Below are positions 1 through 64,000 of a stretch of DNA of 64,000 nt, in pieces. The notes beneath the pieces were generated by a model that was not told the DNA's origin, made no database searches, and was given only the letters and a program-made list of their open reading frames with translations. The stretch comes from Pseudobutyrivibrio sp. OR37 (GTDB lineage: Bacteria > Bacillota > Clostridia > Lachnospirales > Lachnospiraceae), in assembly GCF_900113655.1 (NCBI RefSeq), contig NZ_FOQF01000002.1, positions 33,671 through 97,670 on the forward strand. The letters are read 5' to 3'. The translations under genes were made by a program, and so were the position numbers. Position 1 is the stretch's first letter. Every line of letters begins with the position of its first letter.

Positions 1-197
1 ATTTATCTCATTTTCTTTGGAATTAAATGCCTTTTCAACACCACAATTATTGTGAACCAGTACATCATTCTCACCAACAAAGTAAGTATGATAATACTCT
101 ACTGCAAAATTATATACAGTGACCGGCTTATTTAAGTGCTCTTTGTTCTTTTTCTCCAGATGAAGCTTATTGCCATCATCATCTATTAGTGGTAGCT
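1..197 (-). pseudogene. Partial Hint domain (C-terminal half) leading into an unseen toxin tip
   Basis: Read on the minus strand, this stretch encodes the second half of a pretoxin Hint domain (DDDGNKLHLEKKNKEH, then VTVYNFAVEYYHTYFVG, ending VLVHNN) and the first residues of a new C-terminal domain (CGVEKAFNSK) that runs off the left edge. It is closely related to the Hint of the Rhs protein at 22991-23264 and to the orphan copy at 20649-20922. An in-frame TAG lies just upstream (about 195-197), and the N-terminal Hint block with its catalytic Cys is missing. It is therefore a 5'-truncated orphan cassette, probably silent unless recombined into a full Rhs gene. The toxin type cannot be judged because it lies outside the window. 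Confidence 0.8.
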
Positions 198-199
198 AA

Positions 200-221
200 A
201 AAATAGTATTTTATGATTCGC
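200..221. repeat. 22-bp sequence shared by two orphan toxin cassettes
   Basis: The 22 bases from AAAATAGTATTTT to GATTCGC occur identically at 21161-21182. In both places they lie just upstream (minus-strand sense) of a truncated Rhs/Hint piece and just downstream of immunity-gene-like sequence. The first 13 bases are a perfect palindrome (AAAATA-G-TATTTT). It may mark a recombination boundary between cassettes; that role is inference. Confidence 0.6.
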
Positions 222-327
222 AAACATAAAACTCATTTTTGCTATTTATCATTACATCCATATAGATAAATCTAATCCTTCCCAAGGTTTTAATATCGTT
301 ACAATCGTAACTCCATGCAGCTGGTCC

Positions 328-626
328 ACTTTACTATCTACAATTAAAAATTCATCATGGGTAGTAGCAAAAAATCAATTAACTACTATCTTAAATCAAA
401 AATAAGCCTTAGGTAGTAGGCATCTTCAATCCCATTACTATCCTCTACATAAAACAAACTACAGGTAGTAGTTTCATACTGGCTCATTACTATCTATAAC
501 TGATAATAATCCCCAGATAGTAGTTTACTCTAAAATCACTACTATCCACAACTCGAAATCTCCACTGGATAGTAATTTCATTTAGACTCACTACTATCTG
601 GTTGTAATAAATTATCCGAAGAAGTA
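328..626. repeat. Array of inverted-repeat units with an exact 52-bp period
   Basis: TACTATC occurs at 332, 384, 436, 488, 540 and 592, always 52 bp apart. The complementary arm GGTAGTA or GATAGTA occurs at 360, 412, 464, 516 and 568, also 52 bp apart; a decayed arm (AGAAGTA) stands at the expected 620. Each unit is thus a 7-8 bp dyad with a 21-bp loop, separated from the next by 17 bp. Loops and separators differ completely in sequence but not in length. Units 3-6 share an extended TCAYTACTATC left arm, and units 3-5 a GRTAGTARTTT right arm. 52 is not a multiple of 3, so the array does not encode a protein repeat. It sits inside a split Hint gene. Confidence 0.9.
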
Positions 627-629
627 ATT

Positions 630-680
630 TTCAGGATGTCTCAACTCTCCTGCCTTAACAAATCCTCTTTCTAGAGTATA
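630..680 (-). pseudogene. Hint domain fragment (middle part)
   Basis: Minus-strand translation gives YTLERGFVKAGELRHPEN, matching the middle of the Hint domain in the Rhs protein (TLERGFVKAGELRYSDT). The homology stops where the 52-bp array begins, and resumes at about 190 with the residues that should come next. The Hint sequence is therefore split by about 440 bp. On its other side the homology ends at a perfect palindrome (681-712). Confidence 0.75.
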
Positions 681-712
681 GGTATTAGATTTTCATCAGA
701 AAATCTAATACC
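681..712. repeat. Perfect 14-bp inverted repeat (hairpin)
   Basis: GGTATTAGATTTTC, a 4-base loop, then its exact reverse complement. It abuts the end of the Hint fragment and lies just beyond the xylanase terminator. It has no T-tract on either side, so it is not a classical terminator. It may be the end of a lost element or an extra 3' stem of the xylanase transcript. Confidence 0.7.
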
Positions 713-721
713 GGACTATAA

Positions 722-755
722 ATAGGGTTGGCACCAAAATAGATGCCAACCCCAT
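722..755 (-). terminator. Hairpin downstream of the xylanase gene
   Basis: GGGTTGGCA (725-733) pairs with TGCCAACCC (744-752) around a 10-base loop. It begins some 20 bases after the xylanase stop. The minus-strand tail is only moderately T-rich (TATTTATAG), so it may act together with the next hairpin. Confidence 0.6.
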
Positions 756-775
756 AGATAAGAGATTAGAAAGAA

Positions 776-3700
776 TTATCTAAGTGATACAATTACAACT
801 CTATCACCAACTAAAGGATCATTTCCCTTAATGTGAATCATGCCGAGTCCTGTGAATCTTTCTCTTACTACAACTGTAGCTTCGAAATCCTTTCCAGACT
901 CAAGTGTTACTACTGCGCCCTTCTTAACGCCGAAGTGCTTAGCCTCAGAATTTGTCTTAACAGTGTAGTATGCCTTTATCTTTACTGCACCTGTTCTCTT
1001 GTTGTAGCTTGCGTTTCTATCTACTCTAGCTTCAAGAACATGGATGCTTACTTCTTCAAGAATATCAAGCTCTACGCTTGTAGCGCCAACGAAGTTCTTA
1101 CCCTTTGCTGTAACTACTGCATAGTATGTTCCATCTGCATTAGAAGCGTGTGCTGGAAGCTTGTTTAAAAGCTTGCCATTCTCGCCAAGTCTGTACTGTA
1201 ATGTGTAGTTAGACTTAGAAAGTGTCTTACCATTGAAGTAAACTGTTACGCCTGGGCGTGTTGTGAAGATGCTCTCAACAAATGTATCAACTGGCTCAAC
1301 CTCAATTGCATCCTCATCTGCAAAATCAACTGGAGCAATTGTGAAGTTTGCCTTTACAGCTTCGTTCTCAGCATATTCGCCAATGAACTTAACCTCTACT
1401 GTAGGAAGTGAAGCATTGAAGTCCTCACCCATACCATTTCCTACCTTTGCTGCTGCATTCTTATTGTTCTTGTAAGAAACTGTGTAATCTACATCCTTAA
1501 CAAGTACCTTGTCACCAGCTGTAACAACTACCTCTGGAGTAACCTTTGCACCTGTGTATACTGCATCAGCTACCTCTGCAACTGATGGTGTAACGATTAC
1601 TGGCTCTTCTGGAGTATCAGGTGTTTCCTCACCGTCTACAAGTGTAACCTCGCCAAATACCTTTGGTGCAGACCAGCCATTACCTGTCTCATCATACCAG
1701 CTGCGTGTACCGATACGAGCGCCGTTTGAACCATCATTAATCTGTAAATCAAGACCGATAGCTGCTCCAACTTCTGGTGTGATATCTGTCCAAGCAAATG
1801 CTGCTTCAACCATGTAACCATCATCTGTTACCTTAACAGCATGCTTAAGGTTGTCCTCAAGGCACTTGTCGCCGTTAAAGCTTGTCTCATTTAAGTAGTT
1901 AATTCGGTACTGTTTGTCATCTGCCTCATATCCATCAGACTTGTGATTGTTCTCATCGATGAATACTTCTACAGAATCCTTCTCATGAACTGCTGAAGCT
2001 GATGCATCTAAATCATCATCCTTTACGTTCATAAGAACATAGAGGTTTTCCTCATCCCAAAGAAGCTTTGCTGTAGCTGTAGCCTTTGGATTTGAACCAG
2101 TAACAGCTAAATTTACTTCCTTAGCAACTTCCCAAGCATCATCAACATCGCCATCAACTGTAACAGTTCCCTTTGTTACATTCATGTATGGCTTGCAGAT
2201 TGCCTTTGCATAGTACTTGCTACCTTCATCCTGTGTGAGACGAAGATTGTTGAATGCGTGGTCTCCATCAGCATCTGTTACTACTACATCCATTGCAAGA
2301 CGTGAAGTAGCAACTAACTGCGAAGGTGCAGCAACCTCAAGTACTGCTTCTCCATTTTCATCAAGGGTAGCTTCAGCTGTTACAACTGATGCGCCATCCT
2401 TCATATCTGATGCAAAATCAACATAAAGCTTTGCAGCCTTAGCGCCATTTGCCTTTACCTTTACAGAAAGCTTTTCTCCATCCCAAACTGGAAGGAATGT
2501 GTACTCTGTGCCTTCAATTGTTGCGCTCTTTGCATGTGCAAATGCGTCCTTGCCTGATGCAGCCTGAACTACTGTTAAGCTCTTGATAGCTGGCTCAAGC
2601 TTTGAAGGATCAACAAATGCCCAGTAAGCTGGCTTTGCCATGTAGTCGCCATCGAAAAGAAGTGGAACCTGCTTTCTGTTTCCGTTAGCTCCGCCACCTG
2701 CACTGTTTGATGTCTGTAACCAAGAGTTAGGATCGATTACACCCCAAACTGTAAATCCGTTTACATCGATATCTGGATCAGCATCGATTTCCTTGTATGC
2801 CTCAAAGATTTCCTTGTAACGATAAGCTTCTCTTGTGTACTCAGCAGCCTCTGTTGCAGATGTTCCATCGTACTCATCAGAGCACTTGAAATCAAGCTCT
2901 GTTACCTGAATCTTGCCTACAATCTTACCGTATCTCTTACCACAGTTTACAATCTGCTGCTTGCTAGGTCCGAGCATGTTGTGGTGTCCCTGCATACCAA
3001 AACCAGAAATTCTGGTAGGAAGAACAGCATCCTTTTCATGTCTCTTTACACTCTCAAGTAACTGTGCGATTGCATCTGGCTTGTTGCCTGAGCACTCGTT
3101 GTAATCGTTGTAGTAAAGCTCTACATCATCCTTGCCCATCTTGTGAGCATAGTAGTTTGCATATCTGAATGCGTTAAGGATGTAATCTGGAGCATCCTCC
3201 TTGCTTCCTGTTCCATAGATTCTAGCCCAGTTAGAACGCTCACTTGCGCTGGCGCTTCTGTATGTACCTGTGCTGTCTGAACAAGCCTCGTTTACAACAT
3301 CCCAGCCATAGAACATATCCTTGTATTCAGAAGAGAATACATGCTCGAATACGCTCTTGATGTACCACTCATGACGAAGTGTCATTTCCTCTGGTGATAC
3401 CCAGTCACCGTTTGGATCATAGTTCTCCTTGAAGAACCACTCTGGCGTCTGTGAATGCCATGTTAAAACGTGACCTCTAATCTTGATTTCCTTGTCTGGA
3501 TGCTCATCATTCCAATCCTTGATAACGCGAAGCATTCTCTCTGGACGTGAGAAATCAAGCTTTGGAACAGCCATATCCTTGTGTGTAACACCCTTCGCAT
3601 CTGTCCATGTTTCAGTAATAATCTGTCCGTCTGCTGGCTTTGAGTTGTTGTAGTTCATTAATGAATCTGGCTTAAACTCGTTACCAAATGTTACAGCATT

Positions 3701-4579
3701 GAAGTGCTTTTCTACGATATCCATCAAAGCTTCATCTGTGATTTCTGAAATCATGATGGCTGCACCTGTGTAGCTGTCCTTGCCAAGGCCCTTGTCACAA
3801 GAGATATAATCTCTTAAATCTGGAATATCCCACTGTATCTCAGGCTTTGTGTTGTCATCTACAATCTCGCTTGGTGTTGGGTAATCAGCTGCATCACCCT
3901 TAAGAGTAAGTGTAATACTCTGGATAGTAAATGATGTGCCACCACCTGAGCTATTCATCAAGCCGATTCCATCGAATTCAGCTTTGTCTGTGTTTTCAAT
4001 AACATCTGTTCCATAAGCTGCCTTTACTTCCTCACCCTTGTTTCTGAACTTAAGTGAGAAGCCTGATTTGCTGCCCTTTAACAGATTTGCTTTTACTGAT
4101 ACTACATCAGTACCCTTAATTCCTTTAGGTAGACCAAAAACTTTCTCCGCATAGTTTCCGCTGTACTCAATTTTTACGCCACCCTTTGATTTTGTAACAG
4201 TTGAACCCCATGAACCGCCTTCGTAACTGTCATCAAAATCGAACATGCTATAAGTGATTTGGCATGTCTTTTTAGAGTCCTCGTCTTCCTCAGAATCCTT
4301 CTTCTCCTCAGAAGCTTCTTCAGATTCAGACTCCTCCTCAGATTCTTCCTCGGACTCTTCCTTGGTTTCCTCTTCAGATTCTTCCTTTACTTCTTCTTTT
4401 ACTTCATCTTTTGTTTCTTCTGATTCTTCCTCTTGAAGCTCTTCTACAACTTCTTCAGCCGAATCTGTCTGTGATTCTTTTGCATTGACTAATGCAGGAC
4501 TTGGAGTTGTCATTAGCATAGTAGAAGCTATTGCTACTGACAACGCCTTGTAGATCTTTCTCTTTACCATAACCCTCAA
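776..4579 (-). CDS. Secreted multimodular GH10 endo-1,4-beta-xylanase with CBM9-type module
   Basis: Extracellular xylanase that should cut the backbone of plant xylan. The order is: signal peptide (about 1-33, with a KRK n-region), a very acidic Glu/Ser-rich stretch (about 37-105), a beta-rich N-terminal module (about 105-230), the GH10 barrel (about 255-665), an inter-domain beta region, a CBM9-like module (about 795-980, with VDGDVDDAW and LWDEENLYV), and a C-terminal beta-rich part. Predicted catalytic residues are the acid/base E431 in DVVNEAC and the nucleophile E561 in TELDF. The reading starts at TTG 4579, four bases from AGGAG; ATG 4570 in the same frame is possible. No LPXTG motif or S-layer module was recognised at the C terminus. 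Confidence 0.95.
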   Translation of the reverse strand: MRVMVKRKIYKALSVAIASTMLMTTPSPALVNAKESQTDSAEEVVEELQEEESEETKDEVKEEVKEESEEETKEESEEESEEESESEEASEEKKDSEEDEDSKKTCQITYSMFDFDDSYEGGSWGSTVTKSKGGVKIEYSGNYAEKVFGLPKGIKGTDVVSVKANLLKGSKSGFSLKFRNKGEEVKAAYGTDVIENTDKAEFDGIGLMNSSGGGTSFTIQSITLTLKGDAADYPTPSEIVDDNTKPEIQWDIPDLRDYISCDKGLGKDSYTGAAIMISEITDEALMDIVEKHFNAVTFGNEFKPDSLMNYNNSKPADGQIITETWTDAKGVTHKDMAVPKLDFSRPERMLRVIKDWNDEHPDKEIKIRGHVLTWHSQTPEWFFKENYDPNGDWVSPEEMTLRHEWYIKSVFEHVFSSEYKDMFYGWDVVNEACSDSTGTYRSASASERSNWARIYGTGSKEDAPDYILNAFRYANYYAHKMGKDDVELYYNDYNECSGNKPDAIAQLLESVKRHEKDAVLPTRISGFGMQGHHNMLGPSKQQIVNCGKRYGKIVGKIQVTELDFKCSDEYDGTSATEAAEYTREAYRYKEIFEAYKEIDADPDIDVNGFTVWGVIDPNSWLQTSNSAGGGANGNRKQVPLLFDGDYMAKPAYWAFVDPSKLEPAIKSLTVVQAASGKDAFAHAKSATIEGTEYTFLPVWDGEKLSVKVKANGAKAAKLYVDFASDMKDGASVVTAEATLDENGEAVLEVAAPSQLVATSRLAMDVVVTDADGDHAFNNLRLTQDEGSKYYAKAICKPYMNVTKGTVTVDGDVDDAWEVAKEVNLAVTGSNPKATATAKLLWDEENLYVLMNVKDDDLDASASAVHEKDSVEVFIDENNHKSDGYEADDKQYRINYLNETSFNGDKCLEDNLKHAVKVTDDGYMVEAAFAWTDITPEVGAAIGLDLQINDGSNGARIGTRSWYDETGNGWSAPKVFGEVTLVDGEETPDTPEEPVIVTPSVAEVADAVYTGAKVTPEVVVTAGDKVLVKDVDYTVSYKNNKNAAAKVGNGMGEDFNASLPTVEVKFIGEYAENEAVKANFTIAPVDFADEDAIEVEPVDTFVESIFTTRPGVTVYFNGKTLSKSNYTLQYRLGENGKLLNKLPAHASNADGTYYAVVTAKGKNFVGATSVELDILEEVSIHVLEARVDRNASYNKRTGAVKIKAYYTVKTNSEAKHFGVKKGAVVTLESGKDFEATVVVRERFTGLGMIHIKGNDPLVGDRVVIVSLR

Positions 4580-4648
4580 TATTCTCCTTTTTTTATTGTA
4601 AAAACACCGCGGTAATTACATGATAACAAAGGCGATTTTAAATAAGGC

Positions 4649-4677
4649 ATGATAATTTTTAGAATAAACCCCGACAA
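4649..4677 (-). promoter_or_regulatory. Putative promoter of the xylanase gene
   Basis: Minus strand: TTGTCG (-35, 4672-4677), 17 bases, TATCAT (-10, 4649-4654). It fits a vegetative sigma factor moderately well and leaves a leader of about 65 bases. No convincing catabolite-repression site was seen here. Confidence 0.45.
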
Positions 4678-4702
4678 ATTAAATATTGGTGATTAAACCT
4701 CA

Positions 4703-5515
4703 CTAGTTTGTCCGGCAAAGTTCCCAAAAAGTTACGGCAGATGCTGCTGCAACATTGAGAGAATCCACTCCATGATGCATTGGAATGATGGTAACAAAAT
4801 CACTGGCATCTATTGTTTCCTGCTTGATCCCTGTGCTTTCTGTACCGAATACTACAGCAAGCTTTTCCTGCTCCTTTAATATAGGACTGTCCAATGAAAT
4901 GGCATTATCCTTTAGTGCCATAGATACCACTGAAAATCCATTTTCCTTAAGGGTGGCAACATAATCTGAACCCTTTTCAAAATAAGTCCAAGGCACCTGA
5001 AAAACTGTACCCATAGCAACACGGGCCGCACGTCTATAAAATGGATCTGCACTGTCATGGGTAAGGACGATTCCATCCACCCCAAGTGCTGCCGCTGACC
5101 TGAATATAGCGCCTACATTGGTAGGATTCATAACATCCTCTAAAATAGCGATTCGTTTTGCAGATTGCAAAAGACTGCTTATCTGTGGAAGGGCTGGACG
5201 TCTGCAGGCAGCAAGCACACCTCTTGTAAGGTTAAAGCCAGTGATTTTATTAATCACTTCAAGCCTTGCCACAAACACATCCACATCACTGTCTACACCA
5301 GAAAGTAATTCCTGAACCACATCTGATTCGTAGGCCTTTTCCTCTACAAGAAAAGCTAAAGGCTGGGCACCCATTGCAAGGGCTCGTTTGATAACCTCTG
5401 GTGTCTCAGCTATAAAGGCTCCCCCATTTGGCTCGAAATAATGATACAGTTGTGCCTCATTATACTTAGTAAAAATATCTACTCTAGAATCCTCTAAACT
5501 TTCAATTCTAATCAA
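4703..5515 (-). CDS. SpoU/TrmH-family RNA 2'-O-methyltransferase
   Basis: SAM-dependent methyltransferase of the SPOUT superfamily that methylates ribose 2'-OH in tRNA or rRNA. The 270 residues have an N-terminal substrate-binding part (about 1-105) and the SpoU catalytic domain (about 110-268). The domain carries the conserved N in MNPTNVGAIFRSAAALG, the FGTESTGI loop and the C-terminal SLNVAAASAVTFWEL knot motif. The only start in range is TTG at 5515, with AGGAG some 12 bases upstream, so initiation may be weak. It lies 19 bases after the DUF815 ATPase gene and is probably co-transcribed. The exact modified nucleotide cannot be told from sequence. Confidence 0.9.
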   Translation of the reverse strand: MIRIESLEDSRVDIFTKYNEAQLYHYFEPNGGAFIAETPEVIKRALAMGAQPLAFLVEEKAYESDVVQELLSGVDSDVDVFVARLEVINKITGFNLTRGVLAACRRPALPQISSLLQSAKRIAILEDVMNPTNVGAIFRSAAALGVDGIVLTHDSADPFYRRAARVAMGTVFQVPWTYFEKGSDYVATLKENGFSVVSMALKDNAISLDSPILKEQEKLAVVFGTESTGIKQETIDASDFVTIIPMHHGVDSLNVAAASAVTFWELCRTN

Positions 5516-5534
5516 TGTATTTCTGTTCTCCTAT

Positions 5535-6842
5535 CTATTGCTCCTGCCCAAGCAGATGATATACGAATTGCTGAGCTGTACGGCCTGAAAGACCACCCTG
5601 CTCCATCTCCCATATCTTTGCTTTTGCTATAAGCTCATCCTCTGGCATGGTGATGCCAGCTCGTTTTGCAAGGGCCAGCACTATTTCCAAATATTCCTTT
5701 TGCATAGGCTTTGTGTAGCTGATGGTCACACCGAATCTGTGCACTAGTGAAAGCTTCTCCTCCACCGTGTCAGAGTGATGTCTGTCGTTAGAATTATCCT
5801 GGTCATTTCTGTCGTTCCATGTCTCTTTGATGAGATGACGGCGATTAGATGTGGCATAGATTAAGATGTTATCTGGCTTTGTTTCTACGCCACCTTCGAT
5901 AACTGCCTTTAGGAATTTATATTCTATCTCGTGCTCCTCGAAGGATAAATCATCCATATAGATGATGTATTTGTAATTTCTATTTTTGATGCTGGCGATA
6001 ATCTTTGATAAATATCTAAACTGATGCTTGTATATCTCAATCATACGAAGGCCACTATCATAATACTGATTTACGATAGCCTTAATACTGGTGGACTTGC
6101 CAGTACCACTGTCACCAAAGAGTAATACGTTATTAGCCTTTTTACCATTAACAAAGCTTTCTGTATTATCGATAAGCTGCTGCTTTTGATATTCATAGCC
6201 AATCAAATCATCTAAAACCACTTCATCCATATTATTGATTGGGACAAACTGAATATCGTTTATGCCAGTCTCCTCAATACGAAATGCCTTATTTAGGCCA
6301 AACATTCCCACTCCATAAGCCTTATAGAAATCCGTAATTACGTTAAAAAATTCCTTTTCATCTGCGGCAGCCTCTAGAGCCTTTGACAATCTTCTGACCT
6401 TTTCGCTTACATTGCGATTGTACATCTGCTCATTCTTTTTTACAGAGCTGTAATTCAAAAATACCGTAAAGCATTCTATTCCAAGCTCCTTTTCAAGAGG
6501 GCTGAAATCGTAATCGAAAAGCTCCTTTAAAATCCTAAAATCATTTTCCACCAAATGATTTACAGAGCCAGGCTTTACCTCACATTTTTCCGTAACCAGT
6601 GAAAATGGATTTTCATTCATAATAATATAGAAGGTAAGATAATTGTGCCAAAGATTGTCATCAAAGCCATAATCTGTAGCCAGCATAAGCAGACGCTTGG
6701 AAATAGCGTTAATCTCACGAGTAGCCTCACGCTTGTTGTAATCACCTGATTCAATATCATCTATGACTCTGCCAAGCTGATACAAAATGCTGTCTTCTGT
6801 TAAATCGCCATACATTAATAATCTTGAAATCTTGTCGTACAT
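5535..6842 (-). CDS. AAA-type ATPase, DUF815 family
   Basis: Probable AAA+ ATPase of the DUF815 group; no precise function is established. Walker A is GDSGTGKS and Walker B IIYMDDLSFEE, followed by a sensor-like ATSNRRHL segment. The N-terminal half is helical and family-specific. An open frame extends upstream to 6893, but ATG 6842 follows GGAGG by six bases and opens with MYDKISRLL, as a real N terminus would, so this start was chosen. It begins after the terminator of the polyamine operon and its own short AT-rich leader, and leads into the TrmH gene. Confidence 0.88.
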   Translation of the reverse strand: MYDKISRLLMYGDLTEDSILYQLGRVIDDIESGDYNKREATREINAISKRLLMLATDYGFDDNLWHNYLTFYIIMNENPFSLVTEKCEVKPGSVNHLVENDFRILKELFDYDFSPLEKELGIECFTVFLNYSSVKKNEQMYNRNVSEKVRRLSKALEAAADEKEFFNVITDFYKAYGVGMFGLNKAFRIEETGINDIQFVPINNMDEVVLDDLIGYEYQKQQLIDNTESFVNGKKANNVLLFGDSGTGKSTSIKAIVNQYYDSGLRMIEIYKHQFRYLSKIIASIKNRNYKYIIYMDDLSFEEHEIEYKFLKAVIEGGVETKPDNILIYATSNRRHLIKETWNDRNDQDNSNDRHHSDTVEEKLSLVHRFGVTISYTKPMQKEYLEIVLALAKRAGITMPEDELIAKAKIWEMEQGGLSGRTAQQFVYHLLGQEQ

Positions 6843-6890
6843 AACCTGCCTCCTAAACTCTAGTCTTTTGGGAGTTATTATAACATATAA

Positions 6891-6922
6891 CAAAAAGATG
6901 GCCTAGCTACAGACCATCTTTA
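6891..6922 (-). terminator. Terminator of the polyamine operon
   Basis: On the minus strand AAAGATGG (6914-6921) pairs with CCATCTTT (6894-6901), followed by a short T run (TTTTTGTTATATG). It lies 13 bases after the aguB stop. Confidence 0.75.
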
Positions 6923-6933
6923 CTCTATTTCAT

Positions 6934-7803
6934 TTATATATCACCATAGCACTCAGGTCTTCTATCTCTGAAGATTCCCCAGCTTAATCTATTGTTTGCA
7001 ATCTCATCCAAATCATAGGTATGAATGAGGATTTCTTCTGTATCTCTTGAGGCATCCTCAAGAATCTCACCTGTTTCATCTGTCATAAATGAGCTGCCAT
7101 AGAAATTCAGACTAGAGGACTGCATTGCATTTTCCTTACATGGCTTTACTTCCTCCAGGCCGATACGATTGGCAGCAATCACAGGCATAAGATTGCTTCC
7201 TGCGTGGCCCTGCATACAACGTCTCCAGTGAGGCATGCTGTCACATTCAATGATAGGCTCGCTGCCGATGGCTGTTGGGTAGAAAAGAATTTCTGCCCCC
7301 TGTACTGCCATACTTCTGGCTGTCTCTGGGAACCACTGATCCCAACAAATACCTACACCTATAGTGCCGTATTTTGTTTTCCATACCTTAAAGCCTGTGT
7401 TGCCTGGTGTGAAATAGAATTTTTCCTGATAGAAGTGATCGTCAGGGATGTGAGTCTTTCGGTACACTCCAAGAATTGTGCCATCTGCATCAATCACTGC
7501 CACAGAATTATAAAGCACATTTCCATCCTTTTCGTAAAAGCTGACAGGGATGACTATATTAAGCTCTGCCGCCACCTTCACAAAATGCTTTACGGCATCA
7601 TTTTCCTCTACTGGCTTTGCAAAATCATAGTATTCATATCTGCGCTCCTGGCAAAAATACTGGCGTTCGAAAAGCTCTGGAAGAAGAATGATGTTGGCGC
7701 CTTTTGAGGCAGCATCGCGCACCATCTTGTCGGCTTTTTTAATGTTTTCTTCTACTGATGTGCTGCACTGCATTTGAATGGCAGCTATTGTTATTTTTCT
7801 CAT
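6934..7803 (-). CDS. aguB: N-carbamoylputrescine amidase
   Basis: Nitrilase-superfamily hydrolase that splits N-carbamoylputrescine into putrescine, CO2 and ammonia, the last step of the arginine-agmatine route. The 289 residues match the family's usual length. The Glu-Lys-Cys triad is visible: E in [12 protein letters not shown] in YRKTHIPDD, and C in [12 protein letters not shown]. Its ATG overlaps the aguA stop in an ATGA arrangement. Its Shine-Dalgarno (GATGAGGTG, six bases upstream) is the end of a REP-like repeat (7811-7855). It is the last gene of the polyamine operon and is followed by a terminator. Confidence 0.96.
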
Positions 7804-8948
7804 AATTTCACCTCATCCGTCAGCTTCGCTGACACCTTCCCCTCAAGGGGAAGGCTCTTTGGGATTTGTTGGGTGATGCAATGGATATTGCCTCCCCCTA
7901 CAATAATTGCTCTTGCATAAATTGGATAGATTTTTCTGGTAGGAAAAAGCTTGGAAAGAATTTCCACCGCCACCTTATCATTTTCATCTCCAAATTGAGG
8001 AAGGATAATCCCTCCGTTTGAGATGTAAAAATTCACATAGGATGCTGCAAGGCGCTCTCCTACCTCTCTTACATCTTCTCCCTCTTCGAATTCGTATCCC
8101 TCCAATTCCTGGGCTGTAATACATACAGGCTGCTTTGGGATTGGAAGCTTGTGAACCTTAAAGGAGCGTCCCTTCGCATCAGTTTCTTTTTCAAGAACCT
8201 CAAGGCTGGCCTTGCTCATGGCATACTGTGGGTCCGATTTATCATCAGTCCATGCAAGCACCACCTCAGCAGGACCAGTGAATGCACATACATTATCTAC
8301 ATGCTCGTTTGTCTCATCATTATATATGCCACTTGGAAGCCAGATAACCTTTTTTGCCCCAAGATATTCACACAGCTTTTCAGTAATTTCAGCCTTTGTC
8401 ATATCTGGATTGCGTCCCTTGCTAAGAAGGCAGGCTTCTGTGACTATCACTGTACCTTCACCATCACTGTGAATGCTGCCCCCTTCAAGCACAAATGGAT
8501 GGGCGTCATACACATCCATATTCAAAGCCTTACAGATAGCAGCGGCTGCTGCATCATCATTTTCCCAATGGGCATACAAGCCATCATAATCGCCACCCCA
8601 GGCGTTGAACTGCCAGTCGATTCCTCTTACCTCAGTTCCATTTACAACACAGGTAGGGCCCACGTCCCTTGCCCAGGCATCATCAGTAGGAATGCAAAGG
8701 GGATGAATTCTTTCATCATTTTTAAATGCATCCCTAACCTCGGCTATGTGGTACTCATCCGCCAACATCCAAAGCTCTTCGCTTTCTGCAATGGCTCTTG
8801 CTATTTTAGCGAAAACCAGCTTTGCCTCTACACCGCCATTAGGCCAAGAACCGGGACGAACAGGCCAAATCATTACCGTGCACTGGTGCATAGCATATTC
8901 TGCAGGCATATAAAATTTATCTTTACTAGGTGTACTGTTAATTTTCAT
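7800..8948 (-). CDS. aguA: Agmatine deiminase with a repeat-derived C-terminal tail
   Basis: Converts agmatine to N-carbamoylputrescine and ammonia (guanidine-modifying enzyme superfamily, penta-alpha/beta propeller). Recognisable motifs are [31 protein letters not shown] and the catalytic Cys (about C357) in [11 protein letters not shown]. Relatives normally end soon after ITQQIP; here about 18 further residues (from SLPLEGK to DEVKL) are encoded by a REP-like double hairpin that has entered the 3' end of the frame. No clear ribosome site precedes ATG 8948, which lies nine bases after the nspC stop, so translation is probably coupled. Its substrate would come from SpeA. Confidence 0.96.
7811..7855. 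repeat. REP-like two-hairpin repeat, copy 1 (inside aguA)
   Basis: CCTCATC is followed by hairpin GTCAGC-TTC-GCTGAC (7819-7833) and hairpin CCTTCCCC-TCAA-GGGGAAGG (7835-7854). Copy 2 at 58579-58623 has the same layout with compensating changes in both stems (CAGC/GCTG against CACC/GGTG). Read on the minus strand the element gives in-frame aguA codons and ends in GATGAGG, which acts as the aguB ribosome site. Confidence 0.85.
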
Positions 8949-8957
8949 AATACGTAT

Positions 8958-10103
8958 TTACGATAATCGATTTTTAAAATCCTCATAACCAAATTTCTTT
9001 ACTAGTTCAATTTCCCCATCTGCATGCAGAAGGTAGATACTTGGAAGTGGAATACCATTAAAGGTGTTGTTTTTAACCATGGAATAAATTGCCATGTCCT
9101 CAAAAATCAGCCTATCCCCAACCTGAATCTCATGGTCGAAGGAATAATCCCCGATAATATCTCCTGCAAGACAGGTGTAAGAGCTAAGCCTGTACTCAAA
9201 AGGCTTTTCGCCCCATTCTCCAGAATCCCTAAGAGGTGGTCTATATGGCATCTCTAATACATCTGGCATGTGGCAGGCTGCAGAACCATCTAATATAAGT
9301 GTCTTTATGCCATTTTCAACAATGTCCAAAACCTCTGTTACAAAGTATCCAGCATTAAGAGCGATGGCTTCTCCTGGCTCTAAATATACCTGAACATCGT
9401 ATTTAGCACGAAGTTCCTTTACTAGTCTAATCAATCTGTCTACATCATAATCAGCCCTTGTGATATGATGTCCGCCGCCCATATTTACCCACTTCATCTG
9501 TGGCAGGAATTTACCGAATTTATCTGTAAATGCCACCAGCGTAGTTTCCAAATCATCTGAATTCTGCTCGCATAATGTATGAAAATGCAGGCCACTAACA
9601 CCATCTAGTACACTGGCATCCTTTGATAGAGCTTCCTCCAAAGCTTTTAGTGTCACTCCAAGGCGGGAGCCGTCTGCACATGGGTCGTAGATAGCGTGGT
9701 CCCCCTGGGTAGAACACTGAGGATTTACTCTAAGGCCAATCTCTACCTGAGCCTTAAGGCATGTATCCTTGTATTTCATCAGCTGTGCTACAGAATTAAA
9801 GATGATATGGTCGCAGATTTTTACTAATTCATCCATATCGGCACTTTTATAGGCTGGGGCAAACACATGATTTTCCTTGCCCATCTCCTCTTTGCCAAGG
9901 CGTGCCTCATATATGCCGCTGGCTGTAGTTCCCGCTAAATACTGGCCGATAAGTGGATATACAACAAAATTAGAGAATGCCTTTTGGGCCAGCAGTATTT
10001 TACAGCTGGCCTCCTTCTGCACTCTCTCTAAAACCTTAAGATTTTCTATTAATTTGCTCTCATCTATTACATAGGATGGAGTTTCTATTTGCGATGTAAA
10101 CAT
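8958..10103 (-). CDS. nspC: Carboxynorspermidine/carboxyspermidine decarboxylase
   Basis: PLP enzyme of the alanine-racemase fold (fold III) that decarboxylates carboxyspermidine to spermidine, or carboxynorspermidine to norspermidine. The predicted PLP lysine is K41 in LLAQKAFSNF. Other family features are GLHFHTLCEQN, the glycine-rich GGGHHITRADYD loop, YLEPGEA, and the C-terminal GDIIGDY active-site segment. The 381 residues are the usual length. The ATG has AGAGGGG four bases upstream. It lies directly after its partner dehydrogenase, so the pair makes up the aspartate-semialdehyde-dependent spermidine route. Confidence 0.95.
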   Translation of the reverse strand: MFTSQIETPSYVIDESKLIENLKVLERVQKEASCKILLAQKAFSNFVVYPLIGQYLAGTTASGIYEARLGKEEMGKENHVFAPAYKSADMDELVKICDHIIFNSVAQLMKYKDTCLKAQVEIGLRVNPQCSTQGDHAIYDPCADGSRLGVTLKALEEALSKDASVLDGVSGLHFHTLCEQNSDDLETTLVAFTDKFGKFLPQMKWVNMGGGHHITRADYDVDRLIRLVKELRAKYDVQVYLEPGEAIALNAGYFVTEVLDIVENGIKTLILDGSAACHMPDVLEMPYRPPLRDSGEWGEKPFEYRLSSYTCLAGDIIGDYSFDHEIQVGDRLIFEDMAIYSMVKNNTFNGIPLPSIYLLHADGEIELVKKFGYEDFKNRLS

Positions 10104-10119
10104 TTTCCCCTCTTACGCA

Positions 10120-11379
10120 TTAATCTACGAGAACTGGGTTCTCAACAACCTGCCATGGTAAGCCCCACTTATTAAGTGCTTCCATATATGGATCTGGATC
10201 AAATTCATCTGTTGTGAATACACCTGGATTCTTCCACTGACCTGTAACAACCATCATTGCACCAATCATAGCTGGTACACCTGTTGTGTAGCTGATAGCC
10301 TGTGAACCAACCTCCTTGTAGCATTCCTGGTGGTCGCATACGTTGTAGATGTAGATTGAACGCTCCTTGCCATCCTTGATACCTGTGAAGATACAACCGA
10401 TATTTGTCTTACCAACTGTACGAGGACCAAGTGATGCAGGGTCTGGTAACAATGCCTTTAAGAACTGAATAGGCACGATTTCCTGACCGTTAAAGTTGAT
10501 AGGTGTAGTGCTAAGCATACCTACATTTTCAAGACAGTTCATGTGTGTAAGGTAGCTTTGACCAAATGTCATAAAGAAACGGATACGCTTTACCTCTGGC
10601 ATGTTGCGGCCAAGTGCCTCAATCTCCTCATGGTGAAGAAGATACATATCCTTCTTTCCAACTCCATCAAAATCGTACTCTCTCTTGATGCTCATAGCAG
10701 GAATCTCAATCCACTTGCCATTTTCCATATAAGAACCTGGAGCAGAAACCTCACGAAGGTTAATCTCTGGGTTAAAGTTTGTAGCGAATGGATAACCGTG
10801 GTCACCACCGTTGCAATCTAAAATATCGATTGTGTGAATCTCATCGAAATAATGCTTTTTTGCATAAGCTGCAAATACTGATGTAACACCTGGGTCGAAG
10901 CCTGTTCCAAGAAGTGCTGTAAGGCCAGCATCCTTAAACTTGTCCTGATATGCCCACTGCCAGCTGTAATCAAAGTATGCGCTAAAGCCTAATTCCTTGC
11001 AACGCTTTTCATAGATAGCTCTCCACTCAGGGTCATCTGTGTCCTCTGGCTCGTAGTTGGCTGTGTCGATGTAATCAACACCTGCTGCAAGACAAGCATC
11101 CATGATAGTAAGGTCCTGATAAGGAAGTGCTACATTTAATACTGCATCTGGAGCATAATCCTTAATAAGCTTTGTAAGTGCTTCCACATCATCAGCATCA
11201 ATCTGTGCTGTCTTGATAACTGTCTTTGTTGTGCCTTCAAGCTTTTCCTTCATTGCCTCGCACTTTGAAACTGTACGGCTTGCAATCATAATCTCCTCAA
11301 ATACATCACTGTTCTGGCAGCACTTTGATATTGCAACCTGTGCTACTCCACCACATCCAATAATTAATAATCTTGCCAT
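10120..11379 (-). CDS. Carboxynorspermidine/carboxyspermidine dehydrogenase (saccharopine dehydrogenase family)
   Basis: NAD(P)-dependent enzyme that reductively condenses aspartate semialdehyde with putrescine (or diaminopropane) to carboxyspermidine. The N-terminal Rossmann motif IGCGGVAQVA, the DTANYEPED segment and the GTGFDPGVTSVFAAY loop are typical of the saccharopine dehydrogenase-like family. The 419 residues match the carboxy(nor)spermidine type rather than longer lysine-metabolism enzymes. Its place between speE and nspC supports this role over lysine biosynthesis. A good ribosome site (GAGGAG) precedes the ATG. Confidence 0.92.
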   Translation of the reverse strand: MARLLIIGCGGVAQVAISKCCQNSDVFEEIMIASRTVSKCEAMKEKLEGTTKTVIKTAQIDADDVEALTKLIKDYAPDAVLNVALPYQDLTIMDACLAAGVDYIDTANYEPEDTDDPEWRAIYEKRCKELGFSAYFDYSWQWAYQDKFKDAGLTALLGTGFDPGVTSVFAAYAKKHYFDEIHTIDILDCNGGDHGYPFATNFNPEINLREVSAPGSYMENGKWIEIPAMSIKREYDFDGVGKKDMYLLHHEEIEALGRNMPEVKRIRFFMTFGQSYLTHMNCLENVGMLSTTPINFNGQEIVPIQFLKALLPDPASLGPRTVGKTNIGCIFTGIKDGKERSIYIYNVCDHQECYKEVGSQAISYTTGVPAMIGAMMVVTGQWKNPGVFTTDEFDPDPYMEALNKWGLPWQVVENPVLVD

Positions 11380-11397
11380 TTTTTAATACTCTCCTCG

Positions 11398-12285
11398 TTA
11401 ATCTATATTTTCTTTTCCTTCTTTTTTAGCTGCGCGCTCTTCTTCCTCAAGCAAATCCTCCACGTATTTAGGAAGCATGAAGGCTCCCTTATGAAGATTT
11501 GTTGTGTAGTACCAGGTCTTAAGCTCCCTGGCCTTCCATCGCTTTGAATCCAAATCCTTCAAAGGATGATACTTTTTGGAAGCAAAGCCAAACATCCAAT
11601 AGCCTGATGGGCAGGTAGGGATATTTGCCTGATATACTCTGTTAATAGGGAAGCTCTTGTAGGCCTTTCTGTGCATAGCTCTAAAGGCTTCCTCGTCCTC
11701 ATCATAAAAAGGACTTCCATGCTGATATACCATGATGCCATCTTCCTTAAGGGCTCTGTAGCAGCTGCCATAGAACTCTCTGGTGAATAGACCTTCCGCA
11801 TAGCCGAATGGGTCTGTAGTATCATTAATAATCAAATCATATTTATCCCTGCATCTACGCAGGAATCTAAGTCCATCCATATTTGTAACTGTAACTCTGT
11901 CGTCGTCAAATCCCTTTGCAGTCTCCGGGAAAAACTGCTTGCTTATTTCAAGAAACATTTCATCCTGCTCAACCACATCGATATGCTCTATTTCGGGATA
12001 TTCCGTGAGAACTCTGGCAACTCCGCCATCTCCTCCACCGATGATAAGCACCTGTTTAACATTAGGATGCACCGCCATAGGCACGTGAACAATCATTTCG
12101 TTATAAATAAATTCATCAGCCTCTGAAAAAATGATTTCGCCATCAAGAACAATCATTTTGCCAAGCTCTTGGGTATCAAAAACATCAATTCGCTGATACT
12201 CACTTTGGGCGCTGTAAAGCTGCTTGTTAACACGGATGCTTGTCTTTACATGCTCCGTCTCCATCTGTGAAAACCAAAAATCCAT
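11398..12285 (-). CDS. speE: Aminopropyltransferase, spermidine synthase family
   Basis: Member of the spermidine synthase family, which normally transfers aminopropyl from decarboxylated SAM to putrescine. The 295 residues show the SAM-type loop GGGDGGVARV, an acidic ribose-binding position in VVEQDEMFLE, and NDTTDPFGYAEGLF where spermidine synthases have a D-S/T-x-D-P motif. Two points are unusual: the usual Q-x-T-E-x-DEF block reads IIFSEADEF, and no speD (SAM decarboxylase) lies in the operon, which already has a complete carboxyspermidine route. It may use dcSAM made elsewhere or have another amine substrate. The acidic, lysine-rich C terminus is an extension. Confidence 0.85.
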   Translation of the reverse strand: MDFWFSQMETEHVKTSIRVNKQLYSAQSEYQRIDVFDTQELGKMIVLDGEIIFSEADEFIYNEMIVHVPMAVHPNVKQVLIIGGGDGGVARVLTEYPEIEHIDVVEQDEMFLEISKQFFPETAKGFDDDRVTVTNMDGLRFLRRCRDKYDLIINDTTDPFGYAEGLFTREFYGSCYRALKEDGIMVYQHGSPFYDEDEEAFRAMHRKAYKSFPINRVYQANIPTCPSGYWMFGFASKKYHPLKDLDSKRWKARELKTWYYTTNLHKGAFMLPKYVEDLLEEEERAAKKEGKENID

Positions 12286-12297
12286 TACATTTCTCCA

Positions 12298-13746
12298 CTA
12301 TTCTATAACACTAATCAAATTTACCTCAGGGTCTTTAGTGCCTTGCAGGCTACATCCCTTTTCCTTGGCAAATTCGATGTATTCTATTATTTCCTTTGTG
12401 ATGCGCTCACCAGGTGTAAGAATTGGAATTCCCGGTGGATAGCACATAACAAGCTCTGCACAGATTCTGCCATCAGATTCAGCAACTGGCACCTGCACCT
12501 TATTGGCATAAAAAGCCTGCTGAGGTGTCATTACATTCTCTGGCTGGATAAAATCTCCGCAGTATAAATCCGATGAATCCTTTTCATATAGACGTTTTAT
12601 GTCCTCTAAGGCTCCAACTAAACGCTCGATATCCTGGATTCTGTCACCGATGGAAATGTATGCAAGGATATTTCCTATATCACCAAATTCTATCTGAATA
12701 TCATATTCGTCACGAAGCAGATCGTACACCTCTATACCGGTAAGACCGATGCCCTGGGTGTAGATAGATAGCTTGGTTACATCAAAATCGTAAACACTGT
12801 CACCATCGATAAGCTCCTTGCCATAGGCATAAAAGCCACCGATTTCGTTTATCTCATTTCTAGCGTACTCTGCCATGTGAGCCACCTTTTCGAAGGATTC
12901 CTTTCCTCGCAGTGCCAGGTTACGTCTAGACAAATCAAGGCTGGATAAAAGCAGGTAGGATGCGCTGGTAGTCTGTGTCAGATTAATAATCTGGCGAACA
13001 TATTCAGCATCCATATCCTCACCACATAGCAAAATAGAGCTTTGTGTTAAAGATCCACCCGATTTATGCATAGAAACAGCAGCCATGTCTGCCCCGGCTG
13101 CCATTCCTGAAATAGGTAGATTGTCGTTGAAATAAAGATGTGTACCATGGGCCTCATCTGCCAAAACCTTCATGCCATGCTCATGTGCAATCTTAACTAT
13201 CTCTTTAAGATTAGAGCATACACCATAATAAGTAGGATTGTTGATAAGGATGGCCTTGGCATCAGGATTGGCGTCCATAGCACGTCTAACCTCTTCCACC
13301 TCAACGCCAAGTGCAATTCCGATTTTAGGATTAACCTTTACCTCAACATATACTGGCACTGCACCGCACAGCACCATAGCATTAATTACACTTTTGTGTA
13401 CATTTCTAGGAATTAAAATCTTATCGCCAGCCTTGCACACCGACAAAATCATGGTCTGCACTGAGCTGGTGGTTCCATTTACCATTAAAAATGCGTGAGC
13501 TGCACCGAATGCATCGGCAGTCAGCTCCTCCGCCTCTTTAATAACAGAAATGGGATGTCCCAAATTATCAAGGGGCTTCATTGAATTAACATCAAGTCCC
13601 ACGCACTGCTTGCCAAGCAGCTCTACAAGCTCAGGATTGCCCCTTCCTCGCTTGTGTCCAGGCACGTCAAATGGAACGACGCGCCTTCTTCTAAATCTCT
13701 CCAATGCCTCGCAAATTGGAGCAGATTTTTGTTCAAATTTCCTCAT
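12298..13746 (-). CDS. speA: Arginine decarboxylase (Orn/Lys/Arg decarboxylase, fold I)
   Basis: PLP-dependent decarboxylase of the aspartate-aminotransferase fold, in the short bacterial group (482 residues, without the N-terminal wing domain of inducible enzymes). The PLP lysine is K228 in SMHKSGGSLTQ. Also visible are FDVPGHKRGRGN, GTTSSVQTMI, the ADEAHGTH segment and the C-terminal CYPPGIPILTPGE motif. Arginine is the likely substrate because the operon continues with agmatine deiminase and N-carbamoylputrescine amidase. It starts the polyamine part of the run, 33 bases after the M3 peptidase gene. Confidence 0.92.
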   Translation of the reverse strand: MRKFEQKSAPICEALERFRRRRVVPFDVPGHKRGRGNPELVELLGKQCVGLDVNSMKPLDNLGHPISVIKEAEELTADAFGAAHAFLMVNGTTSSVQTMILSVCKAGDKILIPRNVHKSVINAMVLCGAVPVYVEVKVNPKIGIALGVEVEEVRRAMDANPDAKAILINNPTYYGVCSNLKEIVKIAHEHGMKVLADEAHGTHLYFNDNLPISGMAAGADMAAVSMHKSGGSLTQSSILLCGEDMDAEYVRQIINLTQTTSASYLLLSSLDLSRRNLALRGKESFEKVAHMAEYARNEINEIGGFYAYGKELIDGDSVYDFDVTKLSIYTQGIGLTGIEVYDLLRDEYDIQIEFGDIGNILAYISIGDRIQDIERLVGALEDIKRLYEKDSSDLYCGDFIQPENVMTPQQAFYANKVQVPVAESDGRICAELVMCYPPGIPILTPGERITKEIIEYIEFAKEKGCSLQGTKDPEVNLISVIE

Positions 13747-13779
13747 TATTGACCCTTTTACCTTCTATAAATAATAGCT

Positions 13780-15450
13780 TTAAAGCTTTTTCTTTAAATT
13801 TTCTACCAATCCCTTGATAGTGCCGTCTGCAAATGGGCTATCAAGACCAACCTCTTTAAGCTCATCTTCGTAGAAATCCTTAACGGAAAGCTTGCAAAGC
13901 TCAAGATAGTGGTTCCAAGCATCCTTGAAATCCTTATCCATCCAAACCTTGAATTCCATAGCAACTACGCTGGCAAGAACATAATCGATGTAGTAGAAAG
14001 GATCCCAGAAAATGTGACCCTGCTTCTGCCACCAGCCACCTGTTACGAAGAACTCATTATCCTCATAATCAAGCCATGGACGATACTGCTTTTCAAGATC
14101 TGCCCATACAGCCTTTCTTTCTGCTGGTGTAAGCTCTGGCTTATCGTAAATAATGTGCTGGAACTCATCAACCATACATCCATAAGGAACAAATGTGATT
14201 GCATCCATGAAATGCATCTTGCGATACTCATCTGCTCTATCACCGAAGAACTTATCCATCCACTGATATGTGAAATATTCCATAGACATAGAGTGAATCT
14301 CTGCTGTTTCCATTGTAAGGTCGTTGTGTTCCTTTATCTCATCATCGCGGGTAACATAGCCCTGGAATGCATGACCACATTCATGAGTGATAACATCTAC
14401 GTCACCGCTTGTGCCGTTAAAGTTGGCAAAGATAATAGGTGCTTTGTACTTTGGAAGGAAATCCATATATCCGCCCTGCTTCTTAGTCTTGCGTCCAAGT
14501 ACATCAAAAAGCTCATTTTCTGTCATGAAATCAAAGAACTCTGCTGTCTCTGGCGAAAGCTCTCTGTACATTTCCTGACCGCTCTTTAGGATTTCCTCTG
14601 GAGTACCTGTTGGAGCTGGGTTACCGTTTGGATAGAATACCTCGTTATCGTAGTATTTAAGTGCATCAACACCAATCTGCTTACGTCTGATTTCCTGAAT
14701 CTCGCATACAAATGGAACAAAGGATTCCTTAACCTGCTTTCTGAAGTTTTCAACCTCAGCTCGGCGGTATGCGTTTCTGTTCATTCTGTTGTAGCCAAGC
14801 TCTACGAAATTGTCATAGCCTAATTCCTTAGCCTGCTTAGTACGATTTTTTACAAGCTTGTCAAAAATCTCATCAATTTCATCAGTTACAGATGTGAAAT
14901 AATCTGAGTATGCCTTCCATGCACGCTTTCTTGTATCTCTATCCTCTGCTGTAAGGAACTTGCGAAGAAGTGAAAGGTTGTACTCCTCACCGTCAAATGG
15001 AATCTTTGCAGATGCAATGATTTTGTCGTAACGACTAACAAGAGCGTTTTCCTCCTGCATAAGTGGAAGAATCTTCTCGCTGATTGACTTGTTGGCAAGC
15101 TCCATGTTTTTGAAAGCAACCTTGCTGATTTTCTCTTCTAGGTAATCCTTGTATGGAGACTCAAATAATACCTTCTTGTAATCATTTTCCATGTTATAAA
15201 TCAATGGCATGATTTCATCAAGGTAATCGTTTTCCTTTGTGTAGAATTCGTCTGATGTATCGCAATCATGACGGAATGTACCAAGGATTCTATTAGTGTG
15301 AACTTCATTCATAAACTCATAATATTTTTTGTGGAGCTCAAACTGCTCCTCCCCGCTTTTCGCATTCTTGCTGTCAGCAATAAGCTTCTCAAAGAATGCC
15401 TTTACTTCGTCCATATCAATTCGCTGGTATGGCATTTTAGAACATTTCAT
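13780..15450 (-). CDS. M3 family oligoendopeptidase
   Basis: Cytosolic zinc metallopeptidase of the thimet/PepF family that degrades short peptides. The HExxH zinc motif is in VITHECGHAFQGY, and the downstream Glu ligand lies in the METAEIHSMSMEYF helix, as in M3 enzymes. The protein is largely helical, 556 residues, with no signal peptide. A good AAGGAGAT ribosome site precedes ATG 15450. It lies 28 bases after the AI-2E-family permease and 33 before speA, so the three may share a transcript. Confidence 0.93.
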   Translation of the reverse strand: MKCSKMPYQRIDMDEVKAFFEKLIADSKNAKSGEEQFELHKKYYEFMNEVHTNRILGTFRHDCDTSDEFYTKENDYLDEIMPLIYNMENDYKKVLFESPYKDYLEEKISKVAFKNMELANKSISEKILPLMQEENALVSRYDKIIASAKIPFDGEEYNLSLLRKFLTAEDRDTRKRAWKAYSDYFTSVTDEIDEIFDKLVKNRTKQAKELGYDNFVELGYNRMNRNAYRRAEVENFRKQVKESFVPFVCEIQEIRRKQIGVDALKYYDNEVFYPNGNPAPTGTPEEILKSGQEMYRELSPETAEFFDFMTENELFDVLGRKTKKQGGYMDFLPKYKAPIIFANFNGTSGDVDVITHECGHAFQGYVTRDDEIKEHNDLTMETAEIHSMSMEYFTYQWMDKFFGDRADEYRKMHFMDAITFVPYGCMVDEFQHIIYDKPELTPAERKAVWADLEKQYRPWLDYEDNEFFVTGGWWQKQGHIFWDPFYYIDYVLASVVAMEFKVWMDKDFKDAWNHYLELCKLSVKDFYEDELKEVGLDSPFADGTIKGLVENLKKKL

Positions 15451-15478
15451 TTCTCTATATCTCCTTTAAATTAAATAA

Positions 15479-16573
15479 TTAGCTTTCCAATTCTTTTTTA
15501 TCCAAGAATCTATCAAAATATAGCTTTATAAGAGCTGCTACTGGAACTGCCACAAGCATTCCAACAAATCCACCTAAAGCACCGCCACCAATAAGAGCTG
15601 CCACTACAAGTAGTGGGTGAATCTTTATGTTGCTGCTTAAAAGCCTTGGATTAACAACATTTCCATCTATTAGCATTATCACAAAAAGTGAAATCATGCC
15701 AGCTATCAGTTCATTATATGAACCTGTTGGCAGACATACAAGAATAACTGCACAGTATCCTACAATTGGTCCAACGTAAGGAATCAGATTTCCTATTCCT
15801 ACCAGCAATGCAATAAGAAGTGCCTCTGGGACACCTACTATCGTAAATACGATACCTGTAAGAATGCAGACGATTGATGCATCTATAAACTGCCCTCTAA
15901 GATAGCCTGAGAATATTTTATCAGCATCATGCCAAAATTGCTCTACTCTTTCTTCATTTTTTTTGCCAGTAATGATGGCAAAGGCTCGCTTCCAATAATC
16001 CTTGATTCTTCTTCCATCTAGCATAAAATAAATAGAAAAAATAATTCCAAAGAATAGCCCTGTAACTACATCCTTTACAGAAATAGCGGCCTTAATAAGT
16101 ACATCGCTGAACTGATTTACTGAAAACCCCTTAGATGTAAGCAAATCCTCGATAGACTTGAACAATTCTTGTGTGTCCTGCTCTATCAAATCTCCTAATC
16201 CTAGAACTGTTTCCAAATTTATGGCAGAAACGTTCTTATATATAGTAAGCACAATAATAACTATCACTGCAGCAAGGCAAACAATTATCAATAGAAAGCT
16301 CAGAAAGATTGCCAAATATCTGGCCCACTTGTGTTCCTTCTTTTTATTGAAAAGACCTTCGAACTTATCCACTATAGGTGATAGTAAATAACAAATAATT
16401 CCGCCAATAACCACAGGCTTAAGCACTGCAGTAAAAATGCTCCAAAGTCTATTCCAAAAAGCCCCTGAAGAATACAGCACACCAAGGATAACAATAGTTA
16501 GTATCACTGTTGCAGAAGCATATCCACAAATTTTCACATATTTCTTATCTAGTGATTCCCATAGTTTCTTCAT
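15479..16573 (-). CDS. AI-2E family transporter (PerM/UPF0118)
   Basis: Polytopic membrane protein of the AI-2E/PerM family. About eight hydrophobic segments are visible, two near the N terminus (about 14-35 and 45-65), one near 75-100, one near 150-170, and a cluster after about 205. The GNLIPYVGPIVGY and PRLLSSNIKIHPLLV motifs are characteristic. Members move small molecules or ions; the substrate here is unknown. The frame opens at 16606, but ATG 16573 follows GGAGGGG and starts MKKLWESLDKK, so the shorter start is used. It may begin the transcript that continues into the polyamine genes. Confidence 0.88.
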   Translation of the reverse strand: MKKLWESLDKKYVKICGYASATVILTIVILGVLYSSGAFWNRLWSIFTAVLKPVVIGGIICYLLSPIVDKFEGLFNKKKEHKWARYLAIFLSFLLIIVCLAAVIVIIVLTIYKNVSAINLETVLGLGDLIEQDTQELFKSIEDLLTSKGFSVNQFSDVLIKAAISVKDVVTGLFFGIIFSIYFMLDGRRIKDYWKRAFAIITGKKNEERVEQFWHDADKIFSGYLRGQFIDASIVCILTGIVFTIVGVPEALLIALLVGIGNLIPYVGPIVGYCAVILVCLPTGSYNELIAGMISLFVIMLIDGNVVNPRLLSSNIKIHPLLVVAALIGGGALGGFVGMLVAVPVAALIKLYFDRFLDKKELES

Positions 16574-16613
16574 GAAAGCCCCTCCTATCAATCCCTTTAT
16601 GGTCATATTCTAA

Positions 16614-16646
16614 CAAAAAAGACCAGTAGTATATATACTGATCTTC
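16614..16646 (-). terminator. Terminator after the YoaK-like gene
   Basis: On the minus strand AAGATCAG pairs with CTGGTCTT (one T-G wobble) around a TATATA-rich loop, followed by TTTTTTG. It lies about 70 bases past the YoaK-like stop and separates this group from the next gene. Confidence 0.75.
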
Positions 16647-16713
16647 TTAAAATTTTATTAAATTTATAAACTTTAAAACAGACCCCAAAACATTTCCCAA
16701 TTAGTTATATTAA

Positions 16714-17379
16714 CTATTTTATTTTCATGTGTTTTTTCATCATCATAACAAAAGCCACAAACAATATTGCACTTGAAATAAGAATGCTTCTAATTCCAAG
16801 CTTGAGCGATAGGATTCCACCTACTCCAGCGCCAATGGCAAATACAAATATGATTCCGTAATAGTGAAGGGCCTTCTTTAATGCCCCCTTCTCACGACTG
16901 CGCAAGAATACTGAAAAGCTATCGGTGCCACTTCTGAGATTTCCAATGCACATGGTGCTGGCATAAGGATATCCATTCACCTTTCTAAAGGACTGCACCT
17001 GCATAGCACAGGCAAGAGATACAAGTGCGTTTGCAAGCATATTATAAGAAGTAGGAATAAAAGCTACCCCAGCAAGAATTATGATTTCCAGCAATACTAC
17101 CATCTGTCGCCAATGCATCTTTTTGGAATGCTTGAAACGATGGCTCAGCTGTTCCGCCACCAAAATACCAACTGCAAAAGCAAAAATTGGCATTAAGTAA
17201 TGTAAGCCCTGGACCCATTCACCAGACATAATGTGTTGGCTCATAAGTACGATATTGCCTGTTTGGGCGTTTGCGAATACCTTGTCCCTAAGATTGTAGG
17301 TGTAGGCATCCTGAAAGCCTCCTGACAAAGATATGATTGCTGATAATACAAATGATTCTGAGGTTTGTTTTGTTCTCAT
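16714..17379 (-). CDS. YoaK family membrane protein (DUF1275)
   Basis: Small integral membrane protein of the YoaK/DUF1275 family, whose function is unknown. The SGGFQDAYTYNLRDKVFANAQTGN segment near the N terminus is the family signature, and about six hydrophobic helices follow. 221 residues is normal. It starts six bases after the AlkD-like stop, so the two are probably co-transcribed. The N-terminal motif makes the family clear, but not its role. Confidence 0.88.
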   Translation of the reverse strand: MRTKQTSESFVLSAIISLSGGFQDAYTYNLRDKVFANAQTGNIVLMSQHIMSGEWVQGLHYLMPIFAFAVGILVAEQLSHRFKHSKKMHWRQMVVLLEIIILAGVAFIPTSYNMLANALVSLACAMQVQSFRKVNGYPYASTMCIGNLRSGTDSFSVFLRSREKGALKKALHYYGIIFVFAIGAGVGGILSLKLGIRSILISSAILFVAFVMMMKKHMKIK

Positions 17380-17385
17380 GATTAG

Positions 17386-18072
17386 CTACTTCCTCTTCAA
17401 CGATTTTAAATATGATTTGCGCTCATCAGTCACCCTGTAACTTTCAATAGCCTTTTGGATGGTTTTGTTGTGAGTCCAGGTATCTAAAACATTGTTTTCA
17501 ATATAAGCGATTGCGCTATCATATTGCTTTGCCAAAGCTGTTGCAAAATACCAGGCAATTGCCATATTGATATAGTATTCATCAGATTTAACTTCTGATA
17601 TAAGCTTTAGATAGTTTTCATCAAAATCATCATCAAGAAACTGAGACATAAATGTGACTATTGCAAATCTAACTGTGTAGGTATCATCCGACTGAAGCCA
17701 CTTTAAAAGATAGGGCTTTAAAAGCTCATGATTCTTCTTAAAGCACTTTGGTGACATCTGATCACAGGTAGCCCAATTGTCTACATAAGGCAAAAACCGC
17801 TCAAGCAAACCTATGCATTCGTCGAAATCCTTTGTCTCGGAAATAATAAATGCATGCAACTGATTTTCATCAAAATACTGATGTGGCAAATCATTTAAAA
17901 AATCTGCTACATCCTCTCGCTTATAATACTTCTTTGCCAGCTTTCTTAGAAGCGGAGTTCTAACACCAATCGCTGAATTTTCAGCAATGGTAGGTGTTAG
18001 CTTGCTCTGAAAATCTCTGTACTTTATGTCCTGATTTGCAAATAAATCTTTCTTGATTTCTTCTACTATCAT
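17386..18072 (-). CDS. DNA alkylation repair protein, AlkD-like HEAT-repeat family
   Basis: Member of the AlkD-like family: all-alpha proteins of tandem HEAT-like repeats that excise alkylated bases or bind damaged DNA. Supporting segments are IGVRTPLLRKLAKKYYK, NWATCDQMSPKCFK, TVRFAIVTFMSQFLDD and the C-terminal NKTIQKAIESYRVTDE. The frame can begin at GTG 18081, but that lies one base from AAAGG. ATG 18072 is spaced eight bases from it and is preferred. It sits between an NSS transporter and a YoaK-like gene, which does not inform its function. Confidence 0.85.
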   Translation of the reverse strand: MIVEEIKKDLFANQDIKYRDFQSKLTPTIAENSAIGVRTPLLRKLAKKYYKREDVADFLNDLPHQYFDENQLHAFIISETKDFDECIGLLERFLPYVDNWATCDQMSPKCFKKNHELLKPYLLKWLQSDDTYTVRFAIVTFMSQFLDDDFDENYLKLISEVKSDEYYINMAIAWYFATALAKQYDSAIAYIENNVLDTWTHNKTIQKAIESYRVTDERKSYLKSLKRK

Positions 18073-18087
18073 GTTAGACACCTTTAA

Positions 18088-19458
18088 CTACATACTGATA
18101 ATTCCAAACACGTTAAGTATAGCACTAACCAAAATAATAACAACAAATAGAGGACAAAGGAATTTAATCATAAATGAGAAAACGCCCTTTCTCTTAAATG
18201 GATGGTCTTCCTGCTCCACCTCTGCTATTAGATTTTCAACTGTCATAAACTTTGTAATAAGAATACATGTAGCAAGGGCAGCTATTGGCATCATTACAGA
18301 ATTTGTAAGGAAATCAAAGAAATCCAAAAACTGCATTCCGATGATTCTAACATTTGCAAGTGGTCCGTTGCCAAGTGATGAAAGACTTCCAAGTACTACC
18401 ATAATCACTGCCATTACGTTTGTTCCAAACTTTCTGCTCCAGCCAAATTCATCTGTAAATGTAGAAACGGCACTTTCTGTAAGAGCGATAGCGCTTGTTA
18501 CAGCTGCAAATAATACAAGTGCAAAAAACAGAATGCCGATGATTCTACCAAAGCCCATGCTTGCAAAGATTTTTGGCATTGTAATAAACATAAGGGATGG
18601 ACCAGCGTTAAGTGTGCTCTGGTCTCCACCTGAAAAAGCAAATACAGCTGGGATAATCATAAGGCTGGCCATGATTGCGATTGCTGTATCAAAAATCTCT
18701 ACCTGCTCTGTTGATTCTTCGATGCTGACTTCCTTTTTAACGTAAGAACCAAATGTAATAAGAATACCCATAGCAATAGAAAGAGAATAAAACATCTGTC
18801 CCATTGCTGTAACGATTGTCATGATTGAAAAGTTTTTAAAATTTGGTATAAATAAATATTTAACACCGCTAAGTGCTCCTGGTCTTGTAACTGAATATAC
18901 GCAGATAACAAGTGCAAGCACAACTAAGATTGGCATTACAAACTTTGAAACTCGCTCAATTCCATTTTCAACACCCATATAAATAACAAGAAGAACTAGT
19001 ATCGCAAATACGATAAACCAAAGCTCTGGTCCATAGGTGTCAGTGATGAAATTAACAAAGAAGTTATCTTCTGCTACAACACTGGCATCACTTCTAACAT
19101 ATTCAAACAAATACTTACAAACCCATCCACCTATAACTGAATAGTATGGAACAATCAAAATAGGGATAACGGCATTTATCCAGCCACCGATTTTCATAAG
19201 AAGTGAGTTGTTACTAAGTTGATTAAAGGCTCCTACCGGGCTCTTTTGTGTCGATCTACCAATGGCTGTCTCTGCCACAATCATTGTATAACCAAATGTT
19301 AACGCTAAAACTATATATACGATGAGGAAAATGCCTCCTCCATATTTAGCACACAGATATGGGAATCTCCAAATATTTCCTAGGCCTACTGAGGCTCCCG
19401 CTGCTGATAAAACGAAGCCAATTTTTCCAGAAAAGCTTCCACGTTTAGCTTTCTTCAA
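18088..19458 (-). CDS. Sodium-dependent neurotransmitter:sodium symporter (NSS/SNF) family transporter
   Basis: Secondary transporter of the NSS family, importing amino acids or related amines with sodium. The N terminus has the family's Na/substrate region (GLGNIWRFPYLC), and about twelve hydrophobic helices follow over 456 residues. The helix 6-8 region contains MGQMFYSLSIAMGILITFGSY, where bacterial NSS proteins bind substrate. The substrate cannot be told; tryptophan, tyrosine or leucine-type transport is known for relatives. It is the first gene of the group continuing into the AlkD- and YoaK-like genes. Confidence 0.92.
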   Translation of the reverse strand: MKKAKRGSFSGKIGFVLSAAGASVGLGNIWRFPYLCAKYGGGIFLIVYIVLALTFGYTMIVAETAIGRSTQKSPVGAFNQLSNNSLLMKIGGWINAVIPILIVPYYSVIGGWVCKYLFEYVRSDASVVAEDNFFVNFITDTYGPELWFIVFAILVLLVIYMGVENGIERVSKFVMPILVVLALVICVYSVTRPGALSGVKYLFIPNFKNFSIMTIVTAMGQMFYSLSIAMGILITFGSYVKKEVSIEESTEQVEIFDTAIAIMASLMIIPAVFAFSGGDQSTLNAGPSLMFITMPKIFASMGFGRIIGILFFALVLFAAVTSAIALTESAVSTFTDEFGWSRKFGTNVMAVIMVVLGSLSSLGNGPLANVRIIGMQFLDFFDFLTNSVMMPIAALATCILITKFMTVENLIAEVEQEDHPFKRKGVFSFMIKFLCPLFVVIILVSAILNVFGIISM

Positions 19459-19524
19459 TTTTATACTCCTCCATAACGCTTTAATACTTTAAGCTGCTAA
19501 ATTAATGCATTCAAGTAGTATATC

Positions 19525-19563
19525 AAAAAAAAATGCATCTAGGAAGACTCTAGACACATTTTT
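19525..19563 (-). terminator. Terminator at the end of the toxin locus
   Basis: Minus strand: AATGTGTCTAG pairs with CTAGATGCATT around AGTCTTC (one mismatched step), followed by a run of nine T residues. It closes the transcript coming from the toxin/immunity genes before the NSS transporter. Confidence 0.8.
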
Positions 19564-19579
19564 GGGTAATCAAACTATC

Positions 19580-19640
19580 TGAGGGGCAGTCTTTTTGAGG
19601 GTCTAGTTTGAGGGTACGGTTTGAGGGGCACTTTTGAGGG
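19580..19640. repeat. 13-bp tandem repeat (TTTGAGGG core)
   Basis: TGAGGG occurs at 19580, 19596, 19609, 19622 and 19635: the last four are exactly 13 bp apart, the first 16. The intervening bases vary (TCTAG, TACGG, GCACT). It overlaps the 3' end of the short frame at 19603-19740 and appears to have replaced that protein's normal C-terminal part. Confidence 0.8.
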
Positions 19641-19740
19641 CACCTATATCATCATACAAATTAAAACATACTGAAATGACCTCTTTAGGCATTCCATTTT
19701 TCATTACACTATCAATCCATTCTGAAATTCTATAATACAT
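19603..19740 (-). CDS. Short truncated reading frame, probably an immunity-gene remnant
   Basis: 45-residue frame starting MYYRISEWIDSVMKNG, with GGAGG five bases before its ATG. The N-terminal part reads like a normal soluble protein (EVISVCFNLYDDIG), but from about residue 34 it enters the 13-bp repeat region and ends. It follows the Imm11-type gene by 19 bases. The likely reading is the intact start of another immunity gene whose remainder was lost. It may still be translated. No family could be assigned. Confidence 0.5.
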   Translation of the reverse strand: MYYRISEWIDSVMKNGMPKEVISVCFNLYDDIGALKSAPQTVPSN

Positions 19741-19759
19741 ATCATCCTCCACGGTATTT

Positions 19760-20332
19760 TTATACAACAGTTACTTCTATAAATGCAAACCCTAAAAGCT
19801 TATTGTTTATTATCAATTCTTTTATCCTTTCTGATACGAATATATACATAGGTGAATCTTTTAAAATAAAAATATCATGTCCTATTACCTCTGTTTCTTT
19901 GAGTACAAATCTTCTAAAGGATTTCATTTCAATATCACCATATTTTAATAGTACAAAATCAGATTTTTCAAAATCAATGGCATTATTCAAAACATCTATT
20001 ATATTTAATGCATATGCATTTATAGGTTTATTATGACCGGCATAATCGCTTACAACCAATGGTAAAAACTGACAAGAGCCCTCTATCGAACAGTATTTAT
20101 TTAACAAGTACTTAAATTTTTCAGAAACTATAAGCCAATCCAAATTGTTTGAAATAAAATCACTAATAATATTACCCTCATTCGAATCATAACTAAAAAT
20201 AATATTATTCCACTCAGTAATTGCTCTTCCAGCATGTAAACAATATTCGTCATTAGAGCCTATATTATAATGATCACAATTAATATAATCTTTTGAATTA
20301 TCTCCATCATACATTAGTTTATAATAATTCAT
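19760..20332 (-). CDS. Imm11-type (DUF1629) immunity protein
   Basis: Predicted cytosolic immunity protein that should neutralise the nuclease tip encoded just upstream. The 190 residues show features of the Imm11/DUF1629 family: an N-terminal YYKL strand, CLHAGRAITEW, an IVSEKFKYLLNKY helix, a QFLPLVV strand, NAYALNIIDVLN, GHDIFILKDSPMYIFVSE and a final LLGFAFIEV strand. ATG 20332 has AAGGAG six bases upstream. It lies 14 bases after the AHH-type tip, the usual toxin-then-immunity order. The family call rests on reading the motif pattern, without a profile search. Confidence 0.75.
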   Translation of the reverse strand: MNYYKLMYDGDNSKDYINCDHYNIGSNDEYCLHAGRAITEWNNIIFSYDSNEGNIISDFISNNLDWLIVSEKFKYLLNKYCSIEGSCQFLPLVVSDYAGHNKPINAYALNIIDVLNNAIDFEKSDFVLLKYGDIEMKSFRRFVLKETEVIGHDIFILKDSPMYIFVSERIKELIINNKLLGFAFIEVTVV

Positions 20333-20346
20333 GTGAATCTCCTTGC

Positions 20347-20898
20347 TTAAAATTTATATCCTTTATAAAGCATTTCTGGTGTAATAGAATCTGTAAATGC
20401 CTTATATAGTGATTTAAATATTTTAACATCACCTCTAGCAATACTATCTATCTTCTCCATGTTTTTTAGAACATAATCATGATATGCATATGTGTGCCGT
20501 CCTTGATGAGGCATCATTGCTTTATTCCAATTTCCATCTAAATTTAATCCATATTTTTTTACTATTTTATTAAACTTAGGTGTGTATTTTTTACTTTTAT
20601 TTGTTGCAAAATGATGTGTTTGAAGTGGTTTCTCACTAACTGCACAAGTATTATGCACTAGTACTTCATTCTCACCAACAAAGTAGGTATGGTAATCCTC
20701 TACTGCAAAATTATATACAGTGACCGGCTTAGTTAAGTGCTCTTTATTCTTTTTCTCTAAATGAAGCTCTTTTCCATTGTCATCTACAAGAGTATCAGAA
20801 TATCTCAGCTCTCCAGCCTTAACAAAACCTCTTTCTAGTGTATAGAATGGATGTCCTTCTGTAGTAGTAAATTCTTCACCATCTATGGTTAAGTACAC
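20347..20898 (-). CDS. Orphan toxin tip: Hint remnant plus AHH/HNH-type nuclease
   Basis: 5'-truncated cassette. Residues 1-80 are the last part of a pretoxin Hint domain, nearly identical to that of the large Rhs protein, ending VLVHN. Residues 84-183 form a new C-terminal domain with QTHHFATNK, then MPHQGRHTYAYHDYVL. This resembles the AHH group of HNH/endonuclease VII-type DNases. The Hint Cys and the whole Rhs shell are missing. Upstream frame is closed by TAG, and the first usable codon (GTG 20898) has no ribosome site. It is therefore probably a silent tip that could be recombined into the main gene, kept with its immunity gene. Confidence 0.75.
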   Translation of the reverse strand: MYLTIDGEEFTTTEGHPFYTLERGFVKAGELRYSDTLVDDNGKELHLEKKNKEHLTKPVTVYNFAVEDYHTYFVGENEVLVHNTCAVSEKPLQTHHFATNKSKKYTPKFNKIVKKYGLNLDGNWNKAMMPHQGRHTYAYHDYVLKNMEKIDSIARGDVKIFKSLYKAFTDSITPEMLYKGYKF

Positions 20899-20922
20899 TA
20901 CATCATAAGTATCATGCTCATA
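20649..20922. repeat. Hint-domain direct repeat, copy in the orphan cassette
   Basis: 274 bp aligned without gaps to 22991-23264 in the main Rhs gene, with only scattered, mostly silent differences. Parts are also found at 1-190 and 630-680. These homologous blocks would let toxin tips be exchanged by recombination. Confidence 0.85.
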
Positions 20923-21046
20923 CTGTTCCTGTACCAGCTGTAGCTACAGTTACTACTGCAAGAGCTGTGATTAAGCCTAATCCTATTACTACCTTCTGCG
21001 TATTAGTAAGCTGTGGCCACTCACCTGACTGATTGCCTTACCCCGC
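20923..21046 (-). pseudogene. Remnant of an Rhs core end and hydrophobic segment, frame-shifted
   Basis: Minus-strand frame GNQSGEWPQLTNTQK followed by a hydrophobic stretch ending TVATAGTGTV. It matches the part of the Rhs protein between the YD repeats and the Hint (SGYLPELTNNQKIAVGLA). A stop (TAA) lies just upstream of it, and it ends at TGA where the Hint sequence continues in another frame. A deletion has joined this segment directly to the middle of the Hint, removing the Hint N-terminus. Confidence 0.75.
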
Positions 21047-21188
21047 ATCGTTATTTTTTTGGTAAATTATATATACCCATATAATAAGCTTTCTGTTGAC
21101 AATATTGTGTCCCAGAAAACTTATTATACCAGGTTCTATAGCTTATCTTTATTCCATCTAAAAATAGTATTTTATGATTCGCTGTTTT
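21047..21188. other. Cassette boundary region
   Basis: Holds the 22-bp sequence shared with 200-221 (here 21161-21182), lying just after the stop of the 281-residue gene, and then AT-rich sequence up to the Rhs-core remnant. No gene or clear promoter was seen. Confidence 0.4.
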
Positions 21189-22034
21189 TTAACTCATGAG
21201 AAAAAAACAATTATAGTTTTCATCTATGTAGTACACATTACTCTTATAATCAATAATGTACCCATTTCCCTGTGGAATAAAAATGTATTTATTACTTTCA
21301 AATCTATTCAATTTTAGAATTTTACCTGTTTCATTATCTACTATCATAAATGTACTACCACCCTTCAGATAATCAAACACGTCTAGTATTAATATATTCT
21401 TTGATTCAAAATAATAGATTTTCAAAGCATGTCCATATTTTTCAATATTAAGTTCCCACTCTTTATTTGCTTCATATGAATATTTAAGAACAGCACCACC
21501 TATCTCGGATATTATTACCCCATCTGGGACTCCAACAGGATTGAAAAAAGAAAACGTTTTTGACTTTATTTTTTTTCCATTTATTAAAAGGACATTTTCT
21601 TTATGTAATATGATGTCACCATTGAATAAATTGTTAAAAACACGGTAATTGTTTTGAGTTTCGCAAATGTTATCCACAAAGTTATAAATATGAGTTTTAT
21701 TTTTCTCTCCTATCATTACAACAGATAAATTATAAAAATCAATCCAATCAATTCTTTTAAATAATGCTGTTTCAAAGATTACTTTTTTCTCTTTATTTGA
21801 GTATATGGAAACTTTTCCTTTCCCATAATCACTATATACAGCAGAAGCAACTAAATCACCATCATCGGATACGGAAAATCTTTCTCCTCCAAATGATCCA
21901 GGCAATGTTACACAATATGATATATTGCGTGTCAAAGAAGATATGATATTTATATTTACAATATCATCTCCAACAGGCTCTATTGTCCCAATATAATCAT
22001 TATTATTTGATTTAAAAAAATCGTTATACACCAA
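21189..22034 (-). CDS. Uncharacterised beta-rich protein in the toxin locus (possible immunity protein)
   Basis: 281 residues with no family recognised. The sequence is made of repeated short beta strands (FSVSDDGDLVASAVYS, VSIYSNKEKKVIFET, TFMIVDNETGKILKL), in the style of a beta-propeller or WD-like fold. There is no signal peptide or membrane segment. The start is TTG 22034, seven bases after GGAG; the following GTG codon is an alternative. It lies in the same direction as the Rhs gene, after the first immunity candidate. Position suggests an immunity gene left from an earlier toxin tip, but nothing in the sequence proves this. Confidence 0.6.
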   Translation of the reverse strand: MVYNDFFKSNNNDYIGTIEPVGDDIVNINIISSLTRNISYCVTLPGSFGGERFSVSDDGDLVASAVYSDYGKGKVSIYSNKEKKVIFETALFKRIDWIDFYNLSVVMIGEKNKTHIYNFVDNICETQNNYRVFNNLFNGDIILHKENVLLINGKKIKSKTFSFFNPVGVPDGVIISEIGGAVLKYSYEANKEWELNIEKYGHALKIYYFESKNILILDVFDYLKGGSTFMIVDNETGKILKLNRFESNKYIFIPQGNGYIIDYKSNVYYIDENYNCFFLMS

Positions 22035-22128
22035 AAATTTGCTCCTTTTTAAATCTTCTTGGGTAAAGAATTCACAAACTTAAATATTTGCTTTGCTTCT
22101 GCTGTTATAGAATAATCTTAATGCCAAA

Positions 22129-22647
22129 TCATTTATCAATTAATTTTTCAAGCAATTTATTATAATCGTTTATTAAGTCTCTAAACATCAAATCATATTG
22201 ATTATTCATATTCAAAAACTCTATATACCCTTTTATAGTTGAAATGACTTGTCTTTTTAATTCATCATAAGGCACTATTTGATTACCCCAATATCTAGAA
22301 TGGATAGTCGGGTTCTTCATCACTAATTCAACATCTTTTACCCCGCTCATTTTTTCATTGTCAAGAATGCTAATTATTACATCATCATTCATTCGCTTAA
22401 ATTCTATCCAAACATTATTTGATTCAATATCACTTAAAACAACGTAGTTTTTTATTTCTAAATAATATAAAGCACGACAAATTCTATCAAACCAAGCATT
22501 CAAATCTTCTGTGTCCATTACACCATCTAAATCTTTTGAATACATATCGCCATATATATATCCATTTACACAAAATTGAATATAACCTTCCTGCCCTTTA
22601 AACTCATCCCACTCATGTGGTATTATCCTATAATTAATTTCAAACAT
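22129..22647 (-). CDS. Putative cognate immunity protein of the Rhs toxin
   Basis: 172-residue soluble acidic protein starting eight bases after the Rhs stop, which is the expected place for the cognate immunity gene. It has an N-terminal beta part (MFEINYRI, YIQFCVNGYIYGDM), a helix with WFDRICRALYYLE, the strands NVWIEFKR and DVIISILDNE, and a C-terminal helical tail. AGGAAAG precedes the ATG. I could not match it securely to a named Imm family. The immunity call comes from position and size. Confidence 0.6.
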   Translation of the reverse strand: MFEINYRIIPHEWDEFKGQEGYIQFCVNGYIYGDMYSKDLDGVMDTEDLNAWFDRICRALYYLEIKNYVVLSDIESNNVWIEFKRMNDDVIISILDNEKMSGVKDVELVMKNPTIHSRYWGNQIVPYDELKRQVISTIKGYIEFLNMNNQYDLMFRDLINDYNKLLEKLIDK

Positions 22648-22655
22648 ACTCTTTC

Positions 22656-22988
22656 CTACCTAAAATCTTCAACAACATATTTATATAAACCAAATGCCGT
22701 TTGAAATACTCCATTTGCATCAATTGCTACTTTTATAATTTCACCATGTATTTTTATGGCAGTGGTAGCCCCTATTTTATTTTGACTTAATAAAATATTA
22801 TATGCCTCTTGAGTGTACTCGGCTATTTGTTGAGGCGTCCAATTTTTACTAAAGAAAGTAGTACTCGCTAATTTATTTGCTAACTGTTGATCTGTTAAAT
22901 AACTCGCTTGTTGTTGCATACTTGCAAAAGAGTGTTTACTTATATGTCCAATACTTTTATTTGACAGCTTTGAAAAATTTGTAGTACA
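22656..22988 (-). other. Toxin tip domain of the Rhs protein (possible BECR/EndoU-like RNase)
   Basis: The last 110 residues follow the VLVHN end of the Hint. They contain GHISKHSF, then STTFFSKNWTPQQI, then IHGEIIKVAIDANG near the end. The pattern of paired His, a Ser/Thr-Phe-Phe segment and late GE-I-x-V strand resembles metal-independent RNase tips of the BECR fold (EndoU-like). I could not assign a named family. The domain boundary is firm, the activity is not. Confidence 0.4.
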
Positions 22989-25900
22989 CATATTGTGCAC
23001 CAGTACTTCTTTCTCACCAACAAAGTAGGTATGGTAATCCTCTACTGCAAAATTGTATACAGTGACTGGCTTAGTTAAGTGCTCTTTATTCTTTTTCTCT
23101 AAATGAAGCTCTTTTCCATTGTCATCAACAAGAGTATCAGAATATCTTAGCTCTCCAGCCTTAACAAATCCTCTTTCAAGTGTGTAGAATGGATGACCTT
23201 CTGTGGTTGTAAACTCTTCACCATCAATGGTTAAATACACTACATCATAAGTATCATGCTCATAGGTCTCTAGTACAGGCTTATAGTCTATTTCACCAGT
23301 GTCAGGATTCTCCGCAAGTACATAATCGCCAACTTCAATATCCTCAATAGGAACTTCTCCATCTACTGTGCATACTAGCGTTCCTGCTACAAAGCAGTGA
23401 GGTGATTTCATACCTCCTGTAACTGCTCCTGTAACTGAGCCCCACATAAATCCATCTGCAGCTCCGTCTATTGCAGCTTGCTTCGCCGCTTGGGCATCAC
23501 CAGTTGCTAGATATGCAAGCCCTCCGCTCATTACCGCTTCCGATGCTGCTCCTGAAACCGAACCAATAATGGCACCATTTAGCATACCGTATGCAGTACA
23601 GGCTAATGGTGCTCCTACACCAGCAGTAGCTACTGTTATTGCTCCTACCACAGCTATAGTTGTAATAACCGCTAGTCCAACAGCGATTTTTTGATTATTT
23701 GTAAGCTCTGGTAAATATCCGCTAGCATCCTTTTGATTTACGGGATTATTATTACAGTACTCGAATAGATTATACCCATTTACATCCTCAGATACACCAG
23801 CAATAATACTATCCGCACTAATAAATCTATGCACTGCAGGGTCGTAGTATCTTGAATTCAGGTAATAAAATTTTGTCTCTGAATCGTAATAATATCCTCT
23901 ATACCTCAGAGGATTTCTATTAAGTATATCATTTTCATCCTTTACCTTTAAGGATGTATTTTCTGTAATAGAAACTACTTTTCCCCAAAGATCATATTCA
24001 TAGTTACCAATAAGAGCAGAATCACTACATCTATATAGACCAACGATGTCTCCTTGGGCATTCTTTGTAAAGAAATATCTAGTCTCTGTAGATAACTCTC
24101 CATCTACCTTCTTCTGGTAACCAATTTCAATTACTGTTCCTTCAGAATCATAATAATAATTGATTCTGTCTGAACCTGTCTCTTCCGCAAGAAGCTTTCC
24201 CGAATTATAGATATATGTGGTTGTGTCACTTCCTACCTTCTTCGATAGTCTCTGTCCATCACTTAAATATCCATAAGTTATATTCTTACCATATCCAGAA
24301 ACAGATACTAATGCATTATTAATTGCATCCCACTCCATATTCTTTCCTAGATATCTTGTAGGATGACCCATCGCATCATATTCTATGCTATGACCGTTAT
24401 ATGAAACAAGCTTATCTTTCCATTTTTCATCATAGACAAAATAATTAGTTTTCTTTGTTCCATCATCATTTACTACTATTTCAGAAACTATATTACCGCC
24501 TCTATCATATTTATAGCTGTACGCTTTAGTTTCTCCATTTTCATATGTTTCAGTAGCATTTTTGATTTCGCCAAACGCATCATACTCATATGTTCTATTA
24601 TTTTTTGCAGTAGCTAGTTCCTTTGCAGTGAGAACTTTATTAGCATTTCTAATAGTTAGAATATTTCCATTCGCATCATAAGTATAATCGAAGCCTGAAA
24701 CTGTAGCAGTACCGATATTATTAGCATATCTAGATATCTTGTTCTGTGTACCTATATAACCTTTGTTTGATGCTATGCCATTAGCATATGTGTAATTAAT
24801 TGTATGCTGTTTAGCAGCTGCTGCATTTTTTACTGGCTTATATGTAACTCGTTTACTACGTCTAAGCTTATCATATGCATTAGTTTTTGAACTACCTGAA
24901 GGAAATGTAACTACATTTTCCTTACCATCTTTTTGATAAGTATATTTATATGACTGCGCTTTTCCATTAAGAATATATGTAGCTTCTTCAACCGAACCAG
25001 CAGTATTATAGATAAACTGGTTAACCGACGAATAATTGATTCCATTTACCTTACCCTTAACCCGTGTTCTAACTACATCTTTTGAAGCGTTATAGTCATA
25101 TTCTGTAGTAATATTGTTTAATTCATCTTTTTCCTCAGCAACATTGCCATCATTATCATACTTATACGACTTTGTTGTATGTTTTTCTCCATTTACAGAC
25201 GTATTTACTGCAGTTACATTTCCATACTCATCATAATCAGTATATTGTACTGTTCCGTCTGCAAAATGTGTCTCTCTCAGACTTCCATTATATGCATTAT
25301 AAACATTAGATTGAGTAACCTGCCCAGCTATTGATGTAGATAAAACATTTCCAAAAGTATCATATTCATACTCGTACTCAAATCCATTATGCTTAATACT
25401 CTTTAGATCTGAAAAACTTCCATATGTATAATAAACCTCTCTGCTTTCAGTTCCTGATGAACGCTCTACCTTTTTTATATGATCATTTTCATCATATGTA
25501 TACTTAATCTTTCCGTTATTATCACCGTCAAAGGCTGGTAATGTTTCTGACATCTTAAGGCCACTATCACTATCATATTCATAATATGTAGTTGCGCCAT
25601 TATTGGAAGTTGTAGAGCTTAGATAATTACCATCATCTGTATAAGCATTCTTTGCATATAAAGCAAGTGTTTTCTCTCCCTCAGCAGTAACAACCGAACG
25701 CTCCTCCAATGTCAACTGATTGCCATACTTATCGTATGTCATAACAGTTTTATTAGGACCACAGTTCGATGAGACTGTGCTTACCTGATTAGTTTTATTA
25801 TAAGCTATAGTCTGTTTAGCTCCTGAAGGCGAAGTAACTGCATTAACTCGGTTATATGCATCATAAGTCTGTTGTGTCTGCTTCTTTCCTTGATTTACAG

Positions 25901-28900
25901 CTTTTTTTGTGCCATTTGTATTATATTCATTGGTGCAAACCTCATTACGAGAAAGCTGTAAATCATCAATATATAAATCACCAATATTATCGTAGAACTG
26001 AATAGATATTTCTGTTGAGCCCCACTTATGATTTGGAAGAATAAGAGTAAAGTATTTCCATCCTTCACTATAATCATCCAAACCTAATGTCGATTCAAAT
26101 ACTGCATTGTCATCTGCGTGATATGCTCTAACCTTTAATGATCTTCCATTTCTAACAGGTGTTGTATTAGTTTTAATCCATCCACTCAGCACATAAGACT
26201 CTGCGCCTGCTCCAAGATTAGTAGAGAATTTCAAGAACTTATTGCGTCCTGGCTCTCCTGTAATATGATAGCATTTTCCACCATCTACACCTGTAGAGAT
26301 AATTTCATCTCTATAAACACCCTTAGTATAATTACTCCACTTATATGGAGTGTCAGTTTTTGTAAGTTCAAAATTTCCATCTTCAAGAATGTTGTACTGA
26401 TTTGCAACATCACCTGTTTCAAGCTGGAATGAATCACAAGAAACTATTCCTTTTCCAACATTAGTGCCACCCTCAGCTTCTGCAGCAACCTCTATTGAAG
26501 AAGTTTCCTTTAATTCAAAAGTAACTTTTAATCTTCTCCAACCTTCATCAATACTCTTGATGTTGGATTCATTGATTATCTCACTCTTGTATGTATTTCC
26601 ATCCTTATCTGTTACCTTAAGAAATACTTTTGTATCTGTAATATTATTTGCTTTTACATAGGCAGATAAAGTATATACTCCTGGTGCCAACGACTCTACG
26701 GTCTGCTTAATTCCAGCAGTCTTTAGCTTTAAGTTCTGCATGGTAAACACAGCACACTTTGCACCTATATAAGGATTTGTTGCACCAAATTTGTTTACTC
26801 TATTGGTTATTGCAGTATTATCTGTTACATAAGGTGTCCAAGAATCATCATTAAACTCAAAATCATGGTTTTTCAGTATATTGAATGTTTGCCTACCTTT
26901 TACCGCATAATCCTTTATTTTATGTCTAGTATTAGAATCATCCTTATTTGCCGCAGACTTTTCACCTGTAGATGTAGATGAAACATAACCTGTAGGAGTT
27001 GAACCTGATTCTAATACCATAGCATCAATATATGATGTTCCGGAGCCTGTAGCAAAAACATATACTTGAACATCACTATCTTGATTAATAGTAAAAGATC
27101 CATATTGGAATGACCAATCCCCATCTTTTACAGCATATTTTGTAATATCCTGAGGTGATCCATCGTAATTAACAAATACACCAACTGCATTGCTACCTTC
27201 ATTTTTGACTCTATATGAAACAACATATGTACCTTTACTTAATCGTACGCTTTGATAAAACTTTGCTGTTTCTCCCTTAGGCATAAGTGTTCCACATCTT
27301 GATCCTAAATAGCTTGTTCTTGATGTATCCCCTACATAATTCTCATATCCTCTTGGAATAGTCCAACATCCCAAACCATCTTCAAAGCCACCATTACGTA
27401 GATAGTTCTGTGATGAACTATTACTCTGATCATTATATGTTGTTCTGGCAACCGCTTTACCGACATTATCTGCGTATGTATATGCTTGCGCACCTAACAC
27501 TTCATTTTGATTTACTATATTTGAGTATTCTGAGATTTTTCTACCCTGCGAGTCAAATACATATGTATTTATTACATCATCTTCGGTTCCAAAAACATCA
27601 TCAATACCACTAAATCTAAATTTATTAATGTTATTGATACCATACTCAATAGTGTATGTCTGTCCCTGAGCTTCAAGTGTATGCTCCTCAACCTGACCTA
27701 CTCTATTTCCATCATATGTATAGTCAACCTCGTAGCCGCTATCATCTCGCATTATGATAAGTTTACCATCTTCACCATAAATATATTTTGCTGTTTTGCC
27801 ATTTGAGAAAATAACATCTGTCAATTGCCCAAAATCATCATATTTATAGTAATTTTTACCATTTTCAGTACTAGGATTACTTATACTTACAATTCTATGA
27901 GCATCATCATATTCGAATAATGATACTCTTCCAACTGCATCTTTTATCTGACTAATATATCCATCTTGAAGAACGGTGTCCCCTATGACCTTTTTAGCGT
28001 CTGTTATCTTATTTATAATTGTAGTCATGTTAGCTGCTAATGTCTTTAGAGGAACTGTATTAATGTCTTCAATGGCATTATATGCATTCTGCGCAAGCAT
28101 TACATTCTTTGCGACTCTATAATCTGTCTGTGCATATATATCAGTAGATAATTCATCTAAAGCCGTTGTAAGAGCATTATAATTATTCTTTTTTTCAAGC
28201 TCATCTCTTTTGGTTGTAATTTGCTTATTTGCATATTCTTTAAGTAATGTAGCTTTTTCTATTGCTATATCATAATTTTCTTTGTCGTAAGTAACATCTC
28301 CCGCCTGATAGCTAACCTCTACTCTATTAGCTTCTGTAGGATTCTTTACATCAGGTGACTTACCATTTTCATATTGATTCGAATCAGTAATTAATGCTAA
28401 TCTACCATTTCTATCAAAATACTTAACTGTGGTAGAACTTTTATCAATTAATTTGATTGGGTATTTATTCTTTAATACGTTATCAGTTACCTGAACAATA
28501 TAAAGTTTAAGACCATCCTCATCACGAGCTGATGGATAAGGATTATTTGTTTTGGCTGTTACTGCACCTCCATTCTGAAGATATGATACATTTTCAGCCT
28601 TAAAGTAATGCTTTGTACCATCCCCATCAGTATAAACATATGGATATGCAGTTATATCCAACTCATCTAATGGTACTGTGATTCTTTCCTCATAATTAAG
28701 CTTCCATTTCTGATTACTGTCAGCATTAGAGTTATAGACATGTTGAATGTTTAAATTCTTTCTAAGACCATTAGTTGATACGTCATTATTTACTACTGTA
28801 AGAGCTCCAGTATAATCATTTATATACCCTTCTCCCGCAGTACCAACGGCTGTCTGATGTGTTCCCCAATAATCTTCAATACCAACAGAATCTCTGTATG

Positions 28901-30797
28901 TAATCTTCAAATATGGTTTAGCTTTTGCAATTGATAATGCAACATTACCAACGCCTTTTCTTGCTTCATCATATGACATAATAGCCAAACCATAATTAGG
29001 GCTAATACCTTCATACCATTCCCTAACAGTCTTTGTTATATCAAAAAATTTGTGACCAACTTTAATATAATCTATATTTCTGTCATCAAAGGTTGGCTGT
29101 GTATCCCATGAAGATATTGTTTTATCTTCAACATTCTTAAACTGCCAAGGACTTGTTATTTTTCTAATTACCAAGTATTCACAACCATCTTTCCCTGGTG
29201 TCTCAACATTTTTACTTGTAACATTTAATTCTGCTGAAGAAATAATCTTATTCGCTTTTAGTTCTGGAAGATTAAATCTAACAAAAGATCTATAAAGGCA
29301 ATTATCCTTGACACTTTTCCCTGCTAATAAAGTATCGCTTATCAGTGCACTAGTTGAACTGACACAACAAGTATCAACATTCTTCATCTCAACTACAGGT
29401 TTGATAATAGGATCAATCACAACAGGATAACTAGCTGACGCCAACCATTCTTCATCTGCTTTAACTGTTAAATAGATGTAATCATCATCTTCTTGATTTT
29501 CATCTTCTGCTTCTTCAATTTCTACTTTAGAATCATCAACAACCTTTGAAGATTCTTCTATCTTTTCTTCTGAATTCTTTTCTGAAGCAGTCTCTGGCTC
29601 TTTTTCTACGTCGGAATCTGAATCATCTTCTGATTTTTCATCTATTTCAGAATCACTCTCAGACTCCGCTTCTGACTCCTCCTCTGATTCCTTTTCTGAT
29701 TCCTTTTCTGATTCCTTTTCTGTAGCCTCTGTTATCTCTTCTTCAACTTCTTCAGTTTCCTCTTTAACGGTATCTTTTTTCTTTTCTGAAGATTCGTTGT
29801 CTTCAGCATCTTTTAATTTCTTTACATCCTTGGATTCGTTAACTACATTGGATTCATTTATATCCTTAGATTCCTCAAAAATCTCTGTTACTTCTTCATT
29901 TTCTTTGCTATCAGCATTAACGATTTTCTTTGCATCCTCGGAATCCTTTTCATTACCAAAGGAATACCAAACAGCATCAGAATATTCTCCATTAGCATCT
30001 TCCATAAATGGAGCTGGGAATATATATTTAGTATCCCCACTCTCTTCATCATACAATTCAACTTCATTTGCTAAATTGATTCTTGCCTTCAATCCATTAA
30101 GATTAATTTTAAATGTAAAATTATTCCCAATCTCACGATTATCAACAATAATGCTTTCCTTTACTCCATCGCTTAATGGCTCATATTCCAGCTTAGTACC
30201 ATCAGCATAACCTTCAAAGGAAATATTTGAACTACTAATTACATGTCCATAAGTAGCTAAATCTTCCAGATTTTCTTCGCTATCTTCCTTTTCAACCTTT
30301 AAATCTGTATGATTATTCTCCGCATTTTCAGGAGCATCAACATATTCCCAATTGATTTGATAATCATCTGCTTCAAATACAACTTGTCCCTTACTTTCTT
30401 CCGAATCTGTAAAAAGAACTTTATAATTATTTTCAGCATTTTCATATCCTTCTTCTGTTTCAACCAGAGAATTATCGATTTCAATCATAGCTCCATTCTC
30501 TGCAACATAGTGTACTGGTTGAGCATATACTACAACTGCCCTTGAACCATCACTAAGCAAATATTCTTTACTATATTCATCTCTAGACGAGATTATTTCA
30601 CTTACAATAGTTTCATCATCATTCGAATTTACATCTATAAATTCGTCATCATCATTGGCATTATTTTGTTCTATAGTACTTCCAGATTCTTTTGCAAATA
30701 CTTCTAAATTTTCATTAGTAAAAACGATAGAAGCAATAAGCACCAAGGATATAATTCTTTTAGTCCATATCACCAGTCTCTTCTTCAATCGATTCAT
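22656..30797 (-). CDS. Giant secreted Rhs/YD-repeat polymorphic toxin with Hint and C-terminal toxin tip
   Basis: 2713 residues. Order: signal peptide (about 1-35), beta region, acidic Glu/Ser/Lys-rich stretch (about 290-440), DNRLRE-type module (about 465-640), first YD repeats (about 950-1050), three carbohydrate-binding-like beta modules (from about 1130, 1300 and 1465, each opening with an N-x-x-F-E pattern), main YD repeats (about 1650-2310), Rhs core end RYYDPAVHRFISADS (about 2315), hydrophobic segment, Hint protease (about 2466-2602, CFVAGT to VLVHN) and a 110-residue tip. The shell should encapsulate the tip and Hint release it. ATG 30797 abuts GGGAGG with no spacer; TTG 30788 is better spaced and may be the true start. 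It overlaps the upstream gene by 38 bases. Confidence 0.92.
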   Translation of the reverse strand: MNRLKKRLVIWTKRIISLVLIASIVFTNENLEVFAKESGSTIEQNNANDDDEFIDVNSNDDETIVSEIISSRDEYSKEYLLSDGSRAVVVYAQPVHYVAENGAMIEIDNSLVETEEGYENAENNYKVLFTDSEESKGQVVFEADDYQINWEYVDAPENAENNHTDLKVEKEDSEENLEDLATYGHVISSSNISFEGYADGTKLEYEPLSDGVKESIIVDNREIGNNFTFKINLNGLKARINLANEVELYDEESGDTKYIFPAPFMEDANGEYSDAVWYSFGNEKDSEDAKKIVNADSKENEEVTEIFEESKDINESNVVNESKDVKKLKDAEDNESSEKKKDTVKEETEEVEEEITEATEKESEKESEKESEEESEAESESDSEIDEKSEDDSDSDVEKEPETASEKNSEEKIEESSKVVDDSKVEIEEAEDENQEDDDYIYLTVKADEEWLASASYPVVIDPIIKPVVEMKNVDTCCVSSTSALISDTLLAGKSVKDNCLYRSFVRFNLPELKANKIISSAELNVTSKNVETPGKDGCEYLVIRKITSPWQFKNVEDKTISSWDTQPTFDDRNIDYIKVGHKFFDITKTVREWYEGISPNYGLAIMSYDEARKGVGNVALSIAKAKPYLKITYRDSVGIEDYWGTHQTAVGTAGEGYINDYTGALTVVNNDVSTNGLRKNLNIQHVYNSNADSNQKWKLNYEERITVPLDELDITAYPYVYTDGDGTKHYFKAENVSYLQNGGAVTAKTNNPYPSARDEDGLKLYIVQVTDNVLKNKYPIKLIDKSSTTVKYFDRNGRLALITDSNQYENGKSPDVKNPTEANRVEVSYQAGDVTYDKENYDIAIEKATLLKEYANKQITTKRDELEKKNNYNALTTALDELSTDIYAQTDYRVAKNVMLAQNAYNAIEDINTVPLKTLAANMTTIINKITDAKKVIGDTVLQDGYISQIKDAVGRVSLFEYDDAHRIVSISNPSTENGKNYYKYDDFGQLTDVIFSNGKTAKYIYGEDGKLIIMRDDSGYEVDYTYDGNRVGQVEEHTLEAQGQTYTIEYGINNINKFRFSGIDDVFGTEDDVINTYVFDSQGRKISEYSNIVNQNEVLGAQAYTYADNVGKAVARTTYNDQSNSSSQNYLRNGGFEDGLGCWTIPRGYENYVGDTSRTSYLGSRCGTLMPKGETAKFYQSVRLSKGTYVVSYRVKNEGSNAVGVFVNYDGSPQDITKYAVKDGDWSFQYGSFTINQDSDVQVYVFATGSGTSYIDAMVLESGSTPTGYVSSTSTGEKSAANKDDSNTRHKIKDYAVKGRQTFNILKNHDFEFNDDSWTPYVTDNTAITNRVNKFGATNPYIGAKCAVFTMQNLKLKTAGIKQTVESLAPGVYTLSAYVKANNITDTKVFLKVTDKDGNTYKSEIINESNIKSIDEGWRRLKVTFELKETSSIEVAAEAEGGTNVGKGIVSCDSFQLETGDVANQYNILEDGNFELTKTDTPYKWSNYTKGVYRDEIISTGVDGGKCYHITGEPGRNKFLKFSTNLGAGAESYVLSGWIKTNTTPVRNGRSLKVRAYHADDNAVFESTLGLDDYSEGWKYFTLILPNHKWGSTEISIQFYDNIGDLYIDDLQLSRNEVCTNEYNTNGTKKAVNQGKKQTQQTYDAYNRVNAVTSPSGAKQTIAYNKTNQVSTVSSNCGPNKTVMTYDKYGNQLTLEERSVVTAEGEKTLALYAKNAYTDDGNYLSSTTSNNGATTYYEYDSDSGLKMSETLPAFDGDNNGKIKYTYDENDHIKKVERSSGTESREVYYTYGSFSDLKSIKHNGFEYEYEYDTFGNVLSTSIAGQVTQSNVYNAYNGSLRETHFADGTVQYTDYDEYGNVTAVNTSVNGEKHTTKSYKYDNDGNVAEEKDELNNITTEYDYNASKDVVRTRVKGKVNGINYSSVNQFIYNTAGSVEEATYILNGKAQSYKYTYQKDGKENVVTFPSGSSKTNAYDKLRRSKRVTYKPVKNAAAAKQHTINYTYANGIASNKGYIGTQNKISRYANNIGTATVSGFDYTYDANGNILTIRNANKVLTAKELATAKNNRTYEYDAFGEIKNATETYENGETKAYSYKYDRGGNIVSEIVVNDDGTKKTNYFVYDEKWKDKLVSYNGHSIEYDAMGHPTRYLGKNMEWDAINNALVSVSGYGKNITYGYLSDGQRLSKKVGSDTTTYIYNSGKLLAEETGSDRINYYYDSEGTVIEIGYQKKVDGELSTETRYFFTKNAQGDIVGLYRCSDSALIGNYEYDLWGKVVSITENTSLKVKDENDILNRNPLRYRGYYYDSETKFYYLNSRYYDPAVHRFISADSIIAGVSEDVNGYNLFEYCNNNPVNQKDASGYLPELTNNQKIAVGLAVITTIAVVGAITVATAGVGAPLACTAYGMLNGAIIGSVSGAASEAVMSGGLAYLATGDAQAAKQAAIDGAADGFMWGSVTGAVTGGMKSPHCFVAGTLVCTVDGEVPIEDIEVGDYVLAENPDTGEIDYKPVLETYEHDTYDVVYLTIDGEEFTTTEGHPFYTLERGFVKAGELRYSDTLVDDNGKELHLEKKNKEHLTKPVTVYNFAVEDYHTYFVGEKEVLVHNMCTTNFSKLSNKSIGHISKHSFASMQQQASYLTDQQLANKLASTTFFSKNWTPQQIAEYTQEAYNILLSQNKIGATTAIKIHGEIIKVAIDANGVFQTAFGLYKYVVEDFR
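22991..23264. repeat. Hint-domain direct repeat, copy in the Rhs gene
   Basis: 274-bp partner of 20649-20922, aligned without gaps. It covers the C-terminal two thirds of the Hint domain up to the VLVHN cleavage region. It is the most probable site at which alternative tips recombine into this gene. Confidence 0.85.
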
Positions 30798-32877
30798 CCT
30801 CCCTATACTCGTCTGTTAATTCTTCACTATCACTTTCAGCATCAGATGGAATATTCTCTGATGTCTCATCTTCTATTTCTTCAATAACTACAGTCTCATC
30901 TTCATCATTGAAAACATCTATTATTACACTGTTCTTTAATAAAGTAGAAACATCATATTCTTCAAGAATTAATTCCTCTGGCATCTCTACCCTAAAAAGC
31001 CATTTAGCTGAAAATTTAGTTCCATCCTTAGGTTTAATTATTATTTCAACATTCTTATTAAGAATTTCCTTTTTAGGCCATAATTTAACAATTCCATTTT
31101 CAAATGATGCTTCAATATATTCAGGCATATTAGATGTTACTGTAAATTCTGGACATACTGCCTTAATACTAGCTGATGCTTGATCTGGAGCATTAAATGT
31201 TAACGGAAACTCTATTGGAGCATCACTAACTTCTAACATACTAATTTTATTTGTATTAGCTCTGTCTGAAGGAATATAACCTAACTGAATATTCTTAATA
31301 ACATTTGTAGCTATAAGCTCAATACTTCCACTGACTTTTGTATCATCATTTACTGTAGCAGTAATTGTAACCGGTGAGTAAGAATCAGCTTTAAACGTTA
31401 CCACTCCATTTCCATCTACAGTAGCCACTGAAACGTTGCTAGATGTAAATTTAAGTGTCTTTGCTGGAGTAGCACCATAATCTGCAATTTTCTTTACCGC
31501 TAGCTTAATAGCACTTCCCTTAGCTACATACTTGCTTCTTCCATCAGGTATAGATAATTCTAATTTTGATAATGGATTTGTAACATTAATCTCTACGCTT
31601 TTTTGGATAACTACGCCGTTCTGGTTTTTAGAACCATCTATAGCCACACATTTTATGGTACATTTTCCAGTCATTTCTCCTGTAACAACTACATACCCTG
31701 ACTGGTCAACAGTAGCAATTCTTTCATCTGAACTACTAAAAACATAAGGGCAATTCTTTCCTGTTACGCCATCCATTTTCCAAGTAATATTTGCATTTAA
31801 TTTATAATCAACGGGGGTTTCCTCTGTAACTTTAACCCTATATAGGTTAATTGTCTTACCTACCCTATTGCCATTATTATCATCAAAATTAATAGCTTTA
31901 ATTCCTGCTTTGTTAATAGCAACCTTCTTTGTTGTGTACACTGCTGAGTCTTCGTCTGCTTTTGCAATAACGTTAACAGAATCTATCTGACAATCTTTTG
32001 TTACACTCAATACTCCTGTTTTTGAAATATTTACACCTTTATTTTCAGGGTAAACACTCCAGACCAATTTCTTATTTGTTGCACTAGCAGGAAAAGCACT
32101 GGCGGTATATTTAACCGAATTCAAACCACCTACTAATTCATTTCCTGTTATTTCAATATGCTCTACAGGCTCGATAACCTTTACAATAAATGACTTTGTT
32201 AATAATTTGCCATTACCATCTTTTGTTCCATCTATAGCTTGGCACTTAATAGTAGCCTTTCCTGTGGTATTACCAGTAACCTGAATATGACCTTCCTGAT
32301 CGACAGTAACAAGGTTCTCATCTGAACTAATAAACTTATACGCTTTATAATCTATAATTGCATTTTTATTGACCCAAGTAATGCTTGGAGTCACTATAGT
32401 GTCTATCTTTGTGTTATCTGTAATCTTAGTTCTGTAAAGAGTAATAGTCTTACCTAAAACTGAATCGCCTTTATCATCAAGAACGTTTATAGTCTCGATT
32501 GCCGTACTATTTATTGCTACCTTTTTCTTTTCCAAAATCTCTTTATTATCCTTAGAAGTAGCAATTACTTCAATACTGTTAAGTGTGCACTTTGCATCAA
32601 TCTTCAATGCTCCAGCAGCTGTAATTGTAGCTCCACTATTTTCTGGCACTACACTCCATAAGACTCCTTTATTTGTCGCATTTGAGGGTGTCACGTTTGC
32701 CTTGTAGGTAGTACTCCTTCCAGCAGCGAGCACATCATTCCCTACAATTTCAATCTTTTCCACATCCACCTTAACTGCCGCCTGTGCATCACGCACCATT
32801 AACGTGAATACAGTCAACATAAAAATGCTAAAAATAAGCATTTTGTTGAGGACTCTCGTCCATCCCTTTTCTTTCAT
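30760..32877 (-). CDS. Secreted Ig-like (BIG2) repeat protein co-encoded with the Rhs toxin
   Basis: 705-residue surface protein with an N-terminal signal peptide (about 1-34, ending near AQAA). Two long internal repeats of about 200 residues (about 35-235 and 240-440) each hold two BIG2-type Ig modules, with recurring motifs such as LVTVDQEGHIQVTGNTTGKATIKC and IATVDQSGYVVVTGEMTGKCTIKC. One more Ig-like module follows (VATVDGNGVVTFKA), then an acidic C-terminal tail rich in Glu/Asp. No membrane anchor was seen. Its 3' end overlaps the Rhs start by 38 bases, so the two proteins are probably made together. It may display or tether the Rhs protein at the wall; that is inference. Confidence 0.85.
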   Translation of the reverse strand: MKEKGWTRVLNKMLIFSIFMLTVFTLMVRDAQAAVKVDVEKIEIVGNDVLAAGRSTTYKANVTPSNATNKGVLWSVVPENSGATITAAGALKIDAKCTLNSIEVIATSKDNKEILEKKKVAINSTAIETINVLDDKGDSVLGKTITLYRTKITDNTKIDTIVTPSITWVNKNAIIDYKAYKFISSDENLVTVDQEGHIQVTGNTTGKATIKCQAIDGTKDGNGKLLTKSFIVKVIEPVEHIEITGNELVGGLNSVKYTASAFPASATNKKLVWSVYPENKGVNISKTGVLSVTKDCQIDSVNVIAKADEDSAVYTTKKVAINKAGIKAINFDDNNGNRVGKTINLYRVKVTEETPVDYKLNANITWKMDGVTGKNCPYVFSSSDERIATVDQSGYVVVTGEMTGKCTIKCVAIDGSKNQNGVVIQKSVEINVTNPLSKLELSIPDGRSKYVAKGSAIKLAVKKIADYGATPAKTLKFTSSNVSVATVDGNGVVTFKADSYSPVTITATVNDDTKVSGSIELIATNVIKNIQLGYIPSDRANTNKISMLEVSDAPIEFPLTFNAPDQASASIKAVCPEFTVTSNMPEYIEASFENGIVKLWPKKEILNKNVEIIIKPKDGTKFSAKWLFRVEMPEELILEEYDVSTLLKNSVIIDVFNDEDETVVIEEIEDETSENIPSDAESDSEELTDEYREDESIEEETGDMD

Positions 32878-32889
32878 ATCATTTTCTCC

Positions 32890-32946
32890 TTAAAAAAATA
32901 TATAAAAAACACCAACAGCATGTGTACTTCCATGTTGTTGGTGTTA
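32890..32946 (-). terminator. Strong hairpin plus T-tract directly before the toxin operon's first ribosome site
   Basis: 32931-32945 pairs with 32908-32922 (15 bp with a single mismatch, loop 8). On the minus strand it is followed by TTTTTTATATATTTTTTT and then AAGGAG and the ATG of the Ig protein gene. It could end the lipoprotein operon transcript, whose last stop is at 33100. It also lies inside the leader made by the promoter at 33025-33053, so it can act as an attenuator. Confidence 0.8.
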
Positions 32947-33007
32947 ATTCTCCAATCCATATTTTCCCCATGATGTCCCGTTATTCGTCATCTTATATGC
33001 ATGTGCG

Positions 33008-33035
33008 CATGATAATGCTATAAGATATTATCATG
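33008..33035. promoter_or_regulatory. 28-bp dyad overlapping the -10 box of the toxin operon
   Basis: CATGATAAT, 10 bases, ATTATCATG: a perfect 9-bp inverted repeat that covers the -10 hexamer. It is placed as a repressor operator would be. Part of the loop (33019-33026, TATAAGAT) is also complementary to 32990-32997 in the transcript, giving a second possible pairing. Confidence 0.6.
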
Positions 33036-33053
33036 GGTCATTTTACAAATCAA
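33025..33053 (-). promoter_or_regulatory. Putative promoter of the Ig protein-Rhs operon
   Basis: Minus strand: TTGATT (33048-33053), 17 bases, TAATAT (33025-33030). It would give a leader of about 140 bases ending in the terminator-like hairpin. Confidence 0.55.
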
Positions 33054-33099
33054 TATTTTTCTTGAATATTTACCTCGATAAAATACTAATGAGATGAAA

Positions 33100-34350
33100 T
33101 TAAAGATTATTATTTTCTGAACTATTTTCTGGTGGCTCAGGTCTATTATCAGGGTCAAAATCCTCTGGGAGATTGTCAGGATTAAAACTACCATTATCTC
33201 TTTTTCCACCTTGACCTTGCATTCTGCCTTGATGACCTTGTCCACCTAGACCTCCGCCTGAGAAAGTCTCGCCAGTTATATTATTGTCTCCTCCATTTTC
33301 AGTGATAGGACTATTACTGCCGCCTGTAGCAGTCACCTTTCCTCCATTGATGATTATAGTAGCGTTATCTGCATCCAGCGCTCCCTCTGGGGCATCAGCG
33401 CCTGTAGCATTCACTTCACCACCGTTGATACTTATACATCCCTCAAATCCGCCATTGCTATCAATAGCATCGTTCTCTGTACTAGTTACTGTAACTGTAC
33501 CGTCATTTATTTCAATGTAGCAGCTACTATTAATACCATCATCCACAGAATTTACAGTTAAATCGCCACCATTGATAAATAAAAGACTCTTCGATTCAAT
33601 ACCCTCATTTTTACTTGTAACAGTTACGGTACCACCATCTATACTTAAAAGATCATTGGCATGGATTCCGTCCTTCACATTTGAAGTTACATTGATTGTT
33701 CCAGACTCTATATATAGCTTGTCATCGCCAGCAATAACATGTTTATAGTTTCCTATTACATTAAGTGTGCCTTCTCCTAAAAAGATTAAATCATCATTGC
33801 ATGAAATTGTAGCTTTACCAATGTCATTTCCTTCTGAATCGGTTTCATATTCAGAGGCATCCTCCAGGGAATTTGTGGTACCAGCTGCCGTTTCAATATA
33901 AAGATTCTTAACCTGCTCAACGTAAATCACAGGCCCCTTTGAACTCTTTAATTCCACTCCATTTAAAATAAGCTTAACATTATCTTCAGTATTAATATGA
34001 ATAGACACATTATCTGAGCTTCCTGAAAGTGTGTACTCCCCGCCTTCTGTGATAGAAAGGACACCATCATCATCTGTGCATCCACTGCCATCAATGGTTA
34101 TACCATCAGCTGAAAAGTTAACAGTAGCCTTACTATCCCAATCAGTCTTAACTGTCAGCTCTTTATAGGCAGCTGATGCTGATGCAGCATCAGTATAAGT
34201 CGAATCTGTAGCCACCGCTTGGTTAGTAACTTCTGTTTTTGTTTTTTCATCTGATATCGCCTCGATTTTATCTGTATTATTAAAACTACATCCAACCAAA
34301 GCCCCAACCAGTAAAAGACCTAAAATACTAATTAAAAATTTATTCTTCAT
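33100..34350 (-). CDS. Surface lipoprotein with carbohydrate-binding beta-helix domain (DUF4353-like)
   Basis: 416-residue lipoprotein: a lipobox (LVGALVGC) places the lipidated Cys at about residue 21. The main body is a beta-helix-like repeat with recurring units such as IDGGTVTVTSKNEGIESK and INDGTVTVTSTENDAIDS, typical of the carbohydrate-binding DUF4353 group. A Gly/Gln-rich and Pro/Asp/Asn-rich C-terminal tail follows. It is anchored outside the membrane. Genes for a VTC-domain protein and a DUF4956 membrane protein lie directly upstream with two- and twelve-base gaps, a grouping seen repeatedly in Firmicutes next to CotH-type genes. Confidence 0.85.
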   Translation of the reverse strand: MKNKFLISILGLLLVGALVGCSFNNTDKIEAISDEKTKTEVTNQAVATDSTYTDAASASAAYKELTVKTDWDSKATVNFSADGITIDGSGCTDDDGVLSITEGGEYTLSGSSDNVSIHINTEDNVKLILNGVELKSSKGPVIYVEQVKNLYIETAAGTTNSLEDASEYETDSEGNDIGKATISCNDDLIFLGEGTLNVIGNYKHVIAGDDKLYIESGTINVTSNVKDGIHANDLLSIDGGTVTVTSKNEGIESKSLLFINGGDLTVNSVDDGINSSCYIEINDGTVTVTSTENDAIDSNGGFEGCISINGGEVNATGADAPEGALDADNATIIINGGKVTATGGSNSPITENGGDNNITGETFSGGGLGGQGHQGRMQGQGGKRDNGSFNPDNLPEDFDPDNRPEPPENSSENNNL

Positions 34351-34352
34351 AA

Positions 34353-35048
34353 TTACAACTCCTCTGCTTCATTTACATCACATCTACCACAGATAACAGT
34401 GAGATTTCCATTTCTCATTCTAATATCATCCAAGAACTTCTTTTCTTCCTTCTCATCTAAGAGCTTTACTCTATAGTTTATCTCATACATAGACCCCATA
34501 TTAGTAGTTCTTACTGCAATTAATTTGTGCTCCTTTGTGTACTTAGCAAACAAATCATCAAAAATATCACTGTAATCTAAGTTCTCTGGAATTGTTACCC
34601 TCAAATCTTTTTCCTCTGCACTATTTGCACCATACTTAATTGCATTTAATACAAAATAAATTCCGCAGATTAATATTGTAAGTGTTGCTGCTAGAATAAT
34701 CTCACCAACAGCACATACAATACCAACTGTCATTGAAAAGAATATAAAGCTTATATCCCTGGAGCTTCCCTGTAATGACCTAAATCTTACCAATGAAAAA
34801 GCTCCCAAAACTGCAATAGATGTACCAAAGTTACCATTCACAACCAAAAGCACAACACATACAAGAATCGGCAAGGTTATAAGGGTTCTGGCAAAATTCT
34901 TTGAAATCTTACTACCTGTCTTCATATAAGTTAGGGAAATGAGTAACCCAAGTATTCCTGCTGCCATAGTATAGATGATTGCTATACTGTTTGTTATTTC
35001 CACCTCAGCTGTGGTGGTTCCTAATAATGATGTTAATAATGACTCCAT
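34353..35048 (-). CDS. DUF4956 family membrane protein
   Basis: 231-residue protein with four hydrophobic helices in the first 135 residues (roughly 22-45, 50-70, 75-92 and 100-135), followed by a soluble domain with a beta-alpha-beta pattern (about 145-230). The SLVRFRS-QGSSRDI segment after the third helix is characteristic of DUF4956. Function is unknown. Close association with the VTC gene suggests a role with polyphosphate or wall-linked substrates, which is inference. ATG 35048 follows AAGGAG. Confidence 0.88.
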   Translation of the reverse strand: MESLLTSLLGTTTAEVEITNSIAIIYTMAAGILGLLISLTYMKTGSKISKNFARTLITLPILVCVVLLVVNGNFGTSIAVLGAFSLVRFRSLQGSSRDISFIFFSMTVGIVCAVGEIILAATLTILICGIYFVLNAIKYGANSAEEKDLRVTIPENLDYSDIFDDLFAKYTKEHKLIAVRTTNMGSMYEINYRVKLLDEKEEKKFLDDIRMRNGNLTVICGRCDVNEAEEL

Positions 35049-35060
35049 GTTATTTTCTCC

Positions 35061-35756
35061 TTACGCTTCTTTTAATTGTTTTTTATAGAAATTTCCGTAC
35101 TTCGAAAAGGAAGTTGGATATATCTTATATTTTGATAAAAGCCTTGCAAACCAAAGAGGCATTGCATCTGATATTTTTACCTCCATAAGCCTTGTACCCT
35201 TATCAAGTAGATATTCATTGTCTTCATCACTATATAATGTCAGGTTAGTATCTCTACTTCTGATATTAATATCAAATGTAACTCTAAATTCCGGGTCTTC
35301 TTTTCCAAACATTGCGATTCTATCATAAGCTATATATCGCTTAGGCTCTAACGGATAATGACTGAAGAAATAATCTATTTCCTTAAATATCTGATTTGGA
35401 TTCGATGGAAGCTTGCCGCAAATTAGATATTGCTCCGCTTCCTCCATTGGTATTGCAACACGTCTTTTATTTACTAAGCCTTTGTACTTTTTCTTTATTT
35501 CCAGGAAACACATGCTGTCGTATGTTGGGGTTCCGTAGCACCTTACTCTAAACTTTTCCTTATACTTAGGCCCTTCTATAGAAGTTCTAATTAGCTCATC
35601 TGTAGGAGTGTCATAATATATATTTCTAATTGTGTGAAGTCCATATTCATCTTCATCCATGTATTCATCTAATTCACTTTTGAATGCATGATATGTTTTT
35701 TCATCCAGAAGAAATTTCTTTTCATATCTATTAAATACTTTTTGTATCTGCCCCAT
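35061..35756 (-). CDS. VTC-domain protein (polyphosphate polymerase family)
   Basis: 231 residues that match the VTC catalytic fold (triphosphate tunnel family). Basic residues along the strands are visible in FNRYEKKFLLDEK, YKEKFRVRCYG, CFLEIKKKYKGLVNKRR and RYIAYDRIAMFG; the acidic exit strand is in LMEVKISDAMP. In yeast Vtc4 this fold makes polyphosphate from ATP. Bacterial forms are less studied. It is the first gene of the three-gene group VTC-DUF4956-lipoprotein, preceded by AAGGAG. Confidence 0.9.
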   Translation of the reverse strand: MGQIQKVFNRYEKKFLLDEKTYHAFKSELDEYMDEDEYGLHTIRNIYYDTPTDELIRTSIEGPKYKEKFRVRCYGTPTYDSMCFLEIKKKYKGLVNKRRVAIPMEEAEQYLICGKLPSNPNQIFKEIDYFFSHYPLEPKRYIAYDRIAMFGKEDPEFRVTFDINIRSRDTNLTLYSDEDNEYLLDKGTRLMEVKISDAMPLWFARLLSKYKIYPTSFSKYGNFYKKQLKEA

Positions 35757-35889
35757 ATTCTTGTCTCCTTCAAATGACTTGTTTTAACTTGGCTTTAATT
35801 TAGTTTAGTAAAGTGAAGGCAAAGTGAAGACTTACAAAAGATTGAACGAACGTTATCCGAAGGTTTTTACATAGAATTTGTATAAAATA

Positions 35890-35930
35890 AAAACTCCGCT
35901 TTGAGACAGTCTAATCTCAAAACGGAGTCT
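35890..35930 (-). terminator. Terminator after galT
   Basis: Minus strand: ACTCCG plus TTTTGAGA pairs with TCTCAAA plus CGGAGT (stem 35893-35928), followed by TTTTTATTTT. Confidence 0.85.
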
Positions 35931-35948
35931 GGTTACTAATATATTAAA

Positions 35949-37442
35949 TTATAAAGAGTTTACAAATCTCATAAATGCCTCAAGGCCTTCATCAGTGTTC
36001 TTATATACACCAGCACATTCAAGAACCTGGCAGAATACCTTTCCAATTTCCTGCTGAAGAATTCCATTTACATTAGAAGCGTCGATGCGGTCATAGTTCT
36101 TCGAGAACTCTTCCACCCAATCAGCATGCTTTTCAAGAGCTTCGTTACTTCTTAAATCCTTACCATTTACAATGTAATCAGCAAGCTGTTCCATTTCACC
36201 CTTAAGACGACTAGGAAGAACTGCAAGTCCCATAACCTCAATAAGACCAATGTTCTCCTTCTTAATATGATGTAAATGAGCATGTGGATGATATACACCA
36301 AGTGGATGCTCTTTAGTAGTGATATTGTTTCTAAGAGCAAGATCAAGCTCAAATAAATCCCCACGCTTTCTAGCTATTGGAGTAATTGTATTGTGCTTTT
36401 CTCCATCTGTCTCGGCAAAAATAAATGCAGCCTCATCAGTGTAGCCTCTCCAAGCATTAAGAATGTGCTCTGCCAAATCGATGATTCTCTTTTCATCCTT
36501 GCACTGTAGTCTGATAACTGAAAGTGGCCATTTAACTATACCAGCTGTAACATCCTCAAAACCATTTACTGTAAACTCCTTAATAATAGGAGCCTTTTCC
36601 ATTGCAAATGTGTAATGTCCACCCTGGAAATGGTCATGGCTAAGGATTGAGCCGCCAACAATTGGAAGGTCTGCATTGCTACCAAGGAAATAATGTGGGA
36701 ACTGCTTTACGAAATCAAACAGCTTTACAAATGTAGCACGTTCAATCTTCATAGGTGTGTGTTCGCCATTAAATACGATGCAATGCTCATTGTAATATAC
36801 GTATGGGCTGTACTGGAAGCCCCATTTACTATCATTTATAGTGATTGGAATAATACGATGGTTCTCTCTTGCTGGATGATTTGTGCGTCCTGCATAACCC
36901 TCGTTTTCAATGCAAAGCTGACACTTTGGATAAGCAGACTGCTTAGCATTCTTAGCTGCAGCTATAGCCTTTGGATCCTTTTCTGGCTTTGAAAGATTAA
37001 TAGTGATATCAAGTGTTCCATAATCAGTCTCTGTAGTCCACTTTAAATCCTTCTTAACCCTATAAGTTCTGATGTAGTCAGAATTACGACTCATATTATA
37101 GAAGAAATCCGTAGCCGCTTCTGGGCCTTCATTATTATAAATGCTATTAAACTTTTCGATAACCTGGGCAGGTCTAGGGCAAAGCTGATTCATAAGCTTT
37201 GTATCAAATAAATCTCTATATGTAATAGAATCTTCGATAATGCCTCTTTTTACAGCTTCATCTAATAAATCCTTTAAAACATCCTCTAAAACAATATTTG
37301 ATAAATCACAATCAGGATCGGTATATTCATCCTCTTTCATACATTCTAATAAAAGATTTGTAGTATAGATTCTCTCACACTCTGGTGTAAGTCCCTTATC
37401 AATCCCGTATTGAACTAATTTTTTTATACTCTCCTGTAGCAT
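35949..37442 (-). CDS. galT: UDP-glucose--hexose-1-phosphate uridylyltransferase (Firmicutes type)
   Basis: Leloir-pathway enzyme that swaps UMP between UDP-glucose and galactose-1-phosphate. It is the long Firmicutes form (497 residues) and not the E. coli type. Recognisable parts are CQLCIENEGYAGRTNHPARENHR, the substrate segment GGSILSHDHFQGGHYTF and HPHAHLHHIKKEN. An in-frame TTG lies at 37454, inside the ribosome-site region; ATG 37442 stands five bases after GGAGGAG and is used. No other gal genes adjoin it. A terminator-like hairpin lies in its leader, so expression may be attenuated. Confidence 0.95.
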   Translation of the reverse strand: MLQESIKKLVQYGIDKGLTPECERIYTTNLLLECMKEDEYTDPDCDLSNIVLEDVLKDLLDEAVKRGIIEDSITYRDLFDTKLMNQLCPRPAQVIEKFNSIYNNEGPEAATDFFYNMSRNSDYIRTYRVKKDLKWTTETDYGTLDITINLSKPEKDPKAIAAAKNAKQSAYPKCQLCIENEGYAGRTNHPARENHRIIPITINDSKWGFQYSPYVYYNEHCIVFNGEHTPMKIERATFVKLFDFVKQFPHYFLGSNADLPIVGGSILSHDHFQGGHYTFAMEKAPIIKEFTVNGFEDVTAGIVKWPLSVIRLQCKDEKRIIDLAEHILNAWRGYTDEAAFIFAETDGEKHNTITPIARKRGDLFELDLALRNNITTKEHPLGVYHPHAHLHHIKKENIGLIEVMGLAVLPSRLKGEMEQLADYIVNGKDLRSNEALEKHADWVEEFSKNYDRIDASNVNGILQQEIGKVFCQVLECAGVYKNTDEGLEAFMRFVNSL

Positions 37443-37456
37443 AAGCTCCTCCAAAA

Positions 37457-37500
37457 TAAAAAATAGTTTCCAAAGAAATCTCTCTGGAAACTATTTTACA
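37457..37500 (-). terminator. Attenuator-like terminator in the galT leader
   Basis: A perfect 13-bp stem (37485-37497 with 37460-37472, loop 12) is followed on the minus strand by TTTTTTATTTT and, at once, the galT ribosome site. The upstream neighbour is divergent, so no other gene on this strand needs a terminator here. Confidence 0.75.
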
Positions 37501-37571
37501 CCTTTTCGGTTTTCCACTTCAAGTATTCTTGCTAATAAAAAATGCAAAAACGACTATACTAACCTGGTTTC

Positions 37572-37612
37572 ATCAACTAAAAGTTTATAGAAGTACACTT
37601 TTGGTTGATAAA
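37572..37612 (-). promoter_or_regulatory. Putative galT promoter enclosed by a 13-bp dyad
   Basis: ATCAACTAAAAGT (37572-37584) and ACTTTTGGTTGAT (37597-37609) form an inverted repeat with one wobble. A minus-strand promoter fits inside it: TTTATC (37607-37612), 17 bases, TATAAA (37584-37589). The dyad is a candidate operator shared with the divergent chemoreceptor gene. Confidence 0.45.
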
Positions 37613-37619
37613 AAAAGTA

Positions 37620-37648
37620 TTTACAACATTATATTACCATGATAGAAT
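37620..37648 (+). promoter_or_regulatory. Putative promoter of the chemoreceptor operon
   Basis: TTTACA (37620-37625), 17 bases, TAGAAT (37643-37648). It has the vegetative form; no sigma-28-type motility promoter was recognised. Confidence 0.5.
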
Positions 37649-37722
37649 TGCTCCTCGTGTTCGTTTTATAACTTATTCGAGCACAAGGAGGTCTTAAACA
37701 AGTCATTTTCACGGAGGAAAAA

Positions 37723-39714
37723 ATGAAAAAAACGAACAAAACAAAAACACGTAGTATAAAAACAAAGCTTATATCTATAATGCTTTTAATAGCAATCGTT
37801 CCTTTAACAGTTGCTGTAGCAATAAGCTATATTAGCTCAACAAACAGCGCAAAGGAAACAGCAAAACAAAATTTAGATTGGCAGGCAAAATACATCGAGT
37901 CTGAAGCAGACAAGATGTTAATAAGAGCTGAGACTTCACTTGGAAGCTTTGCTAATTCACACGATACAATCGCATTCTTAAAAGGCGAGCTTGAAGATCC
38001 AACAGTAGTTAAAGAGACTATGGTGGCAATCAACACATCTTTCCATGATACTAACACTATTGTAATGTCAAATGCAAATGGTGACATGGTTCTTAGAAGT
38101 GATGATGGCGAATTAAAAAACATTGCTGAAAGAGATTATTTCCAGGCAGCTATGAAGGGCAAGTCTTACGTATCAAATGTATTCGTTAGTTCAGTAACAA
38201 ATTCAAGAAACATTTGTGTAGCAGTACCTATTTTTGATACAGATCAGACTACTGTAATCGGTGTTGTTCATAAGACACTTAATCCAGATGATATTCATAC
38301 ATTATTAGCTGCAGAAGCTGATGAAGCTTTTGTTGTTGATAAGAACGCTGATATGGTTGCTCACTCAGATTTTGAAATCGCAGCCACAGATGAGCCACAG
38401 AACTTTTCATCTTCACCTTATATGTCATCTGAAGATGAAACTGGCTTCTACATCAGTACTGCAAAGGGTTACCCTGTTTACGTAAGCTATGTAAGAAATG
38501 CAACATCTGGCTTCGTAATCTGTGCTGGTAAAGCTGAATCAGAAATCGTAGCTGAAGCTAGACGTGGTGCAATGACAATTGTCGTTACTGGCATTGCCAT
38601 GATTGTATTAGTATTAATTCTTTCATTATTTGTTGCTAATAGCTTTACAACACCAATTATCGAAGTAAACAAATTATTATCTGCACTTGCTAATGGTGAA
38701 TTCAAGAAGACAAACAAATTCACTAAGAGAACAGATGAATTTGGTCAGATGATCAACAACGCAAATTCACTTATCGATAAGCTTTCATCTATCGTTGGCC
38801 ACATTAAGGAATCTACAAATACTGTAGGTGAGTCTTCAGACGAGTTATCAGAGATGGCTAACCAGATTGCTGCAACTACAGAATCAGTTGCTGTAGCAGT
38901 TCAGCAGATTGCTAGTGGTGCCGTAGAACAGGCTGAAGAAATCCAGTCCGCTGCAGATAGCACAAACCAGATTACTACAGCTGTAGATAACGTACAGTCT
39001 TCTACAAATGATATGTCAAACCTTGCAGACCGTATGAAGTCAGCATCAGAGGCATCAAGCAACTCTCTTGCAACACTTCAGGCTACAAGCTCAGAAATGA
39101 CATCAAAGATTGAAGAGATTTCTACAAAGATTTCTTCAACTCAGAATGCAGTAGCAAACATTAACGAACGTGTAGAGGGAATCTCTGGCATCGCTGCTCA
39201 GACAAACCTTCTTTCACTTAACGCTTCAATCGAAGCAGCTAGAGCTGGTGAGGCTGGTAAGGGCTTCGCAGTAGTTGCTGAGGAAATCAGAAAGCTTGCT
39301 GATGATTCAGAAAACCTTGCATCAGAAATTAGAATCCTTATGGATCAGCTTTTAGCTGAAGCTGAACAGGCTGTTAATGCTGCAACACTTGTTATGAATG
39401 GTAACGAGGAACAGCAGAAGGCTCTTGGCGAGACACTCTTCGCTGTAGAGGGAATGCTTCAGGATATCGAAGAAACTGTAACTAGTGTTTCAAAGATTTC
39501 TGGCGAAGCAAACAATTGTGTAAATTCAAACACAGTAGTAGCAAACGCTATGTCATCACTCTCTGCTATTTCAGAGGAAAACGCAGCATCTTCAGAGACA
39601 ACAGGTGCATCTGTAGAGGAGCTTTCAGCTACAGTTACTAACCTTGCTGAATCTGCAACACACCTTAAGGATATTGCTGAGAAGTTAAATGAAGATATGA
39701 AGTTCTTCAAGTAA
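37723..39714 (+). CDS. Methyl-accepting chemotaxis protein with extracellular Cache domain
   Basis: 663-residue transmembrane chemoreceptor. Order: basic N terminus, TM1 (about 15-35), extracellular double-Cache sensor (about 37-278, with [20 protein letters not shown]), TM2 (about 282-306), HAMP (about 306-360) and a long helical signalling domain. The conserved hairpin tip lies near 488-525 ([19 protein letters not shown]), where CheA and CheW bind. Cache receptors bind small organic ligands such as amino or organic acids; the ligand cannot be told. A CheW gene follows 20 bases downstream, so this receptor comes with its own coupling protein. No flagellar genes are in the window. Confidence 0.95.
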
Positions 39715-39734
39715 GAAGCGTTTGGAGGTTCAAA

Positions 39735-40211
39735 ATGGCAAATTTTATTAATAACGCTAATGGCTCAGATGAAAAGCAGTACATTATTTTCACTTTAAAT
39801 AACGAGTTTTATGGCATTGATATTATTCATATCAACACAATTATTATGATGCCAGAAATCACAGATGTTCCACTTTCAGCTGATTACATTAAAGGCATGA
39901 TTAGCTTACGTGGACATATAATCCCTGTAATTAATCTTCACAAGCGTATGAATTACGGTGAAGAAGTAATCACAAAGGATACTCGTATCATTGTTTTCAA
40001 TATAAACGAAACTGAGCAGGTAGGAATCGTAGTTGATAGTGTTAAAGAAGTAATGGTTATTTCAAGCGAAGAAATTGAATCACCATCTCCTTTCATGAAA
40101 TCTGAAGATTCATTCATCTCAGGCGTTGGTAAAAAGGCAGATATGCTTGTTTCAATCCTTGACATCAACTCAATCGTTGATGATAAGGCTCTTGAGGAAT
40201 GCGTAGCATAA
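39735..40211 (+). CDS. cheW: Chemotaxis coupling protein CheW
   Basis: 158-residue single-domain CheW that links chemoreceptors to the CheA kinase. The usual two-lobed SH3-like pattern is visible: FTLNNEFYGIDIIHI, ITDVPLSADYIKGMISLRGHIIPVINL, an arginine in the RGHIIPVI receptor-binding strand, VGIVVDSVKEVMVI and the late VSILDINSIV strand. GGAGGT lies seven bases before the ATG. It is co-transcribed with the receptor gene and followed by a terminator. Confidence 0.95.
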   Translation: MANFINNANGSDEKQYIIFTLNNEFYGIDIIHINTIIMMPEITDVPLSADYIKGMISLRGHIIPVINLHKRMNYGEEVITKDTRIIVFNINETEQVGIVVDSVKEVMVISSEEIESPSPFMKSEDSFISGVGKKADMLVSILDINSIVDDKALEECVA

Positions 40212-40217
40212 TATAAA

Positions 40218-40256
40218 ATAAAGTCTGGAGCATTATCGCTTCAGACTTTTTTATTG
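40218..40256 (+). terminator. Terminator after cheW
   Basis: AAGTCTG (40221-40227) pairs with CAGACTT (40242-40248), extended by GAGC/GCTT, followed by TTTTTTATTG. Confidence 0.85.
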
Positions 40257-40289
40257 TTTAAGGATGACAATTACCGCAAGGCTTATAGC

Positions 40290-41231
40290 CTAAATAAAAT
40301 CAAAAATATTCATCTGGCCATCAATCCATGACTTCTGAACAGTCTCATGGATTTCATCGCCCTCTCTGAAGCCTCCAATTAAAAATGGTGAATTCACATC
40401 ATGACGCTTTTCATTAAGTCTTACCAGTTCTAAATCGCTATTGGCATAGCAATATCTGCAGAAATGTCTACAAGTATCATAAGCTCCAATATCTGCTCCG
40501 AGATAGCATGCACAATCAGCTCTGGCTGGTTTAACATTTGACTTTGGTACCTTTAAATGAGCATCCAAAGCCTTTTCATACATAGCAACTGTCATGCAGC
40601 CACTGCAATCAGCACCATATTTTTCTAAGAAATCACCTTCTGCACAAGGCTTTACCACCATGTTATTGGCGGCAGCTATTTTAACAAACTCTTGACCCAG
40701 TCGTACTTTGTCTGAAGCCGAAACAGGTCTGGCCTCTGGGAAATTTCTTTTAACCTTTTCATAAATGTCTATAAAACTAATCACCACATGATTGGTATAA
40801 CCTTTAAGATTTTCAGCCATCTTTGTAAAAGCCTCAATATGAAAATCCACTGTATATTTATCATTTACAAAGATTGGATCATATCGCCAGCCAATACGGT
40901 GCACTCCTACCGTATTAGATAAGAACTTAAAGGACTCCATAACTTCATTTTTATCTGGAACACCTGGCTCAATATCCTTGCCATAGGGTGTAATGGTCAC
41001 ATACCAGTACTGACCATAGTCTTTAACTAGGTCTAAATACGGAAAAAAAGGTGCTGGATTCTTTGTGCAAAAGCCAATAGCATCCACCACCTGTGGGTTT
41101 AAAATATATTTATTTACTGAACTTGGATTGTATGGATTACGTACACAGACATAACCCTCCTTTAAACGGTTTGCCAACCATTCCGGAAAGAATGCAGGTA
41201 TATCTGTGCGCTGTCCTGTATTAATAATCAT
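40290..41231 (-). CDS. DUF1848 family protein (radical-SAM-like barrel with Cys cluster)
   Basis: 313-residue member of DUF1848. The N-terminal part looks like a barrel related to radical SAM or DNA photolyase-lyase-type proteins (VDAIGFCTKNPAPFFPYL, YWYVTITPYG). The C-terminal part holds a cysteine group, CSGC at about 216-219, CACYLG and CRHFCRYCYAN, which could bind an iron-sulfur cluster. Biochemical function is unknown. It lies one base after dnaJ on the same strand, so it probably belongs to the heat-shock operon transcript. ATG 41231 lacks a strong ribosome site, suggesting coupling to dnaJ. Confidence 0.85.
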   Translation of the reverse strand: MIINTGQRTDIPAFFPEWLANRLKEGYVCVRNPYNPSSVNKYILNPQVVDAIGFCTKNPAPFFPYLDLVKDYGQYWYVTITPYGKDIEPGVPDKNEVMESFKFLSNTVGVHRIGWRYDPIFVNDKYTVDFHIEAFTKMAENLKGYTNHVVISFIDIYEKVKRNFPEARPVSASDKVRLGQEFVKIAAANNMVVKPCAEGDFLEKYGADCSGCMTVAMYEKALDAHLKVPKSNVKPARADCACYLGADIGAYDTCRHFCRYCYANSDLELVRLNEKRHDVNSPFLIGGFREGDEIHETVQKSWIDGQMNIFDFI

Positions 41232-41232
41232 T

Positions 41233-42402
41233 TTATAAATCGTCTATAGCGTCCTTTATTTTGTCAGCAAAGCCCTTTTTCTTCTTTTCAGACTTCACTG
41301 CCTTAGGACCACCTGAAATAGTGTTGCCTGTAAGCTCATCAAACTTGCGAAGTGCTTCCTTAGCATCCTTAGAAAGACCTGTTGGAACCTGTACAACAAG
41401 TGTAACGTATTGGTCACCGCGAACATTTCTATTTCTAAGTGAAGGAATTCCCTTTCCACGAAGTCTGATTGTAGTATCAGTCTGTGTGCCAGGCTTAACC
41501 TCATAGCTTACTTTGCCATCAAGTGTATCGATGATAACCTCACCACCAAGTGCTGCCTGTGCAAATGAAATAGGCGCAGATGAATAAATATCAACATCTC
41601 TACGCTGGAAAATAGGATGACTTGCAACAATTACTTCAACAAGTAAATCGCCTCTAGGACCGCCGTTGCGTCCTGGTTCACCCTTTTCACGAATACGTAC
41701 ACTCTGACCATTATCAATACCAGCAGGAATTGAAACAGAGATTTTCTTCTTTCTAGCAACATATCCTGTACCATTACAATCTGGACATGGAGTATCAATT
41801 ACCTCTCCTGTACCGTGGCAATCTGGACATGTTGTAACATTCTGAACCATACCAAATAGTGACTGTGAAGACATCATTACACGTCCCTTACCGCCACACT
41901 TAGTACATGTGCGCTTGCTTGTACCAGGCTTTGCACCAGTGCCGTGACATGCTGCACATTCATCCTTAAGAACAATTTCAAGCTCTTTCTCACAGCCAAA
42001 AGCTGCTTCCTCAAATGTAATGTGCACAGCTGCACGAAGATTTGCTCCACGCATAGGACCATTAGAGGCACGTCCACCGCCGCCTCCAAAGAAGCTACCA
42101 AAGATATCGCCAAAGATATCACCGAAATCCATGCCAGAGAAATCAAATCCACCGGCACCGCCTCCGCCATTTTCAAAGGCAGCATGGCCAAACTGATCAT
42201 ATTGACGTCTCTTATCTGCATCAGAAAGAACAGCATAAGCCTCAGATGCTTCTTTGAATTTCTTTTCGGCCTCCGCATCACCTGGATTCATATCTGGATG
42301 GTACTTCTTAGCAAGCTTTCTATATGCACTTTTAAGCTCACTTTCTGAGGCTGTCTTGGAAACTCCAAGAACCTCATAGTAATCACGTTTTTGTTCTGCC
42401 AT
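41233..42402 (-). CDS. dnaJ: Chaperone DnaJ
   Basis: Hsp40 co-chaperone that delivers unfolded proteins to DnaK and stimulates its ATPase. Order: J domain with the HPD motif ([11 protein letters not shown]), Gly/Phe-rich segment, zinc-finger with four C-x-x-C-x-G repeats ([32 protein letters not shown]), and C-terminal substrate domains. An open frame starts at TTG 42411, but ATG 42402 is spaced correctly from AAAGGA and gives the usual [13 protein letters not shown]. It follows dnaK by 63 bases holding a small UUCG hairpin. Confidence 0.98.
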
Positions 42403-42428
42403 ATTTATCAATCCTTTATTACACTATA

Positions 42429-42448
42429 AGCTCCCCCGAAGGGGAGCT
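42429..42448. other. Hairpin between dnaK and dnaJ
   Basis: On the minus strand AGCTCCCC-TTCG-GGGGAGCT, an 8-bp stem with a UUCG tetraloop and no T-tract after it. It is more likely an RNA stability or processing element that sets the DnaK:DnaJ ratio than a terminator. It resembles the second hairpin of the REP-like repeat. Confidence 0.7.
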
Positions 42449-42465
42449 ATTATTTTATTTATTAT

Positions 42466-44379
<1,914 letters not shown>

Positions 44380-44390
44380 CTATATATTAC

Positions 44391-45038
44391 TTAGTTAGCA
44401 ACCTTAACCATTGAATGACGAACAACAGAATCGTTCATCATGTAACCCTTTTGGAATTCCTCTACGACGATGTTCTCGCCTACCTCTTCATCATCAACAT
44501 GCATTACTGCGTTGTGGAAGTCTGGATTGAATTCCTGTCCTACTGCCTCGATTGGCTTTACACCAATTTCTTCGAGTGTAGTAAGTAACTGCTTATATAT
44601 CATGAGCATTCCATCAGCAAATGGATCTGCTCCTTCCTCAACTGTAGCAAGACCTCTTTCGAAGTTATCTACTACAGGAAGAATCTTTTCTACGATGGCC
44701 TTCTGACCATTTCCAAACATCTGAGCCTTTTCCTGGTCAGTACGGCGTCTGAAGTTTTCAAACTCTGCCATCTGACGAGTAACTCTATCTGTAAGCTGTT
44801 CGATTTGCTCATCGCGCTTATCTTTCTTCTTTTCTTTCTTTTTGAAAGGCTTCTTGCCTTCCTTTTCTTCCTTAGAAGACTCCTCTGAAGCTTCCTCAGC
44901 AGGCTTTTCACTGGCTGTTTCTTCTGCCATAGCCTCTGCATTTTCAACTGCTTCTTTTACTGCTTCTTCAGTAGAGAATTCTTCCATCTTTTCTTTATTC
45001 TCTGCCACGAATTCCATCTCCTTAATTTCTATTTTCAT
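44391..45038 (-). CDS. grpE: Nucleotide exchange factor GrpE
   Basis: Releases ADP from DnaK. 215 residues: an acidic Glu-rich N-terminal part (about 10-60), a lysine-rich stretch (KKPFKKKEKKKDKR), the long coiled coil (LTDRVTRQMAEFENFRRRTDQEK) and a C-terminal beta head (NPDFHNAVMHVDDEEVGENIVVEEFQKGY). ATG 45038 overlaps the hrcA stop by four bases. GTG 45008 also has a suitable ribosome site (AAGGAG, nine bases away) and would give MAENKEK, so the exact start is open. Confidence 0.96.
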   Translation of the reverse strand: MKIEIKEMEFVAENKEKMEEFSTEEAVKEAVENAEAMAEETASEKPAEEASEESSKEEKEGKKPFKKKEKKKDKRDEQIEQLTDRVTRQMAEFENFRRRTDQEKAQMFGNGQKAIVEKILPVVDNFERGLATVEEGADPFADGMLMIYKQLLTTLEEIGVKPIEAVGQEFNPDFHNAVMHVDDEEVGENIVVEEFQKGYMMNDSVVRHSMVKVAN

Positions 45039-46087
45039 TTATTTCTGTCAGCCTCTTGCTTCAGTAATTTATCTAGCTGACCTTTAAGACTTTTGATGTT
45101 ATCAACAACATTTTCGTAATCCATTCGCTTTGGACCAACGATACCGATGGTACCTTTCACACCGTCCCCAAGCTCATAGGTTGCTGTAACTATTGAGCAA
45201 TCCTTCATGGTTGATATTGGAGATTCATCTCCGATATATACCTGAATTCCTGTGTTCTCATTATCCAGTGTGCTGTCACTAAGCAATTCCATAAGTGACT
45301 GCTTTTCCTCGAAGGTATCTAAAAGCTCTGACGCCTTCTTTGAATCTGCAAGCTCTGGATACTTGAAAATATTAGTAGCACCTGATGTGTATACCTGTAA
45401 ATCATCACCCTCTGTAATGGTCTCTGCAACGGTGTCAAGAACCTGGGCGACAATCTCATCATGGATGCCTGCCTGCTCCTTAAGACGAGTGATAAGTGCT
45501 AAATTTATCTCATCAACTGTAAGTCCGTTAAGATTAGTATTAAGAAGCATGTTAAGCTTAAGCATTGTTTCGTTATCAAGTGGCTTTTCAACATTGATGA
45601 TTTTGTTTTTAACAATGTTGCCATCCATAACTACTACTGAAAGCACCTGATGCTCATCTACAGCTGAAAGCTGAACAAACTTTAGCTTGTTAGAAACAAC
45701 TGATGGTGCTGAAACAAGGGTTGCATATTGAGTGTTGTTAGCAAGTGTCTTTGCCACGTTTTTAAGAAGACTTTCCATCTTTTCTGTCTTCTCAATCATC
45801 CACTCCTGCATGTCAGCGACTTCCTTATCCTTCTCTGCTATCAGATTGTTAACATAGAATCTGTAGCCTTTATCAGAAGGGATACGTCCTGCCGATGTAT
45901 GAGGCTGTACGATGTAGCCAAGGTCTTCCAAGTCTGACATCTCATTTCGAATAGTGGCTGAACTAAGATTCAAATCTGTATATTTTGAAATTGTTCTTGA
46001 ACCAACAGGCTCGCCAGTTTCAAGATAATTCTTTATAATCGCATTTAAGATTTTAATTTTTCTCTCATCTAGTTCTATATCAGCCAT
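45035..46087 (-). CDS. hrcA: Heat-inducible transcription repressor HrcA
   Basis: Repressor that binds CIRCE elements and controls its own operon (and usually groEL elsewhere). 350 residues with an N-terminal winged-helix DNA-binding domain (NYLETGEPVGSRTISKYTDLNLSSATIRNEMSDLEDLGYI) and a C-terminal GAF-like dimer domain. An upstream ATG at 46126 lies within the CIRCE repeat itself and is not credible. ATG 46087 has GAGGTG at the right distance and gives MADIELDERKIKIL. First gene of hrcA-grpE-dnaK-dnaJ-DUF1848. Confidence 0.97.
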   Translation of the reverse strand: MADIELDERKIKILNAIIKNYLETGEPVGSRTISKYTDLNLSSATIRNEMSDLEDLGYIVQPHTSAGRIPSDKGYRFYVNNLIAEKDKEVADMQEWMIEKTEKMESLLKNVAKTLANNTQYATLVSAPSVVSNKLKFVQLSAVDEHQVLSVVVMDGNIVKNKIINVEKPLDNETMLKLNMLLNTNLNGLTVDEINLALITRLKEQAGIHDEIVAQVLDTVAETITEGDDLQVYTSGATNIFKYPELADSKKASELLDTFEEKQSLMELLSDSTLDNENTGIQVYIGDESPISTMKDCSIVTATYELGDGVKGTIGIVGPKRMDYENVVDNIKSLKGQLDKLLKQEADRNK

Positions 46088-46115
46088 ACATTCACCTCTT
46101 CCCCGTTTTTCTTTG

Positions 46116-46142
46116 TTAGCACTCATCTCATTGGAGTGCTAA
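46116..46142. promoter_or_regulatory. CIRCE operator (HrcA binding site)
   Basis: TTAGCACTC, nine bases (ATCTCATTG), GAGTGCTAA: a perfect match to the CIRCE consensus. It lies between the promoter (46158-46186) and hrcA, downstream of the -10 box, the usual place for repression. Confidence 0.98.
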
Positions 46143-46157
46143 TCATTTTCTGATGTT

Positions 46158-46186
46158 AATTTACACCTAGGTACTCCTTTTGTCAA
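46158..46186 (-). promoter_or_regulatory. Promoter of the hrcA operon
   Basis: Minus strand: consensus TTGACA (46181-46186), 17 bases, TAAATT (46158-46163), followed within about 15 bases by the CIRCE element. Confidence 0.8.
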
Positions 46187-46250
46187 CATGCTTTAGATTT
46201 TTTTTATACTTTTTATCCTTCTTTTATTAATAAGTAATCATGGTTAACAA

Positions 46251-46279
46251 TTGTTATTTTTCAAGGTCTTTGATAATAT
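46251..46279 (+). promoter_or_regulatory. Putative lepA promoter
   Basis: TTGTTA (46251-46256), 17 bases, TAATAT (46274-46279), about 28 bases before the lepA start; divergent from the hrcA promoter. Confidence 0.55.
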
Positions 46280-46306
46280 ATGATAAGAAATTCTTAGAGG
46301 TGAAAA

Positions 46307-48112
46307 ATGGATCAAAGTAAAATTAGAAATTTTTGCATAGTTGCACATATCGATCACGGCAAATCTACACTCGCCGATAGAATCATCCAGATGACTGGCA
46401 CTCTCACAGACCGTGAGATGCAGGCCCAGGTTCTTGATAACATGGAGCTTGAGCGTGAGCGTGGTATCACTATCAAGTCTCAGGCCGTTCGTATCATCTA
46501 CAAGGCTGATGATGGAAATGAATACATCTTCAATCTTATTGATACTCCTGGTCATGTTGACTTTAATTATGAAGTTTCTCGTTCACTTGCTGCCTGCGAT
46601 GGAGCTATTCTTGTTGTAGATGCAGCTCAGGGTATCGAGGCTCAGACACTTGCTAATGTATATCTTGCACTGGATCATGACCTTGATGTTATTCCAGTTA
46701 TTAATAAGATAGATTTACCATCAGCAGACCCTGACCGTGTTGTAGAAGAAATCGAGGATGTAATTGGCCTTGAAGCGCAGGATGCACCACGCATCTCTGC
46801 CAAAACAGGTCTTAATATCCATGACGTTTTAGAGGCAATCGTACATCAGCTTCCAGCTCCTAAGGGAGACCCTAAGGCTCCACTTCAGGCTCTTGTCTTC
46901 GATTCCCTTTATGATTCATATAAGGGTGTTATCGTATTTTGCAGAGTTAAGGAAGGTACACTTAAGGTTGGGGACAGCGTTAAGATGATGGCTACTGGCG
47001 CTCAGTTCGACGTAGTTGAGGTTGGATATTTTGGTGCCGGCCAGTTCATTCCTTGTGACGAGCTTCCTGCTGGTATGGTAGGCTACATGACAGCTTCCAT
47101 CAAAAATGTACGTGATACTCGTGTAGGTGATACTATCACACATGCGAACAAGCCAGCTGCCGAGCCACTTCCTGGCTATAAAAAGGTTAATCCTATGGTT
47201 TACTGCGGACTTTATCCTGCAGATGGAGCTAAATATCCAGACCTTAGAGATGCCCTTGAAAAGCTTCAGCTTAATGATGCTGCTCTTCACTTCGAGCCAG
47301 AAACATCTATAGCACTTGGTTTTGGTTTTAGATGTGGTTTCCTTGGATTATTACATTTGGAAATTATCCAGGAGCGTCTGGAGCGCGAATACAATCTTGA
47401 CTTAGTTACAACTGCTCCATCAGTTGTTTACAGAGTATACAAAACAGATGGCACAATGATTGAGCTTACTAACCCAAGCAATCTTCCTGACCCATCAGAG
47501 ATTGACTACATGGAAGAGCCAATCGTTGAAGCTGAAATCATGGTTACCAGCGATTACATCGGCGCAATTATGGACCTTTGCCAGGAGCGTCGTGGTCAAT
47601 ACATCAGCATGGAATATATTGAAGAGACACGTGCTGTACTTAAGTACACTCTTCCACTTAACGAAATCATCTACGATTTCTTTGATGCTCTTAAGAGCCG
47701 TTCACGTGGATACGCAAGCTTCGATTACGAAATGAAGGGCTATATGAAGTCAGACCTTGTTAAGCTTGATATCCTTATTAATAAAGAAGAGGTTGATGCG
47801 CTTTCCTTCATCGTCTTCTCTGGCACAGCTTATGATAGAGGCCGAAAGATGTGTGAAAAGCTTAAGGATGAAATTCCACGCCACTTATTTGAGATTCCTA
47901 TCCAGGCTGCAATCGGTTCAAAGGTTATTGCCCGTGAAACTGTTAAAGCCATGAGAAAGGATGTCCTTGCTAAATGTTACGGTGGTGATATTTCCCGTAA
48001 GAAGAAGCTTCTTGAAAAGCAGAAGGAAGGTAAAAAGAGAATGCGTCAGGTTGGTAATGTAGAAATTCCACAGGCAGCCTTCATGAGCGTTCTCAAGCTT
48101 GACGAGGATTAA
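46307..48112 (+). CDS. lepA: Elongation factor 4 (LepA)
   Basis: Ribosome-associated translational GTPase that affects initiation and back-translocation. The G domain motifs are [21 protein letters not shown] and [10 protein letters not shown]; the switch has [10 protein letters not shown]. The LepA-specific C-terminal domain ends [36 protein letters not shown]. The 601 residues are the usual length. GAGGTG precedes the ATG. hemW starts one base after its stop codon, a conserved pairing in Firmicutes. Confidence 0.98.
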
Positions 48113-48113
48113 A

Positions 48114-49313
48114 ATGACTGAAGTTGAACTTTATATTCACATACCATTTTGTGTCAAAAAATGCTTATATTGTGATTTCCTTTCAGGAGTTTTTGATGAA
48201 AAAATGCAGCGGCGTTACACTGCTGCTTTGTGCGCTGAAATAAAATACGTAGCAAACACCCACCCAGGTTGTCTGGTTAAAACCATCTATGTAGGCGGCG
48301 GCACTCCTTCCTGGCTTTCTGAGGATTTAATGGATGCTATTATTACTACTGTTAAAAAATGCTTTAAATTAGATCCTCTCGCAGAGATTTCCGTTGAATG
48401 CAATCCTGGTACCCTTTCTTCTGAAAAGCTTAATGTATACAGAAGCATTGGTATCAATCGATTATCCATCGGGCTTCAATCTGCAAATGATGATGAATTA
48501 AAGGAACTAGGGCGAATACATGACTATAATCGATTCCTACATACCTTTGATTTAGTTAGAAAAGCTGGCTTTAACAATGTAAATGTAGACATTATGACAG
48601 GCCTGCCACACCAAACCATCGAAAAGTTAGAGCGCACCCTTAACGCCGTAACAATGCTTCGTCCTGAACATATTTCAGCCTATTCTCTCATCATTGAAAA
48701 GGGTACTCCGTTTTATGAGAAATATAAATTTGATGCTGTTAAGCAGCAGGCTGGTATGGAAACAGAGGATTTACCTACAGATGAAGAATCCTACCGCTTA
48801 TACAAGCACACAATGGACTTTTTAGAGGCCAAAGGCTACAAGCGCTATGAAATATCCAATTACGCCAGAAACGGTAAAATTTGCCGCCATAACGTAGGCT
48901 ATTGGGATAGAGTACCATATCTTGGTTTAGGGCTTGGTGCAGCTTCTCTCTTTGACAATGTGCGCACTAGCAATGTTCGAGATATTTATAAATATATAGA
49001 GACCTCAGAGGCTATAGAAAAGGGCCAAACTCTTGATTCCACACTGTCCTCTCCTTACTATGAATCTGAAGAAGCTTTATCCAAAAAGGATGCAATGGCT
49101 GAATTTATGTTTTTGGGCCTTAGAAAGATTGATGGAATTGCACGAGCTGATTTTTATCAGATGTTCGGGCTTGATATTGAAGCAATTTACGGTCCAGTAA
49201 TCACTGCCCTTCGTAATCAAGGCTTTATGGATGCCAAAGAAGGCAGACTGTTTTTAACTGATATAGGCATAGATGTGAGTAACCAGGTGTTATCTAAATT
49301 TTTATTAGATTAA
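48114..49313 (+). CDS. hemW: Radical SAM family heme chaperone HemW
   Basis: Coproporphyrinogen III oxidase-like radical SAM protein now regarded as a heme chaperone. The cluster motif is IPFCVKKCLYCDF, with the extra HemW cysteine position; GGGTPSWL and the NVDIMTGLP barrel segment follow. 399 residues. The frame opens at TTG 48099 inside lepA, but ATG 48114 is six bases from GAGGA and gives MTEVELYIHIPF, so it is preferred. It follows lepA with almost no gap. Confidence 0.95.
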   Translation: MTEVELYIHIPFCVKKCLYCDFLSGVFDEKMQRRYTAALCAEIKYVANTHPGCLVKTIYVGGGTPSWLSEDLMDAIITTVKKCFKLDPLAEISVECNPGTLSSEKLNVYRSIGINRLSIGLQSANDDELKELGRIHDYNRFLHTFDLVRKAGFNNVNVDIMTGLPHQTIEKLERTLNAVTMLRPEHISAYSLIIEKGTPFYEKYKFDAVKQQAGMETEDLPTDEESYRLYKHTMDFLEAKGYKRYEISNYARNGKICRHNVGYWDRVPYLGLGLGAASLFDNVRTSNVRDIYKYIETSEAIEKGQTLDSTLSSPYYESEEALSKKDAMAEFMFLGLRKIDGIARADFYQMFGLDIEAIYGPVITALRNQGFMDAKEGRLFLTDIGIDVSNQVLSKFLLD

Positions 49314-49326
49314 TCCTTATTTACAC

Positions 49327-49355
49327 TTGACAAAATCACATCTATTATCTATTAT
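49327..49355 (+). promoter_or_regulatory. Promoter of rpsT
   Basis: TTGACA (49327-49332), 17 bases, TATTAT (49350-49355). A strong vegetative promoter, as expected for a ribosomal protein gene. Confidence 0.8.
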
Positions 49356-49361
49356 ATTTGA

Positions 49362-49400
49362 GTATGCGTTGAACTGTCCGTGTCCGGCTACAACGTATTT
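49362..49400 (+). other. Hairpin in the rpsT leader
   Basis: ATGCGTTG pairs with CAACGTAT (one G-T) around a loop holding GTCCG twice. It lies near the start of the leader and could be a structure for S20 autoregulation or only a stable 5' end. Confidence 0.5.
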
Positions 49401-49445
49401 GAATTTGAAACATTATTTTTATACAAATTGGAGGTGTAGCAACAC

Positions 49446-49709
49446 ATGGCAAATATCAAATCTGCTAAGAAGCGTGTTCAGGTAGCAGCTATCAGAACAG
49501 AGCGTAATAAGGCAATCAGATCAGAGGTTAAGACATACGTTAAGCGTGTTGAGGCTGCTGTAGAGTCTGGTGACAAGGCTGTAGCTGAGTCAGAGCTCAA
49601 GGCTGCTATTAAGGTTATCGAGATGGCTGGTTCAAAGGGTGTTTATCATGATAACACTGTTAGCCGTAAGGTATCTCGTCTTTCAAAGCTCGTTAACAAG
49701 CTTGCTTAA
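49446..49709 (+). CDS. rpsT: 30S ribosomal protein S20
   Basis: Small-subunit protein that binds 16S rRNA early in assembly. 87 residues, strongly basic and helical, starting MANIKSAKKRV as in Firmicutes S20. GGAGGTG lies a little over five bases before the ATG. It has its own strong promoter and terminator, so it is a single-gene unit. Confidence 0.98.
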   Translation: MANIKSAKKRVQVAAIRTERNKAIRSEVKTYVKRVEAAVESGDKAVAESELKAAIKVIEMAGSKGVYHDNTVSRKVSRLSKLVNKLA

Positions 49710-49720
49710 TACGATATAAT

Positions 49721-49755
49721 AAAAAGCATCGGTCCCGTCAGCCGATGCTTTTTTT
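49721..49755. terminator. Bidirectional terminator between rpsT and the PilZ gene
   Basis: GCATCGG (49726-49732) pairs with CCGATGC (49742-49748), flanked by AAAAA and TTTTTTT, so it works on both strands and serves both convergent genes. Confidence 0.9.
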
Positions 49756-49803
49756 GTTTATTATGACGTCATGCGACACAACAATAAAATTGTTAGCATA
49801 AAT

Positions 49804-50535
49804 CTACGCCTTGTTTTGTGCTATCTTCATCCTTTCTATCTGTTTAGTAGCTATATATTTTTGTAAAAATGAAGCATGGTCTGCCGAAAAAACGCAGCCA
49901 CTAACTACACTCCCATTTTCATTATTCTTCTGAGTTTTTACCCTGCCCCAGAATTCACCAACCGGCTTATCATTACCGTCTAAATCTGTTTCTGAAAAAT
50001 GAAGTATAAATTCTTGTTTAGTATCCAGCTTAGAAACGCCAAGCTCCTCAATGGCAACACCACAATAAGAAATATCCTTAACAATTACAGTGTAGAACTT
50101 CTCATTTTGTTCCACCGTCATAGGCTTATCAATCTTAATGCGAACGCCACGTCTTCTATTATATCGAGCTCCCTCCGAACTCTTAGGTGTGATAACATAG
50201 ATAAGTTTTCCTGTTTTCAAAACACATTTGTTGATTTTAACATTATCCCATTTAAATACACCATAAGGGTTTACATCTATCAAATCCAGCTTAGAAATCT
50301 TGCCCTTGACGTGAATCTCGTTAATCTTGTCCTGCCACATTTTAAGGATGTTGCCAACAGCCAGTACCTGCGCACCATATCTATCAATCAATTCCTCTTT
50401 CTCGCCAACTGTTAATTCCGCGTAAGTAAGAGGTAGCTCCAGTAACCTGTCATTAACAGTGGCAAGAATAGATATGGTATCATCTTTTGTTATTCTGACT
50501 ATGTGTATTTTTTGTAATCTCTTTTTATTTTCCAT
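49804..50535 (-). CDS. PilZ domain protein (putative c-di-GMP receptor)
   Basis: 243-residue soluble protein with an N-terminal YcgR-like beta part and a C-terminal PilZ domain (about 120-235). The c-di-GMP-binding signatures are present: RRRGVRI (RxxxR) and DISYCGVAI (D/N-x-S-x-x-G). It probably links c-di-GMP to motility or surface behaviour, in keeping with the chemoreceptor genes nearby, though not co-transcribed with them. It stands alone between a bidirectional terminator and the DUF5107 gene. Confidence 0.85.
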   Translation of the reverse strand: MENKKRLQKIHIVRITKDDTISILATVNDRLLELPLTYAELTVGEKEELIDRYGAQVLAVGNILKMWQDKINEIHVKGKISKLDLIDVNPYGVFKWDNVKINKCVLKTGKLIYVITPKSSEGARYNRRRGVRIKIDKPMTVEQNEKFYTVIVKDISYCGVAIEELGVSKLDTKQEFILHFSETDLDGNDKPVGEFWGRVKTQKNNENGSVVSGCVFSADHASFLQKYIATKQIERMKIAQNKA

Positions 50536-50616
50536 GCCTTAATTATAACAAAAATTTCACATAATTTCTTCGTAATAGATGACAAAATTATATTATAGGT
50601 ATCCTGCTTATAGTTA

Positions 50617-53600
50617 TTATTCACCCTCAGCTAATAATAGATAGTGGCGTGCATTTTGATGATTAACATTTAGCGAAAGTACTTTTTTGAAATATTCAAT
50701 AGCCTTTCTCTTATCCCTGAGGCCCAAATAACCTAATCCCATAAGATAGTAACAATGCGCCATATTTTTTTCGTCCATATCATCATCAAATACAGTCATA
50801 TCAGGCATTGAAACTGCAAAATAATCCATTTTGAATTTATCTCTTAGGTGCTTTTCACCATAATCAATCAGCTTGTAAAATCTGGAATTAGCCTCTTTGA
50901 CTTTATTTTGTTTCAACTTTGCAAGACCTTGAAATAGAATCATATCTGCCGGCTGGTCGTAATAATACATCATTCCAGCCACCTCCATTGCACCAAGAGT
51001 TGCTTTTTCAAAACAATCAGCAGCTTTGTCCGCCTCCCCTAAAGCTTCTAAGGCCATTCCTAAATAATAGTATAGATTATTATCCTTCGTACCCTCCAAA
51101 CGTCCTTCACCTAAATTTTCAGGATAAGAAAGGGCTTCTTCTATCGTCTGCTTTGCTTCAGAATATTTTTCCTTTTTCATATCAGAAAGAGCAAGGCCCA
51201 CAAGTGCAAACTTGAACTGTGAGGTAATCTTTCCTTCGGCACCTTCCCATGTTTGAAAATTATGGCGAGTTATCATTTCATAAGCTTTTAAGTACTCACC
51301 GCAGTTATTTAATAATGTGACGTATTCAGTGTACAAATCATCTCTTTTTTCAATGAGCTCAATATGTCCTTCGTAGAATTCAAGTCGCTTATCAAAGCTG
51401 GTCTGAAGCTTTTGATACAACTGGTCTAGCTCCATGAAAACACGGGCATCTCCTGTATCAAGTGAAAATGCTTTTTCAAGACACTTTAGAGCCAGCTCCT
51501 TCTCACCCAACTTGTTAAAGTAGGCAATTGAGAGGTTTCGAAGTGCAGTTGGATATGTTCCATCAAGCTCCACCGATTTCTCCCATAATAAGATAGCCTT
51601 GTCATACTGTAGCTTGTCATAATAGAGACATCCTAGGTAATAGTAGGCCTTTGAACCCTGTGGATTAAGTAAAATAGCATTATCCAAAATAGCAATTTCT
51701 TCAAGCTTATTTGGAAATGTATATGTTGGATTGGCCTTTTCAGCCAGTGCAAGCTCCACCCTTGCATCATCCTCTTTATTTTGCTTATTTAAATAATATG
51801 CCATGTAATAGTGAATCATTGGCTTTTCACCAGAAAAGATTTTAAGGACTGAACAAGCCAAATCATAGCAACCCCATTCAGCAAAATCCCTCGCTGTCTG
51901 AAGATATGTTTCATGAAACTCTCTAGTAATAATATGGAACACATCCTGGTCTTTTTTATTCTTTGTAATATGGCATCTTATAAACAGACTGTTAAAATCA
52001 AAGCAATCGATTATTAGGTTGTCCTCAATCTGAGCAAGTGCATCATCATTTCTTCCCATACCGTATAAAATGCAGGCCTTCAGTCCCAAAGCCTTTACAT
52101 TATGAGCATTCTTTACAAGACCTTTATCTATAAGAGCCAAGGCTTCCTCGAAATCGCCCCTACGGTTTGCGATAGCCGCCAAATAATAGAATGCCATTTC
52201 CTGAAGCTCGCTCTTCCATGAAGCCTTATAAAATGCATCAAAAGCCTCTTCATACTTTTCCTGGAAGAATAGAGATAATCCAAGATTATAGTATGGCTCG
52301 CTATCATAAGGATTAGGATGCATCAGCGTTAAACGTTCAAGAGCAGTATTAAAATACTTCTCAGACTCCTTAAACAGTCCCCTGCGAAGCAGAAGCTGAC
52401 CGTATGCATTATTTATTCTAGTGTCATATTTATCGCGCTTTAAGCCCTCTAAATAGTATGGATCAGGCAAGTAGGTAGCATGCCTATATTGTTCAATATG
52501 CTGTCCTGTCAGATATAATTCCTCGTTTGTTAATATCTCATCTGGATCCTTTGCTGCCTTTGCTGGTTCGGCAATTTCTGGAATTCCCTGGTCAATAGCC
52601 TGATAGCTTACAAGCTCTTTTCCACCAGCTGAAACTGTCGTCTTAATATCGTATATACGAATATCTTTTATAGGAATTGTCTTTTCAAAAATATCGCATG
52701 GACCAATCTTCATATCTTCTGAATAGATTTCCTTTCTATCATCATATATCGTAATCTTGGCATTTTCATAAACCTGTGTACCATATACACAAACATAAAG
52801 TCCATCAGGACGTTCTTCAGTATTTAATACAGCATGAATGCTTGCATTCTTTACCTGTCCCACCTTTTTGTAAGGCATAAAATACTGATAGAATACCTTT
52901 TCCTCCTGAGGAGATAACCACGAAAAATCAGGCTGATTATCACAGTACATACCTGTCATCAGCTCAATATAAGGGCCATCCTCATCTGTCAAATTTCTAT
53001 CCCAAGCCTGACCAAAGCTACCGCACCCCCACGTCCATTGTTTCTTTCCAGGCGATATATGATGATCTGCAACATGTAACAATCCTGCTTCCTTCTTGTA
53101 ATCGTACCCGCCTACGAAATTATAATCAGATTTTTCAGCCATATAAGATGTAGGCACAGGAATATTCTTGTAGCGTGAAATGTCTACACCGTCGCTGTAA
53201 TCATATTTATAGTACTCTCCTGTGGCAATAGGAAATCTGCTAACAGCTCTCTTGCCATGATCGTACACATTGTGAACATCAGGTGGGAAAATAGACTGAG
53301 TGTAATCATTTACAGAAACTGCCGGGTTTGCCCACCAAAGAAAAGTCTGTGGCATGGCAGTTCTATTGTAAAGTTGACCTCTAATCTCAATATAAGCCTT
53401 TCCAGGATACAAAGTGAAGGTAGTATTCTCCTTTGTACCATTAATCTGATCCACATCTGAAATAATCAAAGATTTACTTCCATCGCTGTTTTCTACAAGC
53501 TTATAATCCACAGGACTATAAGTAGTAGGACGATGATGCTGTGGCCAATTAAATTCGATTCCTCCTGAAATCCAAGGGCCAGTAAGACCTACAAGAGCAG

Positions 53601-53898
53601 GCTTAATGACCTTATTATAGTAGACAAAATCATAATCGTCTGTTTTGTCATACGCCCTTTGTATACGTCCACCAAGCTCAGGCAAAATCATAACCTTTAT
53701 ATATTCATTTTCAAGCCAGATTACCTTCCACTCATGATCAGTCTTAGTTCGACTAATTTCCTGAGTGGTTGGATATGGATATATTTTACCTGTACTTCCC
53801 TGGTACACTCTCTTTTCAAGAAACATCGGATTTTTATCAGGATTTCCCACCTCGTAGGTCGGAATCACCATTTTTTCTTCCCAAATGCTTACTTCCAT
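50617..53898 (-). CDS. DUF5107 protein with long TPR array
   Basis: 1093-residue intracellular protein with no signal peptide. Residues about 1-420 are a DUF5107 domain with a sugar-mutarotase-like beta fold (VMILPELGGRIQRAYDK, GGIEFNWPQHHRPTTY, WWANPAVSVND). About 470-1090 are many TPR repeats (for example AYYYLGCLYYDKLQYDKAILLWEKS). Such proteins are found near glycan-degradation genes, and a carbohydrate-active or sugar-sensing role is likely but not established. It is divergent from an AraC regulator, which a galM-like epimerase gene follows. These three look like one sugar-responsive unit. Confidence 0.85.
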   Translation of the reverse strand: MEVSIWEEKMVIPTYEVGNPDKNPMFLEKRVYQGSTGKIYPYPTTQEISRTKTDHEWKVIWLENEYIKVMILPELGGRIQRAYDKTDDYDFVYYNKVIKPALVGLTGPWISGGIEFNWPQHHRPTTYSPVDYKLVENSDGSKSLIISDVDQINGTKENTTFTLYPGKAYIEIRGQLYNRTAMPQTFLWWANPAVSVNDYTQSIFPPDVHNVYDHGKRAVSRFPIATGEYYKYDYSDGVDISRYKNIPVPTSYMAEKSDYNFVGGYDYKKEAGLLHVADHHISPGKKQWTWGCGSFGQAWDRNLTDEDGPYIELMTGMYCDNQPDFSWLSPQEEKVFYQYFMPYKKVGQVKNASIHAVLNTEERPDGLYVCVYGTQVYENAKITIYDDRKEIYSEDMKIGPCDIFEKTIPIKDIRIYDIKTTVSAGGKELVSYQAIDQGIPEIAEPAKAAKDPDEILTNEELYLTGQHIEQYRHATYLPDPYYLEGLKRDKYDTRINNAYGQLLLRRGLFKESEKYFNTALERLTLMHPNPYDSEPYYNLGLSLFFQEKYEEAFDAFYKASWKSELQEMAFYYLAAIANRRGDFEEALALIDKGLVKNAHNVKALGLKACILYGMGRNDDALAQIEDNLIIDCFDFNSLFIRCHITKNKKDQDVFHIITREFHETYLQTARDFAEWGCYDLACSVLKIFSGEKPMIHYYMAYYLNKQNKEDDARVELALAEKANPTYTFPNKLEEIAILDNAILLNPQGSKAYYYLGCLYYDKLQYDKAILLWEKSVELDGTYPTALRNLSIAYFNKLGEKELALKCLEKAFSLDTGDARVFMELDQLYQKLQTSFDKRLEFYEGHIELIEKRDDLYTEYVTLLNNCGEYLKAYEMITRHNFQTWEGAEGKITSQFKFALVGLALSDMKKEKYSEAKQTIEEALSYPENLGEGRLEGTKDNNLYYYLGMALEALGEADKAADCFEKATLGAMEVAGMMYYYDQPADMILFQGLAKLKQNKVKEANSRFYKLIDYGEKHLRDKFKMDYFAVSMPDMTVFDDDMDEKNMAHCYYLMGLGYLGLRDKRKAIEYFKKVLSLNVNHQNARHYLLLAEGE

Positions 53899-54046
53899 TA
53901 TAACCTCCCACTGATATTAAAGTTTAATATTCTTGCCTTTTCATTTTTCATTTATTAATATAATTATATAAGCGATTTTCTTGATATTCATTACATCAGC
54001 TTGCTTATTTATTTTTAAAATTTGCTCTAATAATCAGGGGGAGATT
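53899..54046. promoter_or_regulatory. Divergent intergenic region between DUF5107 and araC-type genes
   Basis: 148 bp, very AT-rich, without a gene. It must hold the promoters of both divergent genes and the likely AraC-type operator. No single promoter pair stood out clearly. Confidence 0.5.
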
Positions 54047-54901
54047 ATGTTTACAACTGAAAAGAAAATCAATCCAAGATCAGATTATTATATCTATACA
54101 CCAAGCTCGGTAGCTAGAAATCTTTTCCTATATCCCACTATAATTGGTCATTTTAAATATGAAAAAGGCTACAGGATTTACCGCGAATCCTTTGATAGCT
54201 TCTTATGCATTTTTGTTAAACAGGGATCATGTATCGTAAATACGTTAGGACAAACCTTTACTGCCTGTGAAAATCAAGTAATATTCTTAGATTGCTACAA
54301 GCCTCATTCCTATGAATCCAATGATAGTTGGGAGACTGAGTGGTTTCATTTCGATGGGCCTCTTGCCAGAGTCTACTACGAAACAATCACGCAGGACAAA
54401 AATGTAGTTATAAGCCTTTCCGCCACCTATCGATTTGAAAAATATCTTTCAAAAATGTATACCGCATTTAAAAATTCAGAGCCAATAAATGATGCTGTGA
54501 TGAATAACTGGATAGTCAATCTAATGACAGAGCTAATAGTTTCAAGAGAGGATTCAGAAGGACCTTCAAATTCAAGTGATACTATTGAGGATATTGTTTC
54601 TTATATCATGGATAATTTATCAAGCGAACTGTCCTTAGAGGAGCTCGCTGCTAAAGCTAACCTAAGTCCTTTTTATTTTTCACGACTATTCAAAAGGGAA
54701 ACTGGATTTTCTCCTCATGACTACATACTTACAACACGCATTAATCATGCTAAATATCTGCTAACGACTTCTCAGCTATCCATAAAGGATATATGCTTCA
54801 AATTAGGGTTCAGTAGTGAAAGTGCTTTTTGCACTGCATTTAAGAAAAAAGCTAATCAATCGCCTGGTGAATTCAGAAGCAATCATATTTCCAACAATTA
54901 A
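54047..54901 (+). CDS. AraC family transcriptional regulator
   Basis: 284-residue regulator: an N-terminal cupin-type sugar-binding domain (about 10-150, with QVIFLDCYKPHSYES and TEWFHFDGP) and a C-terminal pair of helix-turn-helix motifs (about 185-282, LSLEELAAKANLSPFYFSRLFKRETGFSPHDYI and DICFKLGFSSESAFCTAFKK). The frame begins at 53981, but ATG 54047 follows GGGGGAG and gives MFTTEKKINPRSD, the correct start. It faces away from the DUF5107-TPR gene and precedes the epimerase, so these are its probable targets. Confidence 0.93.
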   Translation: MFTTEKKINPRSDYYIYTPSSVARNLFLYPTIIGHFKYEKGYRIYRESFDSFLCIFVKQGSCIVNTLGQTFTACENQVIFLDCYKPHSYESNDSWETEWFHFDGPLARVYYETITQDKNVVISLSATYRFEKYLSKMYTAFKNSEPINDAVMNNWIVNLMTELIVSREDSEGPSNSSDTIEDIVSYIMDNLSSELSLEELAAKANLSPFYFSRLFKRETGFSPHDYILTTRINHAKYLLTTSQLSIKDICFKLGFSSESAFCTAFKKKANQSPGEFRSNHISNN

Positions 54902-54935
54902 AATAGTTGCCAGCTAATGTGGCAACTATTCATTT
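54902..54935 (+). terminator. Terminator after the AraC-type gene
   Basis: AATAGTTGCCA pairs exactly with TGGCAACTATT (54920-54930), loop GCTAATG, then a pyrimidine-rich tail CATTTCTTTT. Confidence 0.75.
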
Positions 54936-55040
54936 CTTTTAAAATTATTTTGAGTCCTCTGTAGGACTTCTTCTAATTCGATTTAAATTGCTTTTAGTAC
55001 ATAATTTTAGTAATTATTAACAATGTGATGGGAGAATAAA

Positions 55041-56036
55041 ATGATTTCATATAAAATACATACCTATGAAAAATACAATGTTGGGGAAATAACCAGTGTT
55101 CTAACAACATTGCCACTAGGCGAAAGCAAATTTTTGGAAATAGAATTCTTTTCTATTGGTGCCGGCATTAGGAGAATTTCCTATATAGATAATGAAAACA
55201 GCATAAACAAACTGCTAACCTTAAGCTATGATGACATTTTCGAATCTTGCCACAATCCATCATTGGCAGGGCTCACTATTGGTCCAAATGCAGGCCGACT
55301 TGAAGCCAATAAAAACATCACTTTATCCGATGACAATGACTCAATTTCAGTATATATACCTGCTAATGAAGATGGTACTAAACAAATCCATGGTGGCAAG
55401 CATAAAATCTCTGACGTTAATTGGGGATTTGAAGGTGTTGATAGACTTGCTGACGATTCACTTAGCATAGCTTTCATTTGCCATCAGGTAGATGGAATAG
55501 ACGGTTGGCCTGGAAACAGAAGCTACTCTGTTATATATCGTATATACGAAACTGGAATTCTTGAAATACTTCTTAATGGTACTACTGATATGACCTCATA
55601 TATCAACCTAACCAATCACACTTATTGGTTGAGAAATTCACTTTCTCTTACCGTAAATACGAATACTTATATAAAAAATAGAGATGACTGCATTCCAGCA
55701 GAAGTCATCTCTATTGATAATACAGACCAATATTCAGTTGGAGCTGATGATATATTAAACAATGCATTCCTACTTAAAGACAAGACTCAGGCCGACGTAA
55801 CTTTAGAATACGCAAATATTCCACTACACATAAGCCTTTCAACAGATGCTCCCGCAATTATGGTATACACTGGTGATTATCTCGACGAATATGCAGAAAT
55901 GTATAATGGAAAGGTTTCAGCTAAAGCCTGTGCAATTGCCCTAGAACCACAGGAGCTATATCCATTTACAAGGACTACCCTGACCACCGAAGATAAGCCC
56001 TTTAAAAGAAATATCACCTACAGCTTTACATTGTAG
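55041..56036 (+). CDS. Aldose 1-epimerase family protein (mutarotase)
   Basis: 331-residue GalM-type enzyme that interconverts alpha and beta anomers of aldoses. Motifs fit: IGPNAGRLEA (N-x-x-G-R), KQIHGGKH (catalytic His region), TNHTYWL (second His) and the catalytic base Glu in AIALEPQELYP. The sequence is rather diverged from standard GalM. GGGAG lies before the ATG. It may be specific for the sugar handled by the neighbouring DUF5107 and AraC-type genes. It converges with holA, with three bases between the stops. Confidence 0.88.
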   Translation: MISYKIHTYEKYNVGEITSVLTTLPLGESKFLEIEFFSIGAGIRRISYIDNENSINKLLTLSYDDIFESCHNPSLAGLTIGPNAGRLEANKNITLSDDNDSISVYIPANEDGTKQIHGGKHKISDVNWGFEGVDRLADDSLSIAFICHQVDGIDGWPGNRSYSVIYRIYETGILEILLNGTTDMTSYINLTNHTYWLRNSLSLTVNTNTYIKNRDDCIPAEVISIDNTDQYSVGADDILNNAFLLKDKTQADVTLEYANIPLHISLSTDAPAIMVYTGDYLDEYAEMYNGKVSAKACAIALEPQELYPFTRTTLTTEDKPFKRNITYSFTL

Positions 56037-56039
56037 TGA

Positions 56040-57023
56040 TTATTTCTTTGCAGCATATTTCATAATAATTAATTCTACAGCAAGCTTTTCATCAAGCCTA
56101 CCTGTTTTAAACTGCTCCTCGAAATCTGACGCATCGTTAAGAAGGTTTGTAATTTCTTTATCGGAGAAATTTCCCGCGAGTTGAATAGTTCGCCTTACAG
56201 CAAAATCTGGCATGCCTACTCTGCTAGCAATTGTAGAGGCATTATTTCCAAAGCCTGAAAGCTCCTTTACCACCTTCATCTGCCTAAACTGGCGCACAAT
56301 CATAGTAAGTATTCGCATAGGAGGCTCTTTTGCTGAAAGCATGTCCTGATACAAATCCATTGTTTTCACCATGTCCTTGGCAGAAATGGCATTAAGCATG
56401 TCAAAAATCTTTGTTTCAACCTTGGCAATGCATATTGCATTAACGTCCTCTAAAGTGATTTGATTCCGTTCTCCCACATAAGTGATTAGCTTTTCAAGCT
56501 CCCTGGACATATTGTCCATAGATTCGTGGGTCATATTTAAAAACTGAGTCCAGGCATCCTTTTTCATCTGCTTTCCAGCCGCGTTAAGCTGTGCTCCCAC
56601 CCATTTTGCAAGAACTGCCTCATTTGGCATATTAATCTCGATGTCACGGCCACAAGCCTTTGCAGCCTTGTATAGCTTACCTCTTTTATCTGCAGATGGC
56701 TCTACAAATATGAGCACGGTAAACTCTGGGATTGAAGATAAATAAGAGCCTAAATCCTCTGGCATCTTTTTACCAAAGCCGCTGTTTTCAATAAGAATAA
56801 CTCTGTGTTCAGCAAAAAAAGGCATCGTCTCAGCCTGATCTATAATCTGTGCTGTATTGATACCACTATCCTGATATTTAGAGAAATTCATATTATCTCC
56901 TTCATTCACAAGGGCCGCTATAAGCTTATTCTTGTACTGAAGCTTAAGATAATCTTCCTCTCCATAAATCAAATATAAATTTTGAAATTGTCCTTTTGCT
57001 ATGTCTTCATCTATACGTCTCAT
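56040..57023 (-). CDS. holA: DNA polymerase III subunit delta
   Basis: Clamp-loader subunit that opens the beta sliding clamp. 327 residues: N-terminal ATPase-like domain without a working Walker A (NLYLIYGEEDYLKLQYKNKL), then PFFAEHRVILIEN, and the C-terminal helical collar domain (PPMRILTMIVRQFRQMKVVKEL, DFAVRRTIQLAGNFSD). It fits the Firmicutes YqeN-type HolA. It runs convergent with the epimerase gene. Confidence 0.94.
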   Translation of the reverse strand: MRRIDEDIAKGQFQNLYLIYGEEDYLKLQYKNKLIAALVNEGDNMNFSKYQDSGINTAQIIDQAETMPFFAEHRVILIENSGFGKKMPEDLGSYLSSIPEFTVLIFVEPSADKRGKLYKAAKACGRDIEINMPNEAVLAKWVGAQLNAAGKQMKKDAWTQFLNMTHESMDNMSRELEKLITYVGERNQITLEDVNAICIAKVETKIFDMLNAISAKDMVKTMDLYQDMLSAKEPPMRILTMIVRQFRQMKVVKELSGFGNNASTIASRVGMPDFAVRRTIQLAGNFSDKEITNLLNDASDFEEQFKTGRLDEKLAVELIIMKYAAKK

Positions 57024-57079
57024 AGGTAAAAGTATAGCATATATTAAACGAACTAATAGTGAATTTTTTTAAGAAATAG

Positions 57080-57592
57080 TTAGACTTCTGCGTCAAAATT
57101 CATGCCTGCCAGCAAATCCCCGTCAGCCTCTTTTCGATTCTTCTGATATGGATTATCTTCATTAGGATATGCAATTTTGGTAGCAGTTGTTCCGCCGGCT
57201 ACGTAGGTTTTACCACATTCTGGGCATACAGCTGTATGTATTGAAACTGACGCCTGCAATACCTTACCACCAGATTTTTCAGCCTTATCATAGGCATTAT
57301 TAACGTGCTCCTGCTCGTGGCCACGGACTCTTGATGCAGCCGCCTGTGGAGCAATATGAGCGGCAGATTTGAAGGAGACCTGCTCATCAGAACCATCCTG
57401 ATATTTTCGGCTGGCGCAAGTAGCACATTCTACTAATCCAGCATGAATTGCCTCTCTACGATTAGTATATTTAGTAGCCTGTGCCTCTGTACCACCATTT
57501 GCAATTATTTCTCGGCCTAAGGAACTAAGCGGCTTTGGAGTAAAGCCACTATTATAACCAATGTTCAGATTAGTGATACCAATTCCTTCCAT
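57080..57592 (-). CDS. HEQEH-motif protein, possibly SprA-related metalloprotease-like family
   Basis: 170-residue soluble protein. The central block VRGHEQEHVNNAYDKAEKSG holds an HExxH-like zinc motif and is followed by a strand region and YVAGGTT. This arrangement recalls the SprA-related putative metalloprotease family (VRAHEQAH ... YAVGGE). In addition there are two CxxC pairs (ECATC at about 56, VCPECG near 126) that could hold another zinc. Function is unknown. GTG 57598 is the first start in frame, but ATG 57592 stands five bases after AGGAGG and is used. It is probably a single gene. Confidence 0.7.
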   Translation of the reverse strand: MEGIGITNLNIGYNSGFTPKPLSSLGREIIANGGTEAQATKYTNRREAIHAGLVECATCASRKYQDGSDEQVSFKSAAHIAPQAAASRVRGHEQEHVNNAYDKAEKSGGKVLQASVSIHTAVCPECGKTYVAGGTTATKIAYPNEDNPYQKNRKEADGDLLAGMNFDAEV

Positions 57593-57678
57593 AAGCACCT
57601 CCTAAAACCTGTGCCTATATATGTTTATATTATCACCTAATTACGAAATAACTATGAACGCTAAATTAATTTGATAAT

Positions 57679-58572
57679 TTACAATTCGTTATTAAACTCA
57701 GGAATAAAGCTTTCTTTTGCAACCTTCCTATCCTGAATAAAGGCGTTTTCTACCCCGATAGACAGCGCGTAATCAATTAGGCTATCATATTCACGCTTTG
57801 TGACTCGGCGATTTAATTCAGGATAATTTGCAGCAATTTGAGGCATTGGTGTGTACTGGCTCATCATGCTGATGTAGATATTATCACTGTAGGTTTCATA
57901 TAGATATTTAATGATAGCTTTAGCATCCTTTACATGCCCTGGAAGTAATAATTGGCGAACAATCACACCGGACTTTATAAAGCCTTTTTCATCAAATACA
58001 GGTGTGCCACACTGTCTTACCATTTCAGCTATGGCTTCTTTTGCAATCTCTGGATAATCTGGCGCATGGGAGTATTTTGCTGCAAGGCTAGAATCCATGT
58101 ATTTAAAATCTGGCAGATACGCATTTACGATACCTTCTAGCTGCTTTAGACTTTCTGCCTTCTCATAACCACTTGTATTATAAATGATAGGTATTTCAAG
58201 CCCTTTTTCTCTAGCTATTTTTACCGATTCAACAATCTGTGGAATGTAGTGAGTTCCTGTAACAAGATTTATGTTATTTGCGCCCTGTTTTTGTAAATCA
58301 AGATATATTTCGGCTAGCTTATCTACAGTAACTTCTTTTCCAACCTGGCCATGACTGATTTTTTCATTCTGACAAAAAACGCAGTGAAGGCTGCATCCTG
58401 AAAAGAATACAGCCCCACTGCCATTAGTACCAGAAATGCATGGCTCTTCCCAAAAGTGTAAAGCCGCTCTAGCTATCTTCACCTTGTTTGAGACCTGACA
58501 TATGCCAAGAGTGGTGGTTCTGTCTACACCACAGTTTCTTGGACATAATATACATGCGTTAAACATTTCCAT
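57679..58572 (-). CDS. Radical SAM protein, PflA/PflX-like activating enzyme family
   Basis: 297-residue radical SAM protein of the pyruvate formate-lyase activase-like group (PflX/YgkA-type). An N-terminal Cys segment (CILCPRNCGVDR) precedes the cluster motif FSGCSLHCVFCQN. Later segments NNINLVTGTHY, DFKYMDSSLAAKYSHAPDY and QLLLPGHVKDA are shared by this group. Its target is unknown; there is no glycyl-radical enzyme gene nearby. Its ribosome site (GATGAGGG, five bases before the ATG) is the end of a REP-like repeat. Confidence 0.9.
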   Translation of the reverse strand: MEMFNACILCPRNCGVDRTTTLGICQVSNKVKIARAALHFWEEPCISGTNGSGAVFFSGCSLHCVFCQNEKISHGQVGKEVTVDKLAEIYLDLQKQGANNINLVTGTHYIPQIVESVKIAREKGLEIPIIYNTSGYEKAESLKQLEGIVNAYLPDFKYMDSSLAAKYSHAPDYPEIAKEAIAEMVRQCGTPVFDEKGFIKSGVIVRQLLLPGHVKDAKAIIKYLYETYSDNIYISMMSQYTPMPQIAANYPELNRRVTKREYDSLIDYALSIGVENAFIQDRKVAKESFIPEFNNEL

Positions 58573-58578
58573 TTATAC

Positions 58579-58625
58579 CCTCATCAGTCACCTTTGGTGA
58601 CAGCTTCCCCCATAGGGGGAAGCCT
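58579..58625. repeat. REP-like two-hairpin repeat, copy 2
   Basis: CCTCATC, then hairpin GTCACC-TTT-GGTGAC (58587-58601) and hairpin GCTTCCCCC-ATA-GGGGGAAGC (58603-58623). It has the same plan as copy 1 at 7811-7855, with both stems preserved by paired changes. It fills the gap between thrS and the radical SAM gene, and its GATGAGG end serves as the latter's ribosome site. Confidence 0.85.
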
Positions 58626-60392
58626 TTATTTACGACCCTTTGTCTTAATCTCGTTTACGATAAGCTCTACAAACTCGTCAAACTTAACTGTTGTAGTGCC
58701 CTGCTCGCCGTGAAGTCTGTATGAAACAGTGCCCTCAGCCTCTTCGTTCTTACCAAGAACTGCAAGGTAAGGAACCTTCTGAATCTGAGCTTCACGCATC
58801 TTGTAGCCAAGCTTCTCTGAACGTGTATCAAACTCAACACGAACATCTGCATCATTAAGTGCATCAACAAGCTTCTGTGAATATGCATTAAGATCAGCAT
58901 CATCATTCTTTACAGGAAGTACCTTAACCTGTGTAGGTGCAAGCCAAAGTGGAAGGTTACCCTTTGTCTCCTCAAGAATGTAAGCCATGAATCTATCAAG
59001 TGAACCAAGGATAGCTCTGTGGATTACTACAGGTGTCTGCTTGTTTGAATCAGCATCTGTGTATGTAAGGTCAAACTTAGCTGGTAAGCAGAAATCAAGC
59101 TGACATGTAGAAAGAGTGATTTCATTACCAATAGCTGGCTTAACATTAACATCAAGCTTTGGTCCGTAGAATGCAGCCTCACCGATTTCTTCTGTGAACT
59201 CAATACCGATTTCTGTAAGAGTCTCACGAAGAGCCTGCTCTGCTGTGTTCCACATCTCATCATCCTGGTGATACTTCTTAGTATCAGCTGGGTCACGAAG
59301 TGAAAGAACGCATCTGTAATCAGTGATACCGAAATCCTCGTATGTGCTGAAGATAAGGTCGCATACGCTCTTAACCTCAGACTTAATCTGATCCTGTGTA
59401 CAGAAGATATGTGAATCGTTCTGGCAGAAGTGACGTCCTCTTTCGATACCCTTAAGAGTTCCTGATGACTCGAAACGGAAATCGTGTGCGATTTCAGCGA
59501 TACGGATAGGAAGCTCCTTATATGAATGTGGTCTATTTGCAAAGATTCTCATGTGGTGTGGGCAGTTCATAGGACGAAGAACGAAGTTCTCTCCTTCAAC
59601 TTCCATAGCTGGGAACATGTTCTCCTTGTAGTGATCCCAGTGACCAGATGTCTGGTAAAGCTGAACCGTACCAACACATGGTGTCATAACGTGGAGGTAA
59701 CCAAGCTTACGCTCCTTGTTACGGATGTAGTTTTCAAGCTCTGTCCAGATTGTATAACCATTTGGAAGGTACATTGGAAGTCCCTTACCGATTAAATCAT
59801 CAGACATGAAAAGCTGCATGTCCTTACCGATTTTACGGTGATCACGCTCCTTAGCCTCCTCAAGAAGTGCAAGATGCTCATCAAGCTGCTCCTGTGTTGG
59901 GAAGCAAACACCGTATACACGGTTAAGTACCTGATTGTTAGCATCGCCCTTCCAGTAAGCACCTGAGTGCTTAACAAGCTTGAAGTAACGGCACATCTTA
60001 ACATTGTCTACGTGTGGTCCACGGCAAAGATCTGTGAAATCGCCCTGGTCGTAGCAAGAAATTGTCTGAGTATCCTCATCCATGTTGTTGATAAGGTCTA
60101 CCTTATATGGATCGTCCTTAAACATCTCAAGTGCTTCAGCCTTTGAAATCTCACGACGATAAATCTTGCAGCCAGACTTTGCTACCTTCTTCATTTCCTT
60201 TTCGATTTTAGCAATGTCTTCATCTGTAAGCATAACATCGCCAAGATCCATATCGTAATAGAAGCCCTCCTCTACAACTGGACCAACCCAAAACTTAGCG
60301 TTTGGATAAAGATGCTTTACAGCCTGTGCCATCATGTGTGCACATGAGTGATTGAGAGTGTTTAATGACTCATCTTCTTTGAAATTAACCAT
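58626..60392 (-). CDS. thrS: Threonyl-tRNA synthetase (short form without TGS domain)
   Basis: Charges tRNA-Thr. 588 residues, shorter than the usual 640 because the N-terminal TGS domain is absent: the protein begins directly with the editing domain (LNHSCAHMMAQAVKHLYP, later DLCRGPHVDN, which together form the zinc-like editing site). The class II catalytic core follows, with FVLRPMNCPHHMRIF (motif 2 region) and the C-terminal anticodon domain. It starts after a T-box leader with an ACC specifier, so it is induced when tRNA-Thr is uncharged. A good AAGGAG site precedes ATG 60392. Confidence 0.96.
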   Translation of the reverse strand: MVNFKEDESLNTLNHSCAHMMAQAVKHLYPNAKFWVGPVVEEGFYYDMDLGDVMLTDEDIAKIEKEMKKVAKSGCKIYRREISKAEALEMFKDDPYKVDLINNMDEDTQTISCYDQGDFTDLCRGPHVDNVKMCRYFKLVKHSGAYWKGDANNQVLNRVYGVCFPTQEQLDEHLALLEEAKERDHRKIGKDMQLFMSDDLIGKGLPMYLPNGYTIWTELENYIRNKERKLGYLHVMTPCVGTVQLYQTSGHWDHYKENMFPAMEVEGENFVLRPMNCPHHMRIFANRPHSYKELPIRIAEIAHDFRFESSGTLKGIERGRHFCQNDSHIFCTQDQIKSEVKSVCDLIFSTYEDFGITDYRCVLSLRDPADTKKYHQDDEMWNTAEQALRETLTEIGIEFTEEIGEAAFYGPKLDVNVKPAIGNEITLSTCQLDFCLPAKFDLTYTDADSNKQTPVVIHRAILGSLDRFMAYILEETKGNLPLWLAPTQVKVLPVKNDDADLNAYSQKLVDALNDADVRVEFDTRSEKLGYKMREAQIQKVPYLAVLGKNEEAEGTVSYRLHGEQGTTTVKFDEFVELIVNEIKTKGRK

Positions 60393-60439
60393 GATTTTCT
60401 CCTTTTTCTAATGAATGAATTTAAGTAACTACTTGTACT

Positions 60440-60702
60440 AAGGGTGCAAAATAAAAAACCCCTAGGAAAAGCTATTTCTAGCTTTCCTAAGGGTACATAA
60501 ATCAATTAATGCACGGTTCCACCTTAGTGTTTCACTCATTTTGTCTTTAACGGAACTACCCGGAGACGCTTCGGAATTAACCTTCTACGTTCAGCTCGAG
60601 AATGGTGTTCATATAAGCCTCCACTAGACGCTTCCAGCCTAGGCGTCCTCTCTCTTAGCTTTAGCAAATACTACTGTTTCTGTCATCGCTTTTACGAGGT
60701 CT
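60440..60702 (-). promoter_or_regulatory. T-box riboswitch of thrS
   Basis: Minus-strand leader with the T-box motif AAGGTGGAACCG (RC of 60514-60525), which pairs with the tRNA acceptor end, and the threonine specifier ACC at 60604-60606 within GAACACCATT, followed by a stem I side. The downstream terminator (60453-60495) and the T-box antiterminator are mutually exclusive. Uncharged tRNA-Thr should allow read-through. Confidence 0.95.
60449..60497 (-). terminator. T-box terminator before thrS
   Basis: CCCTTAGGAAAGC pairs with GCTTTTCCTAGGGG around TAGAAATA (minus strand), followed by TTTTTTATTTT. It is the regulated terminator of the T-box. Confidence 0.92.
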
Positions 60703-60731
60703 ATCCTACCACAAATCATAGGATTAAACAA
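60703..60731 (-). promoter_or_regulatory. Promoter of the thrS T-box leader
   Basis: Minus strand: TTGTTT (60726-60731), 17 bases, TAGGAT (60703-60708), just before the T-box leader. Confidence 0.6.
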
Positions 60732-60756
60732 GCATCTCGTAGCTTAATGCATGTAA

Positions 60757-61776
60757 TTAAATCTGTTCAAAATTAACATGATCCTCTGCAAAATGCTTTG
60801 TTGTAGCGCCTTTGTCGGAATCACTGCAGCATGGATCTTCTGCCTTTTTTGAAACCTTCTTATCTGCTGATCTATCAACAGGTGTGTTGTTTCCAAAGCC
60901 AAGCATTTCAGTCTTAAATGTAAGATCAGAAGCTGCCTGTGCAAGGTCTGTAGGAACAACAATCTTTGTAGCACGTCCATCGCCCATCTTCTCAAGTGCT
61001 TCAAGCTTCTTGATAAGAAGAACACGCTCATCAATATTAGCTTCCTTAAGCATTTCAATACCGCGAGCCTCTGCCTCGTAAACAAGGCGAATAGATTCAG
61101 CCTGACCTGTTGCTCTGGCGATAGCTGCATCTCTTTCAGCCTCTGCCTTGAGAACTAACGCCTGCTTATCACCTTCTGCTCTTGTGATAGATGCCTGCTT
61201 GTGACCTTCAGCCTCAAGAAGAGTCTCACGACGATCACGCTCTGCCTTCATCTGCTTTTCCATTGAACGCTGAATTTCTTCAGGTGGGATGATATTCTTA
61301 AGCTCAACACGACCTACCTTGATACCCCATGGATCAGTAGCCTCATCAAGAATTCCCTGCATTCTAGCGTTGATATTATCACGTGATGTAAGTGTCTGGT
61401 CTAATTCAAGCTCACCAACAAGGTTACGTAAGGTTGTAGCTGTAAGATTTTCAAGAGCAAGGATTGGGCGCTCAGCACCATAAGCGTAAAGCTTTGGATC
61501 CTGAACCTTGAAATAAACTACAGTATCGATTTTCATGATAACGTTATCCTTTGTGATAACATCCTGTGGTGGAAAATCTGCAACCTGTTCCTTTAAAGAA
61601 ACCTTCTTTGAAACCTTGTCGATAAATGGAATGATTACATGAAAACCAGGTCCCAATGTATCATTGTATCTACCTAAACGCTCGATTACAAAAACATATC
61701 CCTGTGGAACAATTCTAATTCCCATGCCGATGGCAATAAGAATGAGAACAACTAAAACAATTATAAATCCTGTCAT
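60757..61776 (-). CDS. SPFH/Band 7 (stomatin-prohibitin) membrane protein
   Basis: 339-residue membrane-associated scaffold protein of the stomatin/paraslipin group. It has one N-terminal transmembrane helix (about 2-20, FIIVLVVLILIAIGMG), the SPFH domain (about 25-190, RIVPQGYVFVIERLGRYNDTLGPGFHVIIPF), and a long Ala/Glu-rich coiled coil (about 175-250). A C-terminal extension with DPCCSDSDKG follows. Relatives organise membrane microdomains and control proteases. No NfeD partner gene is adjacent, unlike many such loci. Confidence 0.92.
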   Translation of the reverse strand: MTGFIIVLVVLILIAIGMGIRIVPQGYVFVIERLGRYNDTLGPGFHVIIPFIDKVSKKVSLKEQVADFPPQDVITKDNVIMKIDTVVYFKVQDPKLYAYGAERPILALENLTATTLRNLVGELELDQTLTSRDNINARMQGILDEATDPWGIKVGRVELKNIIPPEEIQRSMEKQMKAERDRRETLLEAEGHKQASITRAEGDKQALVLKAEAERDAAIARATGQAESIRLVYEAEARGIEMLKEANIDERVLLIKKLEALEKMGDGRATKIVVPTDLAQAASDLTFKTEMLGFGNNTPVDRSADKKVSKKAEDPCCSDSDKGATTKHFAEDHVNFEQI

Positions 61777-61851
61777 AACAATACCTCCATAAAAACAACT
61801 GTCATATATAGTGTATATTTTTACCCATAATAATGCAATGTGTATATAAAA

Positions 61852-62313
61852 CTATTTAACTGGTACACAATGCTTATCATTAATATCACAAACCTTTTGA
61901 ACTCTTCTTCTGTATTTTTCCTCCATAAGAGGCTCAGTGTTAAGCCATGTCTTTACTACCTCCATAGACATAAGGCCGCCAATAATTTTTGCGCCAAGAC
62001 AAAGAATATTTGAATCAGTATGCTGTCTAGCAAGAGTTGCGCAAAGTGGGTCCTGGCAAACAGCTGCATAGCAACCGTTAATCTTGTTTGCAATAAGTGC
62101 ACTGCCATAGCCTACACCATCACAGAAAATTCCCCTATCACACTCTCCCTTTGCTACTGCAAGAGCGGCTGGATAAACATAATCTGATAGGTCGCAGCTA
62201 TTTTCATCGTATGTTCCAAAATCTTCTACTTCATAGCCTTCGCTTAAAAGATATGCCTTAATTTCTTCTTTCATCTGAGTTCCTGCATGATCATTTGCCA
62301 TTGCAATTTTCAT
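61852..62313 (-). CDS. RpiB/LacA/LacB family sugar-phosphate isomerase
   Basis: 153-residue isomerase of the RpiB/LacAB group, which interconverts aldose and ketose phosphates such as ribose 5-phosphate/ribulose 5-phosphate. The N terminus reads MKIAMANDHAG (usual SDHAG), and the catalytic Cys region is FCDGVGYGSALIANK, where most RpiB have CGTGIG. ARQHTDSNILCLGAK is typical. The altered active-site loop suggests a special sugar substrate rather than standard RpiB. GGAGGTG precedes the ATG. It is divergent from the GH9 gene. Confidence 0.85.
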   Translation of the reverse strand: MKIAMANDHAGTQMKEEIKAYLLSEGYEVEDFGTYDENSCDLSDYVYPAALAVAKGECDRGIFCDGVGYGSALIANKINGCYAAVCQDPLCATLARQHTDSNILCLGAKIIGGLMSMEVVKTWLNTEPLMEEKYRRRVQKVCDINDKHCVPVK

Positions 62314-62476
62314 AAGAACACCTCCATATAATCTTTATGAACTAATTTTAAATGACATGAAGTTTTTTTACAACCAGCTTAATATGTGAATCTTCTTCAA
62401 CAGTAAAAGATATGATATTATAGGTATAGAAAACGTTTAAGTAACATTAAACTTCATATTTAAGGGGGACTATAAA
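62314..62476. promoter_or_regulatory. Divergent promoter region with a LacI/CcpA-like operator
   Basis: Contains GAAAACGTTTAA (62429-62440) with a central CG, resembling a cre or LacI-family operator, just after a TATTAT -10-like hexamer (62416-62421) oriented toward the GH9 gene. Such a site would put the cellulase under sugar control. The match is imperfect on its right side. Confidence 0.45.
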
Positions 62477-64000
62477 ATGAAAAAACGGTTTTTGGCAATG
62501 CTACTGGCCTTGTCAATGGTGGGGGTTGGCTGCAAAAGCGCCTCGCCAGAAGAAACACCTGTAGAAACTGAGGAGGAGGAAGTTGTTCAGGTGGAGGAGG
62601 AAGAAACACCACAGGCCCAGGGGAATCTTTTGGAAAATGGGGATTTCACAAGTGGACTCTCCCAGTGGGATACTTACTGTTTTGATGGTGAGTGCGGCCT
62701 GCTAGTAAATAAGGATGGTGCTTTGGATTGCGGCATCAACAGTGTAGGTTCCGTTGACTATGGTGTGCAATTGTTCCATGATGGCTTTGCTTTGGATGAG
62801 GGCTGCGTATATAAGCTGACCTTTGATGCCTACAGCGATGTAGCAAGACCTATTCAGATGCGTTTTCAGATAAACGGTGGCGACTATCATGCATATTATG
62901 AAGAAGTTGTAGATTTGACCACCGAAAACCAATCCTACGAATATACCTTTACTATGAATGAAGCCTCTGACCCTGCTCCACGCTTTTGCTTGAATATGGG
63001 TGTCATGGGTGATATGGGTGAGGATTTTCCAGCTCATCACGTGATTTTTGACAACTTCGAGCTTACACTGGTAGATGGTTCAAATAAGATTGAAAGCACT
63101 TCTGAAGTGACGATTCCAGATATTGCTGTGAACCAAATCGGATATCTTCCAAATCAGCTAAAGACTGCCACTATAAAAGGTACCGGTCTAGAGCAGACTA
63201 CAAAACTTATAGATGAAAAATCCGGTAAGGCTGTTTACGAAGAAGCTATAGGAAAAGGGGAAAAGAATGCAGATACCGGTGACCGTGAAGCGGTGTTTGA
63301 CTTCTCTTCTATTAAGAATGAAGGCACTTATCATGTAGAATCAGGAGATGCTGTTTCACCATCATTTGTTATCTCTAAAAATGTCTATGATGATGCACTG
63401 GCTGCTGCTGTAAAAATGCTTCACTATCAGCGATGTGGGTGTGAATTAACTAAAGACGAAGCTGGGGATTTTGCACATCCTGTTTGCCACAACTCAAAAG
63501 CCATTTTATATGAAGACAATTCTAAAAAACTGGATGTAACTGGTGGGTGGCACGATGCTGGTGATTATGGCAGATATTCTGTAGCTGGTGCAGTTACCGC
63601 CGCAGATTTGTTACTTGCCTATGAAAATTATAGGGATGTTTTTGATAAGAAGAATATGCCCGATGTTCTTGAGGAAGCAAAATATGAATTGGATTGGCTT
63701 CTAAAAATGCAAAGAGCAGATGGTGGCGTTTACCACAAGGTTACCTGCCGAAATTTTCCTGGTGAGGTAATGCCACAGGATGAAACAGACGAGCTTGTTA
63801 TCATGCCTGTTTCTACCACTGCAACTGGAGATTTCGCTGCAGTTATGGCCATAGCAGCTCGTGTTTATGAAAAAACTGACAAGACTTATTCAAAGAAATG
63901 CTTGGATGCTGCAATTAAGGCTGCTTCCTATTTAGATGAAACACCGCACGATTCAACTGGCTACCGAAATCCATCCGACATAACCACCGGAGAATACGAA
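62477..64000 (+). CDS. GH9 endoglucanase lipoprotein (3' end beyond the window)
   Basis: First 508 residues of a surface cellulase; no stop before the edge. A lipobox (SMVGVGC) gives a lipidated Cys at about residue 19, followed by a Glu-rich linker. A carbohydrate-binding-like beta module (about 50-205, NLLENGDFTSGLSQW to FDNFEL) and a CelD N-terminal Ig-like domain (about 215-300, VNQIGYLPNQLKTATI) precede the GH9 alpha barrel, which starts near 315. The catalytic Asp pair is in GGWHDAGDYGRY. GGGGGAC lies seven bases before the ATG. It should degrade cellulose or mixed-linkage glucans at the cell surface. Confidence 0.93.
   Translation, partial: MKKRFLAMLLALSMVGVGCKSASPEETPVETEEEEVVQVEEEETPQAQGNLLENGDFTSGLSQWDTYCFDGECGLLVNKDGALDCGINSVGSVDYGVQLFHDGFALDEGCVYKLTFDAYSDVARPIQMRFQINGGDYHAYYEEVVDLTTENQSYEYTFTMNEASDPAPRFCLNMGVMGDMGEDFPAHHVIFDNFELTLVDGSNKIESTSEVTIPDIAVNQIGYLPNQLKTATIKGTGLEQTTKLIDEKSGKAVYEEAIGKGEKNADTGDREAVFDFSSIKNEGTYHVESGDAVSPSFVISKNVYDDALAAAVKMLHYQRCGCELTKDEAGDFAHPVCHNSKAILYEDNSKKLDVTGGWHDAGDYGRYSVAGAVTAADLLLAYENYRDVFDKKNMPDVLEEAKYELDWLLKMQRADGGVYHKVTCRNFPGEVMPQDETDELVIMPVSTTATGDFAAVMAIAARVYEKTDKTYSKKCLDAAIKAASYLDETPHDSTGYRNPSDITTGEYE

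What the first reader, a model, noticed from the sequence alone, without database searches (positions are those of the whole stretch)
328..626. Six-unit array of dyads with an exact 52-bp period and unrelated spacers
TACTATC recurs at 332, 384, 436, 488, 540 and 592, and its partner GRTAGTA at 360, 412, 464, 516 and 568, with no drift at all, while the 21-bp and 17-bp stretches between them have diverged. Selection has kept only the arms and the spacing. 52 bp is five turns of B-DNA, so the dyads would lie on one face, as for a cooperative binding protein. Alternatively the plus-strand RNA makes five or six tandem hairpins: the G-for-A change in three right arms gives G-U pairs only in plus-strand RNA, and the base next to the arms changes in a paired way (T with A in unit 4, C with G in unit 5). 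I know no named element of this form.
Basis: partly seen in the sequence, partly recalled or inferred. Interest (0 to 1): 0.8.

Follow-up and report, generated by a model that had tools for sequence, protein, structure and literature searches.

The report
Phased DNA array with nuclease-like partner
A rumen bacterium carries rows of short mirrored DNA signals, spaced by whole turns of the double helix, that match the row found just before the gene of a nuclease-like protein, and related bacteria hold many such gene-and-row pairs, each with its own signal.

Summary
In detail: TACTATC-N21-GRTAGTA at an exact 52-bp step, six left and five intact right arms. Its own genome holds eight such arrays plus a remnant; 11 of 29 Pseudobutyrivibrio genomes match. 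The key result lies outside the window. The same kind of array stands 23-84 bp upstream of a gene for a ~263-aa PD-(D/E)XK-like protein without a Pfam or NCBIfam family. Paralogs of that protein have upstream arrays with their own arms (CAGTGGTAA, GACACGA, TTACAGTG, TTAAGT and others): clear in 26 of 43 genes scored, other genera included. A de novo scan of 2.0 Mb of a related chromosome found 19 arrays (none in shuffled DNA): 5 directly upstream of family genes, 1 just downstream, 13 remote. Unit spacings fall on whole helical turns (3, 4, 5, 6, 7; best period 10.3-10.45 bp), which favours DNA bound by protein on one face over RNA hairpins. The window array is a remote (solo) copy with constrained arms (96.8% against 78.7% identity in spacers). 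Binding and function are inferred, not shown.

The parts
332..598 (.). solo array of helically phased dyads, 5 full units and a sixth left arm, step 52 bp
332..366 (.). dyad 1: TACTATC 332-338, GGTAGTA 360-366
384..418 (.). dyad 2: TACTATC 384-390, GGTAGTA 412-418
436..470 (.). dyad 3: TACTATC 436-442, GGTAGTA 464-470
488..522 (.). dyad 4: TACTATC 488-494, GATAGTA 516-522
540..574 (.). dyad 5: TACTATC 540-546, GATAGTA 568-574
592..626 (.). dyad 6, decayed: TACTATC 592-598, AGAAGTA 620-626
   Evidence: homologous arrays keep GGAAGTA or GGGAGTA here
776..4579 (-). flanking gene whose 3' end faces the array, 1267 aa (glycoside hydrolase family 10 by eye, no family search run); no member of the partner family was found in the window
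   Evidence: the own-genome profile search lists no match in the window stretch

Best explanation
The array is a solo copy of a row of DNA binding sites belonging to a gene-and-array system. Each system is one gene for a ~265-aa protein (an N-terminal helix, three-stranded sheet, long helix domain and a C-terminal PD-(D/E)XK-like nuclease domain) with a row of inverted dyads between its promoter side and its start codon. Most likely a dimer of the protein binds each dyad across its A/T-rich axis, and the dimers line up on one face of the helix because units are spaced by whole turns. At its own gene the bound row would act as an operator or roadblock that limits the protein's expression. Copies of the row elsewhere, such as the window's, are bound in trans. 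They arise by array duplication and by loss of the gene between flanking arrays. Shown here: the gene-array link, paralog-specific arms, helical quantisation, constraint on the arms of the solo array. Inferred: binding by the cognate protein, dimers, autoregulation, nuclease activity, any effect at solo sites.
For: Ortholog of the C33 protein next to a TACTRYC array in G000, G400, G407, G398, G399, G401, G422 although the proteins are down to 47% identical. Paralogs have their own arms upstream: exact 6-mer inverted pairs at one spacing, score 3 or more upstream in 26 of 43 genes, 2 in 8, 1 in 9; downstream 3 or more in 5 of 43 (4 of these are genes flanked by the same arms on both sides); shuffles never above 1 (arrays shown). 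De novo scan of 2.0 Mb of G399: 19 arrays, 0 windows in shuffled DNA; 9 of the 13 remote arrays have the arms of a gene present in that genome (TTAAGT x7, TACTRYC x2). Spacings: 27 distinct non-5-turn events, best period 10.45, R 0.75; 18 collapsed events, best period 10.30, P 0.00002. Linkers 17 x317, 16 x6, 14 x2, 7 x5, 6 x9, none 8-13, some loci counted twice. Arm similarity follows protein similarity, more so for residues 31-100 (rho 0.55) than for the nuclease part (0.40), 15 genes. Arms of nine homologous solo arrays 96.8% identical, spacers 78.7%. E, D, E, H of the nuclease motifs in 51 of 51 sequences. Arrays end 4-84 bp before the start codon in 17 of 18 genes, 162 in one; a near-consensus promoter lies upstream of the array in 5 of 18 and none between array and start.
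Against: No binding, transcript or nuclease data. 9 of 43 family genes show no upstream array by this test (L145, L147, L155, L160, L169, L173, L174, L180, L191), some perhaps through decay or a wrong start. 4 of 13 remote G399 arrays (GACACG, GTATTA, ACTATA, CATCCC) have no cognate among the 8 genes found there. The DNA-binding domain is not proven: best Pfam match of the family consensus is the Tn916 integrase DNA-binding domain at E 0.0089, under its cut-off, while Foldseek puts the confident N-terminal model nearest prefoldin (E 0.016). The arm-protein correlation could come from shared descent alone. Where a promoter was recognised the array lies in the transcribed leader, which leaves room for an RNA role. 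Arrays are patchy within the genus.
Confidence: 0.65

Rival explanations
1. [quoted passage not shown]
For: Array between promoter and start codon in 5 of 18 genes; arms always complementary; at position 6 T-A 135, T-G 78, C-G 26, C-A 11; T-G and C-A seldom mixed within an array (minority 10 of 89 against 20.8 expected over all arrays); arm changes on both sides between species (TACTATC/GATAGTA, TACTACC/GGTAGTA, TACTGCC/GGCAGTA).
Against: Helical quantisation. Within-array covariation weak (P 0.04-0.22) and position 9 anti-paired. Arm identity, not only pairing, is conserved. Related arrays inflate the strand-coherence test (13 representatives: P 0.07 and 0.02). At the C33 gene the T-G strand is the one antisense to the gene.
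Confidence: 0.15
2. Selfish mobile repeat: the arrays spread as non-autonomous elements mobilised by the nuclease-like protein and do nothing for the host, as proposed for REP elements and their RAYT transposases.
For: About ten near-identical dispersed elements in G422 and G401 with arrays inside, several at contig ends; patchy occurrence; arrays on both sides of the gene in L139, L140, L141, L167; one array at a locus where relatives have two and the gene (L052); nuclease-like motifs.
Against: No target duplication or precise empty site shown; the one empty-site comparison (L077 against L080) looks like deletion inside an array. Constraint on arms but not spacers at an old shared site suggests that the sites are used where they are. 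Not exclusive with the best explanation.
Confidence: 0.25
3. Chromosome-organising sites: solo arrays bridge distant loci or hold domains, as centromere-like or nucleoid-protein sites do.
For: Some ten arrays spread over the genome, phased dyads fit side-by-side bridging; 17 of 19 G399 arrays between tandem genes, 2 between convergent, 0 between divergent ones.
Against: Copy number differs much between species and no clustering at dnaA (818 kb) is seen for the G399 TACTRYC arrays at 219, 1776 and 1900 kb; several orthogonal families per genome argue against one housekeeping role.
Confidence: 0.1

Closest known systems
REP/BIME elements with RAYT (TnpA-REP) transposases (PMC2817692: abstract and one section read; PMC3116915: abstract read)
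   Same: A gene with cognate palindromic repeats beside it, several orthogonal families per genome, dispersed extragenic copies, repeats that co-evolve with the protein.
   Different: Protein has PD-(D/E)XK-like motifs, no Pfam HUH/Y1 match; repeats are tandem arrays with whole-turn spacing and diverged spacers, about ten per genome rather than over 100; arrays lie upstream, not as an inverted pair around the gene.
Type III toxin-antitoxin loci such as toxIN (listing and abstracts seen; layout recalled)
   Same: Tandem repeats just upstream of a nuclease-type gene.
   Different: Unrelated protein by family search; units diverged except arms; DNA-turn quantisation; solo arrays without the gene.
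LytTR regulatory systems (PMC6193735, passages read)
   Same: Autoregulatory repeats of fixed spacing next to the regulator's own promoter, with repeat sequence differing between systems.
   Different: Those are two direct repeats upstream of -35; here 4-20 inverted dyads between promoter and start codon, and a nuclease-like protein.
CRISPR and TIGR-Tas arrays (recalled)
   Same: Short conserved segments alternating with variable spacers beside a nuclease gene.
   Different: Spacers drift by point mutation and are shared between homologous arrays; no unique guides; constant helical period; no Cas match in the scans run.

Membership tests
REP/RAYT | partner protein is a Y1/HUH transposase | tested here: not met
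   No such Pfam match among 20 family members, no NCBIfam match for 2 members; motifs RSKSE, PDF, WEHxG instead
REP/RAYT | gene flanked by two repeats in inverted orientation | tested here: not met
   Array upstream only in most scored genes; where both sides have one (L017 locus) both lie in the same orientation
REP/RAYT | dispersed cognate extragenic copies | tested here: met
   9 of 13 remote G399 arrays have arms of a gene in the genome
Type III toxin-antitoxin (toxIN, cptIN, tenpIN) | ToxN-type endoribonuclease | tested here: not met
   No Pfam match to such a family and no solved relative
Type III toxin-antitoxin (toxIN, cptIN, tenpIN) | array RNA is the antitoxin | not testable with these tools
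   Needs expression work
PD-(D/E)XK nucleases | acidic catalytic residues in the family pattern | tested here: met
   E of RSKSE, D of PDF, E and H of WEH in 51 of 51; PHROG endonuclease matches in 13 of 20
PD-(D/E)XK nucleases | fold | tested here: inconclusive
   Full model mean pLDDT 58.8, C-terminal half poor; no PDB match by sequence
Integrase arm-type (Tn916-like) DNA-binding domain | three-stranded sheet plus helix with significant similarity | tested here: inconclusive
   Model of residues 1-100 has helix, three strands, helix at pLDDT 92.9; consensus E 0.0089 to PF02920; Foldseek nearest prefoldin, none at E 0.001
CRISPR array | conserved repeats with unique acquired spacers | tested here: not met
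   Only short arms conserved; spacers homologous between loci and species
Known structured RNA | Rfam match | tested here: not met
   0 matches in the window

The most novel reading that the evidence does not exclude
A so far undescribed class of bacterial gene-repeat systems: a multi-copy family of nuclease-like proteins, each addressed to its own helically phased dyad array, that seeds genomes with solo arrays and builds orthogonal nucleoprotein tracts on them. The family would be widespread in Lachnospirales and neighbours (found in 21 of 116 genomes of the order) and would combine autoregulation with spread or genome structuring.
Probability: 0.5. Interest if true: 0.9.

Novelty: categorically new. 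Interest (0 to 1): 0.85.

Why it matters
It ties anonymous intergenic repeats to a protein family without a Pfam or NCBIfam name that occurs in up to 21 matches per genome, and gives one code per paralog: arm sequence, dyad width, whole-turn period. That makes DNA recognition by the family directly testable with a dozen natural orthogonal pairs, and offers a second, unrelated case beside REP/RAYT for asking why genomes keep repeat populations matched to a nuclease-like gene. Helical quantisation over 17 arm types is a rare sequence-only signature of side-by-side protein assembly on DNA.

Tried and rejected
RNA hairpins: covariation and strand tests (one search was a script error, repeated), flank folding. 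Weak, see rivals. Mutational strand skew explains the anti-pairing at positions 9 and 11, I think, but not the T-G excess on C-rich strands (read, no test).

Common function of flanking genes: neighbours are diverse (comEC-like, tetrapyrrole methylase, MazE-like, patatin, histidine kinase, symporter, MFS). Rejected as a regulon marker.

A 0.7-kb element with long hairpins in G422/G401 looked at first like a larger RNA containing the array; most other arrays lack those hairpins, so I treat it as a composite repeat.

Origin clustering: not seen. Viral contigs: none. Structure of the whole protein: poor model, Foldseek uninformative. Solved relatives: none. Gene-loss by array recombination at L052: consistent but not proven chimeric.

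Print: ten searches of the open-access library showed no description of this gene-array pairing; subscription papers and preprints are not covered.

Rows dropped: chains under 8 arms (12) were left out of the 257-unit statistics. In one search, 8 of 54 loci gave no gene by my motif rule, one had too little upstream DNA, two were duplicates; for about five genes the start was placed inside the gene. In one search, 15 genes were used, arms read off by hand; genes without a visible array, with an incomplete N-terminus, or near-duplicates were left out. In one search the start of L144 was set by hand. Arm families were grouped by hand; only spacings of 20-80 bp were used, and the junction spacings 41 and 42 of the head-to-head elements were entered by hand. 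Long spacings (over 100 bp) may be skipped units and are not independent.

Full report
Observation. The window holds TACTATC at 332, 384, 436, 488, 540 and 592 and GRTAGTA at 360, 412, 464, 516 and 568, a pattern with 0.00 expected matches in shuffled sequence. The sixth right arm is decayed. No Rfam family, tRNA or tandem-repeat call covers it.

Relatives. In the window's own genome (G000) the dyad occurs in eight arrays and one remnant, on contigs C15, C26, C33 (two), C35 (two), C48, C58 and C51. A scan of genome contigs returned 38 stretches: 36 Pseudobutyrivibrio, and single short matches in a Bacillota bin and a Psychrobacter, which I take for chance. A sample of 397 family genomes matched only G000 with the exact form; within the genus, 11 of 29 genomes match with up to two mismatches, the reversed control once in one genome. 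That count is a lower bound: G418, G153 and G423, negative there, have variant arrays upstream of the partner gene. Viral contigs gave none. Over 41 arrays of at least 8 arms (257 units) loops are 21 or 22, linkers 17; over all loci linkers are 17 x317, 16 x6, 14 x2, 7 x5, 6 x9, with a few loci counted twice. The 6-7 class sits at the middle of head-to-head elements. The dyad axis is A/T in 98-100% of 204 loops.

Selection on the window's array. Nine homologous arrays of the methylase-GH10 region and its duplicates keep 96.8% identity in arms and 78.7% in spacers. In two relatives (L031, L062) one array lies between the methylase gene and the large secreted enzyme gene; in G000 two arrays lie there, with about 14 kb between them.

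RNA or DNA. Position 6 shows T-A 135, T-G 78, C-G 26, C-A 11. Within arrays the pairing is not significantly better than shuffled at positions 6, 8 and 0, slightly so at 5 (P 0.04), and worse than shuffled at 9. T-G and C-A seldom mix in one array, but for 13 representatives this gives only P 0.07 and 0.02. Folding of either strand does not decide it.

The partner gene. Two C33 arrays flank a 263-aa gene. Its closest orthologs lie beside an array in G000, G400, G407, G398, G399, G401 and G422, down to 47% identity. The protein has no Pfam or NCBIfam family, matches the end of the PADLOC candidate PDC-S68 and weakly PHROG endonucleases. 28 of 29 genus genomes have at least one family match, 12 of them 8-11; 21 of 116 genomes of the order have one. 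E, D, E and H of the nuclease-like motifs are present in 51 of 51 sequences.

Each paralog has its own arms. Upstream regions of paralogs show arrays of other arms: CTACGTC, CATCCCA, TTACAGTG, CAGTGGTAA, TTAAGT, GACACGA, GACACGC, CACGCAG, CTACGGT, TACGTG, and TACTRYC variants in orthologs. By exact inverted 6-mers at one spacing the upstream score is 3 or more in 26 of 43 genes, 2 in 8, at most 1 in 9; downstream it is 3 or more in 5 of 43, four of them genes flanked by the same arms on both sides; shuffled upstream DNA never exceeds 1. Nine of the 26 are from other genera. Dyad width differs (left-to-right start distance 19 to 35 bp) while the unit step stays near 52-53 in most families.

Helical turns. 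Where the step is not 5 turns it is 3, 4, 6 or 7: 27 distinct events of 20-80 bp, best period 10.45 bp, R 0.75; 18 collapsed events, best period 10.30, P 0.00002. One event, 26 bp in TGCTAT, does not fit. With all spacings 201 of 219 lie within 0.2 turn of an integer. RNA would not require this.

A whole stretch of chromosome. In 2.0 of 2.7 Mb of G399 a de novo scan found 19 arrays and none in shuffled DNA. Five are directly upstream of family genes, one lies about 1.1 kb downstream of such a gene, 13 are at least 38 kb from any family gene in the scanned part. Seven remote arrays are TTAAGT, cognate to the array upstream of the gene at 1027082, which the scan itself missed; two are TACTRYC; GACACG, GTATTA, ACTATA and CATCCC have no cognate among the 8 genes there. 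Flanks are 17 tandem, 2 convergent, 0 divergent.

Layout and specificity. Arrays end 4-84 bp before the start codon in 17 of 18 genes, 162 in one; five have a TTGACA-17-TATATT or TATACT promoter upstream of the array, none between array and start. Arm similarity rises with protein similarity, rho 0.55 for residues 31-100 and 0.40 for the nuclease part, 15 genes; descent alone could give this. The first 100 residues model well as helix, three strands, long helix (pLDDT 92.9). The closest Pfam domain of the consensus is the Tn916 integrase DNA-binding domain at E 0.0089, under cut-off, but Foldseek ranks prefoldin first, with nothing at E 0.001, so the domain's role is open.

Reading. The simplest account is a protein family that binds its own phased array, probably controlling itself there, with solo arrays as further, constrained sites. 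It works like REP/RAYT in its gene-plus-cognate-repeats logic but is not a member: the protein, the repeat form and the layout differ. Binding, activity and the effect of solo arrays remain to be shown.

Noticed in passing
window 676-721 (minus strand), L058 and L060 upstream of arrays, L013 (G000:C48 near 78.9 kb), L102: A recurring structured module (GTCCGGT, hairpin with TTTTCTGATGAAAA, CCTATA, often preceded by a long CTTGTGGGCT hairpin and a CTTGGCTTCGCCAAG hairpin), with base changes that look compensatory between species; no Rfam match in the window. Candidate structured RNA or REP-like repeat of the genus.
   Followed up: no
window 631-681: A 51-bp stretch that recurs five times elsewhere on the same contig at 82-89% identity, three of them in the stretch of small ORFs upstream of the window.
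   Followed up: no
G000:C35 about 20.0-34.0 kb (L009): About 14 kb between the two arrays holds many small ORFs that by eye resemble polymorphic-toxin immunity cassettes and a Hint-like segment; absent between methylase and enzyme gene in L031 and L062.
   Followed up: partly
L125-L134 (G422), L136 (G401): Near-identical 0.7-kb dispersed elements: long hairpin, GTGGC..GCCAC hairpin, 2-3 dyads, 6-bp junction, 2-3 dyads, hairpins again, bounded by an inverted terminator-like hairpin; several at contig ends.
   Followed up: partly
L203 (G399:C1:219048-220018): About 19 nearly homogeneous TACTGCC/GGCAGTA units at an exact 52-bp step, as if recently expanded; the array at 1775.8 kb changes from 53-bp GCC/GGC units to 52-bp ATC/GAT units at a linker.
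   Followed up: no
L077 against L080: The array next to the 248-aa gene starts right after that gene's terminator-like hairpin in G407; in G000 only the first arm remains.
   Followed up: yes
L179 (another family of the order): A family gene with an upstream array at a 32-bp step, three turns instead of five.
   Followed up: no
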